Positions 1 through 64,000 of a DNA stretch of 64,000 bases are shown in pieces; within the stretch, counting starts at the first letter, position 1; every line of letters starts with the position of its first letter. The DNA comes from Bradyrhizobium erythrophlei (GTDB taxonomy: Bacteria; Pseudomonadota; Alphaproteobacteria; Rhizobiales; Xanthobacteraceae): the NCBI RefSeq assembly GCF_900142985.1, contig NZ_LT670849.1, positions 2,418,001 to 2,482,000 on the forward strand, read 5' to 3'. The translations under genes were made by a program, and so were the position numbers. Below the pieces are notes generated by a model. It was not told where the DNA came from and ran no database searches. It saw only the letters and a program-made list of their open reading frames with translations.

Positions 1-834
1 GAGAAGCGCCTGCTTCGACAGGTCGATGCCGGCCGCCTTGAGTTGCTTGTAGAATGCGACGTTCGATCCGCCCACGACGTCTGTGAAGATCACGTCGGGC
101 TTGGTCAGCTTGATCTTGTTGATGACCGAATTGAACTGGGTGTTGCCGAGCGGATAATATTCCTCGCCGACAACCTTGCCTTTGAGCACATTCTCGACAT
201 GCTTGCGGGCGATCTTGTTCGACGTACGCGGCCAGATGTAATCCGAACCGACAAAGAAGAACGATTTCGCGCCCTTTTCCTTGGCGATCCAGTTAAGTCC
301 AGCCAGGATCTGCTGGGTGGCTTCCTGGCCGGTGTAGATGACGTTCTTCGACTGCTCGAGGCCTTCGTAGAAGGTCGGATAATAGAGCATGCCGTTATAT
401 TGCTCGACGACCGGCAACACTGCCTTGCGCGAGGCCGAGGTCCAGCAGCCCATGATCGAGGCAACCTTGTCGTTGACGAGAAGTTTCTTGGCCTTCTCGG
501 CAAAGGTCGGCCAGTCGCTGGCGCCGTCTTCCTGAATGAATTTGATCTTGCGTCCGAGCACACCGCCCATGGCATTGATCTGCTCGATCGCGAGCTTTTC
601 GGCTTCGATCGACCCGGTTTCCGAAATCGCCATCGTGCCGGTGGCGGAATGAAGGATGCCGACCGTCACCTCGGTGTCGGTGACCGCGAGGCCAGTGGTG
701 TTGACCGCGGAAGTGGCGGGAGTGTCGGCCCATGCGGACCGCGGAAGCAGGGAAATTGCAGGAAGTGCAGCCATTCCTGCGAGCATTTTGCGCCGAAATG
801 GCGACTTCAGGCCCCGTTTGATTTCATCTGACAT
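1..834 (-). CDS. urtA: Urea ABC transporter substrate-binding protein UrtA (3' part outside window)
   Basis: This is a periplasmic binding protein that captures urea for an ATP-driven UrtABCDE importer. The first 278 codons are present; the gene runs off the left edge. The N-terminus has a twin-arginine-like export signal (FRRKML at residues 13-18, hydrophobic stretch, probable cleavage after AWA at residue 36). The mature part has the Leu/Ile/Val-binding type I fold and the stretch CWTSASRKAVLPV followed by YYPTFYEGLEQSKN and YTGQEATQQ, which is characteristic of UrtA rather than of branched-chain amino-acid receptors. A nitrogen-control setting is likely because the divergent neighbour is a sensor with a purine/allantoin-permease-like domain. 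The ATG at 832-834 is the first in frame ahead of the signal peptide. UrtA versus the related amide receptor FmdD cannot be fully separated without urtBCDE. Confidence 0.88.
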   Translation of the reverse strand, partial: MSDEIKRGLKSPFRRKMLAGMAALPAISLLPRSAWADTPATSAVNTTGLAVTDTEVTVGILHSATGTMAISETGSIEAEKLAIEQINAMGGVLGRKIKFIQEDGASDWPTFAEKAKKLLVNDKVASIMGCWTSASRKAVLPVVEQYNGMLYYPTFYEGLEQSKNVIYTGQEATQQILAGLNWIAKEKGAKSFFFVGSDYIWPRTSNKIARKHVENVLKGKVVGEEYYPLGNTQFNSVINKIKLTKPDVIFTDVVGGSNVAFYKQLKAAGIDLSKQALL

Positions 835-889
835 GAGTACCCCATTGGTGTTCGAGGACGTGGTCTTACCGGGGGAGGATTGCGCGAAT

Positions 890-920
890 TGTGCAGTGCA
901 CAGATACGCAAGATCGCGTA
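890..920. promoter_or_regulatory. Two adjacent dyads in the urtA / sensor-kinase divergent region
   Basis: The 195-base region between the divergent urtA and sensor genes holds a perfect palindrome TGTGCA-G-TGCACA (890-902) and, two bases on, the inverted repeat TACGC-N6-GCGTA (905-920). Both lie where a promoter-proximal operator for either gene would be. The LuxR-type regulator encoded at 4391 is the obvious candidate binder. This is inferred from position and symmetry only. Confidence 0.4.
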
Positions 921-1029
921 TATTGCACCGCAAAATGCCGACGTAGATTTTGGCATCCAAGTTGCAGTCGAACTAAGGGCGAGCTTGCAGGCGAGTTGCA
1001 AATGACCGCGTAAAGATCGGGAGTTCAGG

Positions 1030-4000
1030 GTGGCAGGCCGGCAGCGGATCGACCGCGTCAGACGCCAATATAATCAATGGGTTGCGAACCAGACGCTGGA
1101 AGATTACGCGCTCCGCTTCACCGCCAAGAGCGCCCGGCGTTGGTCTGCCGCCCGCGTCGCCAATACCGCGCTCGGCGCGATTTCATTCCTGGCTCTGGAA
1201 GCCATTGGCGGAACGATTACGCTCAATTACGGCGTCACCAACGCGACGGCCGCGATCCTTACCGTCAGCGTCATTATCTTCTGCTGCGGCCTGCCGATTG
1301 CCTATCATGCCGCAAAATGCGGCATCGATATTGACCTCCTGACGCGCGGCGCCGGCTTCGGCTACATCGGCTCGACGATCACCTCGCTGATCTACGCGTC
1401 GTTCACCTTCATCTTCTTCGCCCTCGAGGCGGTCATTCTAGCGAGCGCGCTGGAGATGTGCTTCGGCATCCCCCGCCCGATCGGTTATCTGATTAGCGCG
1501 GTCGTCATTATTCCGTTGGTCACGCACGGCATCACGCTGATCAGCCGCTTTCAGCTCTGGACGCAGCCGCTCTGGCTCATTCTGAACATTCTTCCCTTTG
1601 CGGCGATCGCCTACGCCAATCCACGTGCCTTTACCGATTGGACGAGGTTCGCCGGCGAGCACGGCAGCGACTCCGGTCAGCTCGATCTTCTGTTGTTCGG
1701 CACCGCCGCTTCCGTCGTCTTTTCGCTGGTGGCACAGATCGGCGAACAGGTCGACTTCTTGCGATTCCTGCCGCGCGACCGGCGCTCGTCGAAGAAATCC
1801 TGGTGGATTGCGCTGATGACCGCCGGGCCTGGCTGGATCATCGTTGGCGCACTGAAGCTGCTCGCCGGGTCGTTTCTCGCTTTCTTCGCCATCAACCACG
1901 GCGTCTCCTACGAGCACGCGGCCGAGCCGGCGCAAATGTATCTTCAGGCCTTCCGCTATGTGCTGGCGCAGCCTGATCTCGCTTTGGCGCTCACCGGAAC
2001 GTTTGTGATCCTGTCGCAAGTCAAGATCAACGTCACCAACGCCTATGCCGGCTCGATCGCATGGTCGAATTTCTTTTCCCGGCTCACCCACAGCCATCCC
2101 GGCCGCGTGGTCTGGCTGGTGTTCAACGTGCTGGTCGCGCTCTTGTTGATGGAGATTGGCGTCTACAAGGCGCTCGAGCACACGCTGGCGCTCTACTCCA
2201 ACGTTGCGATTGCCTGGGTCGGTGCGCTCGTCTCGGATCTCGTCGTCAACAAACCGCTCGGCTTGCGGCCGCAGCACATGGAATTCAAACGCGCGCATCT
2301 CTACGACATCAACCCGGTCGGCGTAGGAGCGATGTCGATCGCCACCATCGTCTCGATCAGCGCTTTCTACGGCCTGTTCGGGCCGACCGCCAAGGCGCTG
2401 TCACCGTTTGTCGCGCTGGCGGTCGCCTTCGTCGCGGCGCCGGCCATCGCCTTCGCCACCGGCGGCAAGTACTACATTGCGCGCAAGCCGAAGCGAAGCT
2501 GGCAGAATATCGAAGCCATCAAGTGCTGCATCTGCGAGCATACCTTCGAACCCGAAGACATGGCCGCTTGCCCGGCCTATGCCGGGCCGATCTGCTCGCT
2601 GTGCTGTTCGCTGGATGCACGCTGCCATGATCTCTGCAAGCCGCATGCCCGCATCCAGGCGCAGATCTCGGAAAGCCTCGGCAAGCTGTTGCCGCAACCG
2701 ATCTATGCCCGCATCAATTCGCATGTCGGGCATTATCTCGGCGTGTTTGCGATCTCCGCGGGACTCGTCGGCCTGACCCTGTGTCTGATCTACCTTCAGA
2801 CCGAGGTAAACACCAATGTCGATCAGCTCCTGCTTTGGGACGTACTCTGGAAGGTCTTCTTCGCGCTCTCGATCATCATCGGCGTGGTGGCGTGGCTGTT
2901 TGTGCTGGCGCAGCAGAGCCGGCGCGCGGCGGAAGCAGAGACCCGACGGCAAACGACGCTGCTGATACAGGAAATCGACGCCCATAAACGCACCGACGCC
3001 GAACTCCAGCGCGCCAAGGAAGTCGCGGAATCCGCCAACCTGGCGAAGAGCCGGTACGTCGTGGGGTTAAGCCATGAACTGCGCTCGCCGCTGAACGCAA
3101 TCTCTGGCTATGCGCAACTGCTGGAGCAGGACGCCAGCCTCGCCACCAAGCCGCGCGATCAGGTGCGCGTCGTGCGCCGCAGCGCAGACCACCTGTCCGG
3201 GCTGATCGACGGCATCCTCGATATTTCGAAAATCGAGGCCGGGCGGCTGTATTTGTCGCGCGACGAGGTACGCATCGGCGAATTTCTCGATCAACTCGTC
3301 GGCATGTTCCGCCTTCAGGCCGCTGCCAAAGGCATCGACTTCGTCTTCAAACGAGCGCCGACGCTGCCGTCCGTTGTCTATGCCGATGAAAAACGGCTGC
3401 GGCAGATTCTGATCAACCTGCTATCCAATGCGATCAAATTTACCCAGTCGGGCAGCGTCCAGCTTGTCGTGCACTATCGCAGCCCGGTCGCCGAATTTGA
3501 GGTGATCGATACCGGCCCCGGCATTCAACTGTCCGACCTTGAGCGCATCTTCGCGCCTTTCGAGCGCGGCGCACTTGGTGCCGCACAACCCCAGACCGGA
3601 ACCGGGCTTGGGTTGACCATCAGCCGGTTGCTTGCGGGTGTCATGGGCGGCGACATTCAGGTCGCGAGCGCCGTCGGCGCCGGCAGCACGTTCCGCGTCA
3701 AGCTGTTGCTGTCGGAAGTGGCCAACCCGAAACAGATCGCGCCGGTCGACGCGACACCATCGGGCTATCATGGCGCACGCAAGACAGTCCTGATCACGGA
3801 CGACGATCCGATCCAGCGCGACCTGCTGCGCGAGGTGCTGACGCCGCTCGGCTTCATCCTGCTCAGCGCCCCCGATGGGCCAGGATGTCTAGCGCTCGCG
3901 CAACATTGCCGGCCGGATTTGTTCCTGCTTGATATTTCGATGGCCGGCATGGATGGCTGGACAGTCGCGGAAACCCTTCGCACCACCGGCCACCACCAGG

Positions 4001-4401
4001 CCCGCATTCTGATGGTTTCGGCCAGCGCGCTGGAAGCCCATGGCGCTCCGCTGGCGCAGCCCTTCCACGACGGCTACCTGATGAAGCCGATCGATATTCC
4101 GCGTCTGCTGGAATTGGTCCGTCGGCTTCTGAAGATCGAATGGCAATATTCCGATGAGCAGGCGACCATCGCGACGTGGGACCCGAGCCGCGGCTTGCAG
4201 CCACCGGCCAATCATGTCGACGAGCTTATTACCCTGGGGCAACTTGGCTATATTCGCGCGATCCAGGTCAAGCTCGACGAGATCGGAGCCGATCATCCCG
4301 AGCACAGCGACTTCGTTTCGGAAATGCGCACGCTAGTCGATCGCTTCGATCTGGATCGGTATATGGCAACCCTGAAGACGCTGCAAAGCCATGATCGCTG
4401 A
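1030..4401 (+). CDS. Hybrid sensor histidine kinase with N-terminal NCS1-permease-like domain and C-terminal receiver
   Basis: A 1123-residue membrane sensor. Residues about 1-490 resemble a 12-helix NCS1 (cytosine/purine/allantoin permease) domain, beginning RQYNQWVANQTLEDYALRF. A Cys-rich cytoplasmic segment follows at 499-536 (CCxC at 499-502, C514, C522, CC at 525-526, C532, C536), resembling a metal-binding knuckle. Then come two more membrane helices (about 575-600 and 612-640), a short coiled coil, a HisKA domain (H-box SHELRSPLNAI, phospho-acceptor His682), HATPase (NLLSNAIKF, DTGPGI, GTGLGL) and a receiver with Asp968 in LLDISMAGMDGW. The start is GTG at 1030 behind CGGGAG at 1018-1023. 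It overlaps the response regulator by 11 bases, so the two are translationally coupled. Divergence from urtA suggests it senses urea, a purine or a related nitrogen compound. This architecture parallels transporter-fused kinases such as CbrA but uses an NCS1 rather than an SSS domain. Confidence 0.85.
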   Translation: MAGRQRIDRVRRQYNQWVANQTLEDYALRFTAKSARRWSAARVANTALGAISFLALEAIGGTITLNYGVTNATAAILTVSVIIFCCGLPIAYHAAKCGIDIDLLTRGAGFGYIGSTITSLIYASFTFIFFALEAVILASALEMCFGIPRPIGYLISAVVIIPLVTHGITLISRFQLWTQPLWLILNILPFAAIAYANPRAFTDWTRFAGEHGSDSGQLDLLLFGTAASVVFSLVAQIGEQVDFLRFLPRDRRSSKKSWWIALMTAGPGWIIVGALKLLAGSFLAFFAINHGVSYEHAAEPAQMYLQAFRYVLAQPDLALALTGTFVILSQVKINVTNAYAGSIAWSNFFSRLTHSHPGRVVWLVFNVLVALLLMEIGVYKALEHTLALYSNVAIAWVGALVSDLVVNKPLGLRPQHMEFKRAHLYDINPVGVGAMSIATIVSISAFYGLFGPTAKALSPFVALAVAFVAAPAIAFATGGKYYIARKPKRSWQNIEAIKCCICEHTFEPEDMAACPAYAGPICSLCCSLDARCHDLCKPHARIQAQISESLGKLLPQPIYARINSHVGHYLGVFAISAGLVGLTLCLIYLQTEVNTNVDQLLLWDVLWKVFFALSIIIGVVAWLFVLAQQSRRAAEAETRRQTTLLIQEIDAHKRTDAELQRAKEVAESANLAKSRYVVGLSHELRSPLNAISGYAQLLEQDASLATKPRDQVRVVRRSADHLSGLIDGILDISKIEAGRLYLSRDEVRIGEFLDQLVGMFRLQAAAKGIDFVFKRAPTLPSVVYADEKRLRQILINLLSNAIKFTQSGSVQLVVHYRSPVAEFEVIDTGPGIQLSDLERIFAPFERGALGAAQPQTGTGLGLTISRLLAGVMGGDIQVASAVGAGSTFRVKLLLSEVANPKQIAPVDATPSGYHGARKTVLITDDDPIQRDLLREVLTPLGFILLSAPDGPGCLALAQHCRPDLFLLDISMAGMDGWTVAETLRTTGHHQARILMVSASALEAHGAPLAQPFHDGYLMKPIDIPRLLELVRRLLKIEWQYSDEQATIATWDPSRGLQPPANHVDELITLGQLGYIRAIQVKLDEIGADHPEHSDFVSEMRTLVDRFDLDRYMATLKTLQSHDR

Positions 4402-5317
4402 CTCCAAGAAGCGCGATATAGCGCTCGTCGTCGACGACTCTCCGGAGACGCTCCGCCTTTTGACGGACGCGCTCGATGGCGCGGGGATGACCGTCATGGT
4501 CGCTATGGATGGCGCGGCTGCCTTGCGCATCGTCGAACAGATCACACCCGACATCGTCCTGCTCGACGCGGTGATGCCTGGCATGGACGGCTTTGAGACT
4601 TGCCGGCGGCTGAAGCGCGACGCGGGTTTCAGCAACGTTCCGGTCATCTTCATGACGGGACTGGCCGAGACCGAACATATCGTCGGCGGTCTCGAGGCTG
4701 GCGGCGTCGACTATGTCACCAAGCCGATCGTGATCGAAGAAATGCTGGCGCGCATTCGCGTACACCTCGCCAACGCCCGGTTGACGCAGAGCGCGCGGGC
4801 CGCGCTCGACGCGTCCGGCCGCTATTTGCTCGCGGTGAACGGACAGGGAAAAATTGTCTGGGCGACGCCGCAAGCGCAGAAGATGTTGTCGGAGAACCTC
4901 ACCTCCAGCGCCAGCGAGGAATTCGCGCTGTCCGAAACCATGCTGCAATGGCTCGCGCAAATGCAGAGGGGAAAGGCCAAGCCGAAATCCCAGAACGCGC
5001 CCTTTCCCGAGAATGAGCAGCTTCATCTGCAATATATGGGCAAGCTCGGGCCCAACGAGTTTCTCTTGCGGCTTGCCAAGGACTCCAGCTCCGATACGCC
5101 GGTTGAATTCTCCAGCGAGCTCGGATTGACGAGCCGCGAGGGCGAAGTCCTGTCATGGCTGAGCAAAGGCAAGACCAACCGCGACATCGCGCAAATCCTG
5201 GGACTAAGCCCACGGACGGTCGACAAGCATCTCGAGCAGATCTACGCCAAGCTCGGCGTCGAGAACCGCACCGCTGCGGCTGCAATCGCCACCAGCACCG
5301 GCCGCAAGAACTCCTGA
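4391..5317 (+). CDS. Response regulator, REC plus LuxR-type HTH
   Basis: A 308-residue transcription factor and probable partner of the overlapping hybrid kinase. The receiver domain occupies residues about 9-125, with acidic pair DD at 15-16, phospho-acceptor Asp59 in VLLDAVMPGMDGF and the conserved Lys in YVTKPI. A linker of about 100 residues with a PAS-like look (YLLAVNGQGKIVWATPQAQ) leads to a GerE/LuxR helix-turn-helix (LTSREGEVLSWLSKGKTN ... GLSPRTVDKHLEQIYAKLGV). ATG at 4391 lies inside the kinase gene (shared sequence ATGATCGCTGA). Likely targets are the urt operon and itself; this is inferred from adjacency only. Confidence 0.9.
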   Translation: MIADSKKRDIALVVDDSPETLRLLTDALDGAGMTVMVAMDGAAALRIVEQITPDIVLLDAVMPGMDGFETCRRLKRDAGFSNVPVIFMTGLAETEHIVGGLEAGGVDYVTKPIVIEEMLARIRVHLANARLTQSARAALDASGRYLLAVNGQGKIVWATPQAQKMLSENLTSSASEEFALSETMLQWLAQMQRGKAKPKSQNAPFPENEQLHLQYMGKLGPNEFLLRLAKDSSSDTPVEFSSELGLTSREGEVLSWLSKGKTNRDIAQILGLSPRTVDKHLEQIYAKLGVENRTAAAAIATSTGRKNS

Positions 5318-5413
5318 AGGACCAGTCATAACGCTTCGCCGGGCTGGCGCGGATGCGCCACTCGTGTTAGCGGCTGATAGAGCTCTTGAGTCGAACCGGG
5401 CTCCAGATTCTTG

Positions 5414-5465
5414 TTTTGACGCGTTTTCTTCACGCGAACCGGTATCCACTTCGCTTGAAAACGCT
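5414..5465. repeat. Palindromic dispersed repeat
   Basis: This stretch contains GACGCGTTTTCTTCACGCG and TTCGCTTGAAAACGC, forming an imperfect hairpin with 8-base arms GCGTTTTC (5421-5428) and GAAAACGC (5457-5464). I recognise it as a motif found many times between genes in Bradyrhizobium and other Rhizobiales; copy number cannot be checked here. It lies just upstream of the HAD gene. Confidence 0.5.
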
Positions 5466-5479
5466 ATGGTGGTCAAACA

Positions 5480-6112
5480 ATGTTTGAAGCAGTCATATGG
5501 GATTTTGGCGGCGTATTGACGACCTCGCCCTTTGAGGCGTTCGCTCGCTTCGAGACAGAGCGGGGCCTGCCTGCCGATATCATTCGCCGCACCAACGCCG
5601 CCAATCATCTGGAAAATGCCTGGGCCAGATTCGAGCGCGCCGAGGTCGACATCGAAACCTTCGATCGGCTGTTTGCCGCGGAATCCCGCGCGTTGGGCGC
5701 GGAGGTCCGCGGCAAGGACGTGCTACCGCTGCTGGCCGGTGACCCGCGGCCTGAGATGGTCGAGGCGCTCCGGCATATCAAGTTGAGCTTCAAGACCGGC
5801 TGCATCACCAATAATCTTCCGGCGAATGCGATTGGCAGCGCTGGCGGGCGAACGCTCTATATCGCTGAGGTGATGGCGCTGTTCGACCACATCATCGAAT
5901 CCGCCAAGATCGGCCTGAGAAAGCCCGATCCGAAAATCTATCGCATGATGGTGGACGCGCTTGGCGTCGATCCGAAGCGCTGCATTTATCTCGACGACCT
6001 CGGCATCAACCTGAAGCCCGCGCGCGAGATGGGCATGACCACGATCAAGGTGAGCGACGCCAAGCAGGCGATCGCGGAGCTCGAAGCGGCGACCGGCCTG
6101 CTGCTTCGCTAA
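5480..6112 (+). CDS. HAD-IA family hydrolase
   Basis: A 210-residue cytoplasmic haloacid-dehalogenase-superfamily protein. Motif I is WDFGGVLTT at residues 7-15: nucleophile Asp8 is present, but the usual second Asp (acid/base) is Gly, as in the HAD subgroup related to the N-terminal domains of epoxide hydrolase/ACAD10 proteins. Motif II is around CITNN, motif III around K in GLRKPDPKIY, and motif IV is YLDDLGINLKPA. The cap is alpha-helical (C1 type), about residues 16-95. Substrate is unknown; low-molecular-weight phosphate hydrolysis is the family norm. ATG 5480 follows the palindromic repeat, with no clear Shine-Dalgarno site. The gene is monocistronic and followed by a double-hairpin repeat. 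Confidence 0.8.
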   Translation: MFEAVIWDFGGVLTTSPFEAFARFETERGLPADIIRRTNAANHLENAWARFERAEVDIETFDRLFAAESRALGAEVRGKDVLPLLAGDPRPEMVEALRHIKLSFKTGCITNNLPANAIGSAGGRTLYIAEVMALFDHIIESAKIGLRKPDPKIYRMMVDALGVDPKRCIYLDDLGINLKPAREMGMTTIKVSDAKQAIAELEAATGLLLR

Positions 6113-6132
6113 AAACGCCAATGCGCGCGGCT

Positions 6133-6298
6133 CTAGAGCTCCGATTCCGAAGTGCGCAAGCTATTGGGCGGCCTTTCATGCGAACTTCGGAATCAAAGGA
6201 ACTCCAGCAAAATATGGTTGCTAGTGCGGCCTTGAATTTGAAGTTCCTGTGATGAATCCGCGGCGAAACTGATAGGAATTTCAAATTCGCCGCACTAG
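6133..6298. repeat. Double-hairpin repeat element, copy 1
   Basis: A 166-base element made of two consecutive hairpins. The first has arms starting CTAGAGCTCCGATTCCGAAG and ending with GCGAACTTCGGAATC plus GGAACTCC; the second has TAGTGCGGC ... GAATTTGAAGTTCCT and AGGAATTTCAAATTCGCC plus GCACTAG. A second copy of the same layout lies at 50656-50823. The stop codon of the leftward molybdenum-hydroxylase gene (TAG, read from 6297-6295) is inside the element's terminal CTAG. A MITE- or REP-like unit is the likeliest explanation. Confidence 0.75.
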
Positions 6299-8514
6299 GC
6301 GTCGATCGCGTCCTTGATCTTCTTTCGCGTCAGCGGCAGATCGCGCAGGCGCTTGCCGGTGGCATTGGCGATAGCATTGGCAACCGACGCCGCGGCCGGC
6401 CCCTGCCCGGTTTCTCCGCTGCCAAGGAACGGCAGGCCCGGACGGTTGATGATGTGCACGTCGATCTTGTCGGGGACCGCGTCGAACCGCAGGATCGGAT
6501 AGGTCTGCCAGTCCGTGCTCGTGATCCTCGTATCGTCGAAGGTGACGGCTTCATAAAGCGTCCAGCTCATGGACTGAAGGATCGCGCCCTCGACCTGGTT
6601 GATCAACCCGTCGGGATTGACGACTTGCCCGCTGTCGACGGCGGCCACCGCGCGCACCAGCCGCGGACGGCCGGTCTCGCGGTTGATTTCCACTTCGCTC
6701 GCTATGGCGCAATAGGCCGCCAGGCTCTTGTAGCGCGCAAAAGCAAAGCCGTAGCCGCGATCAAGAGGCGCTTTTTGCGCCTTCTGCCAGCCGAATTCCT
6801 TCGCCGCTTTCTCGATGACCTCGCGACCGCGCTTGTCCTCCAGATGATTTAGCCTGAACTCGACCGGGTCGACGCCGGCGAGTTCGGCAAGCTCGGTCAT
6901 GAAACTCTCGATCGAGAAGATGTTGTGATAGGCGCCGAGCGCGCGCATCGCGGAGACCCGCACCGGCATCTCCGGAATGAAGCGGTGCACCACCTTGGCG
7001 TTGGGAAACTTGTAGATCGGAATAGCATTGCGGTCGCCGCCGCCCGCCGGCAACGGAATCGGCTGCGGCTCGGGTACGGCGAAAGGCTCGGCCATATGCT
7101 GGGCCGCCAGCATGGAGCCGGCGCCGCCAGGCCGCATCGAATGGGTGTTGGTCCAGACGTCGAAATTCCAATCGACAATCTTTCCATTGCCATCGAGCGA
7201 TGCCTTCAGCTTCGTCACCATCGCTGGGCCAAACGGCTCCCAGGTGTGCTCCTGCTCGCGCATCCATTGCACGCGCACGGGAATGCCGGGCAGCTCGCGC
7301 GCGATCAGGGCCGCGTCCGCGGCAGCATCGTCGGCGCCATTGTGGCCGTAGCATCCAGAACCTTCGACGTGAATGAGCCGAACGCTTGGCAGGGGCACCT
7401 TCAACATTTCCGCGATGCCCTGACGGTCGGGATAGACGCCCTGGGTATGCGTCCATACCTTCATCGTACCGTCGGCGAATTGCGCGATGGCGCAGGACGG
7501 CCCGATCGAGCCATGGGCTTGATAGGGGCGCGTAAAGGTCGCTTCAATGGTCTTTTGGCCTGTCACCGAAGCGTCGCTCTGCTGGAAGATCGTCGTATCG
7601 TTCGACTTCAGGCTGGTAAGGACAGCAAGCAGATCGTCCTGCTTCGGCAGGCCGGGCTTCTCTTTCCACTTCGCCGCTTTCGACAAAGTCCTCATGGCCT
7701 TGATCGCCTGAAATTCCTTTCGGGCAACCACGGCCAGGAAATTTCCATCGCGGACAACCTTGACGAATCCGGGCAGCTTTTCGACCGACGCCGTGTCGCA
7801 TTCCGTCAACTGCGCGCCATAGCTCGGCGGACGGATAATGCGGGCGTGCACCATGCCGGGCAACCGCATGTCCTGAACGTAGGCTGCGCCGCCGGTCACC
7901 TTGGCCGGAATATCGACGCGGGGCACCGGCTGGCCCATGACCTTATAAGTCGCAGGATTCTTCAGTTTCGATTTTGGCTGAGCCTGAACATGCAGCATGT
8001 TGTCCGCGACCAGATCGCCATAACCCAGGCGCTGGCCGTCCGGAGCGATCACCGCGCCGTTCTCGGTCCGCAGATTTTCCATCGGCACATTGAGCCGCCG
8101 CGCGGCTTCCGCCACCAGAATCTCGCGCACCTGCGCGGCGGCATTCTGAATCGCCGTGCCGCTATATTGCGTGGACTGGCTGCCGGATGTGTAGCCCTCG
8201 TCAGCGGTGAGAAGCGTGTCGGCCGTGACGACCTTGAGCGATGCAAAGGAAACATCAAGCTCTTCGGCCGCGATCTGCTGGAACGCGGTCTTGAAACCCT
8301 GGCCGAGCTCGGCCTTGCCGGTGAAGATCGTAATGCCGTCGGCATCGATGCGAATCCAGGCATCAAGATAAGGCGACGTCGCGAGACTGCCGGGAGGCTT
8401 TGGCGCGGCTGCGGCATGATCTTGAGCAAAAGCATCCGACAGCGAGAAGCTGACGACCAAAGCGCCGCCACCGGCCAGTACCTGACGGCGATCGAGATTG
8501 ACGGGACCGTTCAT
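6295..8514 (-). CDS. Molybdopterin-binding large subunit of a periplasmic aldehyde/isoquinoline-type oxidoreductase
   Basis: A 739-residue xanthine-dehydrogenase-family catalytic subunit of the IorB type. A Tat signal (LDRRQVLAGGGALVVSFSL, residues 8-26) shows export, and the cofactor-loaded complex would carry its Fe-S partner with it. Molybdopterin-family signatures are present: GKAELGQGFKTAFQQIAAEEL near the N-terminus, GCYGHNGADDAAADAAL centrally, and GSGETGQGPAAASVANAIANA near the C-terminus, containing the catalytic Glu. ATG at 8512-8514 was chosen over a longer upstream reading because it places the Tat motif at the N-terminus and gives a 4-base ATGA overlap with the Fe-S subunit gene. 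With the Fe-S subunit and triheme cytochrome it forms a complete periplasmic hydroxylase chain. The substrate (aldehyde, N-heterocycle or nicotinate-like) is not determinable. The stop codon lies in a repeat. Confidence 0.88.
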   Translation of the reverse strand: MNGPVNLDRRQVLAGGGALVVSFSLSDAFAQDHAAAAPKPPGSLATSPYLDAWIRIDADGITIFTGKAELGQGFKTAFQQIAAEELDVSFASLKVVTADTLLTADEGYTSGSQSTQYSGTAIQNAAAQVREILVAEAARRLNVPMENLRTENGAVIAPDGQRLGYGDLVADNMLHVQAQPKSKLKNPATYKVMGQPVPRVDIPAKVTGGAAYVQDMRLPGMVHARIIRPPSYGAQLTECDTASVEKLPGFVKVVRDGNFLAVVARKEFQAIKAMRTLSKAAKWKEKPGLPKQDDLLAVLTSLKSNDTTIFQQSDASVTGQKTIEATFTRPYQAHGSIGPSCAIAQFADGTMKVWTHTQGVYPDRQGIAEMLKVPLPSVRLIHVEGSGCYGHNGADDAAADAALIARELPGIPVRVQWMREQEHTWEPFGPAMVTKLKASLDGNGKIVDWNFDVWTNTHSMRPGGAGSMLAAQHMAEPFAVPEPQPIPLPAGGGDRNAIPIYKFPNAKVVHRFIPEMPVRVSAMRALGAYHNIFSIESFMTELAELAGVDPVEFRLNHLEDKRGREVIEKAAKEFGWQKAQKAPLDRGYGFAFARYKSLAAYCAIASEVEINRETGRPRLVRAVAAVDSGQVVNPDGLINQVEGAILQSMSWTLYEAVTFDDTRITSTDWQTYPILRFDAVPDKIDVHIINRPGLPFLGSGETGQGPAAASVANAIANATGKRLRDLPLTRKKIKDAIDA

Positions 8515-9008
8515 TGCGCGCCCCCTTGCGTAGTAGGCGTCAATTCGGCGGTATCCATCAGATGCGCGGCGCGGTGCACAGCGCGAAGAATGCGCATGTG
8601 CGTGCCGCAGCGGCAAAGATTGGTTTGCATCTCGCTGCGAATCTGCGCGTCCGTCGGCTTCGAATTCCGCTGCAACAGCGCCTGTGCGCGCATCATCATT
8701 CCGGCAATGCAATAGCCGCATTGCGCGGCCTGCTCTTCCATGAAGGCACGCTGGATTGGCGCAGGCTTCTCGACTGTTCCCAGACCTTCCAGCGTCGTCA
8801 CCTCCTTGCCTTTCAGCAAAAGCAGCGGCGTGACGCAGGACAGCACCGCCTTTCCGTCGACGATCACAGTGCAGGCGCCACATTGACCAAGGCCGCAGCC
8901 GAACTTGGCGGCATTGAGCTTGAGTTCGTCGCGCAGCACGTAAAGCAGCGGCGTATCGGGATCGGCGTCGATCTCGTGATCGTGGCCGTTGACCTTCAAT
9001 GTCGTCAT
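8511..9008 (-). CDS. (2Fe-2S)-binding subunit of molybdenum hydroxylase
   Basis: A 165-residue electron-transfer subunit, IorA/CoxS type. The plant-ferredoxin-like N-terminal domain carries CGLGQCGAC and a later Cys in AVLSC (about residues 40-62). The helical C-terminal domain carries QCGYC and CRC (about residues 98-140). Together these bind two 2Fe-2S clusters that pass electrons from the molybdenum site. It has no signal of its own, so it is presumably exported with the Tat-bearing large subunit. ATGA overlaps on both sides (9005-9008 with the cytochrome gene, 8511-8514 with the large subunit) show one operon. Confidence 0.93.
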   Translation of the reverse strand: MTTLKVNGHDHEIDADPDTPLLYVLRDELKLNAAKFGCGLGQCGACTVIVDGKAVLSCVTPLLLLKGKEVTTLEGLGTVEKPAPIQRAFMEEQAAQCGYCIAGMMMRAQALLQRNSKPTDAQIRSEMQTNLCRCGTHMRILRAVHRAAHLMDTAELTPTTQGGAQ

Positions 9009-10354
9009 GGCTTGTCTCGCTGCGTGGAGCCGGCGGGCGGGCTGTTGGGTGCCGACGGGCTCTGGAGAGATACGGTTTCGGCGCGCCTTGCGTCCCGGAC
9101 GATCTGTTCGGCGTTGCTCCAGGCGGGCTGGGCACTGAAGCGACCGCGAAGGTAAGTCAGCAGAGCCGCGATCTGCTCGTCGGTCATGCTGTTGGCAAAA
9201 CCCGGCATGATGGGGCTGCGTTCCCCGCCGACCGGACGGATGCCGCCCAGAATAACGTTGGCGGCGTTGCGCGGATCCGGCGCGCTGAGGGCCGTGGATA
9301 GACGAAGGTTGATCCCGCTATAGGGCAGCGGGCGATCGGCTTCGTGGCAGGTTGCACAGGCCGCCTGATAGATCGAGGCGCCGGAATTGTCGGCCGGTGC
9401 GGACTTGTCAGATGACGATTTCAGATCGGCCGGCGTCGCACTGGCCCGGGTTCCAAACACGCTCGTCATATAGACGGCGATGGCGCGAACATCGCTTTCT
9501 GGCACCGATGACAGGTTGGCGGTGACTTCCGCCATCGGCCCGCGCGCCACGCCATGATCGGAATCCCAGCCGTAACGCAGATAGTGAAACAGCGCATCAG
9601 CAGTCCACGGCAGCGGCGACGGCGACTGCGCATTGATCGCATAAGCGTGCCAGTTATCGACATCGCCGCCGGAGAACGATGCGTTTGTTCGTTCCGCACC
9701 GAGCGCGTTACGCGGCGTGTGGCATGCGCCACAATGCGCGAGACCTTCGACCAGGTAAGCGCCGCGGTTCCACTGCGCGCTTTGCGAGCTGTCCGCCTTG
9801 TAGGTCCCGCCCTTCAGAAACAGCAGCTTCCAGCCGGCGACGGCTAAACGCTGGTTGAACGGGAACGCAAGATCGTTGGCGTGCGCGGGCGCGCGAACGG
9901 CGGTTCGCGTCATCAGGAATGCGTAGAGCGCGTGATCGTCTTCGTCGCTCACATTGGTGAAGTGGTCGTACGGAAAGGTTGGATAGAGATGATGCCCGCC
10001 GCGGTCGACCCCGGAGCGCATGGCACGCTGGAACGCTGCTTCCGACCAGCGGCCGATGCCGCTGTCCGGATCGGGCGTGATGTTCGACGAGTAGATCGCG
10101 CCGAACGGCGTCGGCACCGCAAGACCGCCGGCGAGGGTTTTGCCGCCCGGCGCCGTATGGCAATCGCTGCAATTGCCGATCGCGGCAAGATCGCGGCCGC
10201 GCTTGACCAGCGCAGGATCGCAGGATTGCGGCGCGGGGGGATTGATCTGATCGATTGCAGGCCGCCAGGCAACCGCGAAAGCGGCAACCGCCCCGCCGAT
10301 GAGCGCTACGATCACGGCACCCGCGATGATTCTCGACTTTTGCATCCGTCCCAA
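9005..10354 (-). CDS. Triheme cytochrome c subunit
   Basis: A 449-residue membrane-anchored or periplasmic electron acceptor. One N-terminal hydrophobic helix (about 8-29) precedes three heme-c sites: CSDCH (62-66), CGACH (208-212) and CATCH (about 340). The layout matches the cytochrome subunits of alcohol, gluconate and aldehyde dehydrogenases. It should take electrons from the molybdenum hydroxylase encoded just downstream and deliver them to quinol or the respiratory chain. It is the first gene of the three-gene operon. ATG 10354 gives MGRMQKSR; the in-frame ATG three codons later is an equally plausible start. About 150 bases separate it from the anti-sigma gene. Confidence 0.9.
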   Translation of the reverse strand: MGRMQKSRIIAGAVIVALIGGAVAAFAVAWRPAIDQINPPAPQSCDPALVKRGRDLAAIGNCSDCHTAPGGKTLAGGLAVPTPFGAIYSSNITPDPDSGIGRWSEAAFQRAMRSGVDRGGHHLYPTFPYDHFTNVSDEDDHALYAFLMTRTAVRAPAHANDLAFPFNQRLAVAGWKLLFLKGGTYKADSSQSAQWNRGAYLVEGLAHCGACHTPRNALGAERTNASFSGGDVDNWHAYAINAQSPSPLPWTADALFHYLRYGWDSDHGVARGPMAEVTANLSSVPESDVRAIAVYMTSVFGTRASATPADLKSSSDKSAPADNSGASIYQAACATCHEADRPLPYSGINLRLSTALSAPDPRNAANVILGGIRPVGGERSPIMPGFANSMTDEQIAALLTYLRGRFSAQPAWSNAEQIVRDARRAETVSLQSPSAPNSPPAGSTQRDKP

Positions 10355-10507
10355 GCTCTAGTGGCTTTGGGACGCATTGCTAGCACAAGTTGGCGGATGG
10401 CGTCCAAATTCGCACCAGCCTTCCGGGGCTGAAAACAGGCGCTTTGGGCTTCGAAACGCCGCGTTTTGCGGCCCTTCAGACCGCAAGACCGGATCCCGGC
10501 TGGCTAT

Positions 10508-11311
10508 TTACTGCTGCTTTATTTCCGGAGCCGGTGCTGCCGCGGCAAAGGCCTGTTCAAAAACCGCAAGGTCAGTGCTCGGCAAATCGCACACCGCGAC
10601 ATAGGTGAAGTTGCCGTCGCTCCAGCTTCGGACGTTGTAGCCAGCGATGTTCTGGTCGGGCACAGACTGCCCCCGCTTCAACGTCGTGAGGCTCACGGTG
10701 TGAGCCGCATGCTTGTAGACGATCGTTGCCACCGGACGATTATCGATCACATCGACCCGGCCACCCAACAGAGCGAAACCCTGTTCGGCGAGGTCCGGCA
10801 CCTGAGGGGATTCCGGCAGCCGCGAGGTGAACCACGGCTTGACGGTGTGACGGTCGGAAGATGCAATATCGAACGGCTGCGGCGCCAGCAGCCCGCGGAT
10901 ATGGCCGGCGACCACTTCGCTCGCGACGGTGTCGTCCTGACTGAGGCGATCGATCGTCTTCAGCACGGAGCCGGAGATCACGGCGCCGAACACGGCGGAT
11001 GCCGCCAGCGCCTGGAACGACCAATTCCGGCGGCGCAGAACGGTGACGTTGCTGACCGCGTTCGCGCGCTCAACGCCGGCCTGCTCCGTATTCAACCTGG
11101 CCTGAATGCGCGCCTGCAAGTCCGAGGGCATGTCGGCCTGCGGGAGCGCCTGCATCGCGTTCCGCAGCGACATCAGACGTGTATATCGAGCCTGCAACTT
11201 GTCATCGGCCGCCATCCGGCGCTCGAATTCGCCTGCGGCAACGGGATCGAGCTCGCCATCGCAATAGGCGGTCAACTTGAGCTCGTCGTTATCTTGCAAG
11301 GACGCGGCCAT
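10508..11311 (-). CDS. Transmembrane anti-sigma factor
   Basis: A 267-residue protein. Residues about 1-75 form a helical anti-sigma domain (LTAYCDGELDPVAAGEFERRM), followed by one membrane helix (about 97-117, FQALAASAVFGAVISGSVL) and a periplasmic domain of about 140 residues. It would hold the ECF sigma factor encoded 2 bases upstream until an envelope signal releases it. The lone Cys17 and lack of a HxxxCxxC motif mean it is not a canonical zinc anti-sigma. The start ATG (11309-11311) lies 2 bases after the sigma stop, so the two are cotranscribed. Confidence 0.82.
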   Translation of the reverse strand: MAASLQDNDELKLTAYCDGELDPVAAGEFERRMAADDKLQARYTRLMSLRNAMQALPQADMPSDLQARIQARLNTEQAGVERANAVSNVTVLRRRNWSFQALAASAVFGAVISGSVLKTIDRLSQDDTVASEVVAGHIRGLLAPQPFDIASSDRHTVKPWFTSRLPESPQVPDLAEQGFALLGGRVDVIDNRPVATIVYKHAAHTVSLTTLKRGQSVPDQNIAGYNVRSWSDGNFTYVAVCDLPSTDLAVFEQAFAAAAPAPEIKQQ

Positions 11312-11313
11312 AA

Positions 11314-11922
11314 TTACTCTTGATCTCCGAGAAGCGCGATCAGCAGCTGCCTTCCGCGCGACAGACGGGACATGACAGTGCCGATGGGAACATTGGTAAT
11401 CTCGGCAATATCGCGATAGTTCATCTGATTGATTTCCCGCAAAACCAGCACTTCACGAAACTGGGTCGGCAACTGCGCCAAGGCCTTCTGAAGCCGCTCC
11501 GCATCTGCCTTTAAAAGAACCGTCTCCTCCGGTGTCTCTATTCTCGCTCCGTGCAGTCCTTCGTGTTCGAGCTCCTGCTGCTCCGACGGGTTAAGGTCGT
11601 TGATATAGGTGACTTTCCTCGACCGGTTCTTCGTCAGCCAACTCAGAGCCGTATTGCGTACAATGGTCAGCGACCATGCGCGGGCATTGACGGCCCCGAA
11701 ACCCCTTATGCCGCGAAACGCCCGGATGGCGGCTTCCTGCACGATGTCCTCGGCGTCCGACGCATTGCCGGAAAGCCACTGCGCGAGGCGGTAGGCCTCG
11801 GGCAGATACGGCAGGAAAATCTCGTCAAAGGTGTTTCTATCATCCTTGTTTTGCACAACGGAGACCGGCATTTGCGACTGGCCAGACACTCGATCTGAGC
11901 CTTCCGGCCGGTCTTTTAGCAT
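11314..11922 (-). CDS. ECF-type RNA polymerase sigma factor
   Basis: A sigma-70-family factor with only regions 2 and 4. Sigma-2 is about ASDAEDIVQEAAIRAFR and RAWSLTIVRNTALSWL; sigma-4 is LAQLPTQFREVLVLREI ... IAEITNVPIGTVMSRLSRG. The reading frame stays open to 12033, but that extension lies in a palindromic repeat and is probably not translated. I chose ATG 11922 (MLKDRPEGSD); ATG 11871 (MPVSVVQNK) and GTG 11889 are alternatives, and no strong ribosome site decides. It is cotranscribed with the anti-sigma gene. Targets may include the cupredoxin and metallophosphoesterase genes just upstream on the same strand, as inferred from context. Confidence 0.85.
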   Translation of the reverse strand: MLKDRPEGSDRVSGQSQMPVSVVQNKDDRNTFDEIFLPYLPEAYRLAQWLSGNASDAEDIVQEAAIRAFRGIRGFGAVNARAWSLTIVRNTALSWLTKNRSRKVTYINDLNPSEQQELEHEGLHGARIETPEETVLLKADAERLQKALAQLPTQFREVLVLREINQMNYRDIAEITNVPIGTVMSRLSRGRQLLIALLGDQE

Positions 11923-11972
11923 GTCGTTTTTAAGTTCGGTACACTGGAAACCGGTCCGGTGCGCCATAGAAG

Positions 11973-12138
11973 AGCGGATTTGACCTTCACTTCCCATCCC
12001 ATCAGGAGTCTCGAATGCGAAGGTCAAATCCAAAACTCCGCTAGCCGAAATTCAGGTTTTCTGGTGGTCCGATTACTCCAACATTCGCAAAAGGTGCCCG
12101 CTGAGAAGGGACGCGAAAGTCTGAATCGGACCACCAGA
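11973..12138. repeat. Double-hairpin intergenic element
   Basis: Two inverted repeats in tandem: GGATTTGACCTTC (11976-11988) with GAAGGTCAAATCC (12019-12031), then CTGGTGGTCCGATT (12061-12074) with AATCGGACCACCAG (12124-12137). The two-hairpin plan and total size (about 166 bases) mirror the elements at 6133 and 50656 although the arm sequences differ. It separates the cupredoxin stop from the sigma gene and creates a spurious N-terminal extension of the sigma reading frame. Confidence 0.55.
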
Positions 12139-12152
12139 GTTCTCATGACGCG

Positions 12153-12530
12153 TTACTTGACGATGATCTTTCCCTGCATGTGCGGGTGCAGGCCGCAGAA
12201 ATAATCGAAGGTGCCGGCGCTGGCGAACGTAAAGGAATACGAGTCGTCAGTGTCGAGCGCCTTTGACCGGAACACTTTGTCCTTGTTGATCACGTTGTGC
12301 GGAATGTCGTCGTGATTGACCCATTTCACCGTGGTGCCGACCGCAACGGTCAGTTCCGGCGGCGTGAAGGTGAAGTTGTCGATCGTAACGGCATTGGCCT
12401 CCTCCGCCGCGACCGCCCCAAACGCCAGCAACGCGCCGACGAGCGGACCGAAAAGCATCGCAACGACCACGGCGCGACCGGGAGTGCATCGCGCCGCAGC
12501 GGGGCGCAGGTGGCTTACTAAGCTACGCAT
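12153..12530 (-). CDS. Exported cupredoxin (amicyanin/plastocyanin-like)
   Basis: A 125-residue periplasmic blue-copper protein. A long N-terminal export region ends near AVAAEEA (residue about 43). The mature domain of about 80 residues has the type-1 copper ligands His in WVNHDDIPHN and Cys-x2-His-x2/4-His/Met in YFCGLHPHMQGK. It probably carries electrons between periplasmic oxidoreductases. It lies 13 bases downstream of the metallophosphoesterase on the same strand, so the two are probably cotranscribed. A double-hairpin element follows its stop. Confidence 0.9.
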   Translation of the reverse strand: MRSLVSHLRPAAARCTPGRAVVVAMLFGPLVGALLAFGAVAAEEANAVTIDNFTFTPPELTVAVGTTVKWVNHDDIPHNVINKDKVFRSKALDTDDSYSFTFASAGTFDYFCGLHPHMQGKIIVK

Positions 12531-12543
12531 GAAAGTCCTCGAA

Positions 12544-13494
12544 TTAGCCGGCCAGCGTCTTGTCGACGAAGGCGAGCGGTTTGTTGCCCTGCATAACTGT
12601 GACGGTTGAAAGCCCGAGCTTGCTGCGAAGCTGATCGGCAGGAACGACCATCGGTCCCGGCGAAGGCGCCGAACCCGGAGCGGGCTGCGGGAACGCCGTC
12701 GACATCGCGGTGTGGAAGGTCATGTTGCCTTCGACCTTCTGCACCAGCTGATGGATGTGGCCGTTCAGCACGGTGACGGAGCCGAAGCGCTTCAGAAGAT
12801 CGAGCGCCTTCATGCCGTCCTCGGTGCCCCAACCCCATTCCTTGTAGACGATCTGCATCGGGATATGGGCGAACACGACGATCGGCGTGCTGTTCGAACG
12901 GTCCTTCAGATCCGCTTCGAGCCAGGCGAGCTGCTCAGCGCCAAGATTGCCGAGACCGCCGCCCTTCAGGTCGACGACGTTGACGAGGCCGATGAAGTGG
13001 ACACCGTGATCGTCGTAGGAATACCAGCCGGCGCCCTTCGAACCCTTGCCGTAACGCTCGAGATAGGCCTTGCCGCGATCTTCGTCGATGATGTCGTGCT
13101 CGCCGGGGACCCAGTGAATCTGCACGCCGGTCTCGCTGAAAACCTTGTCGGCATTGTCGAACTCGGCGGGCTTGGAAAGATGGGTGATGTCGCCGGTGTG
13201 GATGATGAAGGACGGCTTGGTCGGCATCGCCTTGACCTTGGCGACGGCCTCGCGGAGCGTGCCCAGCGCATCGGGATTGGCGGCCTTGTCGAAGCCGATA
13301 TGGCTGTCGCTCATCTGAAGGAAGGTAAAGCCAGTGGTGGGTTCGGCCGCAGCGGCTTCACCGATCAGCCCGATCGAGTGAGGAACGCCGCCCGTCATGC
13401 TCCAAAGGACGCCAGTGCCCGCCCAGACCATGCATTCCAGCACTTCGCGGCGGCCGAGTCCCTTTTCCTGATCGTCCAGGCCTTTCTTAGCCAT
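12544..13494 (-). CDS. Tat-exported calcineurin-like metallophosphoesterase
   Basis: A 316-residue exported phosphoesterase. Twin-arginine signal GRREVLECMVWAGTGVLW is at about residues 14-31. Class III phosphodiesterase motifs occur in order: DSH (SDSHIGFD), GD (HTGDITH), GEHD (VPGEHDII), H in FAHIPMQ, and GHIH (LNGHIHQL). The usual GNH(D/E) Asn that bridges the two metals is Glu here. SD GGGAGAA stands six bases before the ATG. It forms a probable two-gene unit with the cupredoxin, next to the sigma/anti-sigma pair. Substrate is unknown; cyclic nucleotides, phospholipids or phosphodiesters are all handled by this family. Confidence 0.85.
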   Translation of the reverse strand: MAKKGLDDQEKGLGRREVLECMVWAGTGVLWSMTGGVPHSIGLIGEAAAAEPTTGFTFLQMSDSHIGFDKAANPDALGTLREAVAKVKAMPTKPSFIIHTGDITHLSKPAEFDNADKVFSETGVQIHWVPGEHDIIDEDRGKAYLERYGKGSKGAGWYSYDDHGVHFIGLVNVVDLKGGGLGNLGAEQLAWLEADLKDRSNSTPIVVFAHIPMQIVYKEWGWGTEDGMKALDLLKRFGSVTVLNGHIHQLVQKVEGNMTFHTAMSTAFPQPAPGSAPSPGPMVVPADQLRSKLGLSTVTVMQGNKPLAFVDKTLAG

Positions 13495-13612
13495 GTCATA
13501 TTCTCCCTATGGAGCCTGCACGGCCCCAGATGCGCAGAATTGCGCGTACGGGAGAGACTCAGCGATTTCGGCCTTTATTCCTGAAGCCGCCTGCCGGCGA
13601 ACCAAGGATGGT

Positions 13613-13628
13613 TCACAAACGGTTGTGA
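13613..13628. promoter_or_regulatory. Dyad upstream of the metallophosphoesterase gene
   Basis: Inverted repeat TCACAA-N4-TTGTGA lies about 120 bases upstream of the leftward metallophosphoesterase start and beyond the porin terminator. This is operator-like symmetry; no regulator can be named. Confidence 0.3.
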
Positions 13629-13666
13629 TTGGGCCGGGATGGTTAAAGGCCACCGCCCAAACGAAA

Positions 13667-13693
13667 TGGGGGAGCGGAAATTCCGCTCCCCCA
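13667..13693. terminator. Strong hairpin terminator of porin 1
   Basis: A perfect 13-base inverted repeat (TGGGGGAGCGGAA / TTCCGCTCCCCCA) with a one-base centre, 30 bases past the leftward porin stop. On the leftward transcript the stem is followed by a short T-rich stretch (TTTCGTTT). It could also stop rightward transcription. Confidence 0.8.
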
Positions 13694-13722
13694 CAACAAC
13701 TTAAGCCTGGTTCTGGTCTAGC

Positions 13723-15474
13723 TTAGAACTGGTAGCGGAGACCAATGCCCGGGTCGAAGGTCGAGACCGTGGTCTTGACGTTGGTACCAGTCAGAGTGCC
13801 GTTCTGGTTGGACTGAACGAAGGCAGCGGCCAGACCGCCATTGCGCTGCGAGTAGGCAACGCCGGCGTAGAAGTCGACGTGACGGGCGAACCGCCAATCG
13901 AGGGCGATGCCGAACATGTCTTCGCCGCCGGCGCAGTTGGTCGCGATGGCGCTGTTGGCAGCGCAAGCGGCCTGTTGGCCGGCTGTGGTCGCACCAAAGC
14001 CGCCGTTGTTGGCAAGAGCGCCGCCCGGAGTGTTGGCGAACAGCGTACCAGCACCGGTACCCGCAGCAGCACCCTGCGTGAAGAAGTGCTGACGGAAGCC
14101 GTAGTAAGAGGCAGCGATATCGAGCGCGGGTGTGATCGAATACTTCACGCCTGCCCAGAAGACGTCGAAGTGGCCGTCCGTCACGTAGTTGTTGTTGTTG
14201 GCGAAGCCGAGCGCATAGCCACCGAGGACGTTGGCACCCGCGGTCAACGGATTATCCGGGTTGGACTTGTTGATGAACTCGTAGCCACCATAGAATTTCC
14301 AGGGGCCGATCGTGTAACGAGCGGCGATCTGGAAGTTGGTGTTGTCGGAGACGGTACCCGGCAAGCAGCCCAGGTTGCAGGCGATGGTTCCCGTGCCCGC
14401 GAAGCCAGCAGGACCCAAAGTACCCAGCTGGTTGGCGGCAATCGCGTTCACCTGCGCCGTGCTCAGAGGACCACCCGAGAACGACACGGACTGGAAGATC
14501 TTGCCGCCGACAGCGTCCATCGACAGGCCCATATAGTCGAAGCCGATGTTGCCCTGGAAGGCGTTGCCGATACTGCTGTTGTTGCCGTCGCGGAGCTGCG
14601 TCAAAGCCGCCAACCGCACCGGGCCGATGTTCAGACGATATTCAAAGGAGTTGTTGAAGATACGGTTTTCGGTGTTGCCAGCGCCGCCGGTCGCACCTTC
14701 GTTGGTGATCAGCGACCACATGTTCGAACCGGACAGCGCGTCATAGTTGACGACGAGGTCCGAGCTCAGAGCCGACTGACGGCCCATGGTGAGGGTACCG
14801 TAGGTCGGCGAACTGATACCGAAGTAGGCCGCGTTGTTGAACATCTGGCCGGCCTTCGACGAGTCGCCGTAGGCGTTCGCGGTGCCCAGTGTGTTGGCAT
14901 TGCCGAGGCCGTTGTTCTGCACGATCGCGCCGATGCCGTTGGCGTTCGCGCCGCTCGCCGGGTTGAACAGGGTCTGCAAGTTGAACACGGCGTACAGATT
15001 GTCGCCGATCTCCTGCTTGCCGCGCAGACCGATGAACGAGGTGCTCAGCATGTTCGGAGTAGCACCGAACTGCGCACCGTTCCCCGCCTTTTCCATCGGA
15101 GCGTTCTGCGGGAAGCCGGCCAACGGCGAGAATGCGTTGCCATGCTGGAAGTAGGCGACGCCCATATCGAAGTTGCCGTAAACGCAGACGCCCTTGATGC
15201 AGATGTCGTCGTTCTCGACCGGCCTGGCCTTGACCGCGGCCTTGTAGGGCAGGTCGGCGGCCATCGCGTCGACCGGGCTGATGGTCGGCACGGCAGACTT
15301 CTGAGCTTCGAGCGCCTTCTGACGCTTTTCGATGTCGGCGAGACGCTTGGTCATCGCCGCATTCTGTTCACGCAGTTGCTTGGCCTGGGCCTGGATATCG
15401 GTCAGCTCGTCGGCGTGAGCCGCGGTCGCTGCGAAAGCCAGGATGGCCGCTGCTGAGATAAAAGTCCTTTTCAC
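13723..15474 (-). CDS. Outer-membrane porin, paralogue 1 of 5
   Basis: A 583-residue outer-membrane channel. Signal peptide (KRTFISAAAILAFAATAAHA, cleaved near residue 21) is followed by a coiled-coil segment (about 23-62, heptads in IQAQAKQLREQNAAM), a Pro-rich linker (VPTISPVDAMAADLPYK), then a beta-barrel of general-porin type with YGTLTMGRQSALSSD and terminal ...GIGLRYQF, the C-terminal Phe used for barrel insertion. Start is GTG at 15474 with GGGGGA six bases ahead, as in all five paralogues. Six cysteines occur in three close pairs (DICIKGVC, CNLGC, AAC...NC), unusual for porins. Own terminator and leader make it an independent transcription unit. Confidence 0.93.
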   Translation of the reverse strand: MKRTFISAAAILAFAATAAHADELTDIQAQAKQLREQNAAMTKRLADIEKRQKALEAQKSAVPTISPVDAMAADLPYKAAVKARPVENDDICIKGVCVYGNFDMGVAYFQHGNAFSPLAGFPQNAPMEKAGNGAQFGATPNMLSTSFIGLRGKQEIGDNLYAVFNLQTLFNPASGANANGIGAIVQNNGLGNANTLGTANAYGDSSKAGQMFNNAAYFGISSPTYGTLTMGRQSALSSDLVVNYDALSGSNMWSLITNEGATGGAGNTENRIFNNSFEYRLNIGPVRLAALTQLRDGNNSSIGNAFQGNIGFDYMGLSMDAVGGKIFQSVSFSGGPLSTAQVNAIAANQLGTLGPAGFAGTGTIACNLGCLPGTVSDNTNFQIAARYTIGPWKFYGGYEFINKSNPDNPLTAGANVLGGYALGFANNNNYVTDGHFDVFWAGVKYSITPALDIAASYYGFRQHFFTQGAAAGTGAGTLFANTPGGALANNGGFGATTAGQQAACAANSAIATNCAGGEDMFGIALDWRFARHVDFYAGVAYSQRNGGLAAAFVQSNQNGTLTGTNVKTTVSTFDPGIGLRYQF

Positions 15475-15608
15475 GTAAGGTCCCCCACAATAGACGCGGC
15501 AACAACCATACGCCGCGAGCTGCCTGGTTACGGAGCCTCGGATGAGGACTCCTTAGGCAGACACTCTGCGTCAGGGGGCAAAGAAATACTGTAACCCAAA
15601 CGCCACAG
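15475..15608 (-). promoter_or_regulatory. Porin 1 leader: dyad, two hairpins, ribosome site
   Basis: In transcript order: dyad CTGTG-N10-TACAG (15608-15589); 36 bases; hairpin A (15552-15532, GGAG-CCTC stem, four-base loop); hairpin B (15517-15495, CGCGGC ... GCCGCG around a GGTTGTT loop); then GGGGGA and the GTG start. The same order and spacing precede the four other porins. The 435-base interval 15475-15909 also holds a perfect 9-base hairpin at 15627-15648 (TTTGAAAGG-N4-CCTTTCAAA) and the two porin 2 hairpins; no gene is seen in it. Confidence 0.65.
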
Positions 15609-15760
15609 CCGGCCACGAAGCCATCTTTTGAAAGGATCGCCTTTCAAAGGAGTTGGCCCTGTTGCCGCTATGACACACTGGGTTGTTTATCTAAAGTAAA
15701 GCTGTGGTCCTATTACAACTATTGATTGTTTCCTTTCGAGACTTTTTGAGGTTGAAAGCG

Positions 15761-15780
15761 GGCTCCGATTCCTCGGAGCC
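15761..15780. terminator. Second hairpin downstream of porin 2
   Basis: Perfect 8-base stem GGCTCCGA-TTCC-TCGGAGCC, about 65 bases beyond the first porin 2 hairpin on the leftward transcript. This is a probable back-up terminator. Confidence 0.5.
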
Positions 15781-15845
15781 GCCTTCGGTGGTTTTCAGGC
15801 CAGAGAATCGGCCGACCCATTTGCGAGAGCCGATTGACTGGTGGG

Positions 15846-15892
15846 AGACGGAGACATCTTAAGCCTTTGATTCAACCTAGATATCTCCGTCT
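15846..15892. terminator. Porin 2 terminator hairpin
   Basis: Arms AGACGGAGACATCT and AGATATCTCCGTCT (one mismatch) enclose a 19-base AT-rich loop, starting 18 bases after the leftward porin 2 stop. It shares the GAGACAT core with the terminators of porins 3-5. Confidence 0.65.
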
Positions 15893-15909
15893 GTGTCGTT
15901 ACGCCTCCA

Positions 15910-17655
15910 TCAGAACTGGTAGCGGAGACCAACGCCCGGGTTCCACGAAGAGACCGTGGTGGCGCAGGTGGCGCAGATGCCCGAGACACCGACAGTCGTT
16001 CCCGTGGTGGTCGTGGCGAGGCCGTTGTTGTTGGAGGTCGCGAAGCCGTTGGCCAGGCCACCGTTTCGCTGCGAGTAGGCGACGCCGGCGAACACGTCGA
16101 CGTGACGGGCAAAGCGCCAATCGACGACGAGGCTGACCATGTCTTCGCCGCCGTTGCAGTTCGACTGCGACGCACTGTTGGCGGCGCAAGCGGCCTGCTG
16201 AGCAGCAACGCTACCCAAGTTCGCAGCACCACCGGGCGTGTTGGCGAATACCGCCGTGCCGGGAGATGCACCCTGCTGGAAGAAGTGCTGCCGGATGCCG
16301 TAGTACGAACCGATGATGTCCAACGCCGGCGTGATCGCATACTTCACGCCCACCCAGAACGCATCCTGATTACGGGTGCTCAGGTAGTTGTTGTTGTTCA
16401 CGTAGGCGAGGTTATAGCCGCCTTGCGCGAAAGCGCCGGGCGAGAGCGGATTGTTCGGATTGTCGAACCAGAGATGTTCGTATCCGCCGTAGAACTTCCA
16501 GGGGCCGATCGTGTAGCGAGCGGCGATCTGGAAGATCGTGTCGTCGGAGATCGTGCCGCTCATGCAGCCGAGCGAGCAGGTGATGGCGGTGCCGGTGATC
16601 GGGTTGGTGCCGGTGGACTGCGAAGTCGTAAGGGCACCGACCTGGCTCGAGCTCAAGGGCGCACCGACGGAAAGGGCGTCGTAGACCTTGCCGCCAACGA
16701 CGTCCATCGAGAAGCCCATGTAGTCGAAGCCGACATCGCCCAGGAAAGCATTGCCGGTTGCGCTGTTGCCGCCGTTGCGCAGCTGAGCTTCCGCCGCCAA
16801 GCGCACCGGGCCGACGTTCAGGCGATACTCATACGAGTTATCGAGAATTCGGTTTTCGGTCACGCCACCGCCGCCGGTTGCACCTTCATAGGTGATCAGC
16901 GACCAGGCATTCGAACCCGACAGCGCGTCATAGTTGACGACGAGGTCCGAGGTCAGGGACGACTGACGGCCCATGGTGAAGGTGCCGTAGGTCGGCGAAC
17001 TGATACCGAAGTAAGCCGCGTTGTTGAACAACTGACCGCCCTTCGACGAGTCGCCATAGGCGTTCGTCAGGGTGCCGATCGTCGTAGCGCCGCCCAGGCC
17101 GTTGTTCTGGACGAGCGAGCCGGTGCCGTTGGCGTTCATGCCGCTGGCGGGGTTGAACAAGGTCTGCAAGTTGAACACGGCGTACAGATTGTCGCCGATC
17201 TCCTGCTTGCCGCGCAGACCGATGAACGAGGTGCTCATCAGGTTGGCCGCGACGCCGGAATACGAGCCGCTCGAGTTCTTCTGGATCGCGTAGTCCAGCG
17301 GACCGCCGGCAAACGCGCTGTACGGAGCGCCATGCGTCTGCGACGCGAAGCCCATATCGAAGTTGCCGTAAACGCAGATGCCCTTGACGCAGATGTCGTC
17401 GTTCTCGACCGGCTTGGCCTTGACCGCCGCCTTGTAGGGCAGATCGGCAGCCATCGCGTCCACCGGACTGATGGTAGGCACGGCTTTCTGTTGCGCCTCC
17501 AGCGCCTTTTGCCGCTTTTCGAGATCAGCAAGACGCTTGGTCATCTGTTCACGAAGTTGCTTGGCCTGCGCCTGGACGTCCGTCAGCTCGTCGGCGTGAG
17601 CCGCAGGCGCTGCGAAAGCCAGGATGGCCGCTGCTGTGATGAAAGTCCTCTTCAC
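15910..17655 (-). CDS. Outer-membrane porin, paralogue 2 of 5
   Basis: A 581-residue porin with the family plan: signal peptide (KRTFITAAAILAFAAPAAHA), shorter coiled coil (LREQMTKRLADLEKRQKALEAQ), ISPVDAMAADLPYKAA linker, barrel with YGTFTMGRQSSLTSD, terminal VGLRYQF. The frame is open to 17685, but GTG at 17655 is chosen because it aligns with the paralogues and has GGGGGA five bases upstream. Eight cysteines occur in four close pairs (DICVKGIC, CSLGC, AAC...NC, and CATC just before the last strand). The mature part is highly similar to paralogues 3 and 4, implying recent duplication. Confidence 0.93.
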   Translation of the reverse strand: MKRTFITAAAILAFAAPAAHADELTDVQAQAKQLREQMTKRLADLEKRQKALEAQQKAVPTISPVDAMAADLPYKAAVKAKPVENDDICVKGICVYGNFDMGFASQTHGAPYSAFAGGPLDYAIQKNSSGSYSGVAANLMSTSFIGLRGKQEIGDNLYAVFNLQTLFNPASGMNANGTGSLVQNNGLGGATTIGTLTNAYGDSSKGGQLFNNAAYFGISSPTYGTFTMGRQSSLTSDLVVNYDALSGSNAWSLITYEGATGGGGVTENRILDNSYEYRLNVGPVRLAAEAQLRNGGNSATGNAFLGDVGFDYMGFSMDVVGGKVYDALSVGAPLSSSQVGALTTSQSTGTNPITGTAITCSLGCMSGTISDDTIFQIAARYTIGPWKFYGGYEHLWFDNPNNPLSPGAFAQGGYNLAYVNNNNYLSTRNQDAFWVGVKYAITPALDIIGSYYGIRQHFFQQGASPGTAVFANTPGGAANLGSVAAQQAACAANSASQSNCNGGEDMVSLVVDWRFARHVDVFAGVAYSQRNGGLANGFATSNNNGLATTTTGTTVGVSGICATCATTVSSWNPGVGLRYQF

Positions 17656-17786
17656 GTAAATCCCCCAAAATAGGCGCGGCAACAACCATCGCCGCGAACT
17701 GCCTGGTTACGGAGCTTCGAACGAAGACTCCTTGGGCAGCCTTGTGCCTTAGGGGGGAAATAAATGCTGTGTCCGACTGACAACAG
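17656..17786 (-). promoter_or_regulatory. Porin 2 leader: dyad, two hairpins, ribosome site
   Basis: Dyad at 17786-17767 (one arm CTGTG, the other CTGTT), hairpin A at 17731-17711, hairpin B at 17696-17675, then GGGGGA and GTG. In hairpin A a C-G pair of the other copies is replaced by U-A on both sides (CUUC/GAAG instead of CCUC/GAGG), so the pairing is preserved. Between this leader and the porin 3 terminator (17787-17977) the sequence is AT-rich, with GTCATGTGA twice (about 17814 and 17847), and no gene is seen. Confidence 0.65.
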
Positions 17787-17977
17787 TAATATTGGAAGCC
17801 GACAGGACTGACGGTCATGTGATGTTGGCGTAATATATGATAACCGTCATGTGACATCTGGTAACTCGTGCATTTCAGATACGTGATTGAAGTTCAAATC
17901 CAGATCGCGAATCCGTGAATCTCCGTGAGATGGCGTTACAATTCGATCATCATCAGAAGTGAGCCTGGAGAGAAAAG

Positions 17978-18027
17978 GCAGAGACATCGCGAACCGCGTT
18001 GGGGGAACGTGGATCGGATGTCTCTGC
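17978..18027. terminator. Porin 3 terminator (conserved palindrome)
   Basis: Arms GCAGAGACATC and GATGTCTCTGC flank an inner GAACCGCGTTGGGGGAACGTG-like core. Near-identical structures follow porins 4 and 5. Confidence 0.65.
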
Positions 18028-18059
18028 ATTTGTGCTTGTGTCCTTACGTTACGAGATCA

Positions 18060-19823
18060 TTAGAACTGGTAGCGGAGACCAACGCCGGGATCCCAGGTCG
18101 AGACACGGTTGTTCACGTTGCAGGTACCGCCTCCTGTGCCGCAACCGGCGGCACTGAGAGTGCCGTTGTTGGTCGCTGTGACGAAGCCGCCGGCCAGACC
18201 GCCGTTACGCTGCGAGTAGGCGACGCCGGCGTAGAAGTCGACGTGCTTGGCAAACCGCCAGTCGAGCACCAAGCCAACCATGTCTTCGCCGCCGGCGCAG
18301 TTGGTCTGCGACGCGCTATTGGCGGCGCAAGCTGCCTGCTGAGCCGCGAGGCTGCCGAGGTTGAGCGCACCACCGGGAACGCTGGAAAATACGGCAGTAC
18401 CAAGGCCCGTTGCCGAGCCGGGTGCGGCACCCTGCGCGAAGAAGTGTTGCCGGATGCCATAGTACGAAGCGGCGATATCCAGGGTCGGCGTGATCGAATA
18501 CTTCGCGCCAACCCAGAACACGTCCTGGTTACGGTTCGTCACGTAGTTGTTGTTATTGACGAAGGCGATGCCGTAGCCGCCGATCGCATTGGCACCGGGC
18601 TGTAGCGGGTTGTTCGGGTTGGAGAACTGGAGGTGCTCGTATCCGCCGTACAGTTTCCACGGTCCGATCACGTATCGCGCACCGACACTGAACACGGTGT
18701 TGTCGGAGACGATACCCGACACACAGCCGAGCGAGCAGGGGATGGTGTATCCGACGCTAGTCCCGGTCGCAGACGCCTGGTTGGCAGAGATAGCGGCAAC
18801 TTGTCCGGAGGTCAGGGTCGTTCCGATGGAGTTTTGGTCGTAGATTTTGCCGCCGAGGAAGTCCATCGACAGTCCCTGGTAGTCGAAGCCGATGTCGCCC
18901 TCGAAGGCATTGCCGACGGAGCTGTTGTTGCCGTTGCGCAGTTGCGCTTCCGCCGCCAACCGCACCGGGCCGATGTTCAGACGATACTCATAGGAGTTGT
19001 CGTAGATGCGGTTTTCCGTCACGCCGCCACCGCCGGTGGCGCCTTCGTTGGTGATCAGCGACCAGGCGTTCGAACCGGACAGCGCGTCATAGTTGACGAC
19101 GAGGTCCGAGCTCAGAGCCGACTGACGGCCCATGGTGAAGGTACCGTAGGTCGGCGAACTGACGCCGAAGTAGGCCGCGTTGTTGAACATCTGGCCGGCC
19201 TTCGACGAGTCGCCGTAAGCGTTGGCGAGCGTACCAAGCTGCGGAGACTGGCCGAGGCCGTTGTTCTGCACGATGGCGCCGATGCCGTTGGCGTTCTGAC
19301 CCGAGGCCGGGTTGAACAGGGTCTGCAAATTGAACACGGCGTAGAGATTGTCAGCGATCTCCTGCTTGCCGCGCAGACCGATGAACGAGGTGCTGAGCTG
19401 GTTCGGCGTCGCAATGAACTGCGACCCGAAGCTCGACTTTTCGATCGGCGTGTTCGCCGGGAAGCCGGCCAACGGCGAGGACGCGTTGCCGTGCTGCTGC
19501 CAGTTCAGGCCCATATCGAAGTTGCCGTAGACGCAAATGCCCTTGATGCAGATGTCGTCGTTCTCGACCGGCTTGGCCTTGACCGCTGCCTTGTAGGGCA
19601 GATCGGCAGCCATCGCGTCCACCGGACTGATGGTAGGCACGGCGGCCTTCTGCGCTTCGAGCGCCTTCTGCCGCTTTTCGATATCGGCGAGACGCTTGGT
19701 CATCGCCGCGTTCTGTTCGCGAAGTTGCTTGGCCTGAGTCTGGATATCTGTGAGCTCATCGGCGTGAGCCGCGGTCGCTGCGAAAGCCAGAATGGCCGCT
19801 GCTGAGATGAAAGTCCTTTTCAC
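18060..19823 (-). CDS. Outer-membrane porin, paralogue 3 of 5
   Basis: A 587-residue porin, same architecture as its neighbours: signal peptide ending AAHA, long coiled coil (TQAKQLREQNAAMTKRLADI), linker, barrel with YGTFTMGRQSALSSD and terminal VGLRYQF. GTG at 19823 is preferred over the open upstream frame to 19853 by alignment with paralogues and the GGGGGA site. Eight cysteines occur in four close pairs (DICIKGIC, CSLGC, AAC...NC, CGTGGGTC). It is closest to paralogue 1 in the N-terminal half and to paralogue 4 in the C-terminal half by eye. Confidence 0.93.
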   Translation of the reverse strand: MKRTFISAAAILAFAATAAHADELTDIQTQAKQLREQNAAMTKRLADIEKRQKALEAQKAAVPTISPVDAMAADLPYKAAVKAKPVENDDICIKGICVYGNFDMGLNWQQHGNASSPLAGFPANTPIEKSSFGSQFIATPNQLSTSFIGLRGKQEIADNLYAVFNLQTLFNPASGQNANGIGAIVQNNGLGQSPQLGTLANAYGDSSKAGQMFNNAAYFGVSSPTYGTFTMGRQSALSSDLVVNYDALSGSNAWSLITNEGATGGGGVTENRIYDNSYEYRLNIGPVRLAAEAQLRNGNNSSVGNAFEGDIGFDYQGLSMDFLGGKIYDQNSIGTTLTSGQVAAISANQASATGTSVGYTIPCSLGCVSGIVSDNTVFSVGARYVIGPWKLYGGYEHLQFSNPNNPLQPGANAIGGYGIAFVNNNNYVTNRNQDVFWVGAKYSITPTLDIAASYYGIRQHFFAQGAAPGSATGLGTAVFSSVPGGALNLGSLAAQQAACAANSASQTNCAGGEDMVGLVLDWRFAKHVDFYAGVAYSQRNGGLAGGFVTATNNGTLSAAGCGTGGGTCNVNNRVSTWDPGVGLRYQF

Positions 19824-19954
19824 GTGAGTCCCCCAAAATAGGTGCGGCAACAACCATCGCCGCGAACCGCCTGGTTACGGAGCCTCGGATGAGATCTCCT
19901 TGGGACTGCTTGTGCCTCAGCAAAAGAAGAAATGCTGTGACAGCATCGCCACAG
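19824..19954 (-). promoter_or_regulatory. Porin 3 leader: dyad, two hairpins, ribosome site
   Basis: Perfect dyad CTGTG-N10-CACAG (19954-19935), hairpin A (19899-19879, with one C-G pair replaced by a U-G wobble), hairpin B (19863-19844), GGGGGA and GTG. Upstream (19981-20038) lie GTCATGTGA, the palindrome ATCATATGAT (19999-20008) and a direct repeat ACATATGATTG (20014-20024 and 20028-20038), possible regulator sites. No gene is seen in 19824-20230. Confidence 0.65.
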
Positions 19955-20145
19955 AAATATCGGAAGCCGACAATGTCACCGTCATGTGAGTTACTGATAT
20001 CATATGATGTATGACATATGATTGATAACATATGATTGGATCCTGTAGCCGCGCTTGGTTCTTCTGTTCGAGCCCGTCTATTGTCTCAACGTATTTTTGC
20101 TCTCGCCCATTTCCACCGCATCCACGCGCCGGTGCCGACGATAAG

Positions 20146-20197
20146 AGACAGAGACATCATGAACCGCGTGAGGGGCGTGGATCAGATGTCTCTGTCT
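20146..20197. terminator. Porin 4 terminator (conserved palindrome)
   Basis: Arms AGACAGAGACATC and GATGTCTCTGTCT (13 bases, perfect) enclose a GAACCGCGTGAGGGGCGTGG core. It begins about 33 bases after the leftward porin 4 stop. Confidence 0.7.
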
Positions 20198-20230
20198 TTC
20201 GTGCTTTTGAGTCCTTGCGCTACGCGCTCA

Positions 20231-21955
20231 TCAGAACTGGTAACGAAGACCGATGCCGGGATCGAAAGTCGAGACCCGGGTAGCGCAGGTAGCGCAGATG
20301 CCGGTGACGGTATTGGTGGTGTTCTGGCCGTTGTTGGTCGAAGTGACGAAGCCGGAAGCCAGACCGCCGTTACGCTGCGAGTAGCCAACGCCGGCATAGA
20401 GGTCGACGTGCCGGGCGAACCGCCAGTCGAAGACAACGCTGACCATGTCTTCACCGCCGGCGCAGTTGGTTTGCGACGCGCTGTTGGCGGCGCAAGCGGC
20501 TTGCTGTTGAGCAACGCTACCCAGGTTCAGAAGACCACCCGGAGCGTTGGCGAACGCCGTCGCGCCAGGAGCAGCACCCTGGGTGAAGAATTCCTGCCGG
20601 ACTCCGTAGTAGGAGGCAGCAACATCCAACGTCGGGGTGATCGAGTATTTCGCGCCAACCCAGAACACATGCTGGTTGCGGGTGCTGACGTAGTTGTTGT
20701 TGTTCACGAAAGCGAGGTTATAGCCACCCTGAGCGAAGGCGCCGGGAGTGAGCGGGTTGTTCGGATTGTCGAACGCGAGGTGTTCGTATCCACCAAAGAA
20801 CTTCCAGGGGCCGATCGTGTAGCGAGCGGCAACCGCAAACACAGTGTTGTCGGAGATGGTGCCGCTCAGACAGCCCAGCGAACATCCGATCGCGCCGCCG
20901 AACGGGTTGACGACTGTGCCGGCCTGGTTGCTGGTCAGAGCGTTGACCTGCGCCGTGCTCAAGGTCGTTGCAACGGAGTTTGCGTCGTAGATCTTGCCGC
21001 CGACGAAGTCCATCGACAGGCCCATGTAGTCGAAGCCGACATTGCCTTCGAAGGCATTGCCGGTCGGGCTGTTGCCGCCGTTACGCAGTTGCGCTTCAGC
21101 CGCCAAGCGCACCGGGCCGATGTTCAGACGATACTCATATGAGTTGTCGTAGATGCGGTCTTCGGTGACGCCCCCGCCGCCGGTGGCGCCTTCGAAGGTG
21201 ATCAGCGACCAGGCGTTCGAGCCGGACAGCGCGTCATAGTTGACGACGAGGTCAGAGGTCAGAGCCGACTGGCGACCCATGGTGAAGGTACCATAGGTCG
21301 GCGAACTGACGCCGAAATAGGCCGCGTTGTTGAACATCTGGCCACCCTTCGACGAGTCGCCATAGGCGTTCGCCTGACCGAGCGACGTAGCCGCGCCCAG
21401 ACCGTTGTTCTGCACGATGGCGCCGACACCGTTGGCGTTCATGCCGCTGGCCGGGTTGAACAGGGTCTGCAAGTTGAACACGGCGTACAGATTGTCGCCG
21501 ATCTCCTGCTTGCCGCGCAGACCGATGAACGAGGTGCTGAGCTGGTTGGCCGCGACGCCGCCATACGAACCGTTGGACTGTTTTTCGATCAAGTAATTCA
21601 GCGGACCGCCGGCAAACGCGTTGAACGGGTTGCCGTGTTGATTGTAGCTGAGGCCCATGTCGAAGTTGCCGTAGACGCAAATGCCCTTGACGCAGATGTC
21701 GTCATTCTCGACCGGCTTGGCCTTGACCGCTGCCTTGTAAGGCAGGTCGGCAGCCATCGCGTCCACCGGACTGATGGTGGGCACAGCCTTCTGTTGCGCC
21801 TCGAGTGCCTTTTGCCGCTTTTCGAGATCGGCAAGACGCTTGCTCATCTGTTCGCGAAGTTGCTTGGCCTGAGCCTGGACGTCCGAAAGCTCGTCGGCGT
21901 GAGCTGTCGCGGCGAAAGCCAGGACGGCTACTGCGGAGATAAAAGTCCTTTTCAC
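20231..21955 (-). CDS. Outer-membrane porin, paralogue 4 of 5
   Basis: A 574-residue porin. Signal peptide (KRTFISAVAVLAFAATAHA), coiled coil (SDVQAQAKQLREQMSKRLADL), linker, barrel with YGTFTMGRQSALTSD, terminal IGLRYQF. GTG start at 21955 with GGGGGA. Eight cysteines in four close pairs (DICVKGIC, CSLGC, AAC...NC, CATC). Its signal peptide and coiled coil are nearly the same as in paralogue 5, while the barrel is closest to paralogue 2, a mosaic pattern suggesting recombination among the copies. Confidence 0.93.
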   Translation of the reverse strand: MKRTFISAVAVLAFAATAHADELSDVQAQAKQLREQMSKRLADLEKRQKALEAQQKAVPTISPVDAMAADLPYKAAVKAKPVENDDICVKGICVYGNFDMGLSYNQHGNPFNAFAGGPLNYLIEKQSNGSYGGVAANQLSTSFIGLRGKQEIGDNLYAVFNLQTLFNPASGMNANGVGAIVQNNGLGAATSLGQANAYGDSSKGGQMFNNAAYFGVSSPTYGTFTMGRQSALTSDLVVNYDALSGSNAWSLITFEGATGGGGVTEDRIYDNSYEYRLNIGPVRLAAEAQLRNGGNSPTGNAFEGNVGFDYMGLSMDFVGGKIYDANSVATTLSTAQVNALTSNQAGTVVNPFGGAIGCSLGCLSGTISDNTVFAVAARYTIGPWKFFGGYEHLAFDNPNNPLTPGAFAQGGYNLAFVNNNNYVSTRNQHVFWVGAKYSITPTLDVAASYYGVRQEFFTQGAAPGATAFANAPGGLLNLGSVAQQQAACAANSASQTNCAGGEDMVSVVFDWRFARHVDLYAGVGYSQRNGGLASGFVTSTNNGQNTTNTVTGICATCATRVSTFDPGIGLRYQF

Positions 21956-22090
21956 GTAAGGTCCCCCAAAATAGGCGCGGCAACAACCATGCGCCGCGGA
22001 CTGCTAAAGGTACGGAGCCTCGGATGAGGACTCCTACGTGAATGATCCTGCATCACCTCGTTTGGAAATGTTGTCACTCGAACGCAACAA
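21956..22090 (-). promoter_or_regulatory. Porin 4 leader: degenerate dyad, two hairpins, ribosome site
   Basis: The dyad is changed in both arms but still symmetric (TTGTC-N10-AACAA, 22090-22071). Hairpin A (22034-22014), hairpin B (21998-21976), GGGGGA and GTG are conserved. The interval 21956-22433 holds, beyond this, an AT-rich tract (22100-22210) with no recognisable gene, then the porin 5 terminator. Confidence 0.6.
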
Positions 22091-22367
22091 CGCATTGATT
22101 AGCTGACGTAAATTCATAATATGATTTTTATAATATAAAGCGGCTTTCGATATCTGAAAATCGGTTTAGAAAACCTGCGGCAATCGAAAGTTACTCAAAA
22201 ATTTTTTATGAAAGTTCCAGACGGTTTCATATCAGCGGCTATCTTCTCCTGGCTCACGCGAAGTCCGGCATCCAGTTCTCGCGCGACGCTCAGCCGATAT
22301 CTGCTGCGTGACATCCGTTTCAGGAGTGCCGAAGCCTTGTGGCCAAGAGGCAGCCTCGACGCAAAAA

Positions 22368-22418
22368 AACAGAGACATCGCGAACCGCGTGGGGGAACGC
22401 GGGCCGGATGTCTCTGTT
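22368..22418. terminator. Porin 5 terminator (conserved palindrome)
   Basis: Arms AACAGAGACATC and GATGTCTCTGTT (12 bases, perfect) around GAACCGCGTGGGGGAACGCG, whose inner CCGCGT/ACGCGG can also pair. It starts 16 bases after the leftward stop. Confidence 0.7.
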
Positions 22419-22433
22419 CTTCAGGCTTCTAGA

Positions 22434-24065
22434 TCAGAACTGGTAGCGAATGCCGATGCCCGGATCGTAGGACGAGGCTTTGCCGCCCGCCTGATTGATC
22501 GTGCCGTTGTTGTTGCCGTTCGCCTGAAGGAATCCATTGGCGAGGCCGTTCTGCACCTGCGACCACATCACGCCCGCGTACATGTCGACGTGCCTGGCGA
22601 AGCGCCAGTCGACCATCAACGAAACGGCGTCCAGCGAACCGGAGCACTTGGAGGACCGTGCATCGGTACAACCTGCAACCGGACCAAAGTTCGTGCCGCC
22701 GGAGACAGCATTTCCGTCGGCCGCGCCACCGAAGCTGTTCTGCCACTCGTGGTAATAGGCGCCTGCGATATCGAGGTTCGGCGTGATCGAATACTTCACG
22801 CCGATCCAGCCGGTCTGAAGCACCCTCTCGTTGGTGAAGTTGGCGTTGTTGATCGCGCCGCCGTTGCCGAGGATGAAGCCGCCGGTAACGAACGCACCGG
22901 GAGCGAGCGGGTTGTTCGGATTGGCGAAGTGGACGTTCTCGTAGCCGCCGTAGAACTTCCACGGACCGATGACGTATTTGGCGCCGACCTGGAATACGGT
23001 GTTGTCGGAGACAGTCCCCGCGATGATGCCGTTGCCGTTGCTTACCGTGTTGATCGACGCGGCGAGTTGGGCTTGTGACAGAGGCGCGGCAGATACGGCG
23101 TCGTAGATCTTGCCGCCGAGGAAGTCGATCGACAAGCCCATATAATCGAAGCCAATGTTGCCTTCGAACGCGTTGCCGGTCGAGCTGTTGCCGCCGTTAC
23201 GAAGCTGAGCTTCCGCCGCCAACCGCACCGGACCGATGTTCAGACGATATTCGTACGAGTTGTCGAACACGCGATCCTCGGTGTCGCCGCCACCGCCGTT
23301 CGCGCCCTGGAAAGTGAGCAGCGAGAAGGCGTTTGCACCCGAGAGCGCATCATAGTTGGTGACGAGATCGGAGCTCAGCGCCGACTGGCGTCCCATCGTG
23401 AAGGTACCGTAGGTCGGCGAACTGATACCAAAGTAAGCCGCCTGGTTGAACAGCTGGCCAGCCTTGGACGAGTCCTGGAACGAGTTCTGGAATCCCAGAT
23501 TCGTCGTCAAACCGTTGTTCTGGGCAATGCCGCCGATGCCGTTGGCGTTCATGCCGCTCGCGGGATCGAAGATCGTCTGCAAGTTGAACACCGCGTACAG
23601 ATTGTCGGCGATTTCCTGCTTGCCGCGCAGACCGATGAACGAGCTGCTCGCCTGGTTCGATCCGACGCCGAAATAGGAGCCGTTCGAGTTCTTCGAAATC
23701 AGATAGTTCAGCGGCGGATTGCCGAGCGCATTGAGCGGCGCACCGTGCTGGATATACGACACGCCCATGTCGAAGTTGCCGTAGACGCAGATGCCCTTGA
23801 TGCAGATATCGTCGTTCTCGGCCGGCTTGGCCTTGACCGCTGCCTTGTAGGGCAAGTCGGCCGCCATTGCGTCCACCGGACTGATGGTCGGCACGGCTTT
23901 CTGTTGCGCCTCGAGTGCCTTTTGCCGCTTTTCGAGATCAGCAAGACGCTTGCCCATCTGATCGCGAAGTTGCTTGGCCTGAGCCTGGACGTCCGAAAGC
24001 TCATCGGCGTGCGCTGTCGCGGCGAAAGCCAGGACGGCTACTGCTGAGATGAATGTCTTCTTCAC
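22434..24065 (-). CDS. Outer-membrane porin, paralogue 5 of 5 (most diverged)
   Basis: A 543-residue porin, the shortest and most diverged of the five but with the same signal peptide (KKTFISAVAVLAFAATAHA), coiled coil, ISPVDAMAADLPYKAA linker, YGTFTMGRQSALSSD barrel motif and terminal IGIRYQF. GTG start at 24065 behind GGGGAA. It lacks the CxLGC pair of the other four and keeps four cysteines (DICIKGIC and a loop pair around GCTDARSSKC). Loop sequences differ most, so its selectivity may differ. Upstream-most member of the array. Confidence 0.93.
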   Translation of the reverse strand: MKKTFISAVAVLAFAATAHADELSDVQAQAKQLRDQMGKRLADLEKRQKALEAQQKAVPTISPVDAMAADLPYKAAVKAKPAENDDICIKGICVYGNFDMGVSYIQHGAPLNALGNPPLNYLISKNSNGSYFGVGSNQASSSFIGLRGKQEIADNLYAVFNLQTIFDPASGMNANGIGGIAQNNGLTTNLGFQNSFQDSSKAGQLFNQAAYFGISSPTYGTFTMGRQSALSSDLVTNYDALSGANAFSLLTFQGANGGGGDTEDRVFDNSYEYRLNIGPVRLAAEAQLRNGGNSSTGNAFEGNIGFDYMGLSIDFLGGKIYDAVSAAPLSQAQLAASINTVSNGNGIIAGTVSDNTVFQVGAKYVIGPWKFYGGYENVHFANPNNPLAPGAFVTGGFILGNGGAINNANFTNERVLQTGWIGVKYSITPNLDIAGAYYHEWQNSFGGAADGNAVSGGTNFGPVAGCTDARSSKCSGSLDAVSLMVDWRFARHVDMYAGVMWSQVQNGLANGFLQANGNNNGTINQAGGKASSYDPGIGIRYQF

Positions 24066-24197
24066 TTAAGTTCCCCAACAAAATGCAGCAAAGAATTCTT
24101 GCCGCGAAGTGTCCGAATGCGGAGCCTCGGATGAGGACTCCTTGCGGCGGCCTTCTGCCGTAGGGAACGAACAAATGCTGTGTCGACCTCGCCACAG
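24066..24197 (-). promoter_or_regulatory. Porin 5 leader: dyad, two hairpins, ribosome site
   Basis: Perfect dyad CTGTG-N10-CACAG (24197-24178), 36 bases, hairpin A (24141-24121), hairpin B (24105-24085, loop replaced by GAATTC sequence but GCGGC/GCTGC stem kept), GGGGAA and GTG. The long interval 24066-24698 further holds a small hairpin CGGCAT-GTG-ATGCCG (24255-24269) and, at 24600-24615, a T-arm-like GCGGG-N6-CCCGC. No gene is supported between 24198 and 24698. Confidence 0.62.
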
Positions 24198-24698
24198 CGA
24201 TGCTGCAAGGCGACAAAAATACGCGTATGTGATTGAAGATTTCTACATGATGAACGGCATGTGATGCCGAATCATTCCCATGTCATCCGCCGTGATTTCA
24301 ACCGTCACATTTGCGTCATTCGCAAGCGCACTTTGCCGATGGCAGTCGAGATGTTAGAGCCGCGTGAACGACACGTCCGCCGTCACACAAATGAAAAATA
24401 TCTCGCCAGGTCGAACCTGCGAGATCCAAGATCTCTCCATACCTATTCGGAATCGAATGTGACGAGCGCATTGTCGCCGGCCGGCGCCTCGATGACCCGC
24501 GACGCACGCGCCCCCTCGGCGCCGCATGACTCAAGCGCACAGCCGGGTCCCTCATAACTTCATAAAAAAGACGACCAGCCATGAGCGGCTGACGGAGCAG
24601 CGGGTCAAATCCCGCCTTGCCGACCCAAGGCAAAAGCCGCATGCTCGCCGCAACAATGACGCCGGACCAAAATTTCCGGCCACAAGGGGGAAATGACC

Positions 24699-25424
24699 AT
24701 GAAACGCGAAGGATTCGACCGGCGCGATTTCCTGAAGAGCGCCGTGGTGAGCGGCGCGGCCGCGGCCAGCGTCACGACAACCATCGCCGCGCCCGATGCG
24801 GCGCAGGCCCAGCAACCCGCCCAGACAGCGCCAACCCCGACCGAACCGGCCGGTTACGCCTTTCTCAATCTCGACGAGGCGGCTTTCGTCGAGGCGCTGG
24901 TCGACCACATGGTCCCGGCCGACGAAATCAGCCCCAAAGGCACCGATCTCGGCGTCAATATCTATATCGACCGCGCTTTGGCGGGCGGTTGGGGCAAGGG
25001 CGACCGGCTTTATATGCAGGGGCCCTGGAAACTCGGCACGCCCGCCCAGGGCTACCAGCTGCCGCTGACGCCGGCCCAGCTCTACCGCGCCGGCATTGCG
25101 GCAACCAACGCACATTGCCGCAAGGCCTACGGCAACACGTTCGACCGGATCACTGCGGATCAGCGGCAGGAGGTTCTGACCGGCCTCTCCACCGGCAAGA
25201 TCACCTTCGACGACGGCCTGCCGGTGCGGGTGTTCTGGACCACGCTTTATCAGACAGTGGTCGAGGGCATGTATTCCGATCCGATTTACGGCGGCAACCG
25301 TAACAAGGCCGGATGGGCCATCATCGGTTTTCCCGGCGTCATCGCGGTGCATCGCGACCACGTCGCGCAATATCGCGGCAAGCCGTTCCCCACCAAGCCC
25401 GTCGGCATCGCGGATATGAGCTAG
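24699..25424 (+). CDS. Tat-exported small (gamma) subunit of FAD dehydrogenase, gluconate 2-dehydrogenase subunit 3 family
   Basis: A 241-residue protein with twin-arginine signal (FDRRDFLKSAVVSGAAAA, about residues 6-23) and the gluconate-dehydrogenase subunit 3 domain (NLDEAAFVEALVDHMVPAD ... GVNIYIDRALAGGWG). In this family the small subunit chaperones and Tat-exports the flavin subunit, which has no signal of its own. Of two ATGs (24693 and 24699) the second is better spaced from the AAGGGGG site. The flavoprotein gene follows after 13 bases. Confidence 0.9.
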   Translation: MKREGFDRRDFLKSAVVSGAAAASVTTTIAAPDAAQAQQPAQTAPTPTEPAGYAFLNLDEAAFVEALVDHMVPADEISPKGTDLGVNIYIDRALAGGWGKGDRLYMQGPWKLGTPAQGYQLPLTPAQLYRAGIAATNAHCRKAYGNTFDRITADQRQEVLTGLSTGKITFDDGLPVRVFWTTLYQTVVEGMYSDPIYGGNRNKAGWAIIGFPGVIAVHRDHVAQYRGKPFPTKPVGIADMS

Positions 25425-25437
25425 TGGAGGGAAAGCC

Positions 25438-27213
25438 ATGACCACGAAGCTCAAGGAAGTCGACGTCGTCATCGTAGGATTGGGCTGGACCGGCGGCATT
25501 CTGGCAAAGGAGCTGACTGAATCCGGCCTGAAGGTCGTCGCGCTGGAGCGCGGCGCCATGCGTACGTCCGAAAACGATTATGCGCTGCCGAACATCCGCG
25601 ACGAACTGCGCTACGTCGTGCGCCACGATCTGATGCAAAACACCGCGCGCGACACCATTACCGTGCGCAACAATCCGCAGATGGATGCGCTGCCGATGCG
25701 CCGGCTCGGCTCGTTCCTGCCGGGCGAAGTGGTCGGCGGCTCCGCCGTGCATTGGAGCGGCCACACCTGGCGCTGGACCGACATGGAATTCAAGGTTCGC
25801 TCCATGTACGAGGAGCGTTATGGCAAGAAGTTCCTTTCCGAGGACATGACCATCCAGGACTGGGGAATCACCTATGCCGAGCTCGAACCCTACTATGACA
25901 AGTTCGAACGCACGGCGGCTGTTTCCGGCAAGGCCGGCAATATTGGCGGCAAGATCCAGGAAGGAGGCAATCCGTTCGAGGCGCCGCGCGCCAGCGAATA
26001 TCCGTTGCCGCCGCTGACGCCGATTCTTTCAAGCGAGATGTTTTCGCAAGCCGCACGCAATGCCGGCTATCATCCCTTCCCGCGCCCATCGGCCAACGCG
26101 TCGGAAGCCTACACCAATCCCGACGGCTCGAAGTTCGGCGCTTGCCAGTATTGCGGCTATTGCCAACGCTTCGGCTGCGAAGCGAACGCGAAAGGCAGCC
26201 CGCATATCACGGTGATCCCGATCGCGATGTCGCGGCCGAATTTCGAGCTGCGCACCCATTCCTGGGCGACCCGCGTGCTGAAGGATTCCGACGGCAAGCG
26301 CGTCACCGGCGTCACCTATACCAACGTGCTCAACGGCGAGGAGTTCGAGCAGCCGGCTGGAATCGTGCTGCTGTGCGCCTACGCGATCAACAACGTGCAT
26401 CTGATGCTGTTGTCGGGCATCGGCACGCCGTACGATCCGGTCGCGCAAAAGGGCATCATCGGCAAGAACTACTGCTACCAGACTGGCGCCTCGGCGACGC
26501 TTTTCTTTGAAGGAAAATACTTCAATCCCTTCATGAATGCCGGCGGCTCCAACATCACCATCGACGACTTCAATACCAACTGGGCCTTCGATCGGGCCCC
26601 GCATGAGTTCGTCGGAGGATATAATGTGGCTGGCGGCTTCAACACCCCGCTGCCGATCGGCTATCGCCCGGTGCCGTCAGGCACGCCGCTGTGGGGCAGC
26701 GAATGGAAGCGCGCTACCGCGAAATGGTACCAAACCGCGATGGTCATCAGCGCCAGCGGCAGCGTGATGGCCAACCGCTACAATTGTTATGACCTCGATC
26801 CCACCTATCGCAACGCGTTCGGCCAGCCGTTGATGCGCATGACCTTCGATTACAAGGCCAATGAGCACAAGATGGGTGTCCACGCCGCGCAGACCATCAA
26901 CGCCATCGCCAACTCCATGAACCCGACCAAGCTCAATCCGGCGCGGGCGCGCACCGATCCGTGGACCGTGGTGCCGTATCAGAGCACGCACAATACCGGC
27001 GGCACGATCATGGGCGTCAATCCGCGCGACAGCGCCGTGAACAAATACTTGCAGAGCTGGGACTGCCACAACCTGTTCGTGGTCGGAGCCAACGTGTTCC
27101 CCCACAACTCGTCCTACAATCCCACCGGCCCTGTCGGTGCGCTGGCCTACTGGACGGCGGACGCCATCAAGAATCGCTATCTGAAGAATCCGGGTCCGCT
27201 GGTGAATGCATGA
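25438..27213 (+). CDS. FAD-dependent GMC-family dehydrogenase, catalytic (alpha) subunit
   Basis: A 591-residue periplasmic flavoprotein oxidising a sugar, sugar acid or alcohol. FAD-binding Rossmann motif VDVVIVGLGWTGGILAKEL is at about residues 8-26. A Cys cluster CQYCGYCQRFGC (about residue 237-248) resembles the site that binds a 3Fe-4S cluster in bacterial FAD glucose dehydrogenases. The C-terminal GMC domain has HNTGGTIMG and NPTGPVGALAYWTADAI with the His/Asn catalytic pair region (VFPHNSSYNPTGP). It lies between the Tat-bearing small subunit and a cytochrome c (ATGA overlap at 27210-27213), so electrons flow FAD to Fe-S to heme. The substrate is not predictable from sequence. Confidence 0.92.
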   Translation: MTTKLKEVDVVIVGLGWTGGILAKELTESGLKVVALERGAMRTSENDYALPNIRDELRYVVRHDLMQNTARDTITVRNNPQMDALPMRRLGSFLPGEVVGGSAVHWSGHTWRWTDMEFKVRSMYEERYGKKFLSEDMTIQDWGITYAELEPYYDKFERTAAVSGKAGNIGGKIQEGGNPFEAPRASEYPLPPLTPILSSEMFSQAARNAGYHPFPRPSANASEAYTNPDGSKFGACQYCGYCQRFGCEANAKGSPHITVIPIAMSRPNFELRTHSWATRVLKDSDGKRVTGVTYTNVLNGEEFEQPAGIVLLCAYAINNVHLMLLSGIGTPYDPVAQKGIIGKNYCYQTGASATLFFEGKYFNPFMNAGGSNITIDDFNTNWAFDRAPHEFVGGYNVAGGFNTPLPIGYRPVPSGTPLWGSEWKRATAKWYQTAMVISASGSVMANRYNCYDLDPTYRNAFGQPLMRMTFDYKANEHKMGVHAAQTINAIANSMNPTKLNPARARTDPWTVVPYQSTHNTGGTIMGVNPRDSAVNKYLQSWDCHNLFVVGANVFPHNSSYNPTGPVGALAYWTADAIKNRYLKNPGPLVNA

Positions 27214-27584
27214 TTAGAAAGAGAACGGCCGTTACCGCGTTGCTGGCGTCGCTTCTGGTTGTTCCAGCCCATGCCGAAGGCGATGCCGCGCGTGGCGAAG
27301 CTCAGTTCAAGGAATGCGCCGCCTGCCACAAGCTGGCAGCGGGCGCCAACGAAGTGGGGCCAAGCCTGCACGGAATTTTCTCGCGCAAGGCGGGCGAACT
27401 CGCCGACTTTCGTTATTCGCCGGCGATGAAGCGCAGCGGCGTCAGCTGGACGCCGGAATCGCTCGACAAGTATCTCGCCGATCCGCAAGCCTTCATCCCT
27501 GCGAACCGCATGCCCTATGCCGGAATGTCGAACCCGGCAGACCGCGCCGACCTCATCGCCTATCTTCAGAAGGCAACGCAGTAA
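27210..27584 (+). CDS. Monoheme cytochrome c, electron acceptor of the FAD dehydrogenase
   Basis: A 124-residue class I cytochrome c with signal peptide (TAVTALLASLLVVPAHA, cleavage near residue 22), heme site CAACH and distal Met in NRMPYAGM. ATG overlaps the stop of the flavoprotein gene by 4 bases. Related dehydrogenases usually have a triheme subunit in this place; here it is a single-heme mitochondrial-type cytochrome. Confidence 0.93.
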   Translation: MIRKRTAVTALLASLLVVPAHAEGDAARGEAQFKECAACHKLAAGANEVGPSLHGIFSRKAGELADFRYSPAMKRSGVSWTPESLDKYLADPQAFIPANRMPYAGMSNPADRADLIAYLQKATQ

Positions 27585-27627
27585 GCGCTCGGGCGTTGAG
27601 TCGATTCACCCGTCAAACAGCCAATTC

Positions 27628-27713
27628 GTCATTGCGAGGGGCTTCAGCGACGAAGCAATCCAGCCTGTCTTCAAGAGAGGCCCTGGATTGCTTCGCTTAC
27701 GCTCGCAATGACG
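27628..27713. repeat. Palindromic repeat CGTCATTGCGA type
   Basis: Outer arms CGTCATTGCGA (27628-27638) and TCGCAATGACG (27703-27713), with inner GAAGCAATCCAG / CTGGATTGCTTC pairing. I recognise this as a very common intergenic palindrome in Bradyrhizobium-type genomes. Confidence 0.7.
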
Positions 27714-28162
27714 TGCGTCCATGTTCCCGCGAGCCTTTTTCGCACCGGGTCTTACAAAGATTCTCCCCTCCGGAAGTCAGAGGGCGCAGGGAATGCTGGG
27801 CACTCGACGCACCCGCAGCCTCGTATGCAGGTAAAAAAGCATACGAGCGTAGTTACCGCAGGCAGGCCGGAGCGATCCGGCATTCCCTGCACGACGGCTT
27901 TACGGCTTATTCCACGCTCTTCCCGGCGATCGGGCTTTTTGTCACCGTCCCCACGCAATGCGAAGCATTGTCGCGAGTTGACGTCAGCGTCGAGACGTCA
28001 GAACCACGTGGCTTCGTCGTACGCGTTACGTGCGTTCGTCTGTCGCATCGAAAGCGTCGATCGCATCCCGCGCCCAACGTCCGTGACGATCGCGATACGC
28101 CCCTTGTGTCCAGGAAATCTGGCAGAACATGCGAACGGGCGGTTGGATCAAAACCGCCCGTT
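27714..28162. repeat. Long structured non-coding repeat region left of the IS110 element
   Basis: No gene is credible here although several short frames are open. It contains nested inverted repeats: GCAGGGAATGC (27785-27795) with GCATTCCCTGC (27880-27890) around CTCGTATGC (27820-27828) with GCATACGAG (27839-27847), and a strong 11-base hairpin AACGGGCGGTT / AACCGCCCGTT (28134-28144, 28152-28162). From memory, closely similar stretches recur in Bradyrhizobium and Rhodopseudomonas genomes, where they are often mis-annotated as hypothetical proteins. Confidence 0.5.
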
Positions 28163-28291
28163 GCTGGAACTGAGCCCGTAGCGCCCCAAAGGCGGCAAAG
28201 CCTGTATTAGAGCGAGGGACAGCTCCGGTGTCTTCCTCAACCCGAACAGTTGCATGGGCTTGGAGCCCGAACCGAGCAAGGAAGGGAGTGG
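28163..28291 (+). ncRNA. Candidate bridge RNA of the IS110 element
   Basis: IS110-group elements encode a structured guide (bridge) RNA in the non-coding end upstream of the transposase. This stretch has three short consecutive stems (CGCC/GGCG at 28182-28194, GAGC/GCTC at 28210-28225, GGGCT/AGCCC at 28256-28268). No target-binding loops could be assigned; the call rests on position and stem content. Confidence 0.35.
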
Positions 28292-28294
28292 ATG

Positions 28295-29254
28295 ATGGCA
28301 CAAAATGATCTCGCTGTCGTGGGCATCGACGTCGCCAAGGACAAGGTGGACCTGTGCATTCGAGCATTGGCGGTGCGGCAGACCTGTCCGAACACCGCCC
28401 AAGGTCGCCGCAAACTGGTGGCCTGGCTTCGCAGGCACCAGGTAGGCAAGGCGGTGATGGAGGCGAGCGGCGGTTACGAGCGTGAATGGCGCAAGGTGCT
28501 GCTCGATGCCGGCATCGAGGTACGGATCGTGGACCCAAAGCGGGTTCGTCACTTCGCTCAATCGGCCGGACGGCTTGCCAAGAATGATACGATCGATGCT
28601 GAGATGATCGCCTGGTTTGCCGAGACGTTCGGCGAGACGCCGAGCCAGACACATGATGCTGCCCAAGAGGAACTGGCGGCCCTGGTGAAAGCACGCCTAG
28701 CGCTCGTTGAGCTGAAGGTCCGATTGCAAAGCCAAAGTGCACATGCCGCGCCGGGACCGGTTCAGAAAGCACAGGCCCGCGTCTTGAAGAGTCTGGCGAC
28801 CGAAATTGAAAAGCTCGAGCTCGCGATCGCAGCCAAGGTCAAGGCTACACCGCACCTTGCCGAGCGTGCCGAGATTATCGAGAGCGTGCCGGGCTTCGCC
28901 GAAACGACCTCCGCGATCCTCGCTGCAGGGATGCCAGAACTCGGGCAAGTGAACGATAAGATCGCCGCGGCTTTGGTAGGCATCGCTCCTTACGACGATG
29001 ACAGTGGAAAGCGCCGGGGCGAGCGCCACATCAAGGGCGGCCGCCGCTGGATCCGCAACGCCATCTACATGCCTTGCCTCGGCGCTGCCACGCAGAACAA
29101 TCCAGTCGCCAAGGCCTTCTATCGCCGCCTGATCGCCAAGGGAAAGGAGCCGAAGGTGGCCCTCGTGGCCTGCATGCGCAAGCTGATCTGCATTCTCAAC
29201 GTCATGATCGCTCGCCACCAGAAATGGGATGCCGCTCGCTACGCACCCGCCTGA
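28295..29254 (+). CDS. IS110-family transposase/recombinase
   Basis: A 319-residue RNA-guided-type recombinase. The N-terminal RuvC-like DEDD domain has Asp12 (GIDVAKDKVD), Glu56 (MEASGGYE), Asp98 and Asp101 (AKNDTIDAEM). A coiled-coil region (about 125-185) precedes the Tnp20 domain (VPGFAETTSAILAAGMPEL ... VGIAPYDDDSGKRRGERHIKGGRRWIRNAI), with Ser237 in the SG motif where the catalytic Ser of this family lies. All key residues are present, so it may be active. Of the tandem ATGs at 28292 and 28295 the second has better spacing from GGGAG. Confidence 0.92.
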   Translation: MAQNDLAVVGIDVAKDKVDLCIRALAVRQTCPNTAQGRRKLVAWLRRHQVGKAVMEASGGYEREWRKVLLDAGIEVRIVDPKRVRHFAQSAGRLAKNDTIDAEMIAWFAETFGETPSQTHDAAQEELAALVKARLALVELKVRLQSQSAHAAPGPVQKAQARVLKSLATEIEKLELAIAAKVKATPHLAERAEIIESVPGFAETTSAILAAGMPELGQVNDKIAAALVGIAPYDDDSGKRRGERHIKGGRRWIRNAIYMPCLGAATQNNPVAKAFYRRLIAKGKEPKVALVACMRKLICILNVMIARHQKWDAARYAPA

Positions 29255-29340
29255 TCGCGCGAACCTTTATCGCGCCAAGGCCCTAGTCTATCTCGACACA
29301 GTTGCTCTTGAGAGGCGCGAGACGCGCGGAAAATGCCGCT

Positions 29341-29397
29341 GATTTGCCCGACGTCACAACAGAAATGTCTGCGACAGATTAACGCGACGGGCAAATC
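29341..29397. repeat. Palindromic GATTTGCCCG repeat right of the IS110 element
   Basis: Arms GATTTGCCCGACG (29341-29353) and CGACGGGCAAATC (29385-29397), one mismatch. This is a REP-like unit I recognise from Bradyrhizobium intergenic regions. It may be the right half of the repeat region interrupted by the IS element. Confidence 0.6.
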
Positions 29398-29472
29398 GCC
29401 CCTTTGAGGCCTCAAGCACCATCGTGGTTGTCAAGTGCACGCACCGAAGCGAAAGGTTCTGATAATCAGTGC

Positions 29473-31143
29473 TTATTCCAGCGGCTCGACCTTCACGATT
29501 GAAGCGCCGTGGTTGTTGCCGACCCAGAAGCTGACCGGCGTGGTGGAATTGTCGACGAAGACGCGCCGGATATTGGTGCTGCGCGGCAAGAGATAGTTGA
29601 TCGTCTCGCCGGTTGCGGGATTAAGCCGGGTGACCTGATCGCTCAGCATCGAGCCGGTCCAGGCCTCGCCATTCTTGTCGACGACGACGTCGTAGGGTGA
29701 CGACCATTTCGGCGGAATCACCCACTCCTTGAACTCTTCCTTTTTGGTGTCGAACATGCCGATGCGGTCGGCGCGATATTCGCCGAACCACAAACGGTCC
29801 TGCGCATCCATCCAGCCGCGGCGCGGCGCCGAATTCGGCGTCGGGGTCTCGTATAAATCGACCTTCCCGGTCTTGGCATCGATGCGGCCGATGTGGCGCT
29901 GCCGGAAATCCGTGAAGTACACGTTGTTTTTGGAGTCCGGGACTACGTCGTAGATATTGTGCGGACCGGACATGCCCTTGAAGGGCTCGAAGGTTTCGAA
30001 TTTGCCGCTGGCAACGTCAAGCCGATGAATGCCGGCAAAGCCGTTGTTCTGCGCCCACACCTTGCCGTCTACGCTCGCGCTTTGCGGACTGACCATGTTG
30101 ATTTGCGCCGCGTCGATGTTTTCATCGCCCTCCAGCGGCCAGAACTTGAACGTCTCGGTCTTGCGATCGAATCTTGCGATCGTCGCCTGATACATGTTGC
30201 CGAACCACAGATTGCCTTCGGCATCGCCGCGCAAGCCGAGCAGGCCGGTCGGGAAGCCGGGCTTGTGTTCGGGAATCTCGAATTCCGTCAGCTTGCCGGT
30301 GCGTGGATCAAGCTTGCCGAGATATTGCTCGCCAAAGGACGAGAACCAGACGGTGCCTCTGTCGTCGACCACCACGTCATGCGGCTCGATGCTCTCCCGC
30401 GGCAGGTCGTATTCGGTATAGATGACGCGGGTCGCTGCTCCCGTCGGACGTGGCAGCGTCTTCAGTTCGAAACTCCAGGTCGGATGCGAACTGAGATTGA
30501 TGCTGGCGAGAAAGTCCGCCGTACCGCGATAGACCTGCACGCGTTGATCGCCGCGCTCTTCCCGCAGACGCTCGGCACGGCGTAATTGCGGATGCAGCGG
30601 CATGCTCTGATTCACGTAGCCCTGCATGCGCGGCAAAATCTGCGTCAGGAATTCGTCGGCGGTGTATTTCGAATTCAGCGGACGGGCGAGCGTGTGGCAG
30701 CCGACGCAATTGAGCAATTGTCCCTTCTGCGTGTCGGTGCCGGGCATGCTGGCGAGCCATTCGGCATTGGTCAGTTGCGATGCGATATCCTTCGCCGCGC
30801 GCAGCTTCAGGTCGGCGGTCGTGGTCTTGTCCGCTGCGACAGAAATCTCGCTTGGTCCTTCGAGATCGTATCCGACAGCCCGGATGCGCAACGAATAGAC
30901 GCCGGGCTCGAGCTTGCCTGCCGGGAATTCGTAACGGCCATCCTTGCCGCTCACGACCGTCGTGGTGATGGTCGAGCCGCTCTTTTTTGCGCTGACGAGG
31001 ACACCCTCCAGCGCGTCCGGTCCGGCCGTGACCGTTCCGGTCAGCGCAGGGGCCGCCTGCTGCGCAGCCGCGGGATCGGCGGCGGCCAGGTACACGACGG
31101 CCAGAAGACCAACGAAGCGCACGACCATCGATCGGCGTGACAT
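29473..31143 (-). CDS. Exported protein: carboxypeptidase-regulatory-like domain, heme-c site and Vgb-like beta-propeller
   Basis: A 556-residue periplasmic or extracellular protein. Signal peptide (FVGLLAVVYLAAADPAAA, cleaved near 27), then a beta-sandwich of CarboxypepD_reg type (about 35-115, LTGTVTAGPDALEGVLVSAKK), a c-type heme motif CVGCH (146-150) in a small helical segment, and a seven-blade-like propeller (about 235-556) with repeated NPATGE / DPRTGKLTEF-type blades, as in virginiamycin B lyase (Vgb) and streptogramin lyases. The heme plus propeller suggests a dehydrogenase-like redox role rather than antibiotic lysis; the activity is unknown. It stands alone, divergent from DoxX. 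Confidence 0.75.
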   Translation of the reverse strand: MSRRSMVVRFVGLLAVVYLAAADPAAAQQAAPALTGTVTAGPDALEGVLVSAKKSGSTITTTVVSGKDGRYEFPAGKLEPGVYSLRIRAVGYDLEGPSEISVAADKTTTADLKLRAAKDIASQLTNAEWLASMPGTDTQKGQLLNCVGCHTLARPLNSKYTADEFLTQILPRMQGYVNQSMPLHPQLRRAERLREERGDQRVQVYRGTADFLASINLSSHPTWSFELKTLPRPTGAATRVIYTEYDLPRESIEPHDVVVDDRGTVWFSSFGEQYLGKLDPRTGKLTEFEIPEHKPGFPTGLLGLRGDAEGNLWFGNMYQATIARFDRKTETFKFWPLEGDENIDAAQINMVSPQSASVDGKVWAQNNGFAGIHRLDVASGKFETFEPFKGMSGPHNIYDVVPDSKNNVYFTDFRQRHIGRIDAKTGKVDLYETPTPNSAPRRGWMDAQDRLWFGEYRADRIGMFDTKKEEFKEWVIPPKWSSPYDVVVDKNGEAWTGSMLSDQVTRLNPATGETINYLLPRSTNIRRVFVDNSTTPVSFWVGNNHGASIVKVEPLE

Positions 31144-31292
31144 GGGCGTCTCCCCTTATTTTGATTGTTGTTGTTTGTTGGTGCCAGTTTAGATGGCGGG
31201 TGAAGGGAAAACCAGCCGCTTGGCTGGGCAAAACGCGTGCGTCTCGGTTATGATGGCATGCATCTTCCGGAGGCCACAGGACAGGGAAACCA

Positions 31293-31760
31293 ATGAGTAT
31301 CGACCAAGCCAGAGAGAGCCGAGCCAATCTGCCGGGCATTGTCGCCGCGATGTTCAAGAACGCCACCGTCGACCGGGACTATGCGCCTTACGGACTTTTT
31401 CTGTTGCGCATCTCGCTCGGCTTCGACTGGCTGGTTCACGCCTTCCTCAAGGTGTCCCGCGGCATGAACACCCACGAGGCGCTGTTGGCGAAGAACGGCA
31501 TCACACCGCTGCTGGCCTGGCCGACCTTCGGTCTGGAAGTGATCGGCGGCGTCGCGATCCTGCTCGGCTGGTACACCCGGCAATGGGCGGGCTTCCTTTT
31601 GATATTCCTGGCCGTGGTGGTGTGGATCAAATGGCCGGTCGGTTGGGGTTACTCCAACCCGGGCGGCGGTTGGGAATATCCGATGCTGTGGCTGGTTGCC
31701 CAGGCCGCACTGGTACTGGCAGGCAGCGGCGCTTTCGCCCTGCAAGGCTCCAAATCCTGA
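31293..31760 (+). CDS. DoxX-family membrane protein
   Basis: A 155-residue inner-membrane protein with about four helices (GLFLLRISLGFDWLVHAFL, LAWPTFGLEVIGGVAILLG, WAGFLLIFLAVVVW, LWLVAQAALVLAG) and the DoxX family motif region around YAPYGLFLLRISLG. These proteins are associated with thiosulfate:quinone oxidoreductase or respiratory redox functions. ATG 31293 lies about 20 bases after GGAGG at 31269. It is convergent with, and one base from, the following hydrolase gene. Confidence 0.85.
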   Translation: MSIDQARESRANLPGIVAAMFKNATVDRDYAPYGLFLLRISLGFDWLVHAFLKVSRGMNTHEALLAKNGITPLLAWPTFGLEVIGGVAILLGWYTRQWAGFLLIFLAVVVWIKWPVGWGYSNPGGGWEYPMLWLVAQAALVLAGSGAFALQGSKS

Positions 31761-31761
31761 A

Positions 31762-32880
31762 CTACTGGATCGCTTGATTATTGACGTTGACGATCCGGCA
31801 CTTCGCCGAAGTGCCGGACACGCAGTAATCCATCGCGGCCTTCCGCGCCTCGTCTGCCGTCCGGCGCCCGGAGGCCCATCCAAATCGCGAATCGCCTGCC
31901 GCAAAAGCCTTGTTGGGGCCACTCTCCAGGTAGGTCTTGAAAGTCTCGCGGCCGTTGCTGCTTAAGCCTGCCGGCGCGGCCACATTCGGCGGCGTCACAT
32001 CGATCAGACGGTCGCGTAGCGCGAGGCCGTTCGCCGCCAGAAAGCGGTCGACGATCGGTGACCAGATCGGCATGCCGTTCGCTGTCGTGAACAGCTGATG
32101 GCCGTCGTCACCGAATGCTGCCGTCTTGACGAAGGTGAGGTCGCCGCCTGCCTTCGAAAAAGCGTCCGTCAACAGCGGCACCAGCCGCGGCCCGAAGAAG
32201 TGATCGTTATCGGTCGCGACCCATAACAGCGGCAGCCGCGATGTCTTGCCGTAGCTCGCGAATGCCGCAACGAGCTGCTTCTCGCCGCACACCGCATCCG
32301 GCGCCGTCGACCCCCTCCCCGGCGCGAATGCGATCGCGGCAGCCAGACCAGGCGGAGGTTCGGACGTCAGGGCAACGGTTGCAAAGGCGCCGGCCGAGTG
32401 ACCGACGCTGATCCACTTGCCTTGGCTGACATAGGACTGGCCACTCATATATTTGCCGACGGCGGCAATGTCGTTTGCCCCTGCCCGCCCCGCTCTCGTG
32501 TAATCCGGCTCCGAACACGAGCCGTAGCTTTCTGCCCACTCGCCTTGCGAGCTTCCGTAACCGCGGCGCATGGCGACGACCGCGACCCAGCCCCGCCGCG
32601 CAAACGCGACCGCCTGCGGCCACAGGCGGTAGGGCGACATGGCCGGACGACCGTCGGAGTCTCGCGGAGAACCGTGGTTCAGCACCGCAAGCGGATGGGC
32701 TTGCCCGTCGTCGGGCCGCACCACAATGGCTTCTAGTTCGAGGGGACGAGCGTTACCCGGCACAGCAATCGGAATTTTGATGGCGTCAGTGCGCAGTTCA
32801 TCGGCCCGCGCCGTCAGGGGCAGACCGACCAGGAGCAGCAGGCACGCGGCCATCCTCGCGGCGCATTTCATCGATGTCAT
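31762..32880 (-). CDS. Exported alpha/beta hydrolase (dienelactone-hydrolase-like)
   Basis: A 372-residue secreted hydrolase. Signal peptide is MKCAARMAACLLLLVGLPLTARA. The alpha/beta core has nucleophile Ser162 in VGHSAGAF, a probable acid Asp in ATDNDHFFGP and His in GDDGHQLFT. A C-terminal add-on (about 325-372, YLESGPNKAFAAGDSRFGWASG ... MDYC) resembles the small repeat domains found at the ends of some exported lipases/esterases. Ester or lactone substrates are likely; nothing nearby fixes the substrate. Confidence 0.8.
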   Translation of the reverse strand: MTSMKCAARMAACLLLLVGLPLTARADELRTDAIKIPIAVPGNARPLELEAIVVRPDDGQAHPLAVLNHGSPRDSDGRPAMSPYRLWPQAVAFARRGWVAVVAMRRGYGSSQGEWAESYGSCSEPDYTRAGRAGANDIAAVGKYMSGQSYVSQGKWISVGHSAGAFATVALTSEPPPGLAAAIAFAPGRGSTAPDAVCGEKQLVAAFASYGKTSRLPLLWVATDNDHFFGPRLVPLLTDAFSKAGGDLTFVKTAAFGDDGHQLFTTANGMPIWSPIVDRFLAANGLALRDRLIDVTPPNVAAPAGLSSNGRETFKTYLESGPNKAFAAGDSRFGWASGRRTADEARKAAMDYCVSGTSAKCRIVNVNNQAIQ

Positions 32881-32989
32881 GGAGCCGCGCCGATTCGTCA
32901 GACAGGAACGTTGCCGTCGAGTCTATCGGCGGGGCTTCTTAACGCAATCCTGTCTCGAACGAACTCAACAGCTCTTGCGGAGCCGGCCG

Positions 32990-33259
32990 TCAGGCCGCAC
33001 TCGCGGGAGCGAGCTGGCTCATCACCAGACGGGTCAGCGTGCCGACCGACTGGAAGTTTTCCGGCGTGATCTCGGTCTGCGGAATCGTGAAATCGAACTC
33101 CGCCTCGACGGCAAGCATCAGATTGACCATGTCCATCGACGTCAGACCGACATCCACCAGCAGCGTCGTCGGCTCGACATTGGCAGCAATTGCATTCTGC
33201 TTGAGAATGGATTTGACAAGAACGAACAATCTGCCCTGAACGTCGCTAACAGCCTGCAT
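32990..33259 (-). CDS. Small acyl/peptidyl carrier protein
   Basis: An 89-residue four-helix carrier protein with the phosphopantetheine attachment motif DVGLTSMDM (Ser41). It is not the housekeeping AcpP: the sequence is diverged and the gene is not in a fatty-acid cluster. It is divergent from an acyl-CoA-dehydrogenase-like gene and an amino acid:[carrier protein] ligase, so it is the likely acceptor of an activated amino acid (glycine or alanine in characterised relatives). Two perfect palindromes sit in the shared promoter region. Confidence 0.88.
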   Translation of the reverse strand: MQAVSDVQGRLFVLVKSILKQNAIAANVEPTTLLVDVGLTSMDMVNLMLAVEAEFDFTIPQTEITPENFQSVGTLTRLVMSQLAPASAA

Positions 33260-33368
33260 TTCGATTTCCTGCCTGTCGCACTGATCCCATCACTGCTCGC
33301 AAGACATGCAAGCCGTGACGGCGCGAACTATAAATCCGCTATTCTCTTAAGAACAGTGAATCCCGTTT

Positions 33369-33459
33369 GAACAAAAACTTTGTTCCGCTTTTAACGCTAA
33401 TGAGAGTCGTTAAAAAATGAGGCATTGAGAAAACGCCCGATTAACTTTCGTCGACGAAA
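33369..33459. promoter_or_regulatory. Two palindromes in the carrier-protein / flavoprotein divergent promoter
   Basis: GAACAAA-AAC-TTTGTTC (33369-33385) and the perfect 14-base palindrome TTTCGTCGACGAAA (33446-33459) lie in the 294-base region between divergent genes, 110-190 bases from the carrier-protein start and 95-185 from the flavoprotein start. These are probable operator sites that would coordinate both directions. Confidence 0.45.
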
Positions 33460-33553
33460 CGGCAGTCGTTTACCTCGAATTTCATCGACGCATTTGAATT
33501 AAATCTTTAAGCGTGTCGCTCGATCGGAAGTTCTCCTTCGAGGCACATCGGCT

Positions 33554-34777
33554 ATGAACGTTCAGCAAGCCAGTTTTCGTGACCTCGGCGCGGAGAATAC
33601 CGGCGAACAATTCATCGATCGCAGTTCCTTTCCAAAACGAATAGCGGCAACGGCAGCCGCAGCAGCCGCGGACGCCGAAGACGTCGATCGCGGCGCACGC
33701 TTCCCGCAAAAGGCCATCGATACCGCCCGCACTGAGCGGCTGCTGGGTGTCCAGATTCCGAAAGCTTTCGGCGGCGACGGCGCCTCGATCTTCGATATCA
33801 CCGACATGTGCTATGCGCTCGGCCGCGCCTGCTCTTCGACCGCGATGATCTTCGCTATGCATCAGACCAAGATTGCGTGTCTGGTGAGGCATGGAACCGG
33901 CAGCGCCTGGCACGAAGCGCTGATGCGCCGCGTCGCGTCCGAACAGATGCTGCTGGCTTCGTCGACCACCGAAGGTCAAAACGGCGGCAACATCCGCTAT
34001 TCGTCCGCGGCCGTCGAACGCGCCGGCGCCGAAATCTCGCTGGTTCGCAACGCGACCGTGATCTCCTATGGCGCACAGGCCGACGGCATTGTTACGATTG
34101 CCCGGCGTGACGACGACGCGGCGGGCTCCGACCAGGTATTGCTTGCAATCACCAAGGACGACTACTCGCTGACGAAGAGCGTCGAGTGGGAGACGCTCGG
34201 CATGCGCGGAACCTGTAGCGCTGGCTTTGAGCTGAAATTCAAGGGGAACAGCGACCAGATCTTCCCCGAAGGCTATGACAAGATCCATGCCCAGACGATG
34301 ACGCCAGTGGCGCATTTGTGCTGGTCGTCCGCCTGGGCCGGTATTGCGGCAGCAAGCGTCGAGCGCGCCCAAGCCTTTATCCGAAAGGCTGCTCGCGGCG
34401 CAGGTGGCCAGATGCCGCCTGGAGCAGCCCATTTCAACGCAGCCAGAATGACACTCGCCAAGCTCCGCGCCATCATCACCGCCAATCTCGATGCATATGC
34501 TGCCCACGAGCACGACGAGCGGGCATTATCATCGATCGACTTCCAGTCATCGATCAACTTGCTCAAGGTGGAAGCTTCCGAGCTCGCGGTCGAGACCGTG
34601 ATGAGCGCGATGCGGGCCTGCGGGCTCGCCGGCTATCGCAACGACGGCGATTTCAGCGTCGGCCGCCTGCTGCGCGACGTGCTGTCCTCGCCGATCATGA
34701 TCAACAACGATCGCATTCTTTCGAACATTGCCACCACGAGCCTCATGAGCTCGGTGCCGACGAGCTTGCGCGACTGA
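33554..34777 (+). CDS. Acyl-CoA dehydrogenase-family flavoprotein
   Basis: A 407-residue flavoprotein with the N-terminal helical domain (about 15-130), middle beta domain (SSTTEGQNGG, WETLGMRGTCSAGFE) and C-terminal helical domain (NLLKVEASELAVETVMSAMRACGLAGYRNDGDFSVGRLLRDVLSS) of acyl-CoA dehydrogenases. Its position between a carrier-protein gene and an amino acid:[carrier protein] ligase suggests an aminoacyl-carrier-protein substrate rather than acyl-CoA, as with prolyl-carrier-protein dehydrogenases. The ligase gene follows after 28 bases. Start ATG 33554; only a weak ribosome site. Confidence 0.85.
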   Translation: MNVQQASFRDLGAENTGEQFIDRSSFPKRIAATAAAAAADAEDVDRGARFPQKAIDTARTERLLGVQIPKAFGGDGASIFDITDMCYALGRACSSTAMIFAMHQTKIACLVRHGTGSAWHEALMRRVASEQMLLASSTTEGQNGGNIRYSSAAVERAGAEISLVRNATVISYGAQADGIVTIARRDDDAAGSDQVLLAITKDDYSLTKSVEWETLGMRGTCSAGFELKFKGNSDQIFPEGYDKIHAQTMTPVAHLCWSSAWAGIAAASVERAQAFIRKAARGAGGQMPPGAAHFNAARMTLAKLRAIITANLDAYAAHEHDERALSSIDFQSSINLLKVEASELAVETVMSAMRACGLAGYRNDGDFSVGRLLRDVLSSPIMINNDRILSNIATTSLMSSVPTSLRD

Positions 34778-34805
34778 TCTCACAATAATAAAGGGAAGGC
34801 CGAAC

Positions 34806-35741
34806 ATGAACGTCGTCGTCCGATCCAATAAGGTTGAAAACGCCCAGCCCGCCGATCCGCTCGACCATCTGGCCGACAAGCTGTTTCACAAGATGGGCAC
34901 CGATGGCGTTTACGCCCGGACCGAACTCTATGAGCACATGATCGAGCGCTTGACCGCGCTGATCACCCGGCACCGCGAAGCCGGCACGGAAGTGATGCGC
35001 TTTCCGCCGGTCATGAACCGCGCCCAGCTCGAGAAATCCGGCTATCTAAAGAGCTTTCCGAACCTGCTTGGCTGCGTTTGCGGCTTGCACGGCACCGAGC
35101 GCGAGATCAACGAGGCCGTCAGCCGCTTCGACGCCGGCGGCGAATGGACGACCTCGCTCTCGCCAGCCGATCTCGTGCTCTCGCCGGCAGCCTGTTATCC
35201 GGTTTATCCGATCGCGGCCGCCCGAGGCCGGCTGCCGCAAGGCGGCCTGCGTTTCGACGTTGCGGCCGATTGCTTCCGGCGCGAGCCGTCGCGTCATCTC
35301 GACCGGCTGCAATCCTTCCGGATGCGGGAATATGTCTGCATCGGCACCCCCGATGACGTGTCCGATTTCCGCGAGCGCTGGATGGTTCGGGCGCAAGCAA
35401 TCGCCAGCGACCTCGGCCTCGCCTTCCGCGTCGATTATGCCAGTGACCCCTTCTTCGGCCGCGTCGGTCAGATGAAGGCGGTGAGCCAAATGCAGCAATC
35501 GCTGAAGTTCGAATTGCTGGTTCCGCTGCGCTCCGAAGAACAGCCGACGGCCTGCATGAGCTTCAACTATCACCGCGAGCATTTCGGCACGACCTGGGAC
35601 ATCCAGGATGCCGCAGGCGCCCCGGCCCATACTGGCTGCGTCGCGTTCGGGATGGACCGGCTGGCGGTAGCGATGTTCCAGACCCATGGCACGGATCTCG
35701 CGAAGTGGCCGACGTCCGTCCGCGAGGTTCTGGGCCTCTAA
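34806..35741 (+). CDS. Amino acid:[carrier protein] ligase (truncated SerRS-like)
   Basis: A 311-residue homologue of the catalytic core of atypical (methanogen-type) seryl-tRNA synthetases without the tRNA-binding arm. Such proteins from Bradyrhizobium load glycine or alanine onto the phosphopantetheine of small carrier proteins instead of tRNA. Zinc ligands by position are Cys130 (SPAACYPVYP), Glu175 (FRMREYV) and Cys278 (HTGCVAFGMDR), which fits the Cys/Glu/Cys set of the family. Class II motif 2 is CFRREPSRHLDRLQSFRMRE and motif 3 is AFGMDRLAVAM. AAGGGAAGG precedes ATG 34806. Substrate amino acid and final product are unknown. Confidence 0.9.
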   Translation: MNVVVRSNKVENAQPADPLDHLADKLFHKMGTDGVYARTELYEHMIERLTALITRHREAGTEVMRFPPVMNRAQLEKSGYLKSFPNLLGCVCGLHGTEREINEAVSRFDAGGEWTTSLSPADLVLSPAACYPVYPIAAARGRLPQGGLRFDVAADCFRREPSRHLDRLQSFRMREYVCIGTPDDVSDFRERWMVRAQAIASDLGLAFRVDYASDPFFGRVGQMKAVSQMQQSLKFELLVPLRSEEQPTACMSFNYHREHFGTTWDIQDAAGAPAHTGCVAFGMDRLAVAMFQTHGTDLAKWPTSVREVLGL

Positions 35742-35750
35742 ATCTTAGAA

Positions 35751-35770
35751 AGCGGCTGATCTGAGCCGCT
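35751..35770. terminator. Shared hairpin between convergent genes
   Basis: AGCGGCT-N6-AGCCGCT lies in the 44 bases between the convergent ligase and aminotransferase stops. Probably a bidirectional terminator. Confidence 0.6.
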
Positions 35771-35785
35771 GCCTTGCCGGCGGCG

Positions 35786-36667
35786 TCAGCGATGCGCAAA
35801 CTCCCAGTACAGCTTGCGCGCCCGCTGGAACAACGGGCCTGGCTGCAATGAACGGTCGTCGATCCGGATCACCGGCGCGACCTTGGCAAAATTGCCGCTG
35901 GAGAAGATTTCGTCGGCACCGGCGAAGTCCTGATACTTGAGCGTGGTCTCGACAACCGTTACGCCATCGGCGCGCAACAGGCTGATCACCCGCTGCCGCG
36001 TGATTCCGTTGAGGAACGTTCCGTTCGGCGCCGGCGTATAAACCACGCCGTCCTTGGCCATGAACACGTTCGAATTGCCGAACTCGGCGACATTGCCGAG
36101 CATGTCGAGCATCAGGCAATTGTTGAAGCCGCGCGATTGCGCCTCGATCAGGGCGCGTGAATTGTTCGGGTAGAGACAGCCCGCCTTGCAATCGACCGGC
36201 GCGCTTTCCATGGTCGGGCGACGAAACGGCGACAGCGTGATCGCTGAACCCGTGATCGGCGGCATCGGCGCCGCATAGATGCACAGGCACCAGTTCGTCG
36301 TCTCCGGATCGAACAGGACGCCGCCGCCGCTGCCGGTCTGCGCCCAATACATCGGCCGGATGTAAAGCTCTGCCTTGGCGCCGAAGCGCGCGATGCCCTC
36401 GCGGGCCAATGCCAGCCAGGTTTCAACGTTGACAACAGGCTTGAGTTTGAAGTTGACCGCGGAACGATTGACACGCTCGCAATGCGCCTCGAGATCCGGC
36501 GCCACGCCCTCGAAAGCGCGGGCGCCATCGAACACCGTCGAGGCAAGCCACGCGCCGTGGGTGCGGGGGCCCATGATCGGCACATTGCCGCCGTGCCAGT
36601 CGCCTTCAAAGAAGGTTAAGGTCTCGGAAAAGTCGACCGGCTTCACGGTCGGGGTTGATATGGCCAT
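35786..36667 (-). CDS. Class IV aminotransferase, branched-chain amino-acid type
   Basis: A 293-residue PLP enzyme of the fold-type IV group (IlvE / D-amino-acid transaminase / ADC lyase). Seen are the catalytic Lys in DCKAGCLYPNNSRAL, the Glu loop in VAEFGNSNVFM and GTFLNGITRQRVI. ATG 36667 (MAISTPTVKPVDF) is preferred over the open frame to 36706 because it begins at the conserved domain edge. Ordinary leucine/valine/isoleucine transamination is the default; its convergence with the carrier-protein ligase allows but does not show a role in the same pathway. The 329-base interval to 36996 has GC-rich palindromic sequence near 36780-36808 and no gene. Confidence 0.82.
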   Translation of the reverse strand: MAISTPTVKPVDFSETLTFFEGDWHGGNVPIMGPRTHGAWLASTVFDGARAFEGVAPDLEAHCERVNRSAVNFKLKPVVNVETWLALAREGIARFGAKAELYIRPMYWAQTGSGGGVLFDPETTNWCLCIYAAPMPPITGSAITLSPFRRPTMESAPVDCKAGCLYPNNSRALIEAQSRGFNNCLMLDMLGNVAEFGNSNVFMAKDGVVYTPAPNGTFLNGITRQRVISLLRADGVTVVETTLKYQDFAGADEIFSSGNFAKVAPVIRIDDRSLQPGPLFQRARKLYWEFAHR

Positions 36668-36996
36668 TTGCGATCTCGTAACCCGCGTCACAGTGGACGA
36701 TAGCATCCATATTGTCCGAATTTCCTAAGGATTTCCTTTTCCATGGCACACGCGCAATGCGGAACCGCGATCTGATGCGCGCTGCCGCGCCGCCCACGCG
36801 GCGGTAGCCCGCCAAACATGGTTACGAAGTCATGACGAAATTGTTCGCAGCTTTAATCAACGCGCGCGCAATCATTAGGGTTATTTCGTCAATCTTGCCG
36901 CGAATTATTGAAGGCTTGACGGCCGCCATCTAACACATTGGCTTGGGAAAAAAGCACGCTGAAAGTGCGTTACGCGAAGAACGTAGAGGTGGACCG

Positions 36997-38301
36997 ATGC
37001 GCAGCGAAACCATTGCCATTCACGCCGGCTACGAACCCGATTCAGCCACCAAATCGGTTGCCGTTCCGATCTATCAAACGGCTTCCTACGCGTTCGACAG
37101 CGCCGACCACGGCGCCGCGCTCTTCAATCTCGAAGCCGAAGGCTATCGCTACAGCCGGATCGCCAATCCGACCACGTCGGTGCTCGAAAAGCGCATCACC
37201 GAGCTCGAAGGCGGCGTTGGCTCACTTGCGGTTGCGAGCGGTCAGGCCGCGCTGCACTTTTCCATCGTCAATCTCGCCGACGGCGGCGGCAACATCGTCT
37301 CCGTGCCGCAGCTTTATGGCACCACACACACGCTGCTCGGCCACATTCTGCCGCGCCAGGGCATCGTTACCCACTTCGCCGAAAGCGACAAGGCCGACGC
37401 GATCGAAAAACTGATCGATGAAAACACCAAAGCGGTGTTTGCCGAAACGATCGGAAATCCCGCCGGCAACGTCTGCGACATCGAGGCGCTGGCGAAAGTC
37501 GCCCATCGTCACGGCGTGCCGCTGGTGGTGGACAACACGGTTGCGACACCGATCCTGCTCAAGCCGTTCGACTACGGCGCCGACATCGCCATTCACTCGC
37601 TGACCAAGTTTCTCGGCGGCCACGGCACCACGCTCGGCGGCGCCATCGTCGACAGCGGCCGCTTCCGCTGGGCCGATCATGCCGACCGCTTCCCGGGCTA
37701 CAACCAGCCGGATGCCTCCTATCACGGCCTCGTCTATGCGGAACGTTTCGGCGAGAAGGCCTTCATCGAACGCGCGCGCAGCGTCTATCAGCGCACCATG
37801 GGCGCGGTGCTGTCGCCATTCAACGCGTTCCTGCTTTTGCAAGGCATCGAGACCGTCGCGCTTCGTGTCGAACGGCATGTCGAAAACGCCCGCAAGGTCG
37901 CCGAGTTCCTGCGCAACGATCCGCGCGTCGATTGGATCAACTATGCCGGCTTTGCCGACAGCCCCTATTACCCGCTGGTCGCGAAATATCTCAACGGCAG
38001 GGCTTCCTCGCTGTTCACTTTCGGCATCAGGGGCGGCATGGAAGCCGGCAAGGTGTTCTACGACTCGCTCAATTTGATCACGCGGCTGGTCAATATCGGC
38101 GATGCGAAGTCGCTCGCCTGCCATCCGGCCTCGACCACCCACCGCCAGATGACTGCGGAGCAGCAGCGTATGGCCGGCATCCTGCCCGAAACGATTCGCC
38201 TTTCGATCGGCATCGAGCACGCCGACGACATCATCGAGGACATCGACCAGGCGCTGGCGAAAGCAAGCTCGAAGCGCAACCGGCTCGAAGCGGCAGAGTG
38301 A
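36997..38301 (+). CDS. O-acetyl/O-succinylhomoserine sulfhydrylase
   Basis: A 434-residue Cys/Met-metabolism PLP enzyme converting O-acylhomoserine plus sulfide to homocysteine. Motifs are PIYQTASYAFDSADHGAALF, SRIANPTTSVLEKRI, and SLTKFLGGHGTTLGGAIVDSG with the PLP-binding Lys in TKFLGG. Its long C-terminal half (over 430 residues) fits MetY/CysD-type sulfhydrylases. ATG 36997 follows GAGGTGG; the frame is open from 36943 by a TTG, which I reject. The homoserine acyltransferase gene follows after 16 bases, making a two-step homocysteine module. Confidence 0.92.
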   Translation: MRSETIAIHAGYEPDSATKSVAVPIYQTASYAFDSADHGAALFNLEAEGYRYSRIANPTTSVLEKRITELEGGVGSLAVASGQAALHFSIVNLADGGGNIVSVPQLYGTTHTLLGHILPRQGIVTHFAESDKADAIEKLIDENTKAVFAETIGNPAGNVCDIEALAKVAHRHGVPLVVDNTVATPILLKPFDYGADIAIHSLTKFLGGHGTTLGGAIVDSGRFRWADHADRFPGYNQPDASYHGLVYAERFGEKAFIERARSVYQRTMGAVLSPFNAFLLLQGIETVALRVERHVENARKVAEFLRNDPRVDWINYAGFADSPYYPLVAKYLNGRASSLFTFGIRGGMEAGKVFYDSLNLITRLVNIGDAKSLACHPASTTHRQMTAEQQRMAGILPETIRLSIGIEHADDIIEDIDQALAKASSKRNRLEAAE

Positions 38302-38317
38302 ACTCACCGGGCGCGAC

Positions 38318-39340
38318 ATGACCGTTCTGTTGGAAAAACGGCGACTGATCGTCAGTCCGGGTCTCGTACCGGCGCAACAGCGGCGAGAGGACAAGCTCGG
38401 TCACCCGAAAAACGTCGATGCCGACCTCACGATCGGGCTCATCAACAATATGCCGGACTCTGCGCTGAAAGCGACCGAACGCCAGTTCATGCGCCTGCTG
38501 AGGCAGGCAGCCGGCGACGTCCGCATCGATTTCCACTGTTTCTCGCTGGCATCCGTGAGCCGCTCGCAATCGGCGAAAGGGCGCATCGATGGTCAATACA
38601 CCGATATCGCCGAGCTCGACCGGCTGCCGATCGACGGATTGATTATCACCGGCGCCGAACCTCATACCGCAAACCTGAACGACGAGGCCTATTGGCGCGA
38701 CCTTACTGACATTATCGACTGGGCGAAGGAAAACACCCATTCGACGATCTGGTCATGCCTGGCCGCCCATGCCGCAGTGCTGTATCTCGACGGCATCGAA
38801 CGCAAACCGCTTGAGACCAAGTGCTCCGGCGTCTATGACTGCGCCAGCGTTTCGCCTCACTGGCTGACGGATGGCCTTCCCTCCCCCTTCAAGGTGGCGC
38901 ACTCGCGTCTCAACGAATTGCGCGCCGATGAACTGACCGCAAACGGCTATCAATTGCTTTCGCAGCTGCCGCGCGGCGGCGTCAACAGTTTTGCCAAGGA
39001 TTTCGGCAGCCAGTTTATCTTCTTCCAGGGGCACCCCGAGTACGAAGCCTTGTCGCTGGAGCGCGAATACCTTCGCGACATCGCGCGGTTTCTCGCGGGC
39101 GAACGCGACCGTTATCCGGGCATTCCCGTCGGCTACTTCGATACGGGGACCGAACTGCGGCTTACGGCCTTTGCGCTGCGCGCCCAGAACGAACGCCGCC
39201 CAGCACTGATCGCCGAACTGCCCGAGCGCACGCTTCGGGAAGATATTGCGATGGGCGCGGCCGCCACCGTCATGTTCCGCAACTGGATCGGTTTTCTTTC
39301 CGCGCGTGCGCGGGCCGTTTCTCCAGAAGCCAACCTCTGA
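38318..39340 (+). CDS. metA: Homoserine O-acyltransferase, MetA family
   Basis: A 340-residue cytoplasmic transferase making O-acetyl- or O-succinylhomoserine. Glutamine-amidotransferase-like fold with nucleophile Cys147 (IWSCLAAHAAV), His239 and Glu241 (FFQGHPEYE), and TGAEPHTANLNDEAYW. The N-terminal MPDSALKATERQF block is typical of MetA (HTS). Acetyl versus succinyl specificity, set by a residue near the active site, is left open. It is cotranscribed with the sulfhydrylase. Confidence 0.92.
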   Translation: MTVLLEKRRLIVSPGLVPAQQRREDKLGHPKNVDADLTIGLINNMPDSALKATERQFMRLLRQAAGDVRIDFHCFSLASVSRSQSAKGRIDGQYTDIAELDRLPIDGLIITGAEPHTANLNDEAYWRDLTDIIDWAKENTHSTIWSCLAAHAAVLYLDGIERKPLETKCSGVYDCASVSPHWLTDGLPSPFKVAHSRLNELRADELTANGYQLLSQLPRGGVNSFAKDFGSQFIFFQGHPEYEALSLEREYLRDIARFLAGERDRYPGIPVGYFDTGTELRLTAFALRAQNERRPALIAELPERTLREDIAMGAAATVMFRNWIGFLSARARAVSPEANL

Positions 39341-39353
39341 TCGGACGGCTGAG

Positions 39354-40112
39354 ATGGCTGAACAACCCGAACGGCCGACACTGCAAGCGCGCGTCAGCAA
39401 CCGTTTGTCGCGATACTTCAGTGTAACGCCGCTCAGGCTGCGCAACGAACGGCCGATGGTCAGCTTCACGTTCGACGATTTTCCAGAAAGCGCGGCTACC
39501 GACGGCGTCTCCATTCTCGACCAGTACGATGCCAAGGGAACGTTCTACGTGTCGGGCAGCCTGGTGGATAAATGGTGCGACCATTGGCAAGGCGTCAGCG
39601 CCGGCGATATCGTGCAATTGCACCGGCGAGGCCACGAGATCGCCTGCCATACCTTCTCGCACCAGCCCGCGACCGAACTCGATGCCTCCCGCCTGGCCGC
39701 CGAAGTCGAGCAGAACCGCAATTATCTGCGTAGCCTGGCCCCCTCGATTCAGATCGACAATTTTGCCTACCCTTACGGATTGGGGTCGGTATGGCGCAAG
39801 GCGCAGCTCGCGAAGACCTTTCGATCCTCCCGTAGCATCATTCCGGGGGTCAACAGCGGCGTAGTGGACTTGCAATACCTGCGTTCCACTCCGCTCATCG
39901 ACCGGAACATCGATAGGGATGGCATCGATCGCGCCTTCGATGCGCTCGTCGACACCAACGGCTGGCTGATTTTCTACGGCCACGACGTGACCGCCAGGCC
40001 CAGCCCCTATGGCTGCACACCGACCTTGCTGAGGCACGCGCTCGATGCAGCAGCAAAGCGCAACGTCGCCATCAAGACCGTCGCCGGCGCGCTGGATGCG
40101 GCCGGCGCTTAG
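39354..40112 (+). CDS. NodB-type polysaccharide deacetylase family protein
   Basis: A 252-residue carbohydrate esterase 4-like protein. NodB motif 1 is MVSFTFDDFPESAATDG, motif 2 is GHEIACHTFSHQPATELD (metal-binding H-x3-H), and motif 3 is FAYPYGLGSVWRKAQL. No signal peptide is evident, so it is cytoplasmic or non-classical. ATG 39354 is 13 bases after the metA stop, so it probably belongs to the same transcript, although its relation to methionine synthesis is not obvious. Confidence 0.85.
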   Translation: MAEQPERPTLQARVSNRLSRYFSVTPLRLRNERPMVSFTFDDFPESAATDGVSILDQYDAKGTFYVSGSLVDKWCDHWQGVSAGDIVQLHRRGHEIACHTFSHQPATELDASRLAAEVEQNRNYLRSLAPSIQIDNFAYPYGLGSVWRKAQLAKTFRSSRSIIPGVNSGVVDLQYLRSTPLIDRNIDRDGIDRAFDALVDTNGWLIFYGHDVTARPSPYGCTPTLLRHALDAAAKRNVAIKTVAGALDAAGA

Positions 40113-40139
40113 GCCTTGTTTGCCGGGATTTCTTCGCCG

Positions 40140-41471
40140 TCAGCGCAAATTGCCTTTGGTCTCCGGGACCAGGAACGCGCCGACGAGATAAATCGCAAAG
40201 ATCACCACCGCGAACGTCGCGAGCGACGTCGGAATTTGCGCGGGGCTACCGGCCGCCAGTGAGACGAAAGTCGGCATCATGCCGCCGAGTGCAAAGCCGA
40301 TATTCCACGACAGGCCGGTGCCGCTGGCCCGAATCTCGGTCGGGAAACGCTCGTTGAGGAAGATGAGAATCGGCGCGTAACCGGCATTGCCCAGGAAAGC
40401 GATTGCCAGAGCATAAAGCGTGATCGTGGTGGTGTCTTTGGCCGCGGCCATGCCGAGATAACAGAGCGGCAACAAGACGATCATGCAGACGCCGGCAAGA
40501 AGAAACGTCTTCTTGCGCCCGATGGTGTCGCTGAGCGCGCCGACGGCAATCGCCGATACGATCGCTACCACGCTCGCTCCCATCAGAATGAGCGAGGAAA
40601 CGTTATTGGGAACGTTGTTCACGACCTTGAGGAACGACGGCAGATAGCCTGAGGTGATGTAGTAGCCGGCGCCGCCGCCAAACGTCACCAGCAGGTTGAG
40701 CAGCAGCACGTTGCGCCAGCTGCTCGAAAACAGCGTTTTGACTGGCGCCTCGGTTACGCTAGCTACGCCGGCGGCCTTCTGCCTCTGCTTCTCCTTGAAG
40801 AAGGGCGACTCCTCCAGGCTGTTGAAAATAAACCAGCCGAGCAGTGAACTGAGCAGGCCGGAGAAGAACATGCAGCGCCATCCCCATACCGCGAACGCGT
40901 CGCCCGGGAAGATCGACGACGTGATCAGGAAGATGAACGAGGCGAGCAGCGCACCAAGCCCGGCGCCGCCGCCGCCGATGAGCCCGGACATGGCGCCGCG
41001 CCGCTCAGGCGTCGCCGACTCGGTCCCGATGGTGTGGGTCGAGGCGACGACCCCTCCGACAAACACACCCTGAATCAGCCGCAGCACCAGGAACAGGATC
41101 GGCGCCACGGCGCCGGCCTGCGCGATCGTCGGCAACAAACCGAACGCGGCTGTCGAAAAGCCGACGCCAATGATGGCGACGAACATCGCATTCTTGCGGC
41201 CGTGAACGTCGGCATAATGGCCGAAGATCGCCGAACCAAACGGGCGCATCAGCAAGGTCACGGCGAACGAGGCATACACCGCTGCCAGCGACAAAGTCGG
41301 GACAGTCGACGGGAAGAACAGGGCCCCGACAACGGGCGCGACATAGAGCAAAATGAACAAGTCAAACAGGTCCAGTGACCAGCCGAGGACCGATGCGACG
41401 AGCGCGTTTCGCTTTTGCCTCGCATCGACCGGCAGTGACAGCTCGATACTCTTTGAATCAGCAATCGACAT
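40140..41471 (-). CDS. MFS transporter, probable furan/aromatic acid:proton symporter (hmfT1-like)
   Basis: A 443-residue inner-membrane transporter with 12 helices, Asp in helix 1 (GWSLDLFDLFILLY) typical of metabolite:H+ symporters, loop 2-3 motif GHYADVHGRKNAM, and RLIQGVFVGGVVASTHTIGTE. It is the last gene of the leftward operon encoding a CoA ligase, a furoyl-CoA-dehydrogenase-like enzyme and a hydratase, so its cargo is probably 2-furoate or a related acid. The role is inferred from context; the family assignment is firm. Confidence 0.88.
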   Translation of the reverse strand: MSIADSKSIELSLPVDARQKRNALVASVLGWSLDLFDLFILLYVAPVVGALFFPSTVPTLSLAAVYASFAVTLLMRPFGSAIFGHYADVHGRKNAMFVAIIGVGFSTAAFGLLPTIAQAGAVAPILFLVLRLIQGVFVGGVVASTHTIGTESATPERRGAMSGLIGGGGAGLGALLASFIFLITSSIFPGDAFAVWGWRCMFFSGLLSSLLGWFIFNSLEESPFFKEKQRQKAAGVASVTEAPVKTLFSSSWRNVLLLNLLVTFGGGAGYYITSGYLPSFLKVVNNVPNNVSSLILMGASVVAIVSAIAVGALSDTIGRKKTFLLAGVCMIVLLPLCYLGMAAAKDTTTITLYALAIAFLGNAGYAPILIFLNERFPTEIRASGTGLSWNIGFALGGMMPTFVSLAAGSPAQIPTSLATFAVVIFAIYLVGAFLVPETKGNLR

Positions 41472-41507
41472 TTATCCCTCCAATGTCCCCGAAAATTACG
41501 ATCGAAT

Positions 41508-42314
41508 TCAGCTTCCGATAAATTTCGGCGGCCGCTTGGCGTTGAACGCCTCGACCCCCTCCTTGAAATCATCTGACTGGCGCAGGCGGCTGTAACAATG
41601 GCCTTCCAGTTCGATCGCAATCGACAGCGTCGAATCCTCGGTGTCGTTGAGGAGTTTTTTGGCCGTTCGCTGCGCCAGCGGCGAGAAGGTGCGGAGTTCG
41701 TCGACCAGTCTGTCGGTCGCTTTTTCAAGCTCGGCATCCGGAACGCATTCGGTAGCGATGCCCCAGTCAAAGGCCTGCTTCGCCGTGATGCGCTTCGATC
41801 GCATCACGATGTCCTTGGTGCGGGTAATTCCGACCATCTTCTGCAGCCGCGCCGAACCGCCGGAGCCCGGGATCTGCCCGAGCTTCTGCTCGGGCAAGGC
41901 GTAAAGCGTGGTCTCGGAAATGATGCGGAAATCGCAAGCCAGCGACAATTCGAAGCCGACACCGAAGCAGTAGCCGCGGTTGGCGACGATCACGGGCTTC
42001 GAACAACGGGCGGGCGAGGCGATGTTCCAGGCGAGCTGGGAAACCTTCTCCGGCGTCGCTTCCATGAAGCCGCCGATGTTGCCGCCTGAAGAGAAATGCT
42101 CGCCGACCGAGCGCACGACAATGACGCGCACGCGCGCATCCTCGTCCAGCGTCTCGAACACAAGGCGAAGCTGGTCGCGTTCCGGCATCGAGACGACGTT
42201 GAGCGGCGGCCGGTTGAGGATGATATCGGCGCGTTCACGTGCCTCATCGATCTCGACCTGGAAACCGTCGAGCTTGGCGAGCCTCGGGTCCGCGAAGGTG
42301 TAAGTGGAAGCCAT
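41508..42314 (-). CDS. hmfE: Enoyl-CoA hydratase/isomerase-family protein (HmfE-like, 2-oxoglutaroyl-CoA-forming step)
   Basis: A 268-residue crotonase-fold protein. Oxyanion-hole motifs are EHFSSGGNIGGF and RGYCFGVGFELSLACDFRI, with EQKLGQIPGSGGSARLQKMVG. In the furoate pathway a crotonase-family protein opens the lactone formed from hydroxyfuroyl-CoA and yields 2-oxoglutarate after CoA release. ATG 42314 is preceded by AAAGGA at six bases; the upstream open frame is rejected. It lies 20 bases after the CoA ligase in the same operon. Gene name by context. Confidence 0.75.
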   Translation of the reverse strand: MASTYTFADPRLAKLDGFQVEIDEARERADIILNRPPLNVVSMPERDQLRLVFETLDEDARVRVIVVRSVGEHFSSGGNIGGFMEATPEKVSQLAWNIASPARCSKPVIVANRGYCFGVGFELSLACDFRIISETTLYALPEQKLGQIPGSGGSARLQKMVGITRTKDIVMRSKRITAKQAFDWGIATECVPDAELEKATDRLVDELRTFSPLAQRTAKKLLNDTEDSTLSIAIELEGHCYSRLRQSDDFKEGVEAFNAKRPPKFIGS

Positions 42315-42334
42315 GGTGAATCCTTTCTTCTTGA

Positions 42335-43870
42335 TCAGGCCGGCGGCGCGTGTTCGGGTTGATAGTCGCCCGCCACCAGCAGGCGGCGGAGTAATTTTCC
42401 GACCGGGGATTTCGGCAAGGCATCGACAAAGACGAAACGCCTTGGGCGCTTGAAGTCGGCAAGCCCCGAGGTGCGGCAAAACTGATCGAGATCGGTTTCA
42501 CTGACTGGCGCCTTGCGCCTGACAAAGGCGGTCACGACCTTGCCCCATTTTTCGTCGGGAAGACCGACGACGGCGACCTCGAGCACGGTCGGATGCAGCG
42601 ACAGGCAGCTTTCGATTTCGACCGGCGAGACGTTCTCGCCGCCGGTGATGATCATGTCGTCGACGCGGCCGGTGACGAAGAGATCGCCGTCAGAATCGAC
42701 GAAGCCGGTATCGCCGGTGAAATACCAGCCGTCCCGCAACGATTTCGCGTCCGCATCCGGCCGCCGCCAGTAACCATCGAAGGACTCATCACCGGCGAGA
42801 CGCGCGATGATTTCGCCCTCCTCTTCCGGAGCTGCCAGGTCTGCCGCTGAAGTCGCATTCAGCTTCACAACCCTGACTTCCTGATTGATCCCGGCCTTGC
42901 CCGCCGAGCCCGGCTTGGCCGGTGCGCACTGGTCGATCGTGAAGGTGTAGATCTCGGAGCTGCCGTAGTGATTGACGAACAAGTCAGGGCGGAAGGCATC
43001 ATTGAGCTTCTTCAACAAGCCATCGGTCATCGATGCGCCGGCGAAGCCGAGCTTTCGCACGCTCGAAACGTCGGCCGAGGCAAATTCGCGGGCATGAACG
43101 AGATCGTGGTACAGCGTCGGCACCAGATAGAGATTGGTGACTTTTTCCGCTTCGATCAGCGCCAGCGCCTTTTTCGTATCGTAACGGGGCAGACATACGA
43201 AAGTGCCGCCGATCACCGACATTGCGATCAACGAGCGAACCCCCATGGTGTGATAGAGCGGCATGACGCCCAGCGTGCGTTCGCCGCGCCGGTAAAGATT
43301 TTGCGCAACATGCGCGACGCCGGCGGCACGCTCGGCGCGGTGCCGACGCGGCACCCCTTTCGGTCGCGACGTCGTGCCCGACGTATACAGCATGATCGAC
43401 CAGTCTTCCGCGGTTACGCGCGGCGTCGCGTCTACGGCTGCCTCGGCAACAATTCCGGCAAAGGCGATGGCGCCGGCGTCATCACACCCGACGGCGATAC
43501 GTGGCAGGTTTTGCGCGTGTTTCGATTTGGCGACGGCTTGCGCGGAAACGTCCTGATAGACGACAGCGCGCGCTTCGGAATTCTCGATGCAGAAATCGAG
43601 CTCGTCGTCCTTGGCACGCCAGTTGATCGGCGTGATCACGACGCCCGCGATCTGACAGGCCCAATGCAGGGTCGCGGCCGCCTCGCAATTCTGCAGCACC
43701 GTGACGATATGATCGCCGGCCTTCAGCCCGATGCGGTCGAACGATGCGACCACCGACGAAATGCGGCGATACCATTCGGCGTAAGTCAGCCGAATACCAT
43801 CATCGACGACGGCCAGCGCGTGCGGATCGCGCGCGACGCTGCCGACAAAGCTCGTTCCCAGATCAAGCAT
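42335..43870 (-). CDS. hmfD: Acyl-CoA synthetase, probable 2-furoyl-CoA synthetase
   Basis: A 511-residue ANL-superfamily ligase. Signatures are the P-loop SIMLYTSGTTSRPKGVPRRH, YGSSEIYTF, GDTGFVDSDGDLFVTGRVDD, MIITGGENVSPVEIE and C-terminal catalytic Lys in KSPVGKLLRRLL. The shortened PRRH after the P-loop departs from the usual SH. It overlaps the Fe-S subunit gene by 8 bases. With the Mo hydroxylase and hydratase it gives furoate to furoyl-CoA; benzoate- or other aromatic-acid ligase remains the alternative. Confidence 0.8.
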   Translation of the reverse strand: MLDLGTSFVGSVARDPHALAVVDDGIRLTYAEWYRRISSVVASFDRIGLKAGDHIVTVLQNCEAAATLHWACQIAGVVITPINWRAKDDELDFCIENSEARAVVYQDVSAQAVAKSKHAQNLPRIAVGCDDAGAIAFAGIVAEAAVDATPRVTAEDWSIMLYTSGTTSRPKGVPRRHRAERAAGVAHVAQNLYRRGERTLGVMPLYHTMGVRSLIAMSVIGGTFVCLPRYDTKKALALIEAEKVTNLYLVPTLYHDLVHAREFASADVSSVRKLGFAGASMTDGLLKKLNDAFRPDLFVNHYGSSEIYTFTIDQCAPAKPGSAGKAGINQEVRVVKLNATSAADLAAPEEEGEIIARLAGDESFDGYWRRPDADAKSLRDGWYFTGDTGFVDSDGDLFVTGRVDDMIITGGENVSPVEIESCLSLHPTVLEVAVVGLPDEKWGKVVTAFVRRKAPVSETDLDQFCRTSGLADFKRPRRFVFVDALPKSPVGKLLRRLLVAGDYQPEHAPPA

Positions 43871-44384
43871 CGGAGTTCTCTCTATTCACCTCGCCTGCCA
43901 TCTCCGCCGCAGCCTCCATAGCCGCACGCACGATCGGAGTGTAGCCGGTACAGCGGCACAGATGACCGGTCAGAAGGTCGCGGACCGCCTCCTCGCTCGG
44001 TGCCGGGTTTTCACGGAGGAAATGGTCGAGCGACATCAAAATGCCCGCGGTACAAAATCCGCATTGCAACGCGTGATTGCGCTTGAACGCCGCCTGCAAA
44101 ATGCCAAGACGGCCCGGCGCGGGTGCAAGCCCTTCAACAGTCCGTACCGCGCAGCCGTCGGTTTGAACGGCCAGCGCGAGGCAGGCGCGGGCCAATTTCC
44201 CGTCGATTTCGACGGTGCACGCGCCGCAAACGCCATGTTCACAGCCGACATGGGTTCCGGTGGCGCCGACCTGGTGACGCAGAAAGTCCGTGAGAAGCAT
44301 CCGAGGCTCGGCCTCGCCGCTACAGGGCTTGCCGTTGAGCGTGAACTGGACGGCGTGACGGCGGCTGGCGGGCAAGCGGCTCAT
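43863..44384 (-). CDS. hmfC: (2Fe-2S) subunit of acyl-CoA molybdenum hydroxylase (furoyl-CoA dehydrogenase small subunit)
   Basis: A 173-residue CoxS-type protein with two 2Fe-2S sites: GCEHGVCGACTV plus RAC in the ferredoxin-like half; QCGFCTAGI plus HLCRCTGYT in the helical half. It overlaps hmfB by 4 bases (ATGA) and the ligase by 8. Electron transfer from the Mo site to the FAD subunit. Confidence 0.85.
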   Translation of the reverse strand: MSRLPASRRHAVQFTLNGKPCSGEAEPRMLLTDFLRHQVGATGTHVGCEHGVCGACTVEIDGKLARACLALAVQTDGCAVRTVEGLAPAPGRLGILQAAFKRNHALQCGFCTAGILMSLDHFLRENPAPSEEAVRDLLTGHLCRCTGYTPIVRAAMEAAAEMAGEVNRENSDA

Positions 44385-45193
44385 CGCGAGACCTCCCGGA
44401 TCAGCTCTTTGCCGATCATGCGAACCAGATCGCGCCGATAGCGCGCTGTGGCGTGAACGTCGTCGCGGGCATCGAGCTCATAGGCAAAGGCGTTGAGGGC
44501 ATCGTCGAGCCCGCCGGCTTCGAGCCGGGGAAACTCGCGCGTCGCCGGCATATCGGCGACGCCGCCGACCGCGAGCCGTACGCCCTTGTCTGTTGCAACC
44601 GCCGCGCAGGCAACAATGGCAAAGTCGCCATGGCGGCGCGCCACCTCGCGAAACGCGGAACGGGTTTGACCGGCCGGGAACGAAACGGCCTCGATCAGCT
44701 CATCGTCCTCCCGGGTGGTCGCCATCATGCCGGCAAAGAAATCCCTGGCCGGAATGTGGCGACGCCGCTTGGCACTACGCAGATGCACAGCGCCGCCAAG
44801 CGCGCACAGCACCAGCGGCAATTCGGCGCTCGGGTCCGCATGCGCAATCGATCCGCACACGGTGCCGCGGCTTCGGGTCTGCACGTGACCGGTCCACGGC
44901 AACGCCTGCGCGACGAGATGCAAGGCTTTGCCGAGTTCGGGCCACGCCAGCAGCGCGGCCTGGCGAACGCCGGCTCCGACGGTGACGGCGCCGCCTTTGT
45001 GTTCGATGCGCGCCAGCTCCGGGAGACGCATGATATCGATCAGCGTCTTCGGCCTGGCCAGGCGCATGTTGAGCATCGGCATCAGCGACTGCCCGCCGGC
45101 GATGATGCGCGCATCGCCGCCTTCGCGGCGGAGCCCGTCGAGGACCTCGTCAAGATGTTCGGCACGGACATAGTCGAACGCGGCGGGCTTCAT
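44381..45193 (-). CDS. hmfB: FAD subunit of molybdenum hydroxylase (furoyl-CoA dehydrogenase medium subunit)
   Basis: A 270-residue CoxM-type flavoprotein. FAD motifs IIAGGQSLMPMLNMRLARP and RGTVCGSIAHADPSAELPLVL match the CO-dehydrogenase-flavoprotein family. ATG at 45193 gives MKPAAFDYVRAEHLDE at the domain start and a 4-base overlap with the large subunit gene; a much longer open frame upstream is an artefact of overlap. Confidence 0.88.
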   Translation of the reverse strand: MKPAAFDYVRAEHLDEVLDGLRREGGDARIIAGGQSLMPMLNMRLARPKTLIDIMRLPELARIEHKGGAVTVGAGVRQAALLAWPELGKALHLVAQALPWTGHVQTRSRGTVCGSIAHADPSAELPLVLCALGGAVHLRSAKRRRHIPARDFFAGMMATTREDDELIEAVSFPAGQTRSAFREVARRHGDFAIVACAAVATDKGVRLAVGGVADMPATREFPRLEAGGLDDALNAFAYELDARDDVHATARYRRDLVRMIGKELIREVSR

Positions 45194-48189
45194 CGTGGCC
45201 CTCCGATCCATTGCCGCAGCCGCGCAAACAAGGAGCCCCGCTCGGGCGCGGAAGAACCGCCGCCGGCCTTGCGCGCCAACGCCGCGAAGAATTGCCCGAT
45301 GATGACTTTGGCGGCGCCATCCAGGAGCCGGCCACCGATGCTTGCGACCTTGCCACCGATGCCGGCTTCGTAAACGTAATGGATCACGGTGCCGCCATCC
45401 GGCGCGGGGCGAAGCGTGATGCGGCCTTCGCCATTGCCGAAGCCGAGTCCGCCTTCCGCGTGGCCGGCGAGCGTCACGGCCTTTGGCGGATCGAGGTCGG
45501 ATAGCTTTACTTCGGCCCGATAGCGTCCCTTCACCGGACCGATGCCGAGCGTCACATCGGCGCGGAAATGCGTGTCGTAAATTTTCTCGACGCCATGACA
45601 GCCCGGAATCACGGCAGCCAGCGTGTTGGGATCGAGCAGCATGTCCCAGACTTGCTGCGGGATGGCTTTGACGACAACCTCGCCTTCGCCGCGCAACTTG
45701 CGATCGCCACTGTGTTTTTCTTCCACCTGCGAAGCGGGCCGTGCCGGCGCTGCGGGTTCGGCGCCGCGAACGAATTCGGCAAGCTTGGCAGGCACCAGCG
45801 GCAGAACCAGGTCTTTGGCCCCGATCGCGTCCGTCACCGCATTGGCGATGCAGACCGGCGTCGACATGCAATTGCCTTCGCCGACGCCCTTCGACCCCAG
45901 CGGCGTGAACGGCGAGGGCGTTTCCATATGAAGGATGACCGGGGTCGGAACTTCGGCCGCGGTCGGCAACAGATAGTCGGCGAGCGTTCCGGTCAAAAAG
46001 CTGCCGTCCTCGGCGTAAGCATACTCTTCGTAGAGCGCGGCGCCGACGGCCTGGGCGAAACCGCCACGCACCTGCCCGTCGACCATGGCGGGATGCAGAA
46101 TCGTCCCGCAGTCGTGCATGGTGACGTAGCGATCGATCCGCGTTTCCAGTGTGGTGCGATCGACCTCGACGCCGCAGAAGTCGAAGATAAAGCCATGGCA
46201 CAGCGAGGAATTGATGTGGTCATCCTCGTCGGGCGCGGTGAGTTCCGGCGGCGTCCAGAACACCGTCTCGCGGATGGTCTGCCCGACACCGTCAGGCAAC
46301 GCGCCCGGCGACCAGTGACTGAGCGCCGCAACGCGCGAGAACGAAATCTTGTTGTCCGGATTACGCTTCGATCCGACATTGCCTCCCACGAAGGCGATAT
46401 CATCGGCCTCCGTGTTCAACTGGCTCGCCGCGATGCGCTGCATCCGTCCCGCGATGCGCTCTGCGGCAAGCTTGGCAGTGCCAGCGACCGCCGGCGCGAA
46501 GCGGCTGGCGTAATTGCCGGACGCGATCGACCAGGCATCCTTCGCCGTATCGATCTCGGTGTTGACGCGGATATCGGACGGCTTCAAGCCGAACACGTCG
46601 GCGACGACCTGCGACAGGACGGTACGATGACCCTGCCCTTGCGGTACCGACGCCACGTGGACCGTCACGCTGCCGACCGGATCGATTGCGACGGTTGCGG
46701 TGGCCTGCGCGCCGTTCTTCGGACCTGCCTTGCGCCGTTCGGCCGGCGTGAGCACCGTCGTGATGTAGCCCATATTCGATACGCTCGGCTCGACCACGGC
46801 CGTATAGCCAATGCCGTAGAAACGCCCTTCCGCCCGCGCGGCGTCGCGACGGGCCTTCAGCTCGGCAAGCGTGCCTTCCTGCACGGCCCGGCGCACCGCT
46901 TCCTGATAGTTGCCGGAATCGAGCAGAGCGCCGCTCGCGGTCCGGTAGGGAAACGCGTCGGCGGGAACGAGATTGCGCGTGATGACGTCGAGCGGATCGA
47001 GCTTGAGTTCAAGCGCGATGCGCTGAACCAAACGCTCCAGCGCGAAATAGACCTGCGGGCCGCCGAAGCCGCGATTTAATCCGGTCGGCGTCTTGTTGGT
47101 GACGACGACGCGATTGCGCACGTTCATGTGGCGGATGTCATATGCGCCAGTGAGGTTGCCATGCATGCGATAGAGCGTGGCGGGTTCCGGCGCCCGCAGA
47201 TGCGCGCCGCAATCTTCAACCTGATCCCAGTCGAGCGCGAGGATGCGGCCCTCCTGCGTGACCGCGGCGGAGAGCGAAATCGCGCGATTGGTTGCGGAAA
47301 CTGACGCCGTGAGATGTTCGAGACGGTCCTCGATCCATTTCACCGGCCGGCCCGCAGCGCGTGCGGCGGCGGCGATCAGAACGATGTAGGGAAAGACGCC
47401 TTGTTTGACGCCAAAACTACCGCCGGAATCCGGCGGCGTGCGCAAACGCAATCGATTGCCCGGAACTTTCAAGGCGCGCGATAGCACCGCGTGGATACTG
47501 AAAGGACCCTGGAAATTGGCGAGAACATCATAGGCGTCTTCGCTCGCATCGTAGTCGGCGACCACGCCATAGGTTTCGATCGGCGTGCAGGAATTGCGCG
47601 GATAAGAGACGTCGATGCTGATTCGATGCGGCGCGGATGCGAACGCGCTTTCGGGATCGCCGTAGCGGAACGAGCGGTCGCTCGCAATATTGCCGCCAAA
47701 GCCATCATGAAGAACCGGCGCATCCGGCTTCAGCGCCGCACGCGGATCGACGACGGCAGGCCGCACTTCGTAACGCGCATCGATGAGATCGACCGCGTCT
47801 TCGGCACAATAACGGTCGGCCGCTACGACGATCGCCACGGGCTCGCCGACATAGCGCACACGGCCAACCGCCATCGGCCAGCATTCGACCGGCGCCTTGA
47901 CGCCCACCACAAGGCTCGAGGTCAGCGCCTTGATGTCCTCGCCATGAAGCACGGCCACGACCCCGCGCGCTGCCAAGGCTTGCGACACATCAATTGAGAG
48001 AATGTCAGCATACGCGTGCGGGGAACGCAGGAACGCCGCATGCATCGTTCCTGGATGGACGCCGATATCGTCCATGAAGCGGCCACGGCCGGTCAGCAGC
48101 GAGGAATCCTCGACGCGCGCAATCGACTGGCCGACCCAAGGCGGGCCGGACCCCGGACGGGCTTTCGTTGAGCTGGTGGCTTCCGCCAT
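45190..48189 (-). CDS. hmfA: Large subunit of molybdenum hydroxylase fused to a CoxG/SRPBCC domain (furoyl-CoA dehydrogenase large subunit)
   Basis: A 999-residue protein. Residues about 20-790 are a xanthine-oxidase-family molybdopterin subunit (VGQSIARVEDSSLLTGRGRFMDDI; PPDSGGSFGVKQGVFPYIVL; VPQGQGHRTVLSQVVADVFG; PLGSKGVGEGNCM with catalytic Glu). Residues about 815-970 are a CoxG-like SRPBCC domain (LRGEGEVVVKAIPQQVWDMLLD ... VEKIYDTHFRADVTLGIGPVKG), separately encoded in CO-dehydrogenase clusters. The CO-dehydrogenase loop CSFR is absent (LNRGFGGPQ instead), so it does not oxidise CO. Head of the operon running down to the MFS gene. Substrate assigned from context as furoyl-CoA. Confidence 0.82.
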   Translation of the reverse strand: MAEATSSTKARPGSGPPWVGQSIARVEDSSLLTGRGRFMDDIGVHPGTMHAAFLRSPHAYADILSIDVSQALAARGVVAVLHGEDIKALTSSLVVGVKAPVECWPMAVGRVRYVGEPVAIVVAADRYCAEDAVDLIDARYEVRPAVVDPRAALKPDAPVLHDGFGGNIASDRSFRYGDPESAFASAPHRISIDVSYPRNSCTPIETYGVVADYDASEDAYDVLANFQGPFSIHAVLSRALKVPGNRLRLRTPPDSGGSFGVKQGVFPYIVLIAAAARAAGRPVKWIEDRLEHLTASVSATNRAISLSAAVTQEGRILALDWDQVEDCGAHLRAPEPATLYRMHGNLTGAYDIRHMNVRNRVVVTNKTPTGLNRGFGGPQVYFALERLVQRIALELKLDPLDVITRNLVPADAFPYRTASGALLDSGNYQEAVRRAVQEGTLAELKARRDAARAEGRFYGIGYTAVVEPSVSNMGYITTVLTPAERRKAGPKNGAQATATVAIDPVGSVTVHVASVPQGQGHRTVLSQVVADVFGLKPSDIRVNTEIDTAKDAWSIASGNYASRFAPAVAGTAKLAAERIAGRMQRIAASQLNTEADDIAFVGGNVGSKRNPDNKISFSRVAALSHWSPGALPDGVGQTIRETVFWTPPELTAPDEDDHINSSLCHGFIFDFCGVEVDRTTLETRIDRYVTMHDCGTILHPAMVDGQVRGGFAQAVGAALYEEYAYAEDGSFLTGTLADYLLPTAAEVPTPVILHMETPSPFTPLGSKGVGEGNCMSTPVCIANAVTDAIGAKDLVLPLVPAKLAEFVRGAEPAAPARPASQVEEKHSGDRKLRGEGEVVVKAIPQQVWDMLLDPNTLAAVIPGCHGVEKIYDTHFRADVTLGIGPVKGRYRAEVKLSDLDPPKAVTLAGHAEGGLGFGNGEGRITLRPAPDGGTVIHYVYEAGIGGKVASIGGRLLDGAAKVIIGQFFAALARKAGGGSSAPERGSLFARLRQWIGGPR

Positions 48190-48319
48190 CCGAAAAGCGT
48201 TTCTCCCGCGCAGAAAAGTGCGTCAGGAAAAGCTATTCAGCGGTATTCGTTACCCGCAATATCCAGAGGTCCCGAAACTTACCATTCCGTCTCATTTCGC
48301 AAGAGTGTGCGACGCAATA

Positions 48320-49162
48320 TCAACTAGCGAGACGTGAAACGCTCCGGAACTCGCGCGGTGAGACGCCGCTGTGGTTGCGGAAAAAGCGGGTGAAATGCGC
48401 AGGCTCGGCAAAGCCGAGTTGATGGCTGATGTCGGAGACGCTTGCCGACTGATTGAGCACCGCGTCGACCGCCTTCTCCATCCGCACGACGTTGAGATAG
48501 ACCTTGGGCGGCACGCCGACGGACGCTTCGAACAGGCGGAAGAAGTGGGCGCGCGAAAGCCCTGCCTCGCGGGCAAAGGACTCGAGCGCGGTGCCGCGTC
48601 CGGTTTCCGACCGCATCGAGGCGGTAGCCTTGCGGATCCGCCAGTCGCCGGCGCGGGCGCTCATTTCCCGGATCGAGGCCGGAAAGCTGCGCCATGGCGT
48701 GAAGCGCTCGATCACCGCGATCATCAGGTCCGACAGCAGCGCCTCGTGTTCGGCTTTTGCCTCCGGATGGGCCATCATGTCGGCCGACAGGTTCATGGCG
48801 AGGTCGCGGATATGCGGCGATACCTCGCCGGACGGCTGGCTGAAAAAGCCCGGTGCGCCGCTGGCGGCCCAACCCGGCCGGAAGGCCATCAGCCATTTCG
48901 GCTCGATATAAAGCGCGAGAATGACGGTGCGCGGCCGCTCGGGGTTATGAACATAAGAGTGTGGCTGCCAACCGTTCACCAGCACCGCGGTATTGTCGGT
49001 CAGCGGCGCGATCCTGTCGCCGACGACGAACTGGGTATCAGCGCCTTCGACCTTCAGCAGCACATGGCAATGCGGATGGGCATGCCGGACCAGCGACCAG
49101 TCCATATCGAGCAATGCTACCCGACCGAAAATTCCATGCGCAATCCGCAGCGCCGTCGACAT
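48320..49162 (-). CDS. AraC-family regulator of the furan operon, paralogue 1
   Basis: A 280-residue regulator: N-terminal cupin sensor (GRVALLDMDWSLVRHAHPHCHVLLK; LNGWQPHSYVH-like) and C-terminal AraC double HTH (LESFAREAGLSRAHFFRLFEASVG ... SVSDISHQLGFAEPAHFTRFFRNHSG). It lies 130 bases upstream of the hmfA-like gene on the same strand. The ATG at 49162 is used; the frame also offers a TTG one codon earlier. It is strongly similar to the regulator at 50838, so the two probably respond to related ligands. Confidence 0.9.
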   Translation of the reverse strand: MSTALRIAHGIFGRVALLDMDWSLVRHAHPHCHVLLKVEGADTQFVVGDRIAPLTDNTAVLVNGWQPHSYVHNPERPRTVILALYIEPKWLMAFRPGWAASGAPGFFSQPSGEVSPHIRDLAMNLSADMMAHPEAKAEHEALLSDLMIAVIERFTPWRSFPASIREMSARAGDWRIRKATASMRSETGRGTALESFAREAGLSRAHFFRLFEASVGVPPKVYLNVVRMEKAVDAVLNQSASVSDISHQLGFAEPAHFTRFFRNHSGVSPREFRSVSRLAS

Positions 49163-49234
49163 CAAATCAGTTCCTGAAAACGCGTCCCACGCGCCGTTAC
49201 GTCTGCATTATATGATGACTGTCGGCCCTTGCCG

Positions 49235-50653
49235 TCAACCTGCGACAATCCGCGCAAAAGCTGCTTTTGGGTCGGCCTGTAGCGCCTTGCCGAGGTCGAC
49301 ATTCTCGACGCCCTTGACGTGGATGCGCTTGAATTCCATCGCATCGGTCGAGAGCGGCTTGGTCGCATCAAGCCCCATCTTGGCGCTGATGCCGTCGTCC
49401 GACGACGGATCGAGCTTCGAGCCTTGCGCGCCTGCGACAACGACGAGGTCGCGATCGGCCTGGAAACGCGTCGCAACCGCCCATTCGATCTCGGTTTCGT
49501 CGTCGATATTGACGTCCATATCGACCACGACGACCTGCTTGATGTCGTAGTGGCCGCCAAATGCACCCATGATGATGTTCTTCGGTTCGCCCTGACTTCT
49601 CTTGTCGACCTTGACGGCGAGGTGATAGCGGCAGGTGCCCCCACGGGTGAGACGGACATCGCGCACCGACGGGAAACTCCGTTGCAAGTGCTCGAGCAGC
49701 GTCGCCTCCCGTGGAATCGCGCCCAGCAGCAAATGCTCGACACCTCCGCCGACGATGGTGTGAAAAATCGCGCCCTTGCGATGGGTGATCGCATCGACCT
49801 TGATCACCTCGCGGTCGGCACGCGTGCCGTAATATTGCGGGAACTCGCCGAACGGCCCTTCGGGCTCGCGAACCCTGGGCAAGATGCGGCCTTCGATCAC
49901 GATCTCCGCATGCGCCGGCACCCGCACGCGGTTGGTGCGGCATTTGACCATTTCGATCGGGCGATTGAGCAGGGAGCCTGCGATTTCCATTTCGTCACTG
50001 TCGAGCGCCGCGATCGCCTGTGAAGCCAGAATGCAGGCCGGATGCACCCCGATCACCAGCGCGATCTCCAGCCCCTCGCCCGCCTCCTCGGCCATCCGGA
50101 AATAATGCAGGGTGTGACGCGGCAGCAGCAAGACGCCGATACGATCGGGCCCGCTGACCTGGCAGCGGTGAATCGAAACGTTCTGGATTCCGGTCTTTGG
50201 ATTGCGCGCGATCAGCAGAGCCGCCGTGATGTAGGGCCCGCTGTCGAGTTCGTTGTGCTTCGGGATCGGCAGCTGTTTGAGGAGATCGACCTTCTCATGC
50301 ACGACCTCCTGCGCCGGCGCGGTTTTAACCTCTACCCACGGCAGCGGGTGACGCGCGGCGTTCTGGAAGGCCGGTAGCAGCCGGTCGACCGGAACACCGA
50401 CCGAGTCCGCGATCCAGCTACGATCGGCGAACAGATTGGCGACGACCGGGATGGCGTGCCCGCCCGGCTCCGGGAACAGCACGGCGCGGTCATTTTCGAG
50501 TGTTTTGGCGACCGCGGCGAGCTCATCGATCAGCGAGATGCCCTTCTTGGCCACCGCAAGACGGTCGGCGACGGCAAGCCGTTGCAGCCAGTCGCGCAGA
50601 TCGGGATGCGCGACCTGGTCCACTGCATCCGTGTTGCTACGCTTGGCTTCCAT
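49235..50653 (-). CDS. hmfF: UbiD-family prFMN decarboxylase, probable 2,5-furandicarboxylate decarboxylase
   Basis: A 472-residue UbiD protein using prenylated FMN to remove a carboxylate from furandicarboxylate, giving 2-furoate. UbiD triad by motif: Arg163 (VSIHRCQV), Glu265 and Glu270 (EPEGPFGEF). His307 (GGGVEHLLLG), Arg315 (IPRE) and Arg342 (GTCR) occur with the same relative spacing as the substrate-contact residues I recall for the structurally characterised HmfF (His296, Arg304, Arg331). ATG 50653 is preferred; the open frame to 50695 lies in a repeat. The ribosome site GGAG is supplied by the end of that repeat. It is flanked by both AraC paralogues. Confidence 0.82.
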   Translation of the reverse strand: MEAKRSNTDAVDQVAHPDLRDWLQRLAVADRLAVAKKGISLIDELAAVAKTLENDRAVLFPEPGGHAIPVVANLFADRSWIADSVGVPVDRLLPAFQNAARHPLPWVEVKTAPAQEVVHEKVDLLKQLPIPKHNELDSGPYITAALLIARNPKTGIQNVSIHRCQVSGPDRIGVLLLPRHTLHYFRMAEEAGEGLEIALVIGVHPACILASQAIAALDSDEMEIAGSLLNRPIEMVKCRTNRVRVPAHAEIVIEGRILPRVREPEGPFGEFPQYYGTRADREVIKVDAITHRKGAIFHTIVGGGVEHLLLGAIPREATLLEHLQRSFPSVRDVRLTRGGTCRYHLAVKVDKRSQGEPKNIIMGAFGGHYDIKQVVVVDMDVNIDDETEIEWAVATRFQADRDLVVVAGAQGSKLDPSSDDGISAKMGLDATKPLSTDAMEFKRIHVKGVENVDLGKALQADPKAAFARIVAG

Positions 50654-50655
50654 CA

Positions 50656-50823
50656 CTAGAGCTCCGATTCCGAAGTTCGCATGATGTCGCGGCAACCTCT
50701 GATGCGAACTTCGGAATCAAAGGAGCTCTAGCAATTTATATGTTTCTAGTACGGCTTTGAATTTGAAGTTCCTATGAAGAACTTGCCTCAACACTGATAG
50801 GAACTTCAAATTCGCCGCACTAG
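50656..50823. repeat. Double-hairpin repeat element, copy 2
   Basis: Same two-hairpin unit as at 6133-6298. Hairpin 1 (50656-50731) has arms CTAGAGCTCCGATTCCGAAG and CTTCGGAATCAAAGGAGCTC; hairpin 2 (50746-50823) has AATTTGAAGTTCCTA and TAGGAACTTCAAATTCG, ending GCACTAG. It fills almost the whole gap between the UbiD gene and the second AraC gene, and its GGAGCTCTAG end lies directly before the UbiD ATG. Confidence 0.8.
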
Positions 50824-50837
50824 CTCCGTCGCACCGG

Positions 50838-51677
50838 TCAGCCGAGATCGGCCATCACGCGCCGATACTGGTTCGGCGAGGTCCCGGTATGTTGCTGAAA
50901 AAATCGGGTGAAGTTGCCTTGCGCGCTGAACCCGAGGTCCTCGGAAATATCGCCAATCTCGTCCCTCTGCAACCGCAGGCGGCTGACCGCTGATTCAACC
51001 CGAAGCGCGTTGGCATAGAGCCGCGGGCTCACGCCAGTGCAATGGCGGAACAGGTGATTGAAGTGAGGGCGGGAAAGCCCCGCGGCGCGCGCGACATCGT
51101 CGAGATCGACCGCCTCAGAGGCGTGGTCGTGCATGTGCCGCAACGCCCGGCTGACGCGATAATCCCGCGTACCGTTGTTGTTCACCGCACTTGCGCCGCG
51201 CTCGCGCCATGCCGAAAACCCGTGCGACACGGAAAGACAAAGCTTCAGGATCTCTTCCGGCAGATCGTCATGGGCATCGAACGGATCGGCCATGCGCTGC
51301 ACCAGATCAGTGCGGAGACGTTCGATCTCGTTGGTGATTGGGATACCCGCTTGCTGGAAAAAGCCGGAGGCCGCGCAACCGGCGAAGGCCCGGTCCGCCT
51401 GCGCCAGCCATCCGGGTTCGATATAGAGCGCGAGAAACAGGGTGCGCTCCTCACTTCCCCGATGCACATAGGCATGCTGCTGCCATGAATTGACAGCGAC
51501 CAGCATATCGTTGCGCAGAGGCACGCTCTCGCCTTCGACGACGAAGTTCTGATCGGGGCCGCTCGCCTTGAAGATCAGATGAAAATGCGGATGCGCATGG
51601 TCCACCAGCGAGGTGTCCATATCGAGAAGCGCGACGCGTCCAAAACGGCCGCGCAGGATGCTCAGGGCCTTGGTCAC
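50838..51677 (-). CDS. AraC-family regulator of the furan operon, paralogue 2
   Basis: A 279-residue regulator with the same plan as the one at 48320: cupin-like sensor (RGRFGRVALLDMDTSLVDHAHPHFHLIFK) and AraC HTH pair (LDDVARAAGLSRPHFNHLFRHCTG ... IGDISEDLGFSAQGNFTRFFQQHTG). Start is GTG at 51677. The shared GRVALLDMD-x-SLV-x-HAHPH block in two regulators flanking one decarboxylase gene suggests local duplication. Confidence 0.9.
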   Translation of the reverse strand: MTKALSILRGRFGRVALLDMDTSLVDHAHPHFHLIFKASGPDQNFVVEGESVPLRNDMLVAVNSWQQHAYVHRGSEERTLFLALYIEPGWLAQADRAFAGCAASGFFQQAGIPITNEIERLRTDLVQRMADPFDAHDDLPEEILKLCLSVSHGFSAWRERGASAVNNNGTRDYRVSRALRHMHDHASEAVDLDDVARAAGLSRPHFNHLFRHCTGVSPRLYANALRVESAVSRLRLQRDEIGDISEDLGFSAQGNFTRFFQQHTGTSPNQYRRVMADLG

Positions 51678-51906
51678 AACTTTTGGTTCTCCGAACCCGG
51701 CATAGTTTGCGCCAGCATGCCCGTTCGTCCAACAATCAAGAGGCCCAAGATAGCCCGGATTGCCGGTGACCGGTATGCGTCGGAGGGCAAAAAATCATCT
51801 GGAATGATAAATCCCGCACACAGCAGCAAAGCGCCGGCGGCCGTTATCGGACTATGCTCCTACCCAAGACACCGCCGAGCGGCAGGGCACCACCAGGGAG
51901 AGAACC

Positions 51907-52725
51907 ATGGACGTGGTATTCCAGGACGCGACCCGTGACCGGCGGGAACAAGAACGCCAGCAACAGTTTCGCGACAAGTTCATTGCTGAAACGCCTCCCT
52001 GGTATCACGGCGCCCTGCATCTTGGCTTCACGTTGCTCGTCACCGGCATCTCGATGTGGTTCTGCTGGAACCGGATCCACGACGCCGGTTGGCTATGGTG
52101 TCTCGTGATTCCGATCGCGTTGTTCGGCAACTGGATCGAATGGGCCGCGCATCGTTACATCCTGCATCGCCCGGTGAAGGGCCTGGAGATGATCTACAAG
52201 CGCCATTGCACGGTGCATCACCAGTTCTTCACCCACCACGACCTCACCTATCATGGGCACAAGGAATGGCGGGCGCTGTTGTTCCCCCCGTTTGCGCCGC
52301 TCGGTTTTGTGCTGGCGGCGTTGCCGCCGGCGCTGCTGCTCGGCCTCTTGATCTCGGCAAATGCCGCCTACATCGCGGTGTTCACGATGGCGGCCTATTA
52401 CCTGATGTATGAAGGCCTGCACACGCTCTCGCATCTCGATGACGAGCGTCATCCCTACTTGAAGCATATCCCGCTCATCAACACGATCCGCCGCATGCAC
52501 ACGATCCATCATGTGTTGGGCTTCATGCAGACGCGGAACTTCAACCTGACCTTTCCGATCTGCGATGCGCTGTTCGGCACCAGCGACCTCGATCGCGGCG
52601 TGATCGGCACACTGTTCAACGGCAATTCCAACGCGTACATGCGCGCCGATTTGCGGCCGGTCGATCCCGGCATTGCCGTACCGCAACTCGATGGACGCAT
52701 CGCTGAGCCGGCCAAGGCAGTCTGA
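51907..52725 (+). CDS. Fatty acid hydroxylase / sterol desaturase family membrane protein
   Basis: A 272-residue integral di-iron oxygenase-like protein with four to five helices and three histidine boxes: HRYILH, HCTVHHQFFTHH, and HTLSHLDDERH plus HTIHH. Ligand count is complete, so it is probably active. It is divergent from the second AraC gene and convergent with a solute receptor; the substrate (lipid, carotenoid or sterol-like) is unknown and it may be unrelated to furan catabolism. ATG 51907 follows GGGAGAGAACC. Confidence 0.85.
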   Translation: MDVVFQDATRDRREQERQQQFRDKFIAETPPWYHGALHLGFTLLVTGISMWFCWNRIHDAGWLWCLVIPIALFGNWIEWAAHRYILHRPVKGLEMIYKRHCTVHHQFFTHHDLTYHGHKEWRALLFPPFAPLGFVLAALPPALLLGLLISANAAYIAVFTMAAYYLMYEGLHTLSHLDDERHPYLKHIPLINTIRRMHTIHHVLGFMQTRNFNLTFPICDALFGTSDLDRGVIGTLFNGNSNAYMRADLRPVDPGIAVPQLDGRIAEPAKAV

Positions 52726-52773
52726 TCGACACGCGCGAAACGACATCCGCGCGCGGCCATGAAGCGGAGCGCG

Positions 52774-53754
52774 TCACTCCACCTTGATCTTCGCGGCGCG
52801 AATGATCTTGGTCCACTTCTCCATCTCGACCTTTAACTGCGCAGAGAACTGCTCGGGACTGTCGCCGATCGGCTCGAGACCGAGCGCCGCCAGCCGCTCC
52901 TTGGTGTCCGGCTCCTCGAGGATCTTGATGATCTCTTCGTGAAGCCGCGCGGAAACGTCTTTCGGCGTTCCTGCCGGCACCAGCACACCGACCCAGGCGT
53001 CGCCGTCGAGATCCGGATATCCTGCCTCGGCAATGGTGGGAAGTTCGGGCATCGCCTGCGACCGGTGCTTGCTCATCACCGACAGCGCCCGCAGTTTGCC
53101 ATCCTGAATGAACGGCACCGCCGCCGACAACGCCGCGAAACCGATCAAGGGATTGCCAGATAACACCGCCGTTGCGACCGCGCCGCTGCCGCCAAAGGGC
53201 ACATGCACAAGGTCGACATTGGCGGCGACACGGAATTGCTCCCCGAGGAGATGCGACGGCGTGCCGAAGCCCGGCGAAGCGAAGCTGTATTTGTTCGGGT
53301 TAGCCTTGATCAGCGCCACGAGCTCGGAAACGGTGCGCGCCGGCACCGATGGATGGACAAACATCGCCGACTGGAAGATCGCGACCTGCGTCACCGCCTC
53401 AAAGTCCTTCAGGGCGTCGTAGGGAACCTTCTCGTACAGCGTCGGATTGATGACGTAGCTGTTAACCGTAATCAGGATCGTGTAGCCGTCGGGCGCGGCT
53501 CGCGCCGCCTGCCCGGTGCCGATATTGCCGCCGGCGCCAGTGATATCCTCGACATAGAACTGCCTGCCCAGGCGCTCGGAAAGCTTTTGCGCGATCAGCC
53601 GCGCACAGACATCGGTCGGGCCGCCCGGCGAATACGGCACGATCACCCGCACCGTCCGGGTCGGATAGGATTGCGCTTCTGCCGCGCCCGGGAGAGCCGG
53701 CAGCGCCACGATACCGGCGGCAAGATGCAGAAAACGACGACGTGGAAGCCTCAT
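52774..53754 (-). CDS. Bug/TctC-type periplasmic solute-binding protein
   Basis: A 326-residue extracytoplasmic receptor of the tripartite tricarboxylate transporter family. The signal peptide has a twin-arginine-like start (RLPRRRFLHLAAGIVALPAL) and AEA cleavage. Family motifs are YPTRTVRVIVPYSPGGPTDVCARL, DITGAGGNIGTGQAARAAPDGYT and VPFGGSGAVATAVLSG. No TctA/TctB genes are nearby, which is usual for orphan Bug receptors. Its place beside the UbiD/UbiX genes suggests capture of a carboxylated furan or aromatic. Confidence 0.88.
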   Translation of the reverse strand: MRLPRRRFLHLAAGIVALPALPGAAEAQSYPTRTVRVIVPYSPGGPTDVCARLIAQKLSERLGRQFYVEDITGAGGNIGTGQAARAAPDGYTILITVNSYVINPTLYEKVPYDALKDFEAVTQVAIFQSAMFVHPSVPARTVSELVALIKANPNKYSFASPGFGTPSHLLGEQFRVAANVDLVHVPFGGSGAVATAVLSGNPLIGFAALSAAVPFIQDGKLRALSVMSKHRSQAMPELPTIAEAGYPDLDGDAWVGVLVPAGTPKDVSARLHEEIIKILEEPDTKERLAALGLEPIGDSPEQFSAQLKVEMEKWTKIIRAAKIKVE

Positions 53755-53884
53755 GGCGGCAAGCTAGCCCACGGCCGCCGCATCCGAAAGAGGCCAGGTT
53801 TTCCGTTAACTTAACGCCGCTTGTACTCTGTGCTATCTCCAGTGCATGTAGCGTTTGATTTGTTCTTTGGCCGGTTCGGTTTCG

Positions 53885-54478
53885 ATGAGCTCACATCCCA
53901 GGCGGTTGATCGTTGGCATGACCGGCGCTTCCGGCGCGATCTACGGCGTCCGGTTGCTCCGCCTGTTGCAGGCGAGCGATATCGAAACCCATCTCGTGAT
54001 GAGCCGTTCGGCCAAGATCACGCTGACGCAGGAAATGGACATCGGCATCGCCGAGGTCTCGGCGCTCGCCAGCGTCGTCCATCAGGTCGACAATATCGGC
54101 GCCTCGATTGCCAGCGGATCGTTCCGGACAATGGGCATGGTGATTGCGCCCTGCTCGATGCGAAGCCTCGCCGAGATCGCATCGGGCGCGACCTCTTCGC
54201 TGGTGACGCGCGCGGCGGATGTCGTGCTGAAGGAGCGGCGTCGCCTTGTGCTGATCGTTCGCGAAGCGCCACTTCACCTTGGCCATCTGCGCGCCATGAC
54301 CGCAGCGACCGAGATCGGCGCGATCGTCTACCCGCCCGTGCCGGCATTCTACGCACGGCCCACGAGCCTGGAACAGATGGTCGACCACACCCTGGGACGC
54401 GTGCTCGATCTCTTCGAGATCGACAATACGGCGGTCAGCCGCTGGGGCGGACTGAATTCGATCAAGAACACGGAATGA
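53885..54478 (+). CDS. hmfG: UbiX-family flavin prenyltransferase
   Basis: A 197-residue enzyme making prenylated FMN, the cofactor of UbiD decarboxylases. Motifs are LIVGMTGASGAIYGVRLL (phosphate/FMN loop), MVIAPCSMRSLAEIASG and EAPLHLGHLRAMTAATEIGAIVYPPVPAFY. Probable partner of both UbiD proteins in this window. ATG 53885 has no strong ribosome site; the open frame begins 10 codons earlier at a TTG. It overlaps the next gene by 4 bases. Confidence 0.9.
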   Translation: MSSHPRRLIVGMTGASGAIYGVRLLRLLQASDIETHLVMSRSAKITLTQEMDIGIAEVSALASVVHQVDNIGASIASGSFRTMGMVIAPCSMRSLAEIASGATSSLVTRAADVVLKERRRLVLIVREAPLHLGHLRAMTAATEIGAIVYPPVPAFYARPTSLEQMVDHTLGRVLDLFEIDNTAVSRWGGLNSIKNTE

Positions 54479-55014
54479 CACCCGAACGACTTGAACTCGA
54501 GGCGGAGAGCTGGGCCTTCGCGCTTGCGATCTACGCCAGACCCGGCGTCGCGGAAGCCTGCCTCACCCTGCAAAACGACGCTGATGTCGATGTGATGCTG
54601 CTGTTGATGGCGACGTTTGCCGCCGTCCGACACCGCAATCTATTGACGCCGGCCGAGATCGAGGCGCTCGACGAAGCCTGCCGTCCCTGGCGCGAGCGGG
54701 TCGTAGGGCGGTTGCGCGCCATGCGCACCGAATTGAAGACCGGACCGAAACCGGCGCCAGGCGAGGCGACGGAACCGTTCCGCGCCAAGATCAAGGCGCT
54801 CGAGCTCGACGCCGAAAAGCTTGAAAATCGGATAATGGCCGAATGCCTTCCACTGAAGCCGCCGGGACAAGCGAAAGTCGGGCCTGAACAGCTTCGTGCC
54901 GTCCTCGACAACATTGTCATGCACTTTGCCGGCACACGCGACGCCCGGCCGAACACCCGGCTCTCGCCGTCGATCGAGGTGATCGTCGAAGCGGCCATTC
55001 AGGATGCGTCCTGA
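54475..55014 (+). CDS. TIGR02444-like small helical protein
   Basis: A 179-residue mostly helical cytoplasmic protein beginning LELEAESWAFALAIYARPGVAEACLTLQNDADVDVMLLLMATFAA, which I recognise as the TIGR02444/DUF2390 family of unknown function. ATG overlaps the UbiX stop (ATGA at 54475-54478). In the family these genes are usually near ABC-F ATPase genes; the coupling to UbiX here is a local arrangement. The longer open frame running upstream across UbiX is rejected. Confidence 0.75.
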   Translation: MTPERLELEAESWAFALAIYARPGVAEACLTLQNDADVDVMLLLMATFAAVRHRNLLTPAEIEALDEACRPWRERVVGRLRAMRTELKTGPKPAPGEATEPFRAKIKALELDAEKLENRIMAECLPLKPPGQAKVGPEQLRAVLDNIVMHFAGTRDARPNTRLSPSIEVIVEAAIQDAS

Positions 55015-55196
55015 TCCGGACAGTTGAACGAAAAGCTATTGCACGCGCCCCTTCGAAAGTGCGAAATCCCTCCCCGAATGGGTGGGTTGCGAGGATTGGC
55101 GCTTGATCTTGCGGTGCCTCTCAGCAAACTGCCCGCGCCATTTGAAGCCCTTTCGCTCGCCCATACGGCAGGACCGTACAAAAACGGAATAAAAAA

Positions 55197-56213
55197 ATGT
55201 CAGATACGATGAAGGCGCTGCTTCTGCGCCAGCATGGCGGATTGGAAAACCTGGAGCTGGTGACAAATCACCCGAAGCCGAAGGCAAAGCCCGGAAGCGT
55301 CGTGATCCGCGTGCGTGCGTCGTCGTTCAATTACCACGACGTGTTCACGGTGAAGGGCATGCCGGGTATCAAGGTGCCGCTGCCGGTGGTGATCGGCCTC
55401 GACATGGCAGGGGAAATCACGGAGATCGGCGACGGCGTCTCAGGCTGGAAGGTCGGCAGCCGCGTGCTCGTCAATCCGCTCAACAAGAAGATAGGCCTGA
55501 TGGGCGAAATGCTCGACGGCGGCATGGCCGAATATTGCCTTGTCGATGCCGACCAATTGATCGCCATGCCCGACGGCGTCACCTTCGAACAAGCGGCCTC
55601 GCTGCCGGTCGCCTACGGCACCGCGCATCGCATGCTGATCACCCACAACACGATCAAGAAGGGCGATCGCGTGCTGATCCTGGGCGCGAGCGGCGGCGTC
55701 GGCACCGGCTGCGTCATTCTCAGCAAGCTGCTTGGCGCCGAGGTCATTGCCTGCGCCAGCAGCGCCGAGAAGATGGACAAACTCAAGGCGATGGGCGCCG
55801 ACGAGGCTATCAACTACAAGGAAGTCGACTTTTCGAAGTGGGCCATCGAGAAATACGGCAAGCCGCAGCGCCGCACCCATGAAGGCGGCGTCGATGTCGT
55901 CATCAATTTCACCGGCGGCGACACCTGGGTGCCGTCGCTGCGTTGTCTCAAGCGAGGCGGCAGCCTTCTGGTATGCGGCGCGACCGCCGGACATGATCCG
56001 AAGGAAGACCTGCGCTATATCTGGAGCTTCGAGCTGAAGGTGATCGGCTCCAACAGCTTCTATGAGGACAACCTGACCGATCTGATGAACATGATCGTCG
56101 AGAAGAAGATTGCGCCCGTGATCGACGCTGTGTTGCCGCTCGAAAAGGCAGCAGAAGGTTTGCGCCTGATCAGGGATCGCGAGGTGATCGGCAAGGTCGT
56201 GGTCGTACCGTAA
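55197..56213 (+). CDS. Medium-chain dehydrogenase/reductase, quinone-oxidoreductase type
   Basis: A 338-residue NAD(P)H oxidoreductase: GroES-like domain (VVIRVRASSFNYHDVFTVKGM; GLDMAGEITEIGDGV) and Rossmann domain (RVLILGASGGVGTGCVILSKLLGAEVIA). Typical zinc ligands are mostly missing (no GHE motif), favouring a zinc-free reductase. First gene of a rightward operon with thioesterase, CoA ligase, UbiD and ABC importer. The 182 bases upstream hold no gene. Confidence 0.85.
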   Translation: MSDTMKALLLRQHGGLENLELVTNHPKPKAKPGSVVIRVRASSFNYHDVFTVKGMPGIKVPLPVVIGLDMAGEITEIGDGVSGWKVGSRVLVNPLNKKIGLMGEMLDGGMAEYCLVDADQLIAMPDGVTFEQAASLPVAYGTAHRMLITHNTIKKGDRVLILGASGGVGTGCVILSKLLGAEVIACASSAEKMDKLKAMGADEAINYKEVDFSKWAIEKYGKPQRRTHEGGVDVVINFTGGDTWVPSLRCLKRGGSLLVCGATAGHDPKEDLRYIWSFELKVIGSNSFYEDNLTDLMNMIVEKKIAPVIDAVLPLEKAAEGLRLIRDREVIGKVVVVP

Positions 56214-56240
56214 GACGCCGAACAAAGAAGGTTTTGTGCG

Positions 56241-56657
56241 ATGAGCGAAGTTCCAAGCGTCGAAGACGTCCAGAAGTTGATTTCCCGCGGGCCTTATCAT
56301 CAGTGGCTCGGCCTGAAAGTCATGGCGGTCGACGACGGCATCATCGAGTTGACCGCGACCTGGCGTGAAGAGTGGGTCGTCAATCCGGACCGCGGCTACA
56401 CCCATGGCGGCATCCTGGCGGCGCTGGTCGACCTCACCGCCGACTGGGCGATGGTCTCCAAGACCGGCCGCGGGGTTCCGACGGTGGATTTGCGGGTCGA
56501 CTATCACCGCGCCGCGATGCCCGGGATGCTGACAATCCGCGGCGAGATCGTCCACTTCGGAAAGCAGTTTTCGGTGGCGGAAGCCAAGGTGTTCGACAAG
56601 GAAGGCCGGTTGCTCGCGAGCGGCCGCGGGACCTACCTGACCGCGCCGCCTGCCTGA
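56241..56657 (+). CDS. PaaI-type hotdog thioesterase
   Basis: A 138-residue hotdog-fold acyl-CoA thioesterase. Motif region NPDRGYTHGGILAALVDLTADWAM with the His-Gly-Gly and helix Asp of the PaaI family, then DLRVDYHRAAMPGMLTIRGEIV. Probably hydrolyses aromatic-CoA dead ends or the product of this operon's ligase/decarboxylase pair. Intergenic spacing 27 bases upstream, 13 downstream. Confidence 0.88.
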   Translation: MSEVPSVEDVQKLISRGPYHQWLGLKVMAVDDGIIELTATWREEWVVNPDRGYTHGGILAALVDLTADWAMVSKTGRGVPTVDLRVDYHRAAMPGMLTIRGEIVHFGKQFSVAEAKVFDKEGRLLASGRGTYLTAPPA

Positions 56658-56670
56658 CGGACCATTAGCG

Positions 56671-58239
56671 GTGACCAGTACGCCTGCGTTTTTCAATCTG
56701 GGAGCGCTGACGTCAAAGGACGGCGATCTCGACAAGGTCGCGATCACCGACCTCGGCACCGGCCACGAGCGCCGCTTCAGCTACAGCGATTTTGAAGCGC
56801 AGGCCAATGCGGTTGCGCGAGCGCTTAGCCAGCGAGGCCTGGCACGCGGCGACCGGGTCGCGATCCTTTCGTCCAATCGCTTCGAATATCTCACGACCGT
56901 GCACGGCATCATGCGCGCCGGTTTGGTCGCCGTGCCGGTCAATTTCAAGTTTCCACCGGCGACGATCGACTACATCGTCTGCGACTCCGGCGCCAAGCTC
57001 GTGTTTTGCGACGCGCCGCGCCTTGCCAGCGCTCCGAAGGATTTGCTCCGCATCTGTTTCGACGGAGACGCTGGGGCTGATGGCTTCGAAGCCTTCCTGA
57101 ACCTCGGCCCATTTACGCCGGTCACACCGGCCGACCGTGAGCCGGCGATGTTCCTCTATACGTCGGGCTCGACCGGACGACCCAAGGGGGTCGTGCTCTC
57201 GCATCAGAGCCACATCTGGGTGGTCGAGCAGCGCATGGCGGCGCAGGACATGAGCCGCCATCGCTTCCTGGTCGCCGCGCCCCTCTATCATATGAATGCG
57301 CTCGCCATGAGCCAGCTGGCGCACGCGGCCCACGCAACTGTGATTTTGCTCCCGCAGTTCACTACGCAACTCTACCTTGAGGCCATCGAGGACTATCGCT
57401 GCACTTGGCTGACCGCCGTGCCGCCGATGATCGCGATGATGCTGAATGACAAAGAGAGGTTCGCGGCCACCGATCTCTCCAGCGTGGAATATTTGCGGAT
57501 GGGATCAGCGCCGGTGAGCCAAAGCCTGATGGACGCGATCCACCGCGCCTTGCCAAAGGCAGCCGTCACCAATGCGTACGGTACGACCGAAGGCGGACCG
57601 GTGGTTTTCGGACCGCACCCGCAACGCCTGCCCCAGCCGGACATGTCGGTCGGCTATCCGCATCCTAAAGTGCAGGTCCGGCTGATCGGCGACGACGGCA
57701 AGCCATCCAATGCCGGCGTGCTCGAAATGAAGAGCCCAGCGATCATGAACGGCTATCACAACCGTCCTGACGTGCCGTCGCCGATCACCGCGGATGGATT
57801 TTATGTCACCGGCGACGTGTTTCGACGTGATGAAAACGGCTTCCACTTCTTCGTCGGCCGCACTGACGACATGTTCGTCAGCGGCGGTGAGAACATCTTT
57901 CCCGGTGAAGTCGAGAAGATGCTGGAGAGCCATCCGGACGTGATCCAGGCTTGCGTGGTGCCGGTCGACGATGACATCAAGGGTACCAAGCCAGTCGCGT
58001 TTGTGGTCAAGCGCGAGGGAAGCGATCTGGACGAGGCGAAACTGAAGGCGTTTTCGCTCGCGAACGCGCCCGCCTATCAGCATCCGCGCTCGATCTGGTT
58101 TGTCGACAGCCTTCCTTTGGCGTCGACCAACAAGCTCGACCGCAAAACGTTGCGCGATATGGCGGCCGAACGGCTACAGCAGAAAACGAAATCGACGGCG
58201 GCCGCCACGCCGGGGCACGGAGCCAGAGCCGATGGATGA
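56671..58239 (+). CDS. AMP-forming acyl-CoA ligase, operon with UbiD
   Basis: A 522-residue ANL ligase: P-loop PAMFLYTSGSTGRPKGVVLSH, NAYGTTEGGPVVFGPH, GDVFRRDENGFHFFVGRTDDMFVSGGENIFPGEVE and C-terminal Lys in LASTNKLDRKTLRDM. Start is GTG at 56671. It overlaps the UbiD gene by 8 bases, implying coupled synthesis. Together they could activate and then decarboxylate an aromatic dicarboxylate, as phthaloyl- and isophthaloyl-CoA decarboxylases do; this is inference. Confidence 0.88.
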   Translation: MTSTPAFFNLGALTSKDGDLDKVAITDLGTGHERRFSYSDFEAQANAVARALSQRGLARGDRVAILSSNRFEYLTTVHGIMRAGLVAVPVNFKFPPATIDYIVCDSGAKLVFCDAPRLASAPKDLLRICFDGDAGADGFEAFLNLGPFTPVTPADREPAMFLYTSGSTGRPKGVVLSHQSHIWVVEQRMAAQDMSRHRFLVAAPLYHMNALAMSQLAHAAHATVILLPQFTTQLYLEAIEDYRCTWLTAVPPMIAMMLNDKERFAATDLSSVEYLRMGSAPVSQSLMDAIHRALPKAAVTNAYGTTEGGPVVFGPHPQRLPQPDMSVGYPHPKVQVRLIGDDGKPSNAGVLEMKSPAIMNGYHNRPDVPSPITADGFYVTGDVFRRDENGFHFFVGRTDDMFVSGGENIFPGEVEKMLESHPDVIQACVVPVDDDIKGTKPVAFVVKREGSDLDEAKLKAFSLANAPAYQHPRSIWFVDSLPLASTNKLDRKTLRDMAAERLQQKTKSTAAATPGHGARADG

Positions 58240-59824
58240 CACCTTTCGCAGCTTTCTCGATCGCCTGCGCCAGGCCGGCGAGTTGATCGATTTCCATCAG
58301 CCGATAGATATCCGCCATATCGCGACCCTCGTCGACCAGTCGGACAAGGCGATCTTCTTCCACAAGGTCATTGGATACGACATCCCGGTCGTCTCCGGCA
58401 TCATTCGCTCGCAAGAGCGGATGATGATGGCGATGGGCGCGGGCAAGTATCTCGATATCGAGGAACGGCTGAAAAACGGCATCGCCAATCCGATCCCGCC
58501 GCAACGCGTCACGACGTCGCCCGCACGCGAGGTGGTGATGAAGGGCGAGGACGTCGACCTCTACAAACTGCCGATTCCGATGTCGTCGATCTACGACGGC
58601 GGCCCGATGATCACGGCCGGCGTCGTCATCGCCCGCGATCCGGAATTCGGCATCAATACCGGCATCTACCGTTTCATGGTCAAGGAAAAGAACCTGACCG
58701 GTATCGATATCGTGACGCCGAACAACATGCGGCTGTTCGTACAGCGCGCTTACGAAGCGAAACGCCCGCTGCCGATTTCGATCAGCATCGGCACGCATCC
58801 GATTGAACTGCTGGGCGCCGGCTTCAAGGCGCCCCTTGGTACGGATGAGATGGCGATCGCCGGCGGCATTCGCGGTCATGCTGTGAAGCTCGCGGCCGGC
58901 GACACGGTCGACGTGCCCTATGTCGCGGACGCTGAGATCGTCCTGGAAGGCGAGGTCTTGCCGACCGGCTGGACCCATCCCGAGGGCCGCTTCGGCGAAT
59001 TCACCTGGCTGATGGGCGGGCTGCACTGGAACCCGATCGTCCGTATCACCTCGGTGTCGATGCGCCGTGACGCGATCTACTACGCGCTGCATATGCCGTG
59101 GGAGAACACCTGGCTGATGGCGCCGACGCGCTATGCCGCGATCCGCCAGGCTTTGCGAACTGCCGGCGTCGTCGTCAAGGACATCAACATGACGATGGGC
59201 GGCGTCACCTTCTGGCACGCGGTGATCTCGATCAGGAAGCAGCCCGGCGACGGCAAGAACGCGCTGCTGGCGGCGCTCTCGGTCATGGACATCAAGCATG
59301 TCGTGGTGGTCGACGACGACATCGACGTGTTCAATCCGGTCGAGGTCGAATGGGCGATCGCTACGCGCGTGCAGGGTGATCGCGATATCATGATTGTCAG
59401 CAATGCCCGCGGCAAACCACTCGACCCGTCGCTGCCGCCGACGCCGCATGGCATGGTGCCAACCACCGCCAAGGTCGGCATCGACGCGACGATTTCGGAA
59501 GGCATCCCGAAGGAGCGCTATGAGCGCATCACCTACGCCTATGCCGACACCGCGAAGATTGCGGACTATGTCGACGGCAAGGCCGACCGTGAGGCCGAGA
59601 AGGCCTCAGTGGAGACCATCGGCAAGCTCGGCGAAGAGATTGCATCCGTGCTGGAAAAGACGCCGCTCTACTTCACCGACGTTGCCGAGCGTTTTTCGGC
59701 TTACGAATTCAACACGGTCGCGCGCGCGATCGGTCTCTTGCACGAAAAGGAGCGGCTATGGCAGGACCCCAAAGGCCGTCTCTGCCTTCGCAATTCGCCT
59801 TTCGCGGCCAGGCTGCCGAACTGA
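58232..59824 (+). CDS. UbiD-family prFMN decarboxylase, second copy
   Basis: A 530-residue UbiD protein, distinct from the one at 49235 (longer, with a different N-terminus MDDTFRSFLDRLRQAGELIDF). The core has GPMITAGVVIARDPEFGINTGIYR, EIVLEGEVLPTGWTHPEGRFGEF with the Glu pair, and NALLAALSVMDIKHVVVVDDDIDVFNP. ATG 58232 overlaps the ligase; the longer upstream frame is rejected. prFMN could come from the UbiX at 53885. Substrate unknown; (de)carboxylation of a phenolic acid or an aryl-CoA is likely. Confidence 0.88.
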   Translation: MDDTFRSFLDRLRQAGELIDFHQPIDIRHIATLVDQSDKAIFFHKVIGYDIPVVSGIIRSQERMMMAMGAGKYLDIEERLKNGIANPIPPQRVTTSPAREVVMKGEDVDLYKLPIPMSSIYDGGPMITAGVVIARDPEFGINTGIYRFMVKEKNLTGIDIVTPNNMRLFVQRAYEAKRPLPISISIGTHPIELLGAGFKAPLGTDEMAIAGGIRGHAVKLAAGDTVDVPYVADAEIVLEGEVLPTGWTHPEGRFGEFTWLMGGLHWNPIVRITSVSMRRDAIYYALHMPWENTWLMAPTRYAAIRQALRTAGVVVKDINMTMGGVTFWHAVISIRKQPGDGKNALLAALSVMDIKHVVVVDDDIDVFNPVEVEWAIATRVQGDRDIMIVSNARGKPLDPSLPPTPHGMVPTTAKVGIDATISEGIPKERYERITYAYADTAKIADYVDGKADREAEKASVETIGKLGEEIASVLEKTPLYFTDVAERFSAYEFNTVARAIGLLHEKERLWQDPKGRLCLRNSPFAARLPN

Positions 59825-59838
59825 GACAGGAAGCGCAC

Positions 59839-60813
59839 ATGAAACGGGCCACATCATTCAGAATTCGTTTCGCCGCGCTTGTTCTTGCCGCATTCAGCGC
59901 ACTGTCCCTGACCGTAGAAAGGTCGCAGGCGGCGACGACGCTGAAAATCGGATCAGCCCAGGTTTCGATCGCCTCGATCCCGGTCGTCGTCGCGATCCAG
60001 CAAAAGCTGTTCGAGGCCGAGGGCATCAACGCGGAAATCGTCGATTTCGATGGCGGTGGTCCCGCCGTGCAGGCCCTGGCGGGCGGCGGCATCGATCTCT
60101 GTATTTGCGCTGGTGACCACGCGATGCGGCTGGCGAGCCGTGGTCTCGGCGGCGCGGTGCTGGTGGCGTTGCTCGACAAACACCCTTATTCGCTGCTCGC
60201 CCCCAGCGGCTCCTCCGCCAGCGATCTGGCGGGCCTGCGCGGCAAGGCCGTCGGCATTACATCGCCCGGCAGCCTGACCGACAACACCTTGCGCTTCATG
60301 ATCCGAAAGCTCGGCCTCAACCCGGACAACGACTACGAGATCATCGCTGCCGGGACCGGCGCCTCGATGCGGGCTGCGATCGAACGCGGATCGGTCATGG
60401 CCGGCATGTTCACCACGCCAGACGTTCAGGCCTATATGGCGACCGGCAAGTACAAGTTCGTCGCCGATTTTCGTGACCTCGACTATATGGCGCTCGACCT
60501 GATTGCGGTCGGAAGCTGGCTGAAATCCAACGACGCGACCGCCCATGCCGTGGCCCGCGCGATCGTCAAGGCCGAAAAACTGATTCAGAGCGATCCGAAA
60601 GTCGTCGAGGCTGCCGTTCACGAACGTTTTCGAACACTGTCGCCAGAGCTTGTGACCGCCGTTGCTCACGATGCCGCCGAGCGAAGCCTCTCCCATGACG
60701 GACGCGCGCAGGAGGCGGGGTTCAAGACCGCGCTTGAAATGCTGCGGGTCGCCGACCCTTCCGTGAAAGATCTTTCCTATTCGGACGTCGTCGCCGTTCG
60801 CTATCTGCCGTGA
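59839..60813 (+). CDS. NitT/TauT-type ABC substrate-binding protein
   Basis: A 324-residue periplasmic receptor with signal peptide (RIRFAALVLAAFSALSLTVERSQA) and type II binding fold: TTLKIGSAQVSIASIPVVVAIQQKLFEAEGI, DFDGGGPAVQALAGGGIDLCI. ATG 59839 follows AGGA; it is the first of a receptor-permease-ATPase set, 14 bases after the UbiD stop. It likely imports the acid processed by the upstream ligase/UbiD. Confidence 0.9.
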   Translation: MKRATSFRIRFAALVLAAFSALSLTVERSQAATTLKIGSAQVSIASIPVVVAIQQKLFEAEGINAEIVDFDGGGPAVQALAGGGIDLCICAGDHAMRLASRGLGGAVLVALLDKHPYSLLAPSGSSASDLAGLRGKAVGITSPGSLTDNTLRFMIRKLGLNPDNDYEIIAAGTGASMRAAIERGSVMAGMFTTPDVQAYMATGKYKFVADFRDLDYMALDLIAVGSWLKSNDATAHAVARAIVKAEKLIQSDPKVVEAAVHERFRTLSPELVTAVAHDAAERSLSHDGRAQEAGFKTALEMLRVADPSVKDLSYSDVVAVRYLP

Positions 60814-60826
60814 TCGACCGCGCCAC

Positions 60827-61657
60827 ATGAGCGAACCCGCCGCCTCCGATGAGATGATCCCACTGGGTGAGCCGGGAGGCGGCAAGGCAATCGCTTCAGG
60901 AAGCAGCCTTTCGATCTGGCTCTGGCGCATAGGCCTGGTCGCCGTGTTGCTGCTGATCTGGGAATTCTCCGCGGGCCGTCTGTACAACGAGTTCTGGAGC
61001 AGCCGGCCGAGCCTGATCGGCGAGCGGTTTCTGGCGCTGGTTGCGGGAGGCGAGATCTGGCGGCACCTTGGCGCGACCGTTTCGGAGGCCTTGCTCGGCT
61101 TGCTGCTCGGCGCGATCGCCGGCACGCCGATCGGCATTGCGCTGGCAAAATATCGCCGCGCCGCCGAGATTGTCGATCCCTTCGTGATGGGTCTTTATGG
61201 TCTGCCGCGCGTCGCACTCGCACCGATGTTCATCCTGTGGTTCGGCATCAGCCTGCTCGCCAAAGTGATGATGTCCTTCTCCATGGTCGTGTTCGTTTTC
61301 ATCCTCAACGTCACGGAAGGGATTCGTACCGTCGATCCCGATATGGTCGATCTGATGCGGACGATGCGGGCGCCAAAGTCCTACATCCTGCGCAAGGTCA
61401 CGATTCCCTCGATCGTCCCCTGGTTGCTGGCGTCATTGCGCATCGGCGTCGGTCTCTCGCTCGTCGGCGCGGTGGTAGGCGAACTGATCGGTGCCAATCG
61501 CGGGCTTGGCTGGTACGTGCTGCGCGCCGGTGGCCAACTCGATACGACCGGCGTCTTCACCGGGCTTCTTGTTCTGATGCTGGTGGCGATGATCGCCAAC
61601 CAGATCATCTTCCTTATCGAACGGCAGGTATTGCATTGGCGTCCCGCGACGAAATAA
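60827..61657 (+). CDS. ABC transporter permease, SsuC/TauC type
   Basis: A 276-residue inner-membrane protein with six helices and the EAA-like coupling loop (DLMRTMRAPKSYILRKVTIPSIVPWLLASLRIGVG). Preceded by LGATVSEALLGLLLGAIAGTPIGIALAKY. 13 bases after the receptor gene. Confidence 0.92.
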   Translation: MSEPAASDEMIPLGEPGGGKAIASGSSLSIWLWRIGLVAVLLLIWEFSAGRLYNEFWSSRPSLIGERFLALVAGGEIWRHLGATVSEALLGLLLGAIAGTPIGIALAKYRRAAEIVDPFVMGLYGLPRVALAPMFILWFGISLLAKVMMSFSMVVFVFILNVTEGIRTVDPDMVDLMRTMRAPKSYILRKVTIPSIVPWLLASLRIGVGLSLVGAVVGELIGANRGLGWYVLRAGGQLDTTGVFTGLLVLMLVAMIANQIIFLIERQVLHWRPATK

Positions 61658-62445
61658 GGGGCGCAGGCGGAGCGCCGCGCATCCTTCTCGACAACGTATC
61701 GGTCTCCTACGCGACACAGCGCGGCCGCCTGCTCGTCGTCGATCGCGTCAGCCTCGCGGTGGACCGCGCCGAGTTTGTGGTTCTGGTGGGGCCGAGCGGC
61801 TGCGGCAAGTCGACCATTCTGCGCGCCATCGCCGGCCTCAACGCCGCGGAGAGCGGGATCATCTCTGTCGACGGCAAGAAGGTCGACGGACCACCCGAAC
61901 ATATCGGCTTCATGTTCCAGCGGGACACGCTGCTGCCATGGCTCACCGTGCGCGGCAACATCGAGGTCGGCCTCGAGCTTGCGGGTGTGCCATCGGCGCA
62001 GCGGACAACACGTATCGCCGACCTGCTGACGCTGTTACGGCTGTCCGAATTTCACGACGCCTACCCAGCACAGCTCTCCGGCGGCATGCGCCACCGCGTC
62101 TCATTGGGACGGATGCTGGCCTATCAGCCCGCCGTGATGTTGATGGACGAGCCCTTTGGCGCGCTCGACTTTCAGACCAAGGCCGTGATGGGGCGCGAAC
62201 TGTTGCGCATCTGGGAGACCGAGCGACGCAGCATTCTGTTCGTCACCCACGACATCGAGGAAGCCGTGGCCCTCGCCGATCGCGTACTGGTGTTCTCGCC
62301 GCGCCCTGCCCGCATCGTCGCCGAACATCGCATCGACTTAGCCAGACCGCGCAACCTGCAGCAACTGCGCACCGATCCCGCTTTCACCGCCTATACCAGT
62401 GCGATCTGGGAGACGCTCGGCGACGGTGAGCCGGTGAGCGCCTGA
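61636..62445 (+). CDS. ABC transporter ATPase, SsuB/TauB type
   Basis: A 269-residue nucleotide-binding subunit. Walker A GPSGCGKST, Q-loop GFMFQRDTLLPW, signature LSGGMRHRVSLGRML, Walker B VMLMDEPFGALD, His switch FVTHDIEEAV. No ATG fits the N-terminus; TTG at 61636 (overlapping the permease by 22 bases, AGG upstream) gives ASRDEIRGAGGAPRILLDNVSVSY. Last gene of the rightward operon; it converges with the VOC gene after 7 bases. Confidence 0.88.
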   Translation: MASRDEIRGAGGAPRILLDNVSVSYATQRGRLLVVDRVSLAVDRAEFVVLVGPSGCGKSTILRAIAGLNAAESGIISVDGKKVDGPPEHIGFMFQRDTLLPWLTVRGNIEVGLELAGVPSAQRTTRIADLLTLLRLSEFHDAYPAQLSGGMRHRVSLGRMLAYQPAVMLMDEPFGALDFQTKAVMGRELLRIWETERRSILFVTHDIEEAVALADRVLVFSPRPARIVAEHRIDLARPRNLQQLRTDPAFTAYTSAIWETLGDGEPVSA

Positions 62446-62452
62446 ACCCACA

Positions 62453-63283
62453 CTATCCGCGAAATTCGAGCAGCGAGTTGAGGAAGGGCACCAGCACACG
62501 CAGCGAGCCCTGCCCGGCTTCGATGCGCAAATCCGGAACCGTCGAAGCAAGACCACCGACACGCGGGAGGTCGGGCGCGTCAAGAACAATCGCGCCGAAG
62601 AAACCGCTGCGGTCATCGCTCTCGACAGCCAGTTCGCCGTAACGCGCCCGGTAGCGCGCCGGTGACATCAGGGTGAGACGGAAGCCTCCCGGCAGCGCGA
62701 CCACCCAATCGTCCCCTTGCCGCTCCGGAGATGATTGCGCCGCCTTCGAATAGCGCGGGACCTCGACCTCGGCATTCGCCGTCACGATCACGATCTCGCG
62801 GAGACCACGAACGGCATTTGGATGCGACATCCATGGGCGATGCCAAACCAGTTCCGGCGTATAATGCTGACAGTAATAGACGCGCCCCGCCTCGAACATT
62901 TCCGGCGCGGCGCGAACCGTGCGGAAGCGTGCCAGATGCTCGATGCCGTCGATGGTGACCGGCCGCGAAAAGCTCTGCGGTTCGAGCATCGTTAGGCCGC
63001 TGTCGCGCAATGTCTGCCGGCTCGCATCGGCATCACCGACCTTGAATACCAGCCCGTTCAGGCCGCGCGGACTTTCGAGCACGTCCTTGCGTAATTTGTC
63101 CGTTCCCGACGGCAGCCCGATCAGTTCCAGATAGTCATGTTCGAACATCATCAGATGATTGATCGAACCGAGCGAATGATAACCGCGCGGCGTCAGCGTA
63201 AAGCCTAGCTGCGACATCACTGCCGCAGCGCGGTCCATGTCGAACAGGGTGTTGATCACGACATGATCGAGCGGGAAAGTCAC
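62453..63283 (-). CDS. VOC-superfamily (glyoxalase-like) protein
   Basis: A 276-residue protein with two beta-alpha-beta-beta-beta modules. It opens FPLDHVVINTLFDMDRAAAVMSQLGF and has metal-ligand candidates His7 and His in SINHLMMFEHDYLELIGL. Members of this Glyoxalase_3-like group include ring-cleaving dioxygenase relatives, but function is unassigned. It overlaps the upstream ABC ATPase gene by 4 bases and so belongs to a peptide-type ABC operon entering from the right. Confidence 0.8.
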   Translation of the reverse strand: MTFPLDHVVINTLFDMDRAAAVMSQLGFTLTPRGYHSLGSINHLMMFEHDYLELIGLPSGTDKLRKDVLESPRGLNGLVFKVGDADASRQTLRDSGLTMLEPQSFSRPVTIDGIEHLARFRTVRAAPEMFEAGRVYYCQHYTPELVWHRPWMSHPNAVRGLREIVIVTANAEVEVPRYSKAAQSSPERQGDDWVVALPGGFRLTLMSPARYRARYGELAVESDDRSGFFGAIVLDAPDLPRVGGLASTVPDLRIEAGQGSLRVLVPFLNSLLEFRG

Positions 63284-64000
63284 GTGAGTTGCCCCTCAAC
63301 AACTTTCGGCGTCCGCTCGTTCCGCAGATGCGGAACGGCCTCGACCAGCGCGCGGGTATATTCGGTCTGCGGGTTATCGAACAGGTTCCGGCTCTCGCCA
63401 GCCTCGACGATGCTGCCGTTGCGCAGGACGATGGTCTTGTCGCACATCATGCGCACCACGTTGAGATCATGGCTGACGAAAAGCAAGGCGAGATGATCCT
63501 CGCGCCGCAGCCGGTCCAATAGTTGCAGCACGACGGCTTGAACCGAAACGTCTAGCGCCGCGGTCGGCTCGTCCAGAACGAGAAGCCTTGGCCGGCAGGC
63601 GATCGCGCGCGCGATCCCCACGCGGGCCTTCTGCCCGCCCGAAAGCTGGTGCGGGAAGCGCGGCAATAATTCGACCGGCAATCCGACCCGCACGGCGCAC
63701 TCCTCGACGCGCTGCCGCAAGACGTCGCCTGGCCGCATCCTGGAAAGCCGCAACAATGGATGGGCGATGCAGTCGAACGCCGTGAAGCGCGGGTTGAGGC
63801 TTTCGTTGGGGTCCTGGAAGACGATCTGAATGTCTTTTCGGTGCGGCGAACGGTGGAATTCCCGCGCCGGAAGGTGACCGATCGATTCACCGTCGAACAG
63901 GATGTCACCCTCGCTGGCATCGATCAGGCGGCAGATCATGCGCGAGGTCGTGGTCTTGCCCGATCCGGATTCGCCGACGAGACCGACGCTTTCTCCGGCT
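63280..64000 (-). CDS. Peptide/nickel-type ABC ATPase, OppF/DppF-like (5' part outside window)
   Basis: C-terminal 240 codons of a nucleotide-binding subunit; the start lies beyond the right edge. Walker [13 protein letters not shown]-loop [13 protein letters not shown] (typical of the oligopeptide subfamily), signature [14 protein letters not shown], Walker [13 protein letters not shown], His in FVSHDLNVV. If the full gene is a double ATPase fusion, as often in Rhizobiales, this is the second half. ATGA overlap with the VOC gene. Confidence 0.9.

Follow-up and report, generated by a model that had tools for sequence, protein, structure and literature searches.

Five tandem porin genes of Bradyrhizobium erythrophlei are each preceded by a similar series of inverted repeats, which raises the question of whether these repeats form a conserved RNA leader and, if so, what such a leader does for its gene. 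We analysed the array in a window of 64,000 nucleotides (the whole stretch of DNA studied, to which all positions refer) from a genome of 7.5 Mb. The five open reading frames lie on the minus strand and all begin with GTG (5/5), at positions 15474, 17655, 19823, 21955 and 24065:

13723..15474, minus strand: porin 1, GTG start, porin family by its homologues
15910..17655, minus strand: porin 2, GTG start
18060..19823, minus strand: porin 3, GTG start, with homologues
20231..21955, minus strand: porin 4, GTG start
22434..24065, minus strand: porin 5, GTG start

The five proteins share 65-81% identity with one another over aligned positions and are, by homology, porins: among the best 120 of 978 homologues, 39 carry PF13609 and many bear the name 'predicted porin'. 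Searches of the window proteins with Pfam and NCBIfam, as well as a comparison with solved structures, matched no porin family. Within the genus, relatives of these porins are rare: at E 1e-70 or better they occur in 11 of 265 genomes. For another porin type, a relative was present in only 2 of 80 genomes.

In each leader, read from 5' to 3', a dyad is separated by 35-36 bases from hairpin A, after which come hairpin B, a linker, the Shine-Dalgarno stretch (GGGGGA in porins 1-4, GGGGA in porin 5) and the GTG start. Hairpin A has the layout GGAG-N-4 nt / 4-nt loop / 4 nt-CUCC in all five leaders. The elements are located as follows:

15589..15608, minus strand: porin 1 dyad, CTGTG-N10-TACAG (operator or third hairpin)
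15532..15552, minus strand: porin 1 hairpin A
15495..15517, minus strand: porin 1 hairpin B
15482..15494, minus strand: porin 1 linker UCUAUUGU and Shine-Dalgarno GGGGG
17767..17786, minus strand: porin 2 dyad, CTGTT-N10-CACAG
17711..17731, minus strand: porin 2 hairpin A, U-A replacing C-G on both sides
17675..17696, minus strand: porin 2 hairpin B, terminator-like in the scan
17662..17674, minus strand: porin 2 linker CCUAUUUU and Shine-Dalgarno GGGGG
19935..19954, minus strand: porin 3 dyad, exact CTGTG-N10-CACAG
19879..19899, minus strand: porin 3 hairpin A, with a U-G wobble
19844..19863, minus strand: porin 3 hairpin B, terminator-like in the scan
19830..19843, minus strand: porin 3 linker ACCUAUUUU and Shine-Dalgarno GGGGG
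22071..22090, minus strand: porin 4 dyad, TTGTT-N10-GACAA
22014..22034, minus strand: porin 4 hairpin A
21976..21998, minus strand: porin 4 hairpin B
21963..21975, minus strand: porin 4 linker CCUAUUUU and Shine-Dalgarno GGGGG
24178..24197, minus strand: porin 5 dyad, exact CTGTG-N10-CACAG
24121..24141, minus strand: porin 5 hairpin A
24085..24105, minus strand: porin 5 hairpin B, other loop, G-U in the stem
(terminator-like in the scan)
24073..24084, minus strand: porin 5 linker AUUUUGUU and Shine-Dalgarno GGGG

Direct reading bore out most of the layout given in the original prediction, namely the two hairpins, GGGG(G)A, GTG and the nearly fixed spacing from the dyad to hairpin A, in 5/5 leaders. 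The exchange of C-G for U-A on both sides of hairpin A in porin 2 and the U-G wobble in porin 3 are likewise present, and hairpin B of porin 5 keeps its stem with a replaced loop, with one G-U and the loss of the outermost pair.

To see how far the leader extends beyond the array, we built two covariance models, R1 from the five window leaders and R2 from 15 leaders. Over the whole own genome, R1 found only the five window leaders and L021, a leader in the same porin family; L022, also in this genome, was weak with R1 and found with R2, and the own-genome porin paralogue L020 has no leader. The search of genus genomes that had been proposed gave, with R2 and at E 2e-8 or better, 19 strong matches spread over 7 of 265 genomes: seven in the own genome, four in G032, two each in G187, G231 and G232, and one each in G031 and G230. 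Fifteen of these 19 are training sequences of the model, the additional ones being L021, G187b, G231b and G232:C205. All 18 matches whose gene starts were read precede members of this porin clade (G231b by its signal peptide only), and the nineteenth, G232:C205, sits at a contig end and lies outside these 18. Two further leaders of G032 score weakly with R2 (E 2e-4 and 0.002). The leaders of G032 form another tandem array. Named Bradyrhizobium records carry leaders identical to the last letter with those of the genus genomes searched, and G032 is on this ground taken to be Bradyrhizobium sp. dw_411.

Genomes with weak matches only amounted to 29 of 391 drawn from the family outside the genus (best E 7e-5) and 51 of 265 within it (E about 1e-4 to 0.1). 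Among the 33 weak-match loci looked at, of which four were unreadable at first and two of these (L066 and L067) were then read, one proved to be a member, and at 28 (9 from outside the genus and 19 from inside it) no start resembling that of a porin was seen by eye; none of the nine out-of-genus weak matches read precedes a porin, and three more weak matches fall in other sequence. Weak members may be missed, because the large genome searches apply stricter speed filters. The leader appears lineage-restricted and was found in one porin clade of a few Bradyrhizobium species. It matches no Rfam family, in keeping with the original prediction: at the gathering threshold Rfam 15 gave no match in the window, and two chance-level matches in 15400-24300 both lie outside the leaders. 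Among the open-licence papers listed by literature searches, no title or abstract opening deals with this leader, and the accessible part of a paper on Bradyrhizobium RNAs (PMC5082802) mentions 'porin' a single time, among its references.

The structure was examined in two alignments. In A4, which comprises 15 leaders aligned without reference to structure, double-sided changes occur in 4 of 14 pairs versus 1.1 in shuffles (4 was reached by 5 of 500), and 88.1% of cells pair versus 84.9% in shuffles (reached by 0 of 500); further pair types are not above shuffles (8 versus 8.5), and the RNAalifold covariation term for A4 is +0.07, i.e., none. A hand-made structural alignment of 20 leaders showed double-sided changes in 7 of 14 pairs versus 2.3 in a tree-based null (p about 0.001), this null being home-made and different from that of R-scape. 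When the three leaders with hand-shifted arms were removed, 3 pairs versus 1.2 were left (p 0.02-0.05), and removal of six leaders gave p 0.002 when pairing was counted and p 0.07 when double changes were. Whole stems have also been exchanged: in the MAG leader L052, GGCGUCCC-GUCC-GGGACGCC stands in place of hairpin A with stem and loop type kept, and G230 has GCCCGGC-GUGCAA-GCCGGGC instead of the usual hairpin B. Hairpin A is missing from L021 and dw_L055, and the stem of hairpin B has been lost in dw_L054. The prediction of a conserved cis-acting RNA leader is supported as regards conservation and pair-preserving changes, with covariation that is moderate once the hand-aligned rows are set aside.

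Folding of single leaders is modest in each case (z-scores -1.4 to -3.4 for the five window leaders), since 23, 6, 0, 15 and 12 of 200 shuffles, respectively, fold equally well. Hairpin A has a probability above 0.5 in 15 of 17 leaders tested, and hairpin B, in a 150-nt context, in 12 of 20 (0.04 in porin 1); when folded from just upstream of hairpin A, each of the five window leaders shows both hairpins in its MFE or centroid fold. By eye, the loop of hairpin A contains RUYC in 17 of 18 leaders, including those with swapped stems, the exception being dw46 with AGCC. The linker measures 6-12 nt with a mean U fraction of 0.63 and contains UUUU in 15 of 20 leaders; the five linkers that lack it belong to porin 1, to G031 and to all but one of the four tandem G032 copies, and some relatives have U7-U8.

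Hairpin A is under selection. Among the five window genes (means of 10 pairs) its identity is 0.89 versus 0.64 at fourfold sites and 0.46 in the spacer, in agreement with the earlier impression that the spacer is far less conserved (46% versus 89%). Over 55 pairs from 11 genes the values are 0.83, 0.58 and 0.46, and across species hairpin A reaches 0.83 versus 0.56 at fourfold sites (30 pairs, only leaders retaining a GGAG-type hairpin A); the wider hairpin A figure leans upward, because 11 of 20 leaders were picked for a GGAG-type hairpin A, which leaves the window figure unaffected. Sequence selection is clearest on hairpin A, since the leader downstream of it (0.74 identity in the window, 0.62 overall) is near the fourfold level.

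The dyad form CTGTG-N10-CACAG, claimed for all five genes, is exact in only 2/5 (porins 3 and 5), and a looser TGTNNC-N6-GNNACA fits 4/5 (all but porin 2), with 5 such sites in the window versus 0.5 expected. A dyad is present in 14 of 20 leaders; it was not seen by eye in L021, L022, dw_L055, G031 and G230, and the G232 contig ends before its position. As a genome-wide operator, a TGTKGCNNNNNNGNNACA-like pattern was uninformative, with 14 places in the own genome versus 6 in a reversed control, and 4 of the 14 precede these porins. The arms are also able to form an RNA stem that includes G-U pairs at several places; more cells pair than under the null (p 0.03), there is covariation at pair position 5 (p 0.008), and double-change counts for the dyad are not significant (p 0.22 and 0.43). 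The dyad covariation and most of the U-G cases may reflect one inherited leader subtype. The common operator of the original prediction is left unproven, as the dyad is inexact, is readable as an RNA hairpin and is not seen or not visible in 6 of 20 leaders; it may serve as an operator or belong to the leader RNA as a third hairpin.

A strong hairpin also lies 3' of each porin gene:

13666..13694, minus strand: terminator-like hairpin 3' of porin 1, from the terminator scan
15846..15892, minus strand: long hairpin 3' of porin 2, without a U run
17978..18027, minus strand: long hairpin 3' of porin 3, then two C and UUUU
20146..20197, minus strand: long hairpin 3' of porin 4, without a clear U run
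22369..22417, minus strand: long hairpin 3' of porin 5, then a U run

In four of the five, the stems are of the GAGACATC / GATGTCTC type. No canonical promoter was recognised. Each porin gene probably forms one transcription unit, with a promoter region, a structured 5' UTR some 78 nt or more in length, the GTG-started gene and the 3' hairpin, a division that we infer, since a clear U run follows the hairpin only at porin 5 and, past two C, at porin 3, and the scan lists only that of porin 1 among the coding-strand 3' hairpins.

Known structured 5' UTRs suggest what such leaders might do. In E. coli, any stable hairpin near the 5' end is enough for ompA, and the rnd leader, like the porin leaders, has a preceding stem-loop, in rnd one that resembles a terminator. 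In Bradyrhizobium itself, structured 5' UTRs are known as ROSE-type RNA thermometers, from which the porin leaders differ in having neither conserved Shine-Dalgarno pairing nor an Rfam match. The reading we put foremost, at somewhat less than even confidence and by analogy, is that the leaders act like those of ompA and rnd, a two-hairpin 5' UTR stabilising the mRNA and aiding translation, and that a putative factor reads hairpin A. The hairpins would shield the 5' part of the porin mRNA against RNase E-type decay, the U-rich linker would assist 30S/S1 loading, and the outcome would be strong production of an abundant porin from each copy; a putative factor common to all copies would recognise the conserved loop of hairpin A. 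The available part of PMC7509114 describes stem-loop protection and the long-lived ompA mRNA, and like the ompA 5' UTR the porin leaders belong to an outer-membrane protein mRNA and have stem-loops upstream of the Shine-Dalgarno; by the same analogy, a long-lived transcript would be expected for them too. U-rich, S1-linked translation enhancers, including that of rnd (Zhang and Deutscher 1992, as cited there), are covered in the accessible parts of PMC7769764 and PMC2176067, and the porin leaders share with rnd a non-AUG start and, for the most part, a U-rich stretch upstream of the Shine-Dalgarno. The likeness has its limits: the ompA type calls for a stem-loop at or very near the mRNA 5' end, to which the porin hairpins may or may not lie close, and unlike rnd the porin leaders have two hairpins and a run of four or more U in just 15 of 20 linkers. 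Moreover, no sequence homology with ompA is claimed, and an ompA-type stabiliser alone leaves the strong sequence conservation of hairpin A unexplained. A specially open start site is unsupported, because the Shine-Dalgarno is predicted to be paired as in shuffles.

Conservation of hairpin A above synonymous sites, and of its RUYC loop even on exchanged stems, would also suit a trans-regulated hub, in which a specific sRNA or RNA-binding protein would bind hairpin A and turn all copies up or down jointly; this is the main rival of the foremost reading, or an addition to it, and is possible, if rather unlikely. A candidate antisense match, 15 nt long and lying just upstream of the array, is by our own estimate of chance size. 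We are more doubtful of a more specific version, in which a dedicated new trans RNA or protein would control the tandem porin array via hairpin A of the duplicated leader cassette, with the dyad as a third hairpin. That the leaders might instead be mere relics of recent duplication without a function of their own is scarcely credible: the paralogues are in tandem, the leaders of porins 1-4 are alike and conservation downstream of hairpin A is little above fourfold sites, but hairpin A exceeds the fourfold sites in the same pairs, across species too. The sequence conservation of hairpin A and the fixed position of the dyad would fit elements that act as DNA (operator or promoter) and are transcribed incidentally or never; this we consider very improbable, for the G-U pairs and one-sided bulge of hairpin A spoil DNA symmetry and retain RNA pairing, which favours RNA over a DNA operator, stems have been swapped with pairing retained, and the location beside the start site suits a 5' UTR.

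Hairpin B and the U tract might form an intrinsic terminator before the start site, making the leader a transcription attenuator or the source of a 5'-UTR-derived small RNA. Hairpin B is indeed terminator-like in 3/5 leaders (15 sites in the region in the scan versus 10.2 in shuffles) and some relatives have the U7-U8 run, yet the U run is not conserved, a GC hairpin with an immediate U-tract is not universal (5 of 20 linkers lack U4) and no conserved competing structure was seen, so that we rejected the attenuator and regard this reading as improbable. The original prediction had also named an RNA thermometer, and a thermometer or riboswitch would work through an upstream strand whose pairing with the Shine-Dalgarno would close a junction over hairpins A and B. 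A C-rich upstream strand is predicted to pair in this way in porins 2, 3 and 5 and in some relatives (including some G032 copies), but the partners vary among leaders, cognate duplexes show no significant advantage over swapped ones (18 leaders, p 0.097) and the Shine-Dalgarno is unpaired at 0.25 versus 0.24 in shuffles (20 leaders, p 0.78). Start-site pairing is thus neither conserved nor above shuffles, the long-range pairing was discarded, and a thermometer or riboswitch is most improbable. A short upstream ORF that starts in the loop of hairpin B was also set aside: in porins 1 and 4 it runs, by eye, as far as the porin start, and it is absent elsewhere.

What is new here is a structured porin leader that is absent from Rfam 15, supported by covariation and found in relatives of soil and symbiotic bacteria; the kind of leader is already known. 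A single genome holds several natural copies of one RNA cassette, five in the window and two weaker ones elsewhere, and these copies differ separably in hairpin, linker and dyad, so that the role of the leader and a single common reader can be tested in practice.

In G032 (taken as Bradyrhizobium sp. dw_411) four porins form a tandem array that parallels the one in the window and carry the leader that precedes the five window porins; in three of these four leaders UUACUC replaces the U run before the Shine-Dalgarno sequence.

G032:C5:66561-72751, leaders L032, L035, L037 and L039 of the porin array

Upstream of the G031 porin (locus L043) the CTGTG dyad is absent and an inverted repeat of another sequence, ATCACGTT...AACGTGAT, is found, so the control region has changed while hairpins A and B were retained. 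G053 carries an orphan leader copy at L125:1480-1540 (G053:C1:2181303-2181387), in which hairpin A is present with one mismatch; a different porin lies about 680 nt downstream, and an unrelated small ORF is found between the two on the opposite strand. The copy could be left over from a former leader, although it might also act as an RNA in its own right.

Further sites lie upstream of the window dyads, as found by pattern matching (dyad-type site) and motif counting (TCAYATGA):

15660-15677, second TGTNNC-N6-GNNACA site, about 50 bases upstream of the porin 1 dyad
17815-17854, TCAYATGA motifs upstream of the porin 2 dyad
19982-20007, TCAYATGA motifs upstream of the porin 3 dyad

The whole window holds nine TCAYATGA matches against 2.4 expected, palindromic sites being scored on both strands, and as many occurred in one of 100 shuffles; five of the nine fall in the two intervals at porins 2 and 3. 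Similar motifs were also seen by eye at porin 5. These motifs are possible response-regulator sites.

At their 3' ends, four of the five window porins share a long hairpin with stems of the GAGACATC / GATGTCTC type, and a similar one occurs at the 3' end of one G187 porin.

15846-15892, long 3' hairpin
17978-18027, long 3' hairpin
20146-20197, long 3' hairpin
22369-22417, long 3' hairpin

Downstream of the porin array, on the same strand, lie ECF sigma factor and anti-sigma-like genes (window 10508-12033), adjoined by a cupredoxin gene and a metallophosphoesterase gene.
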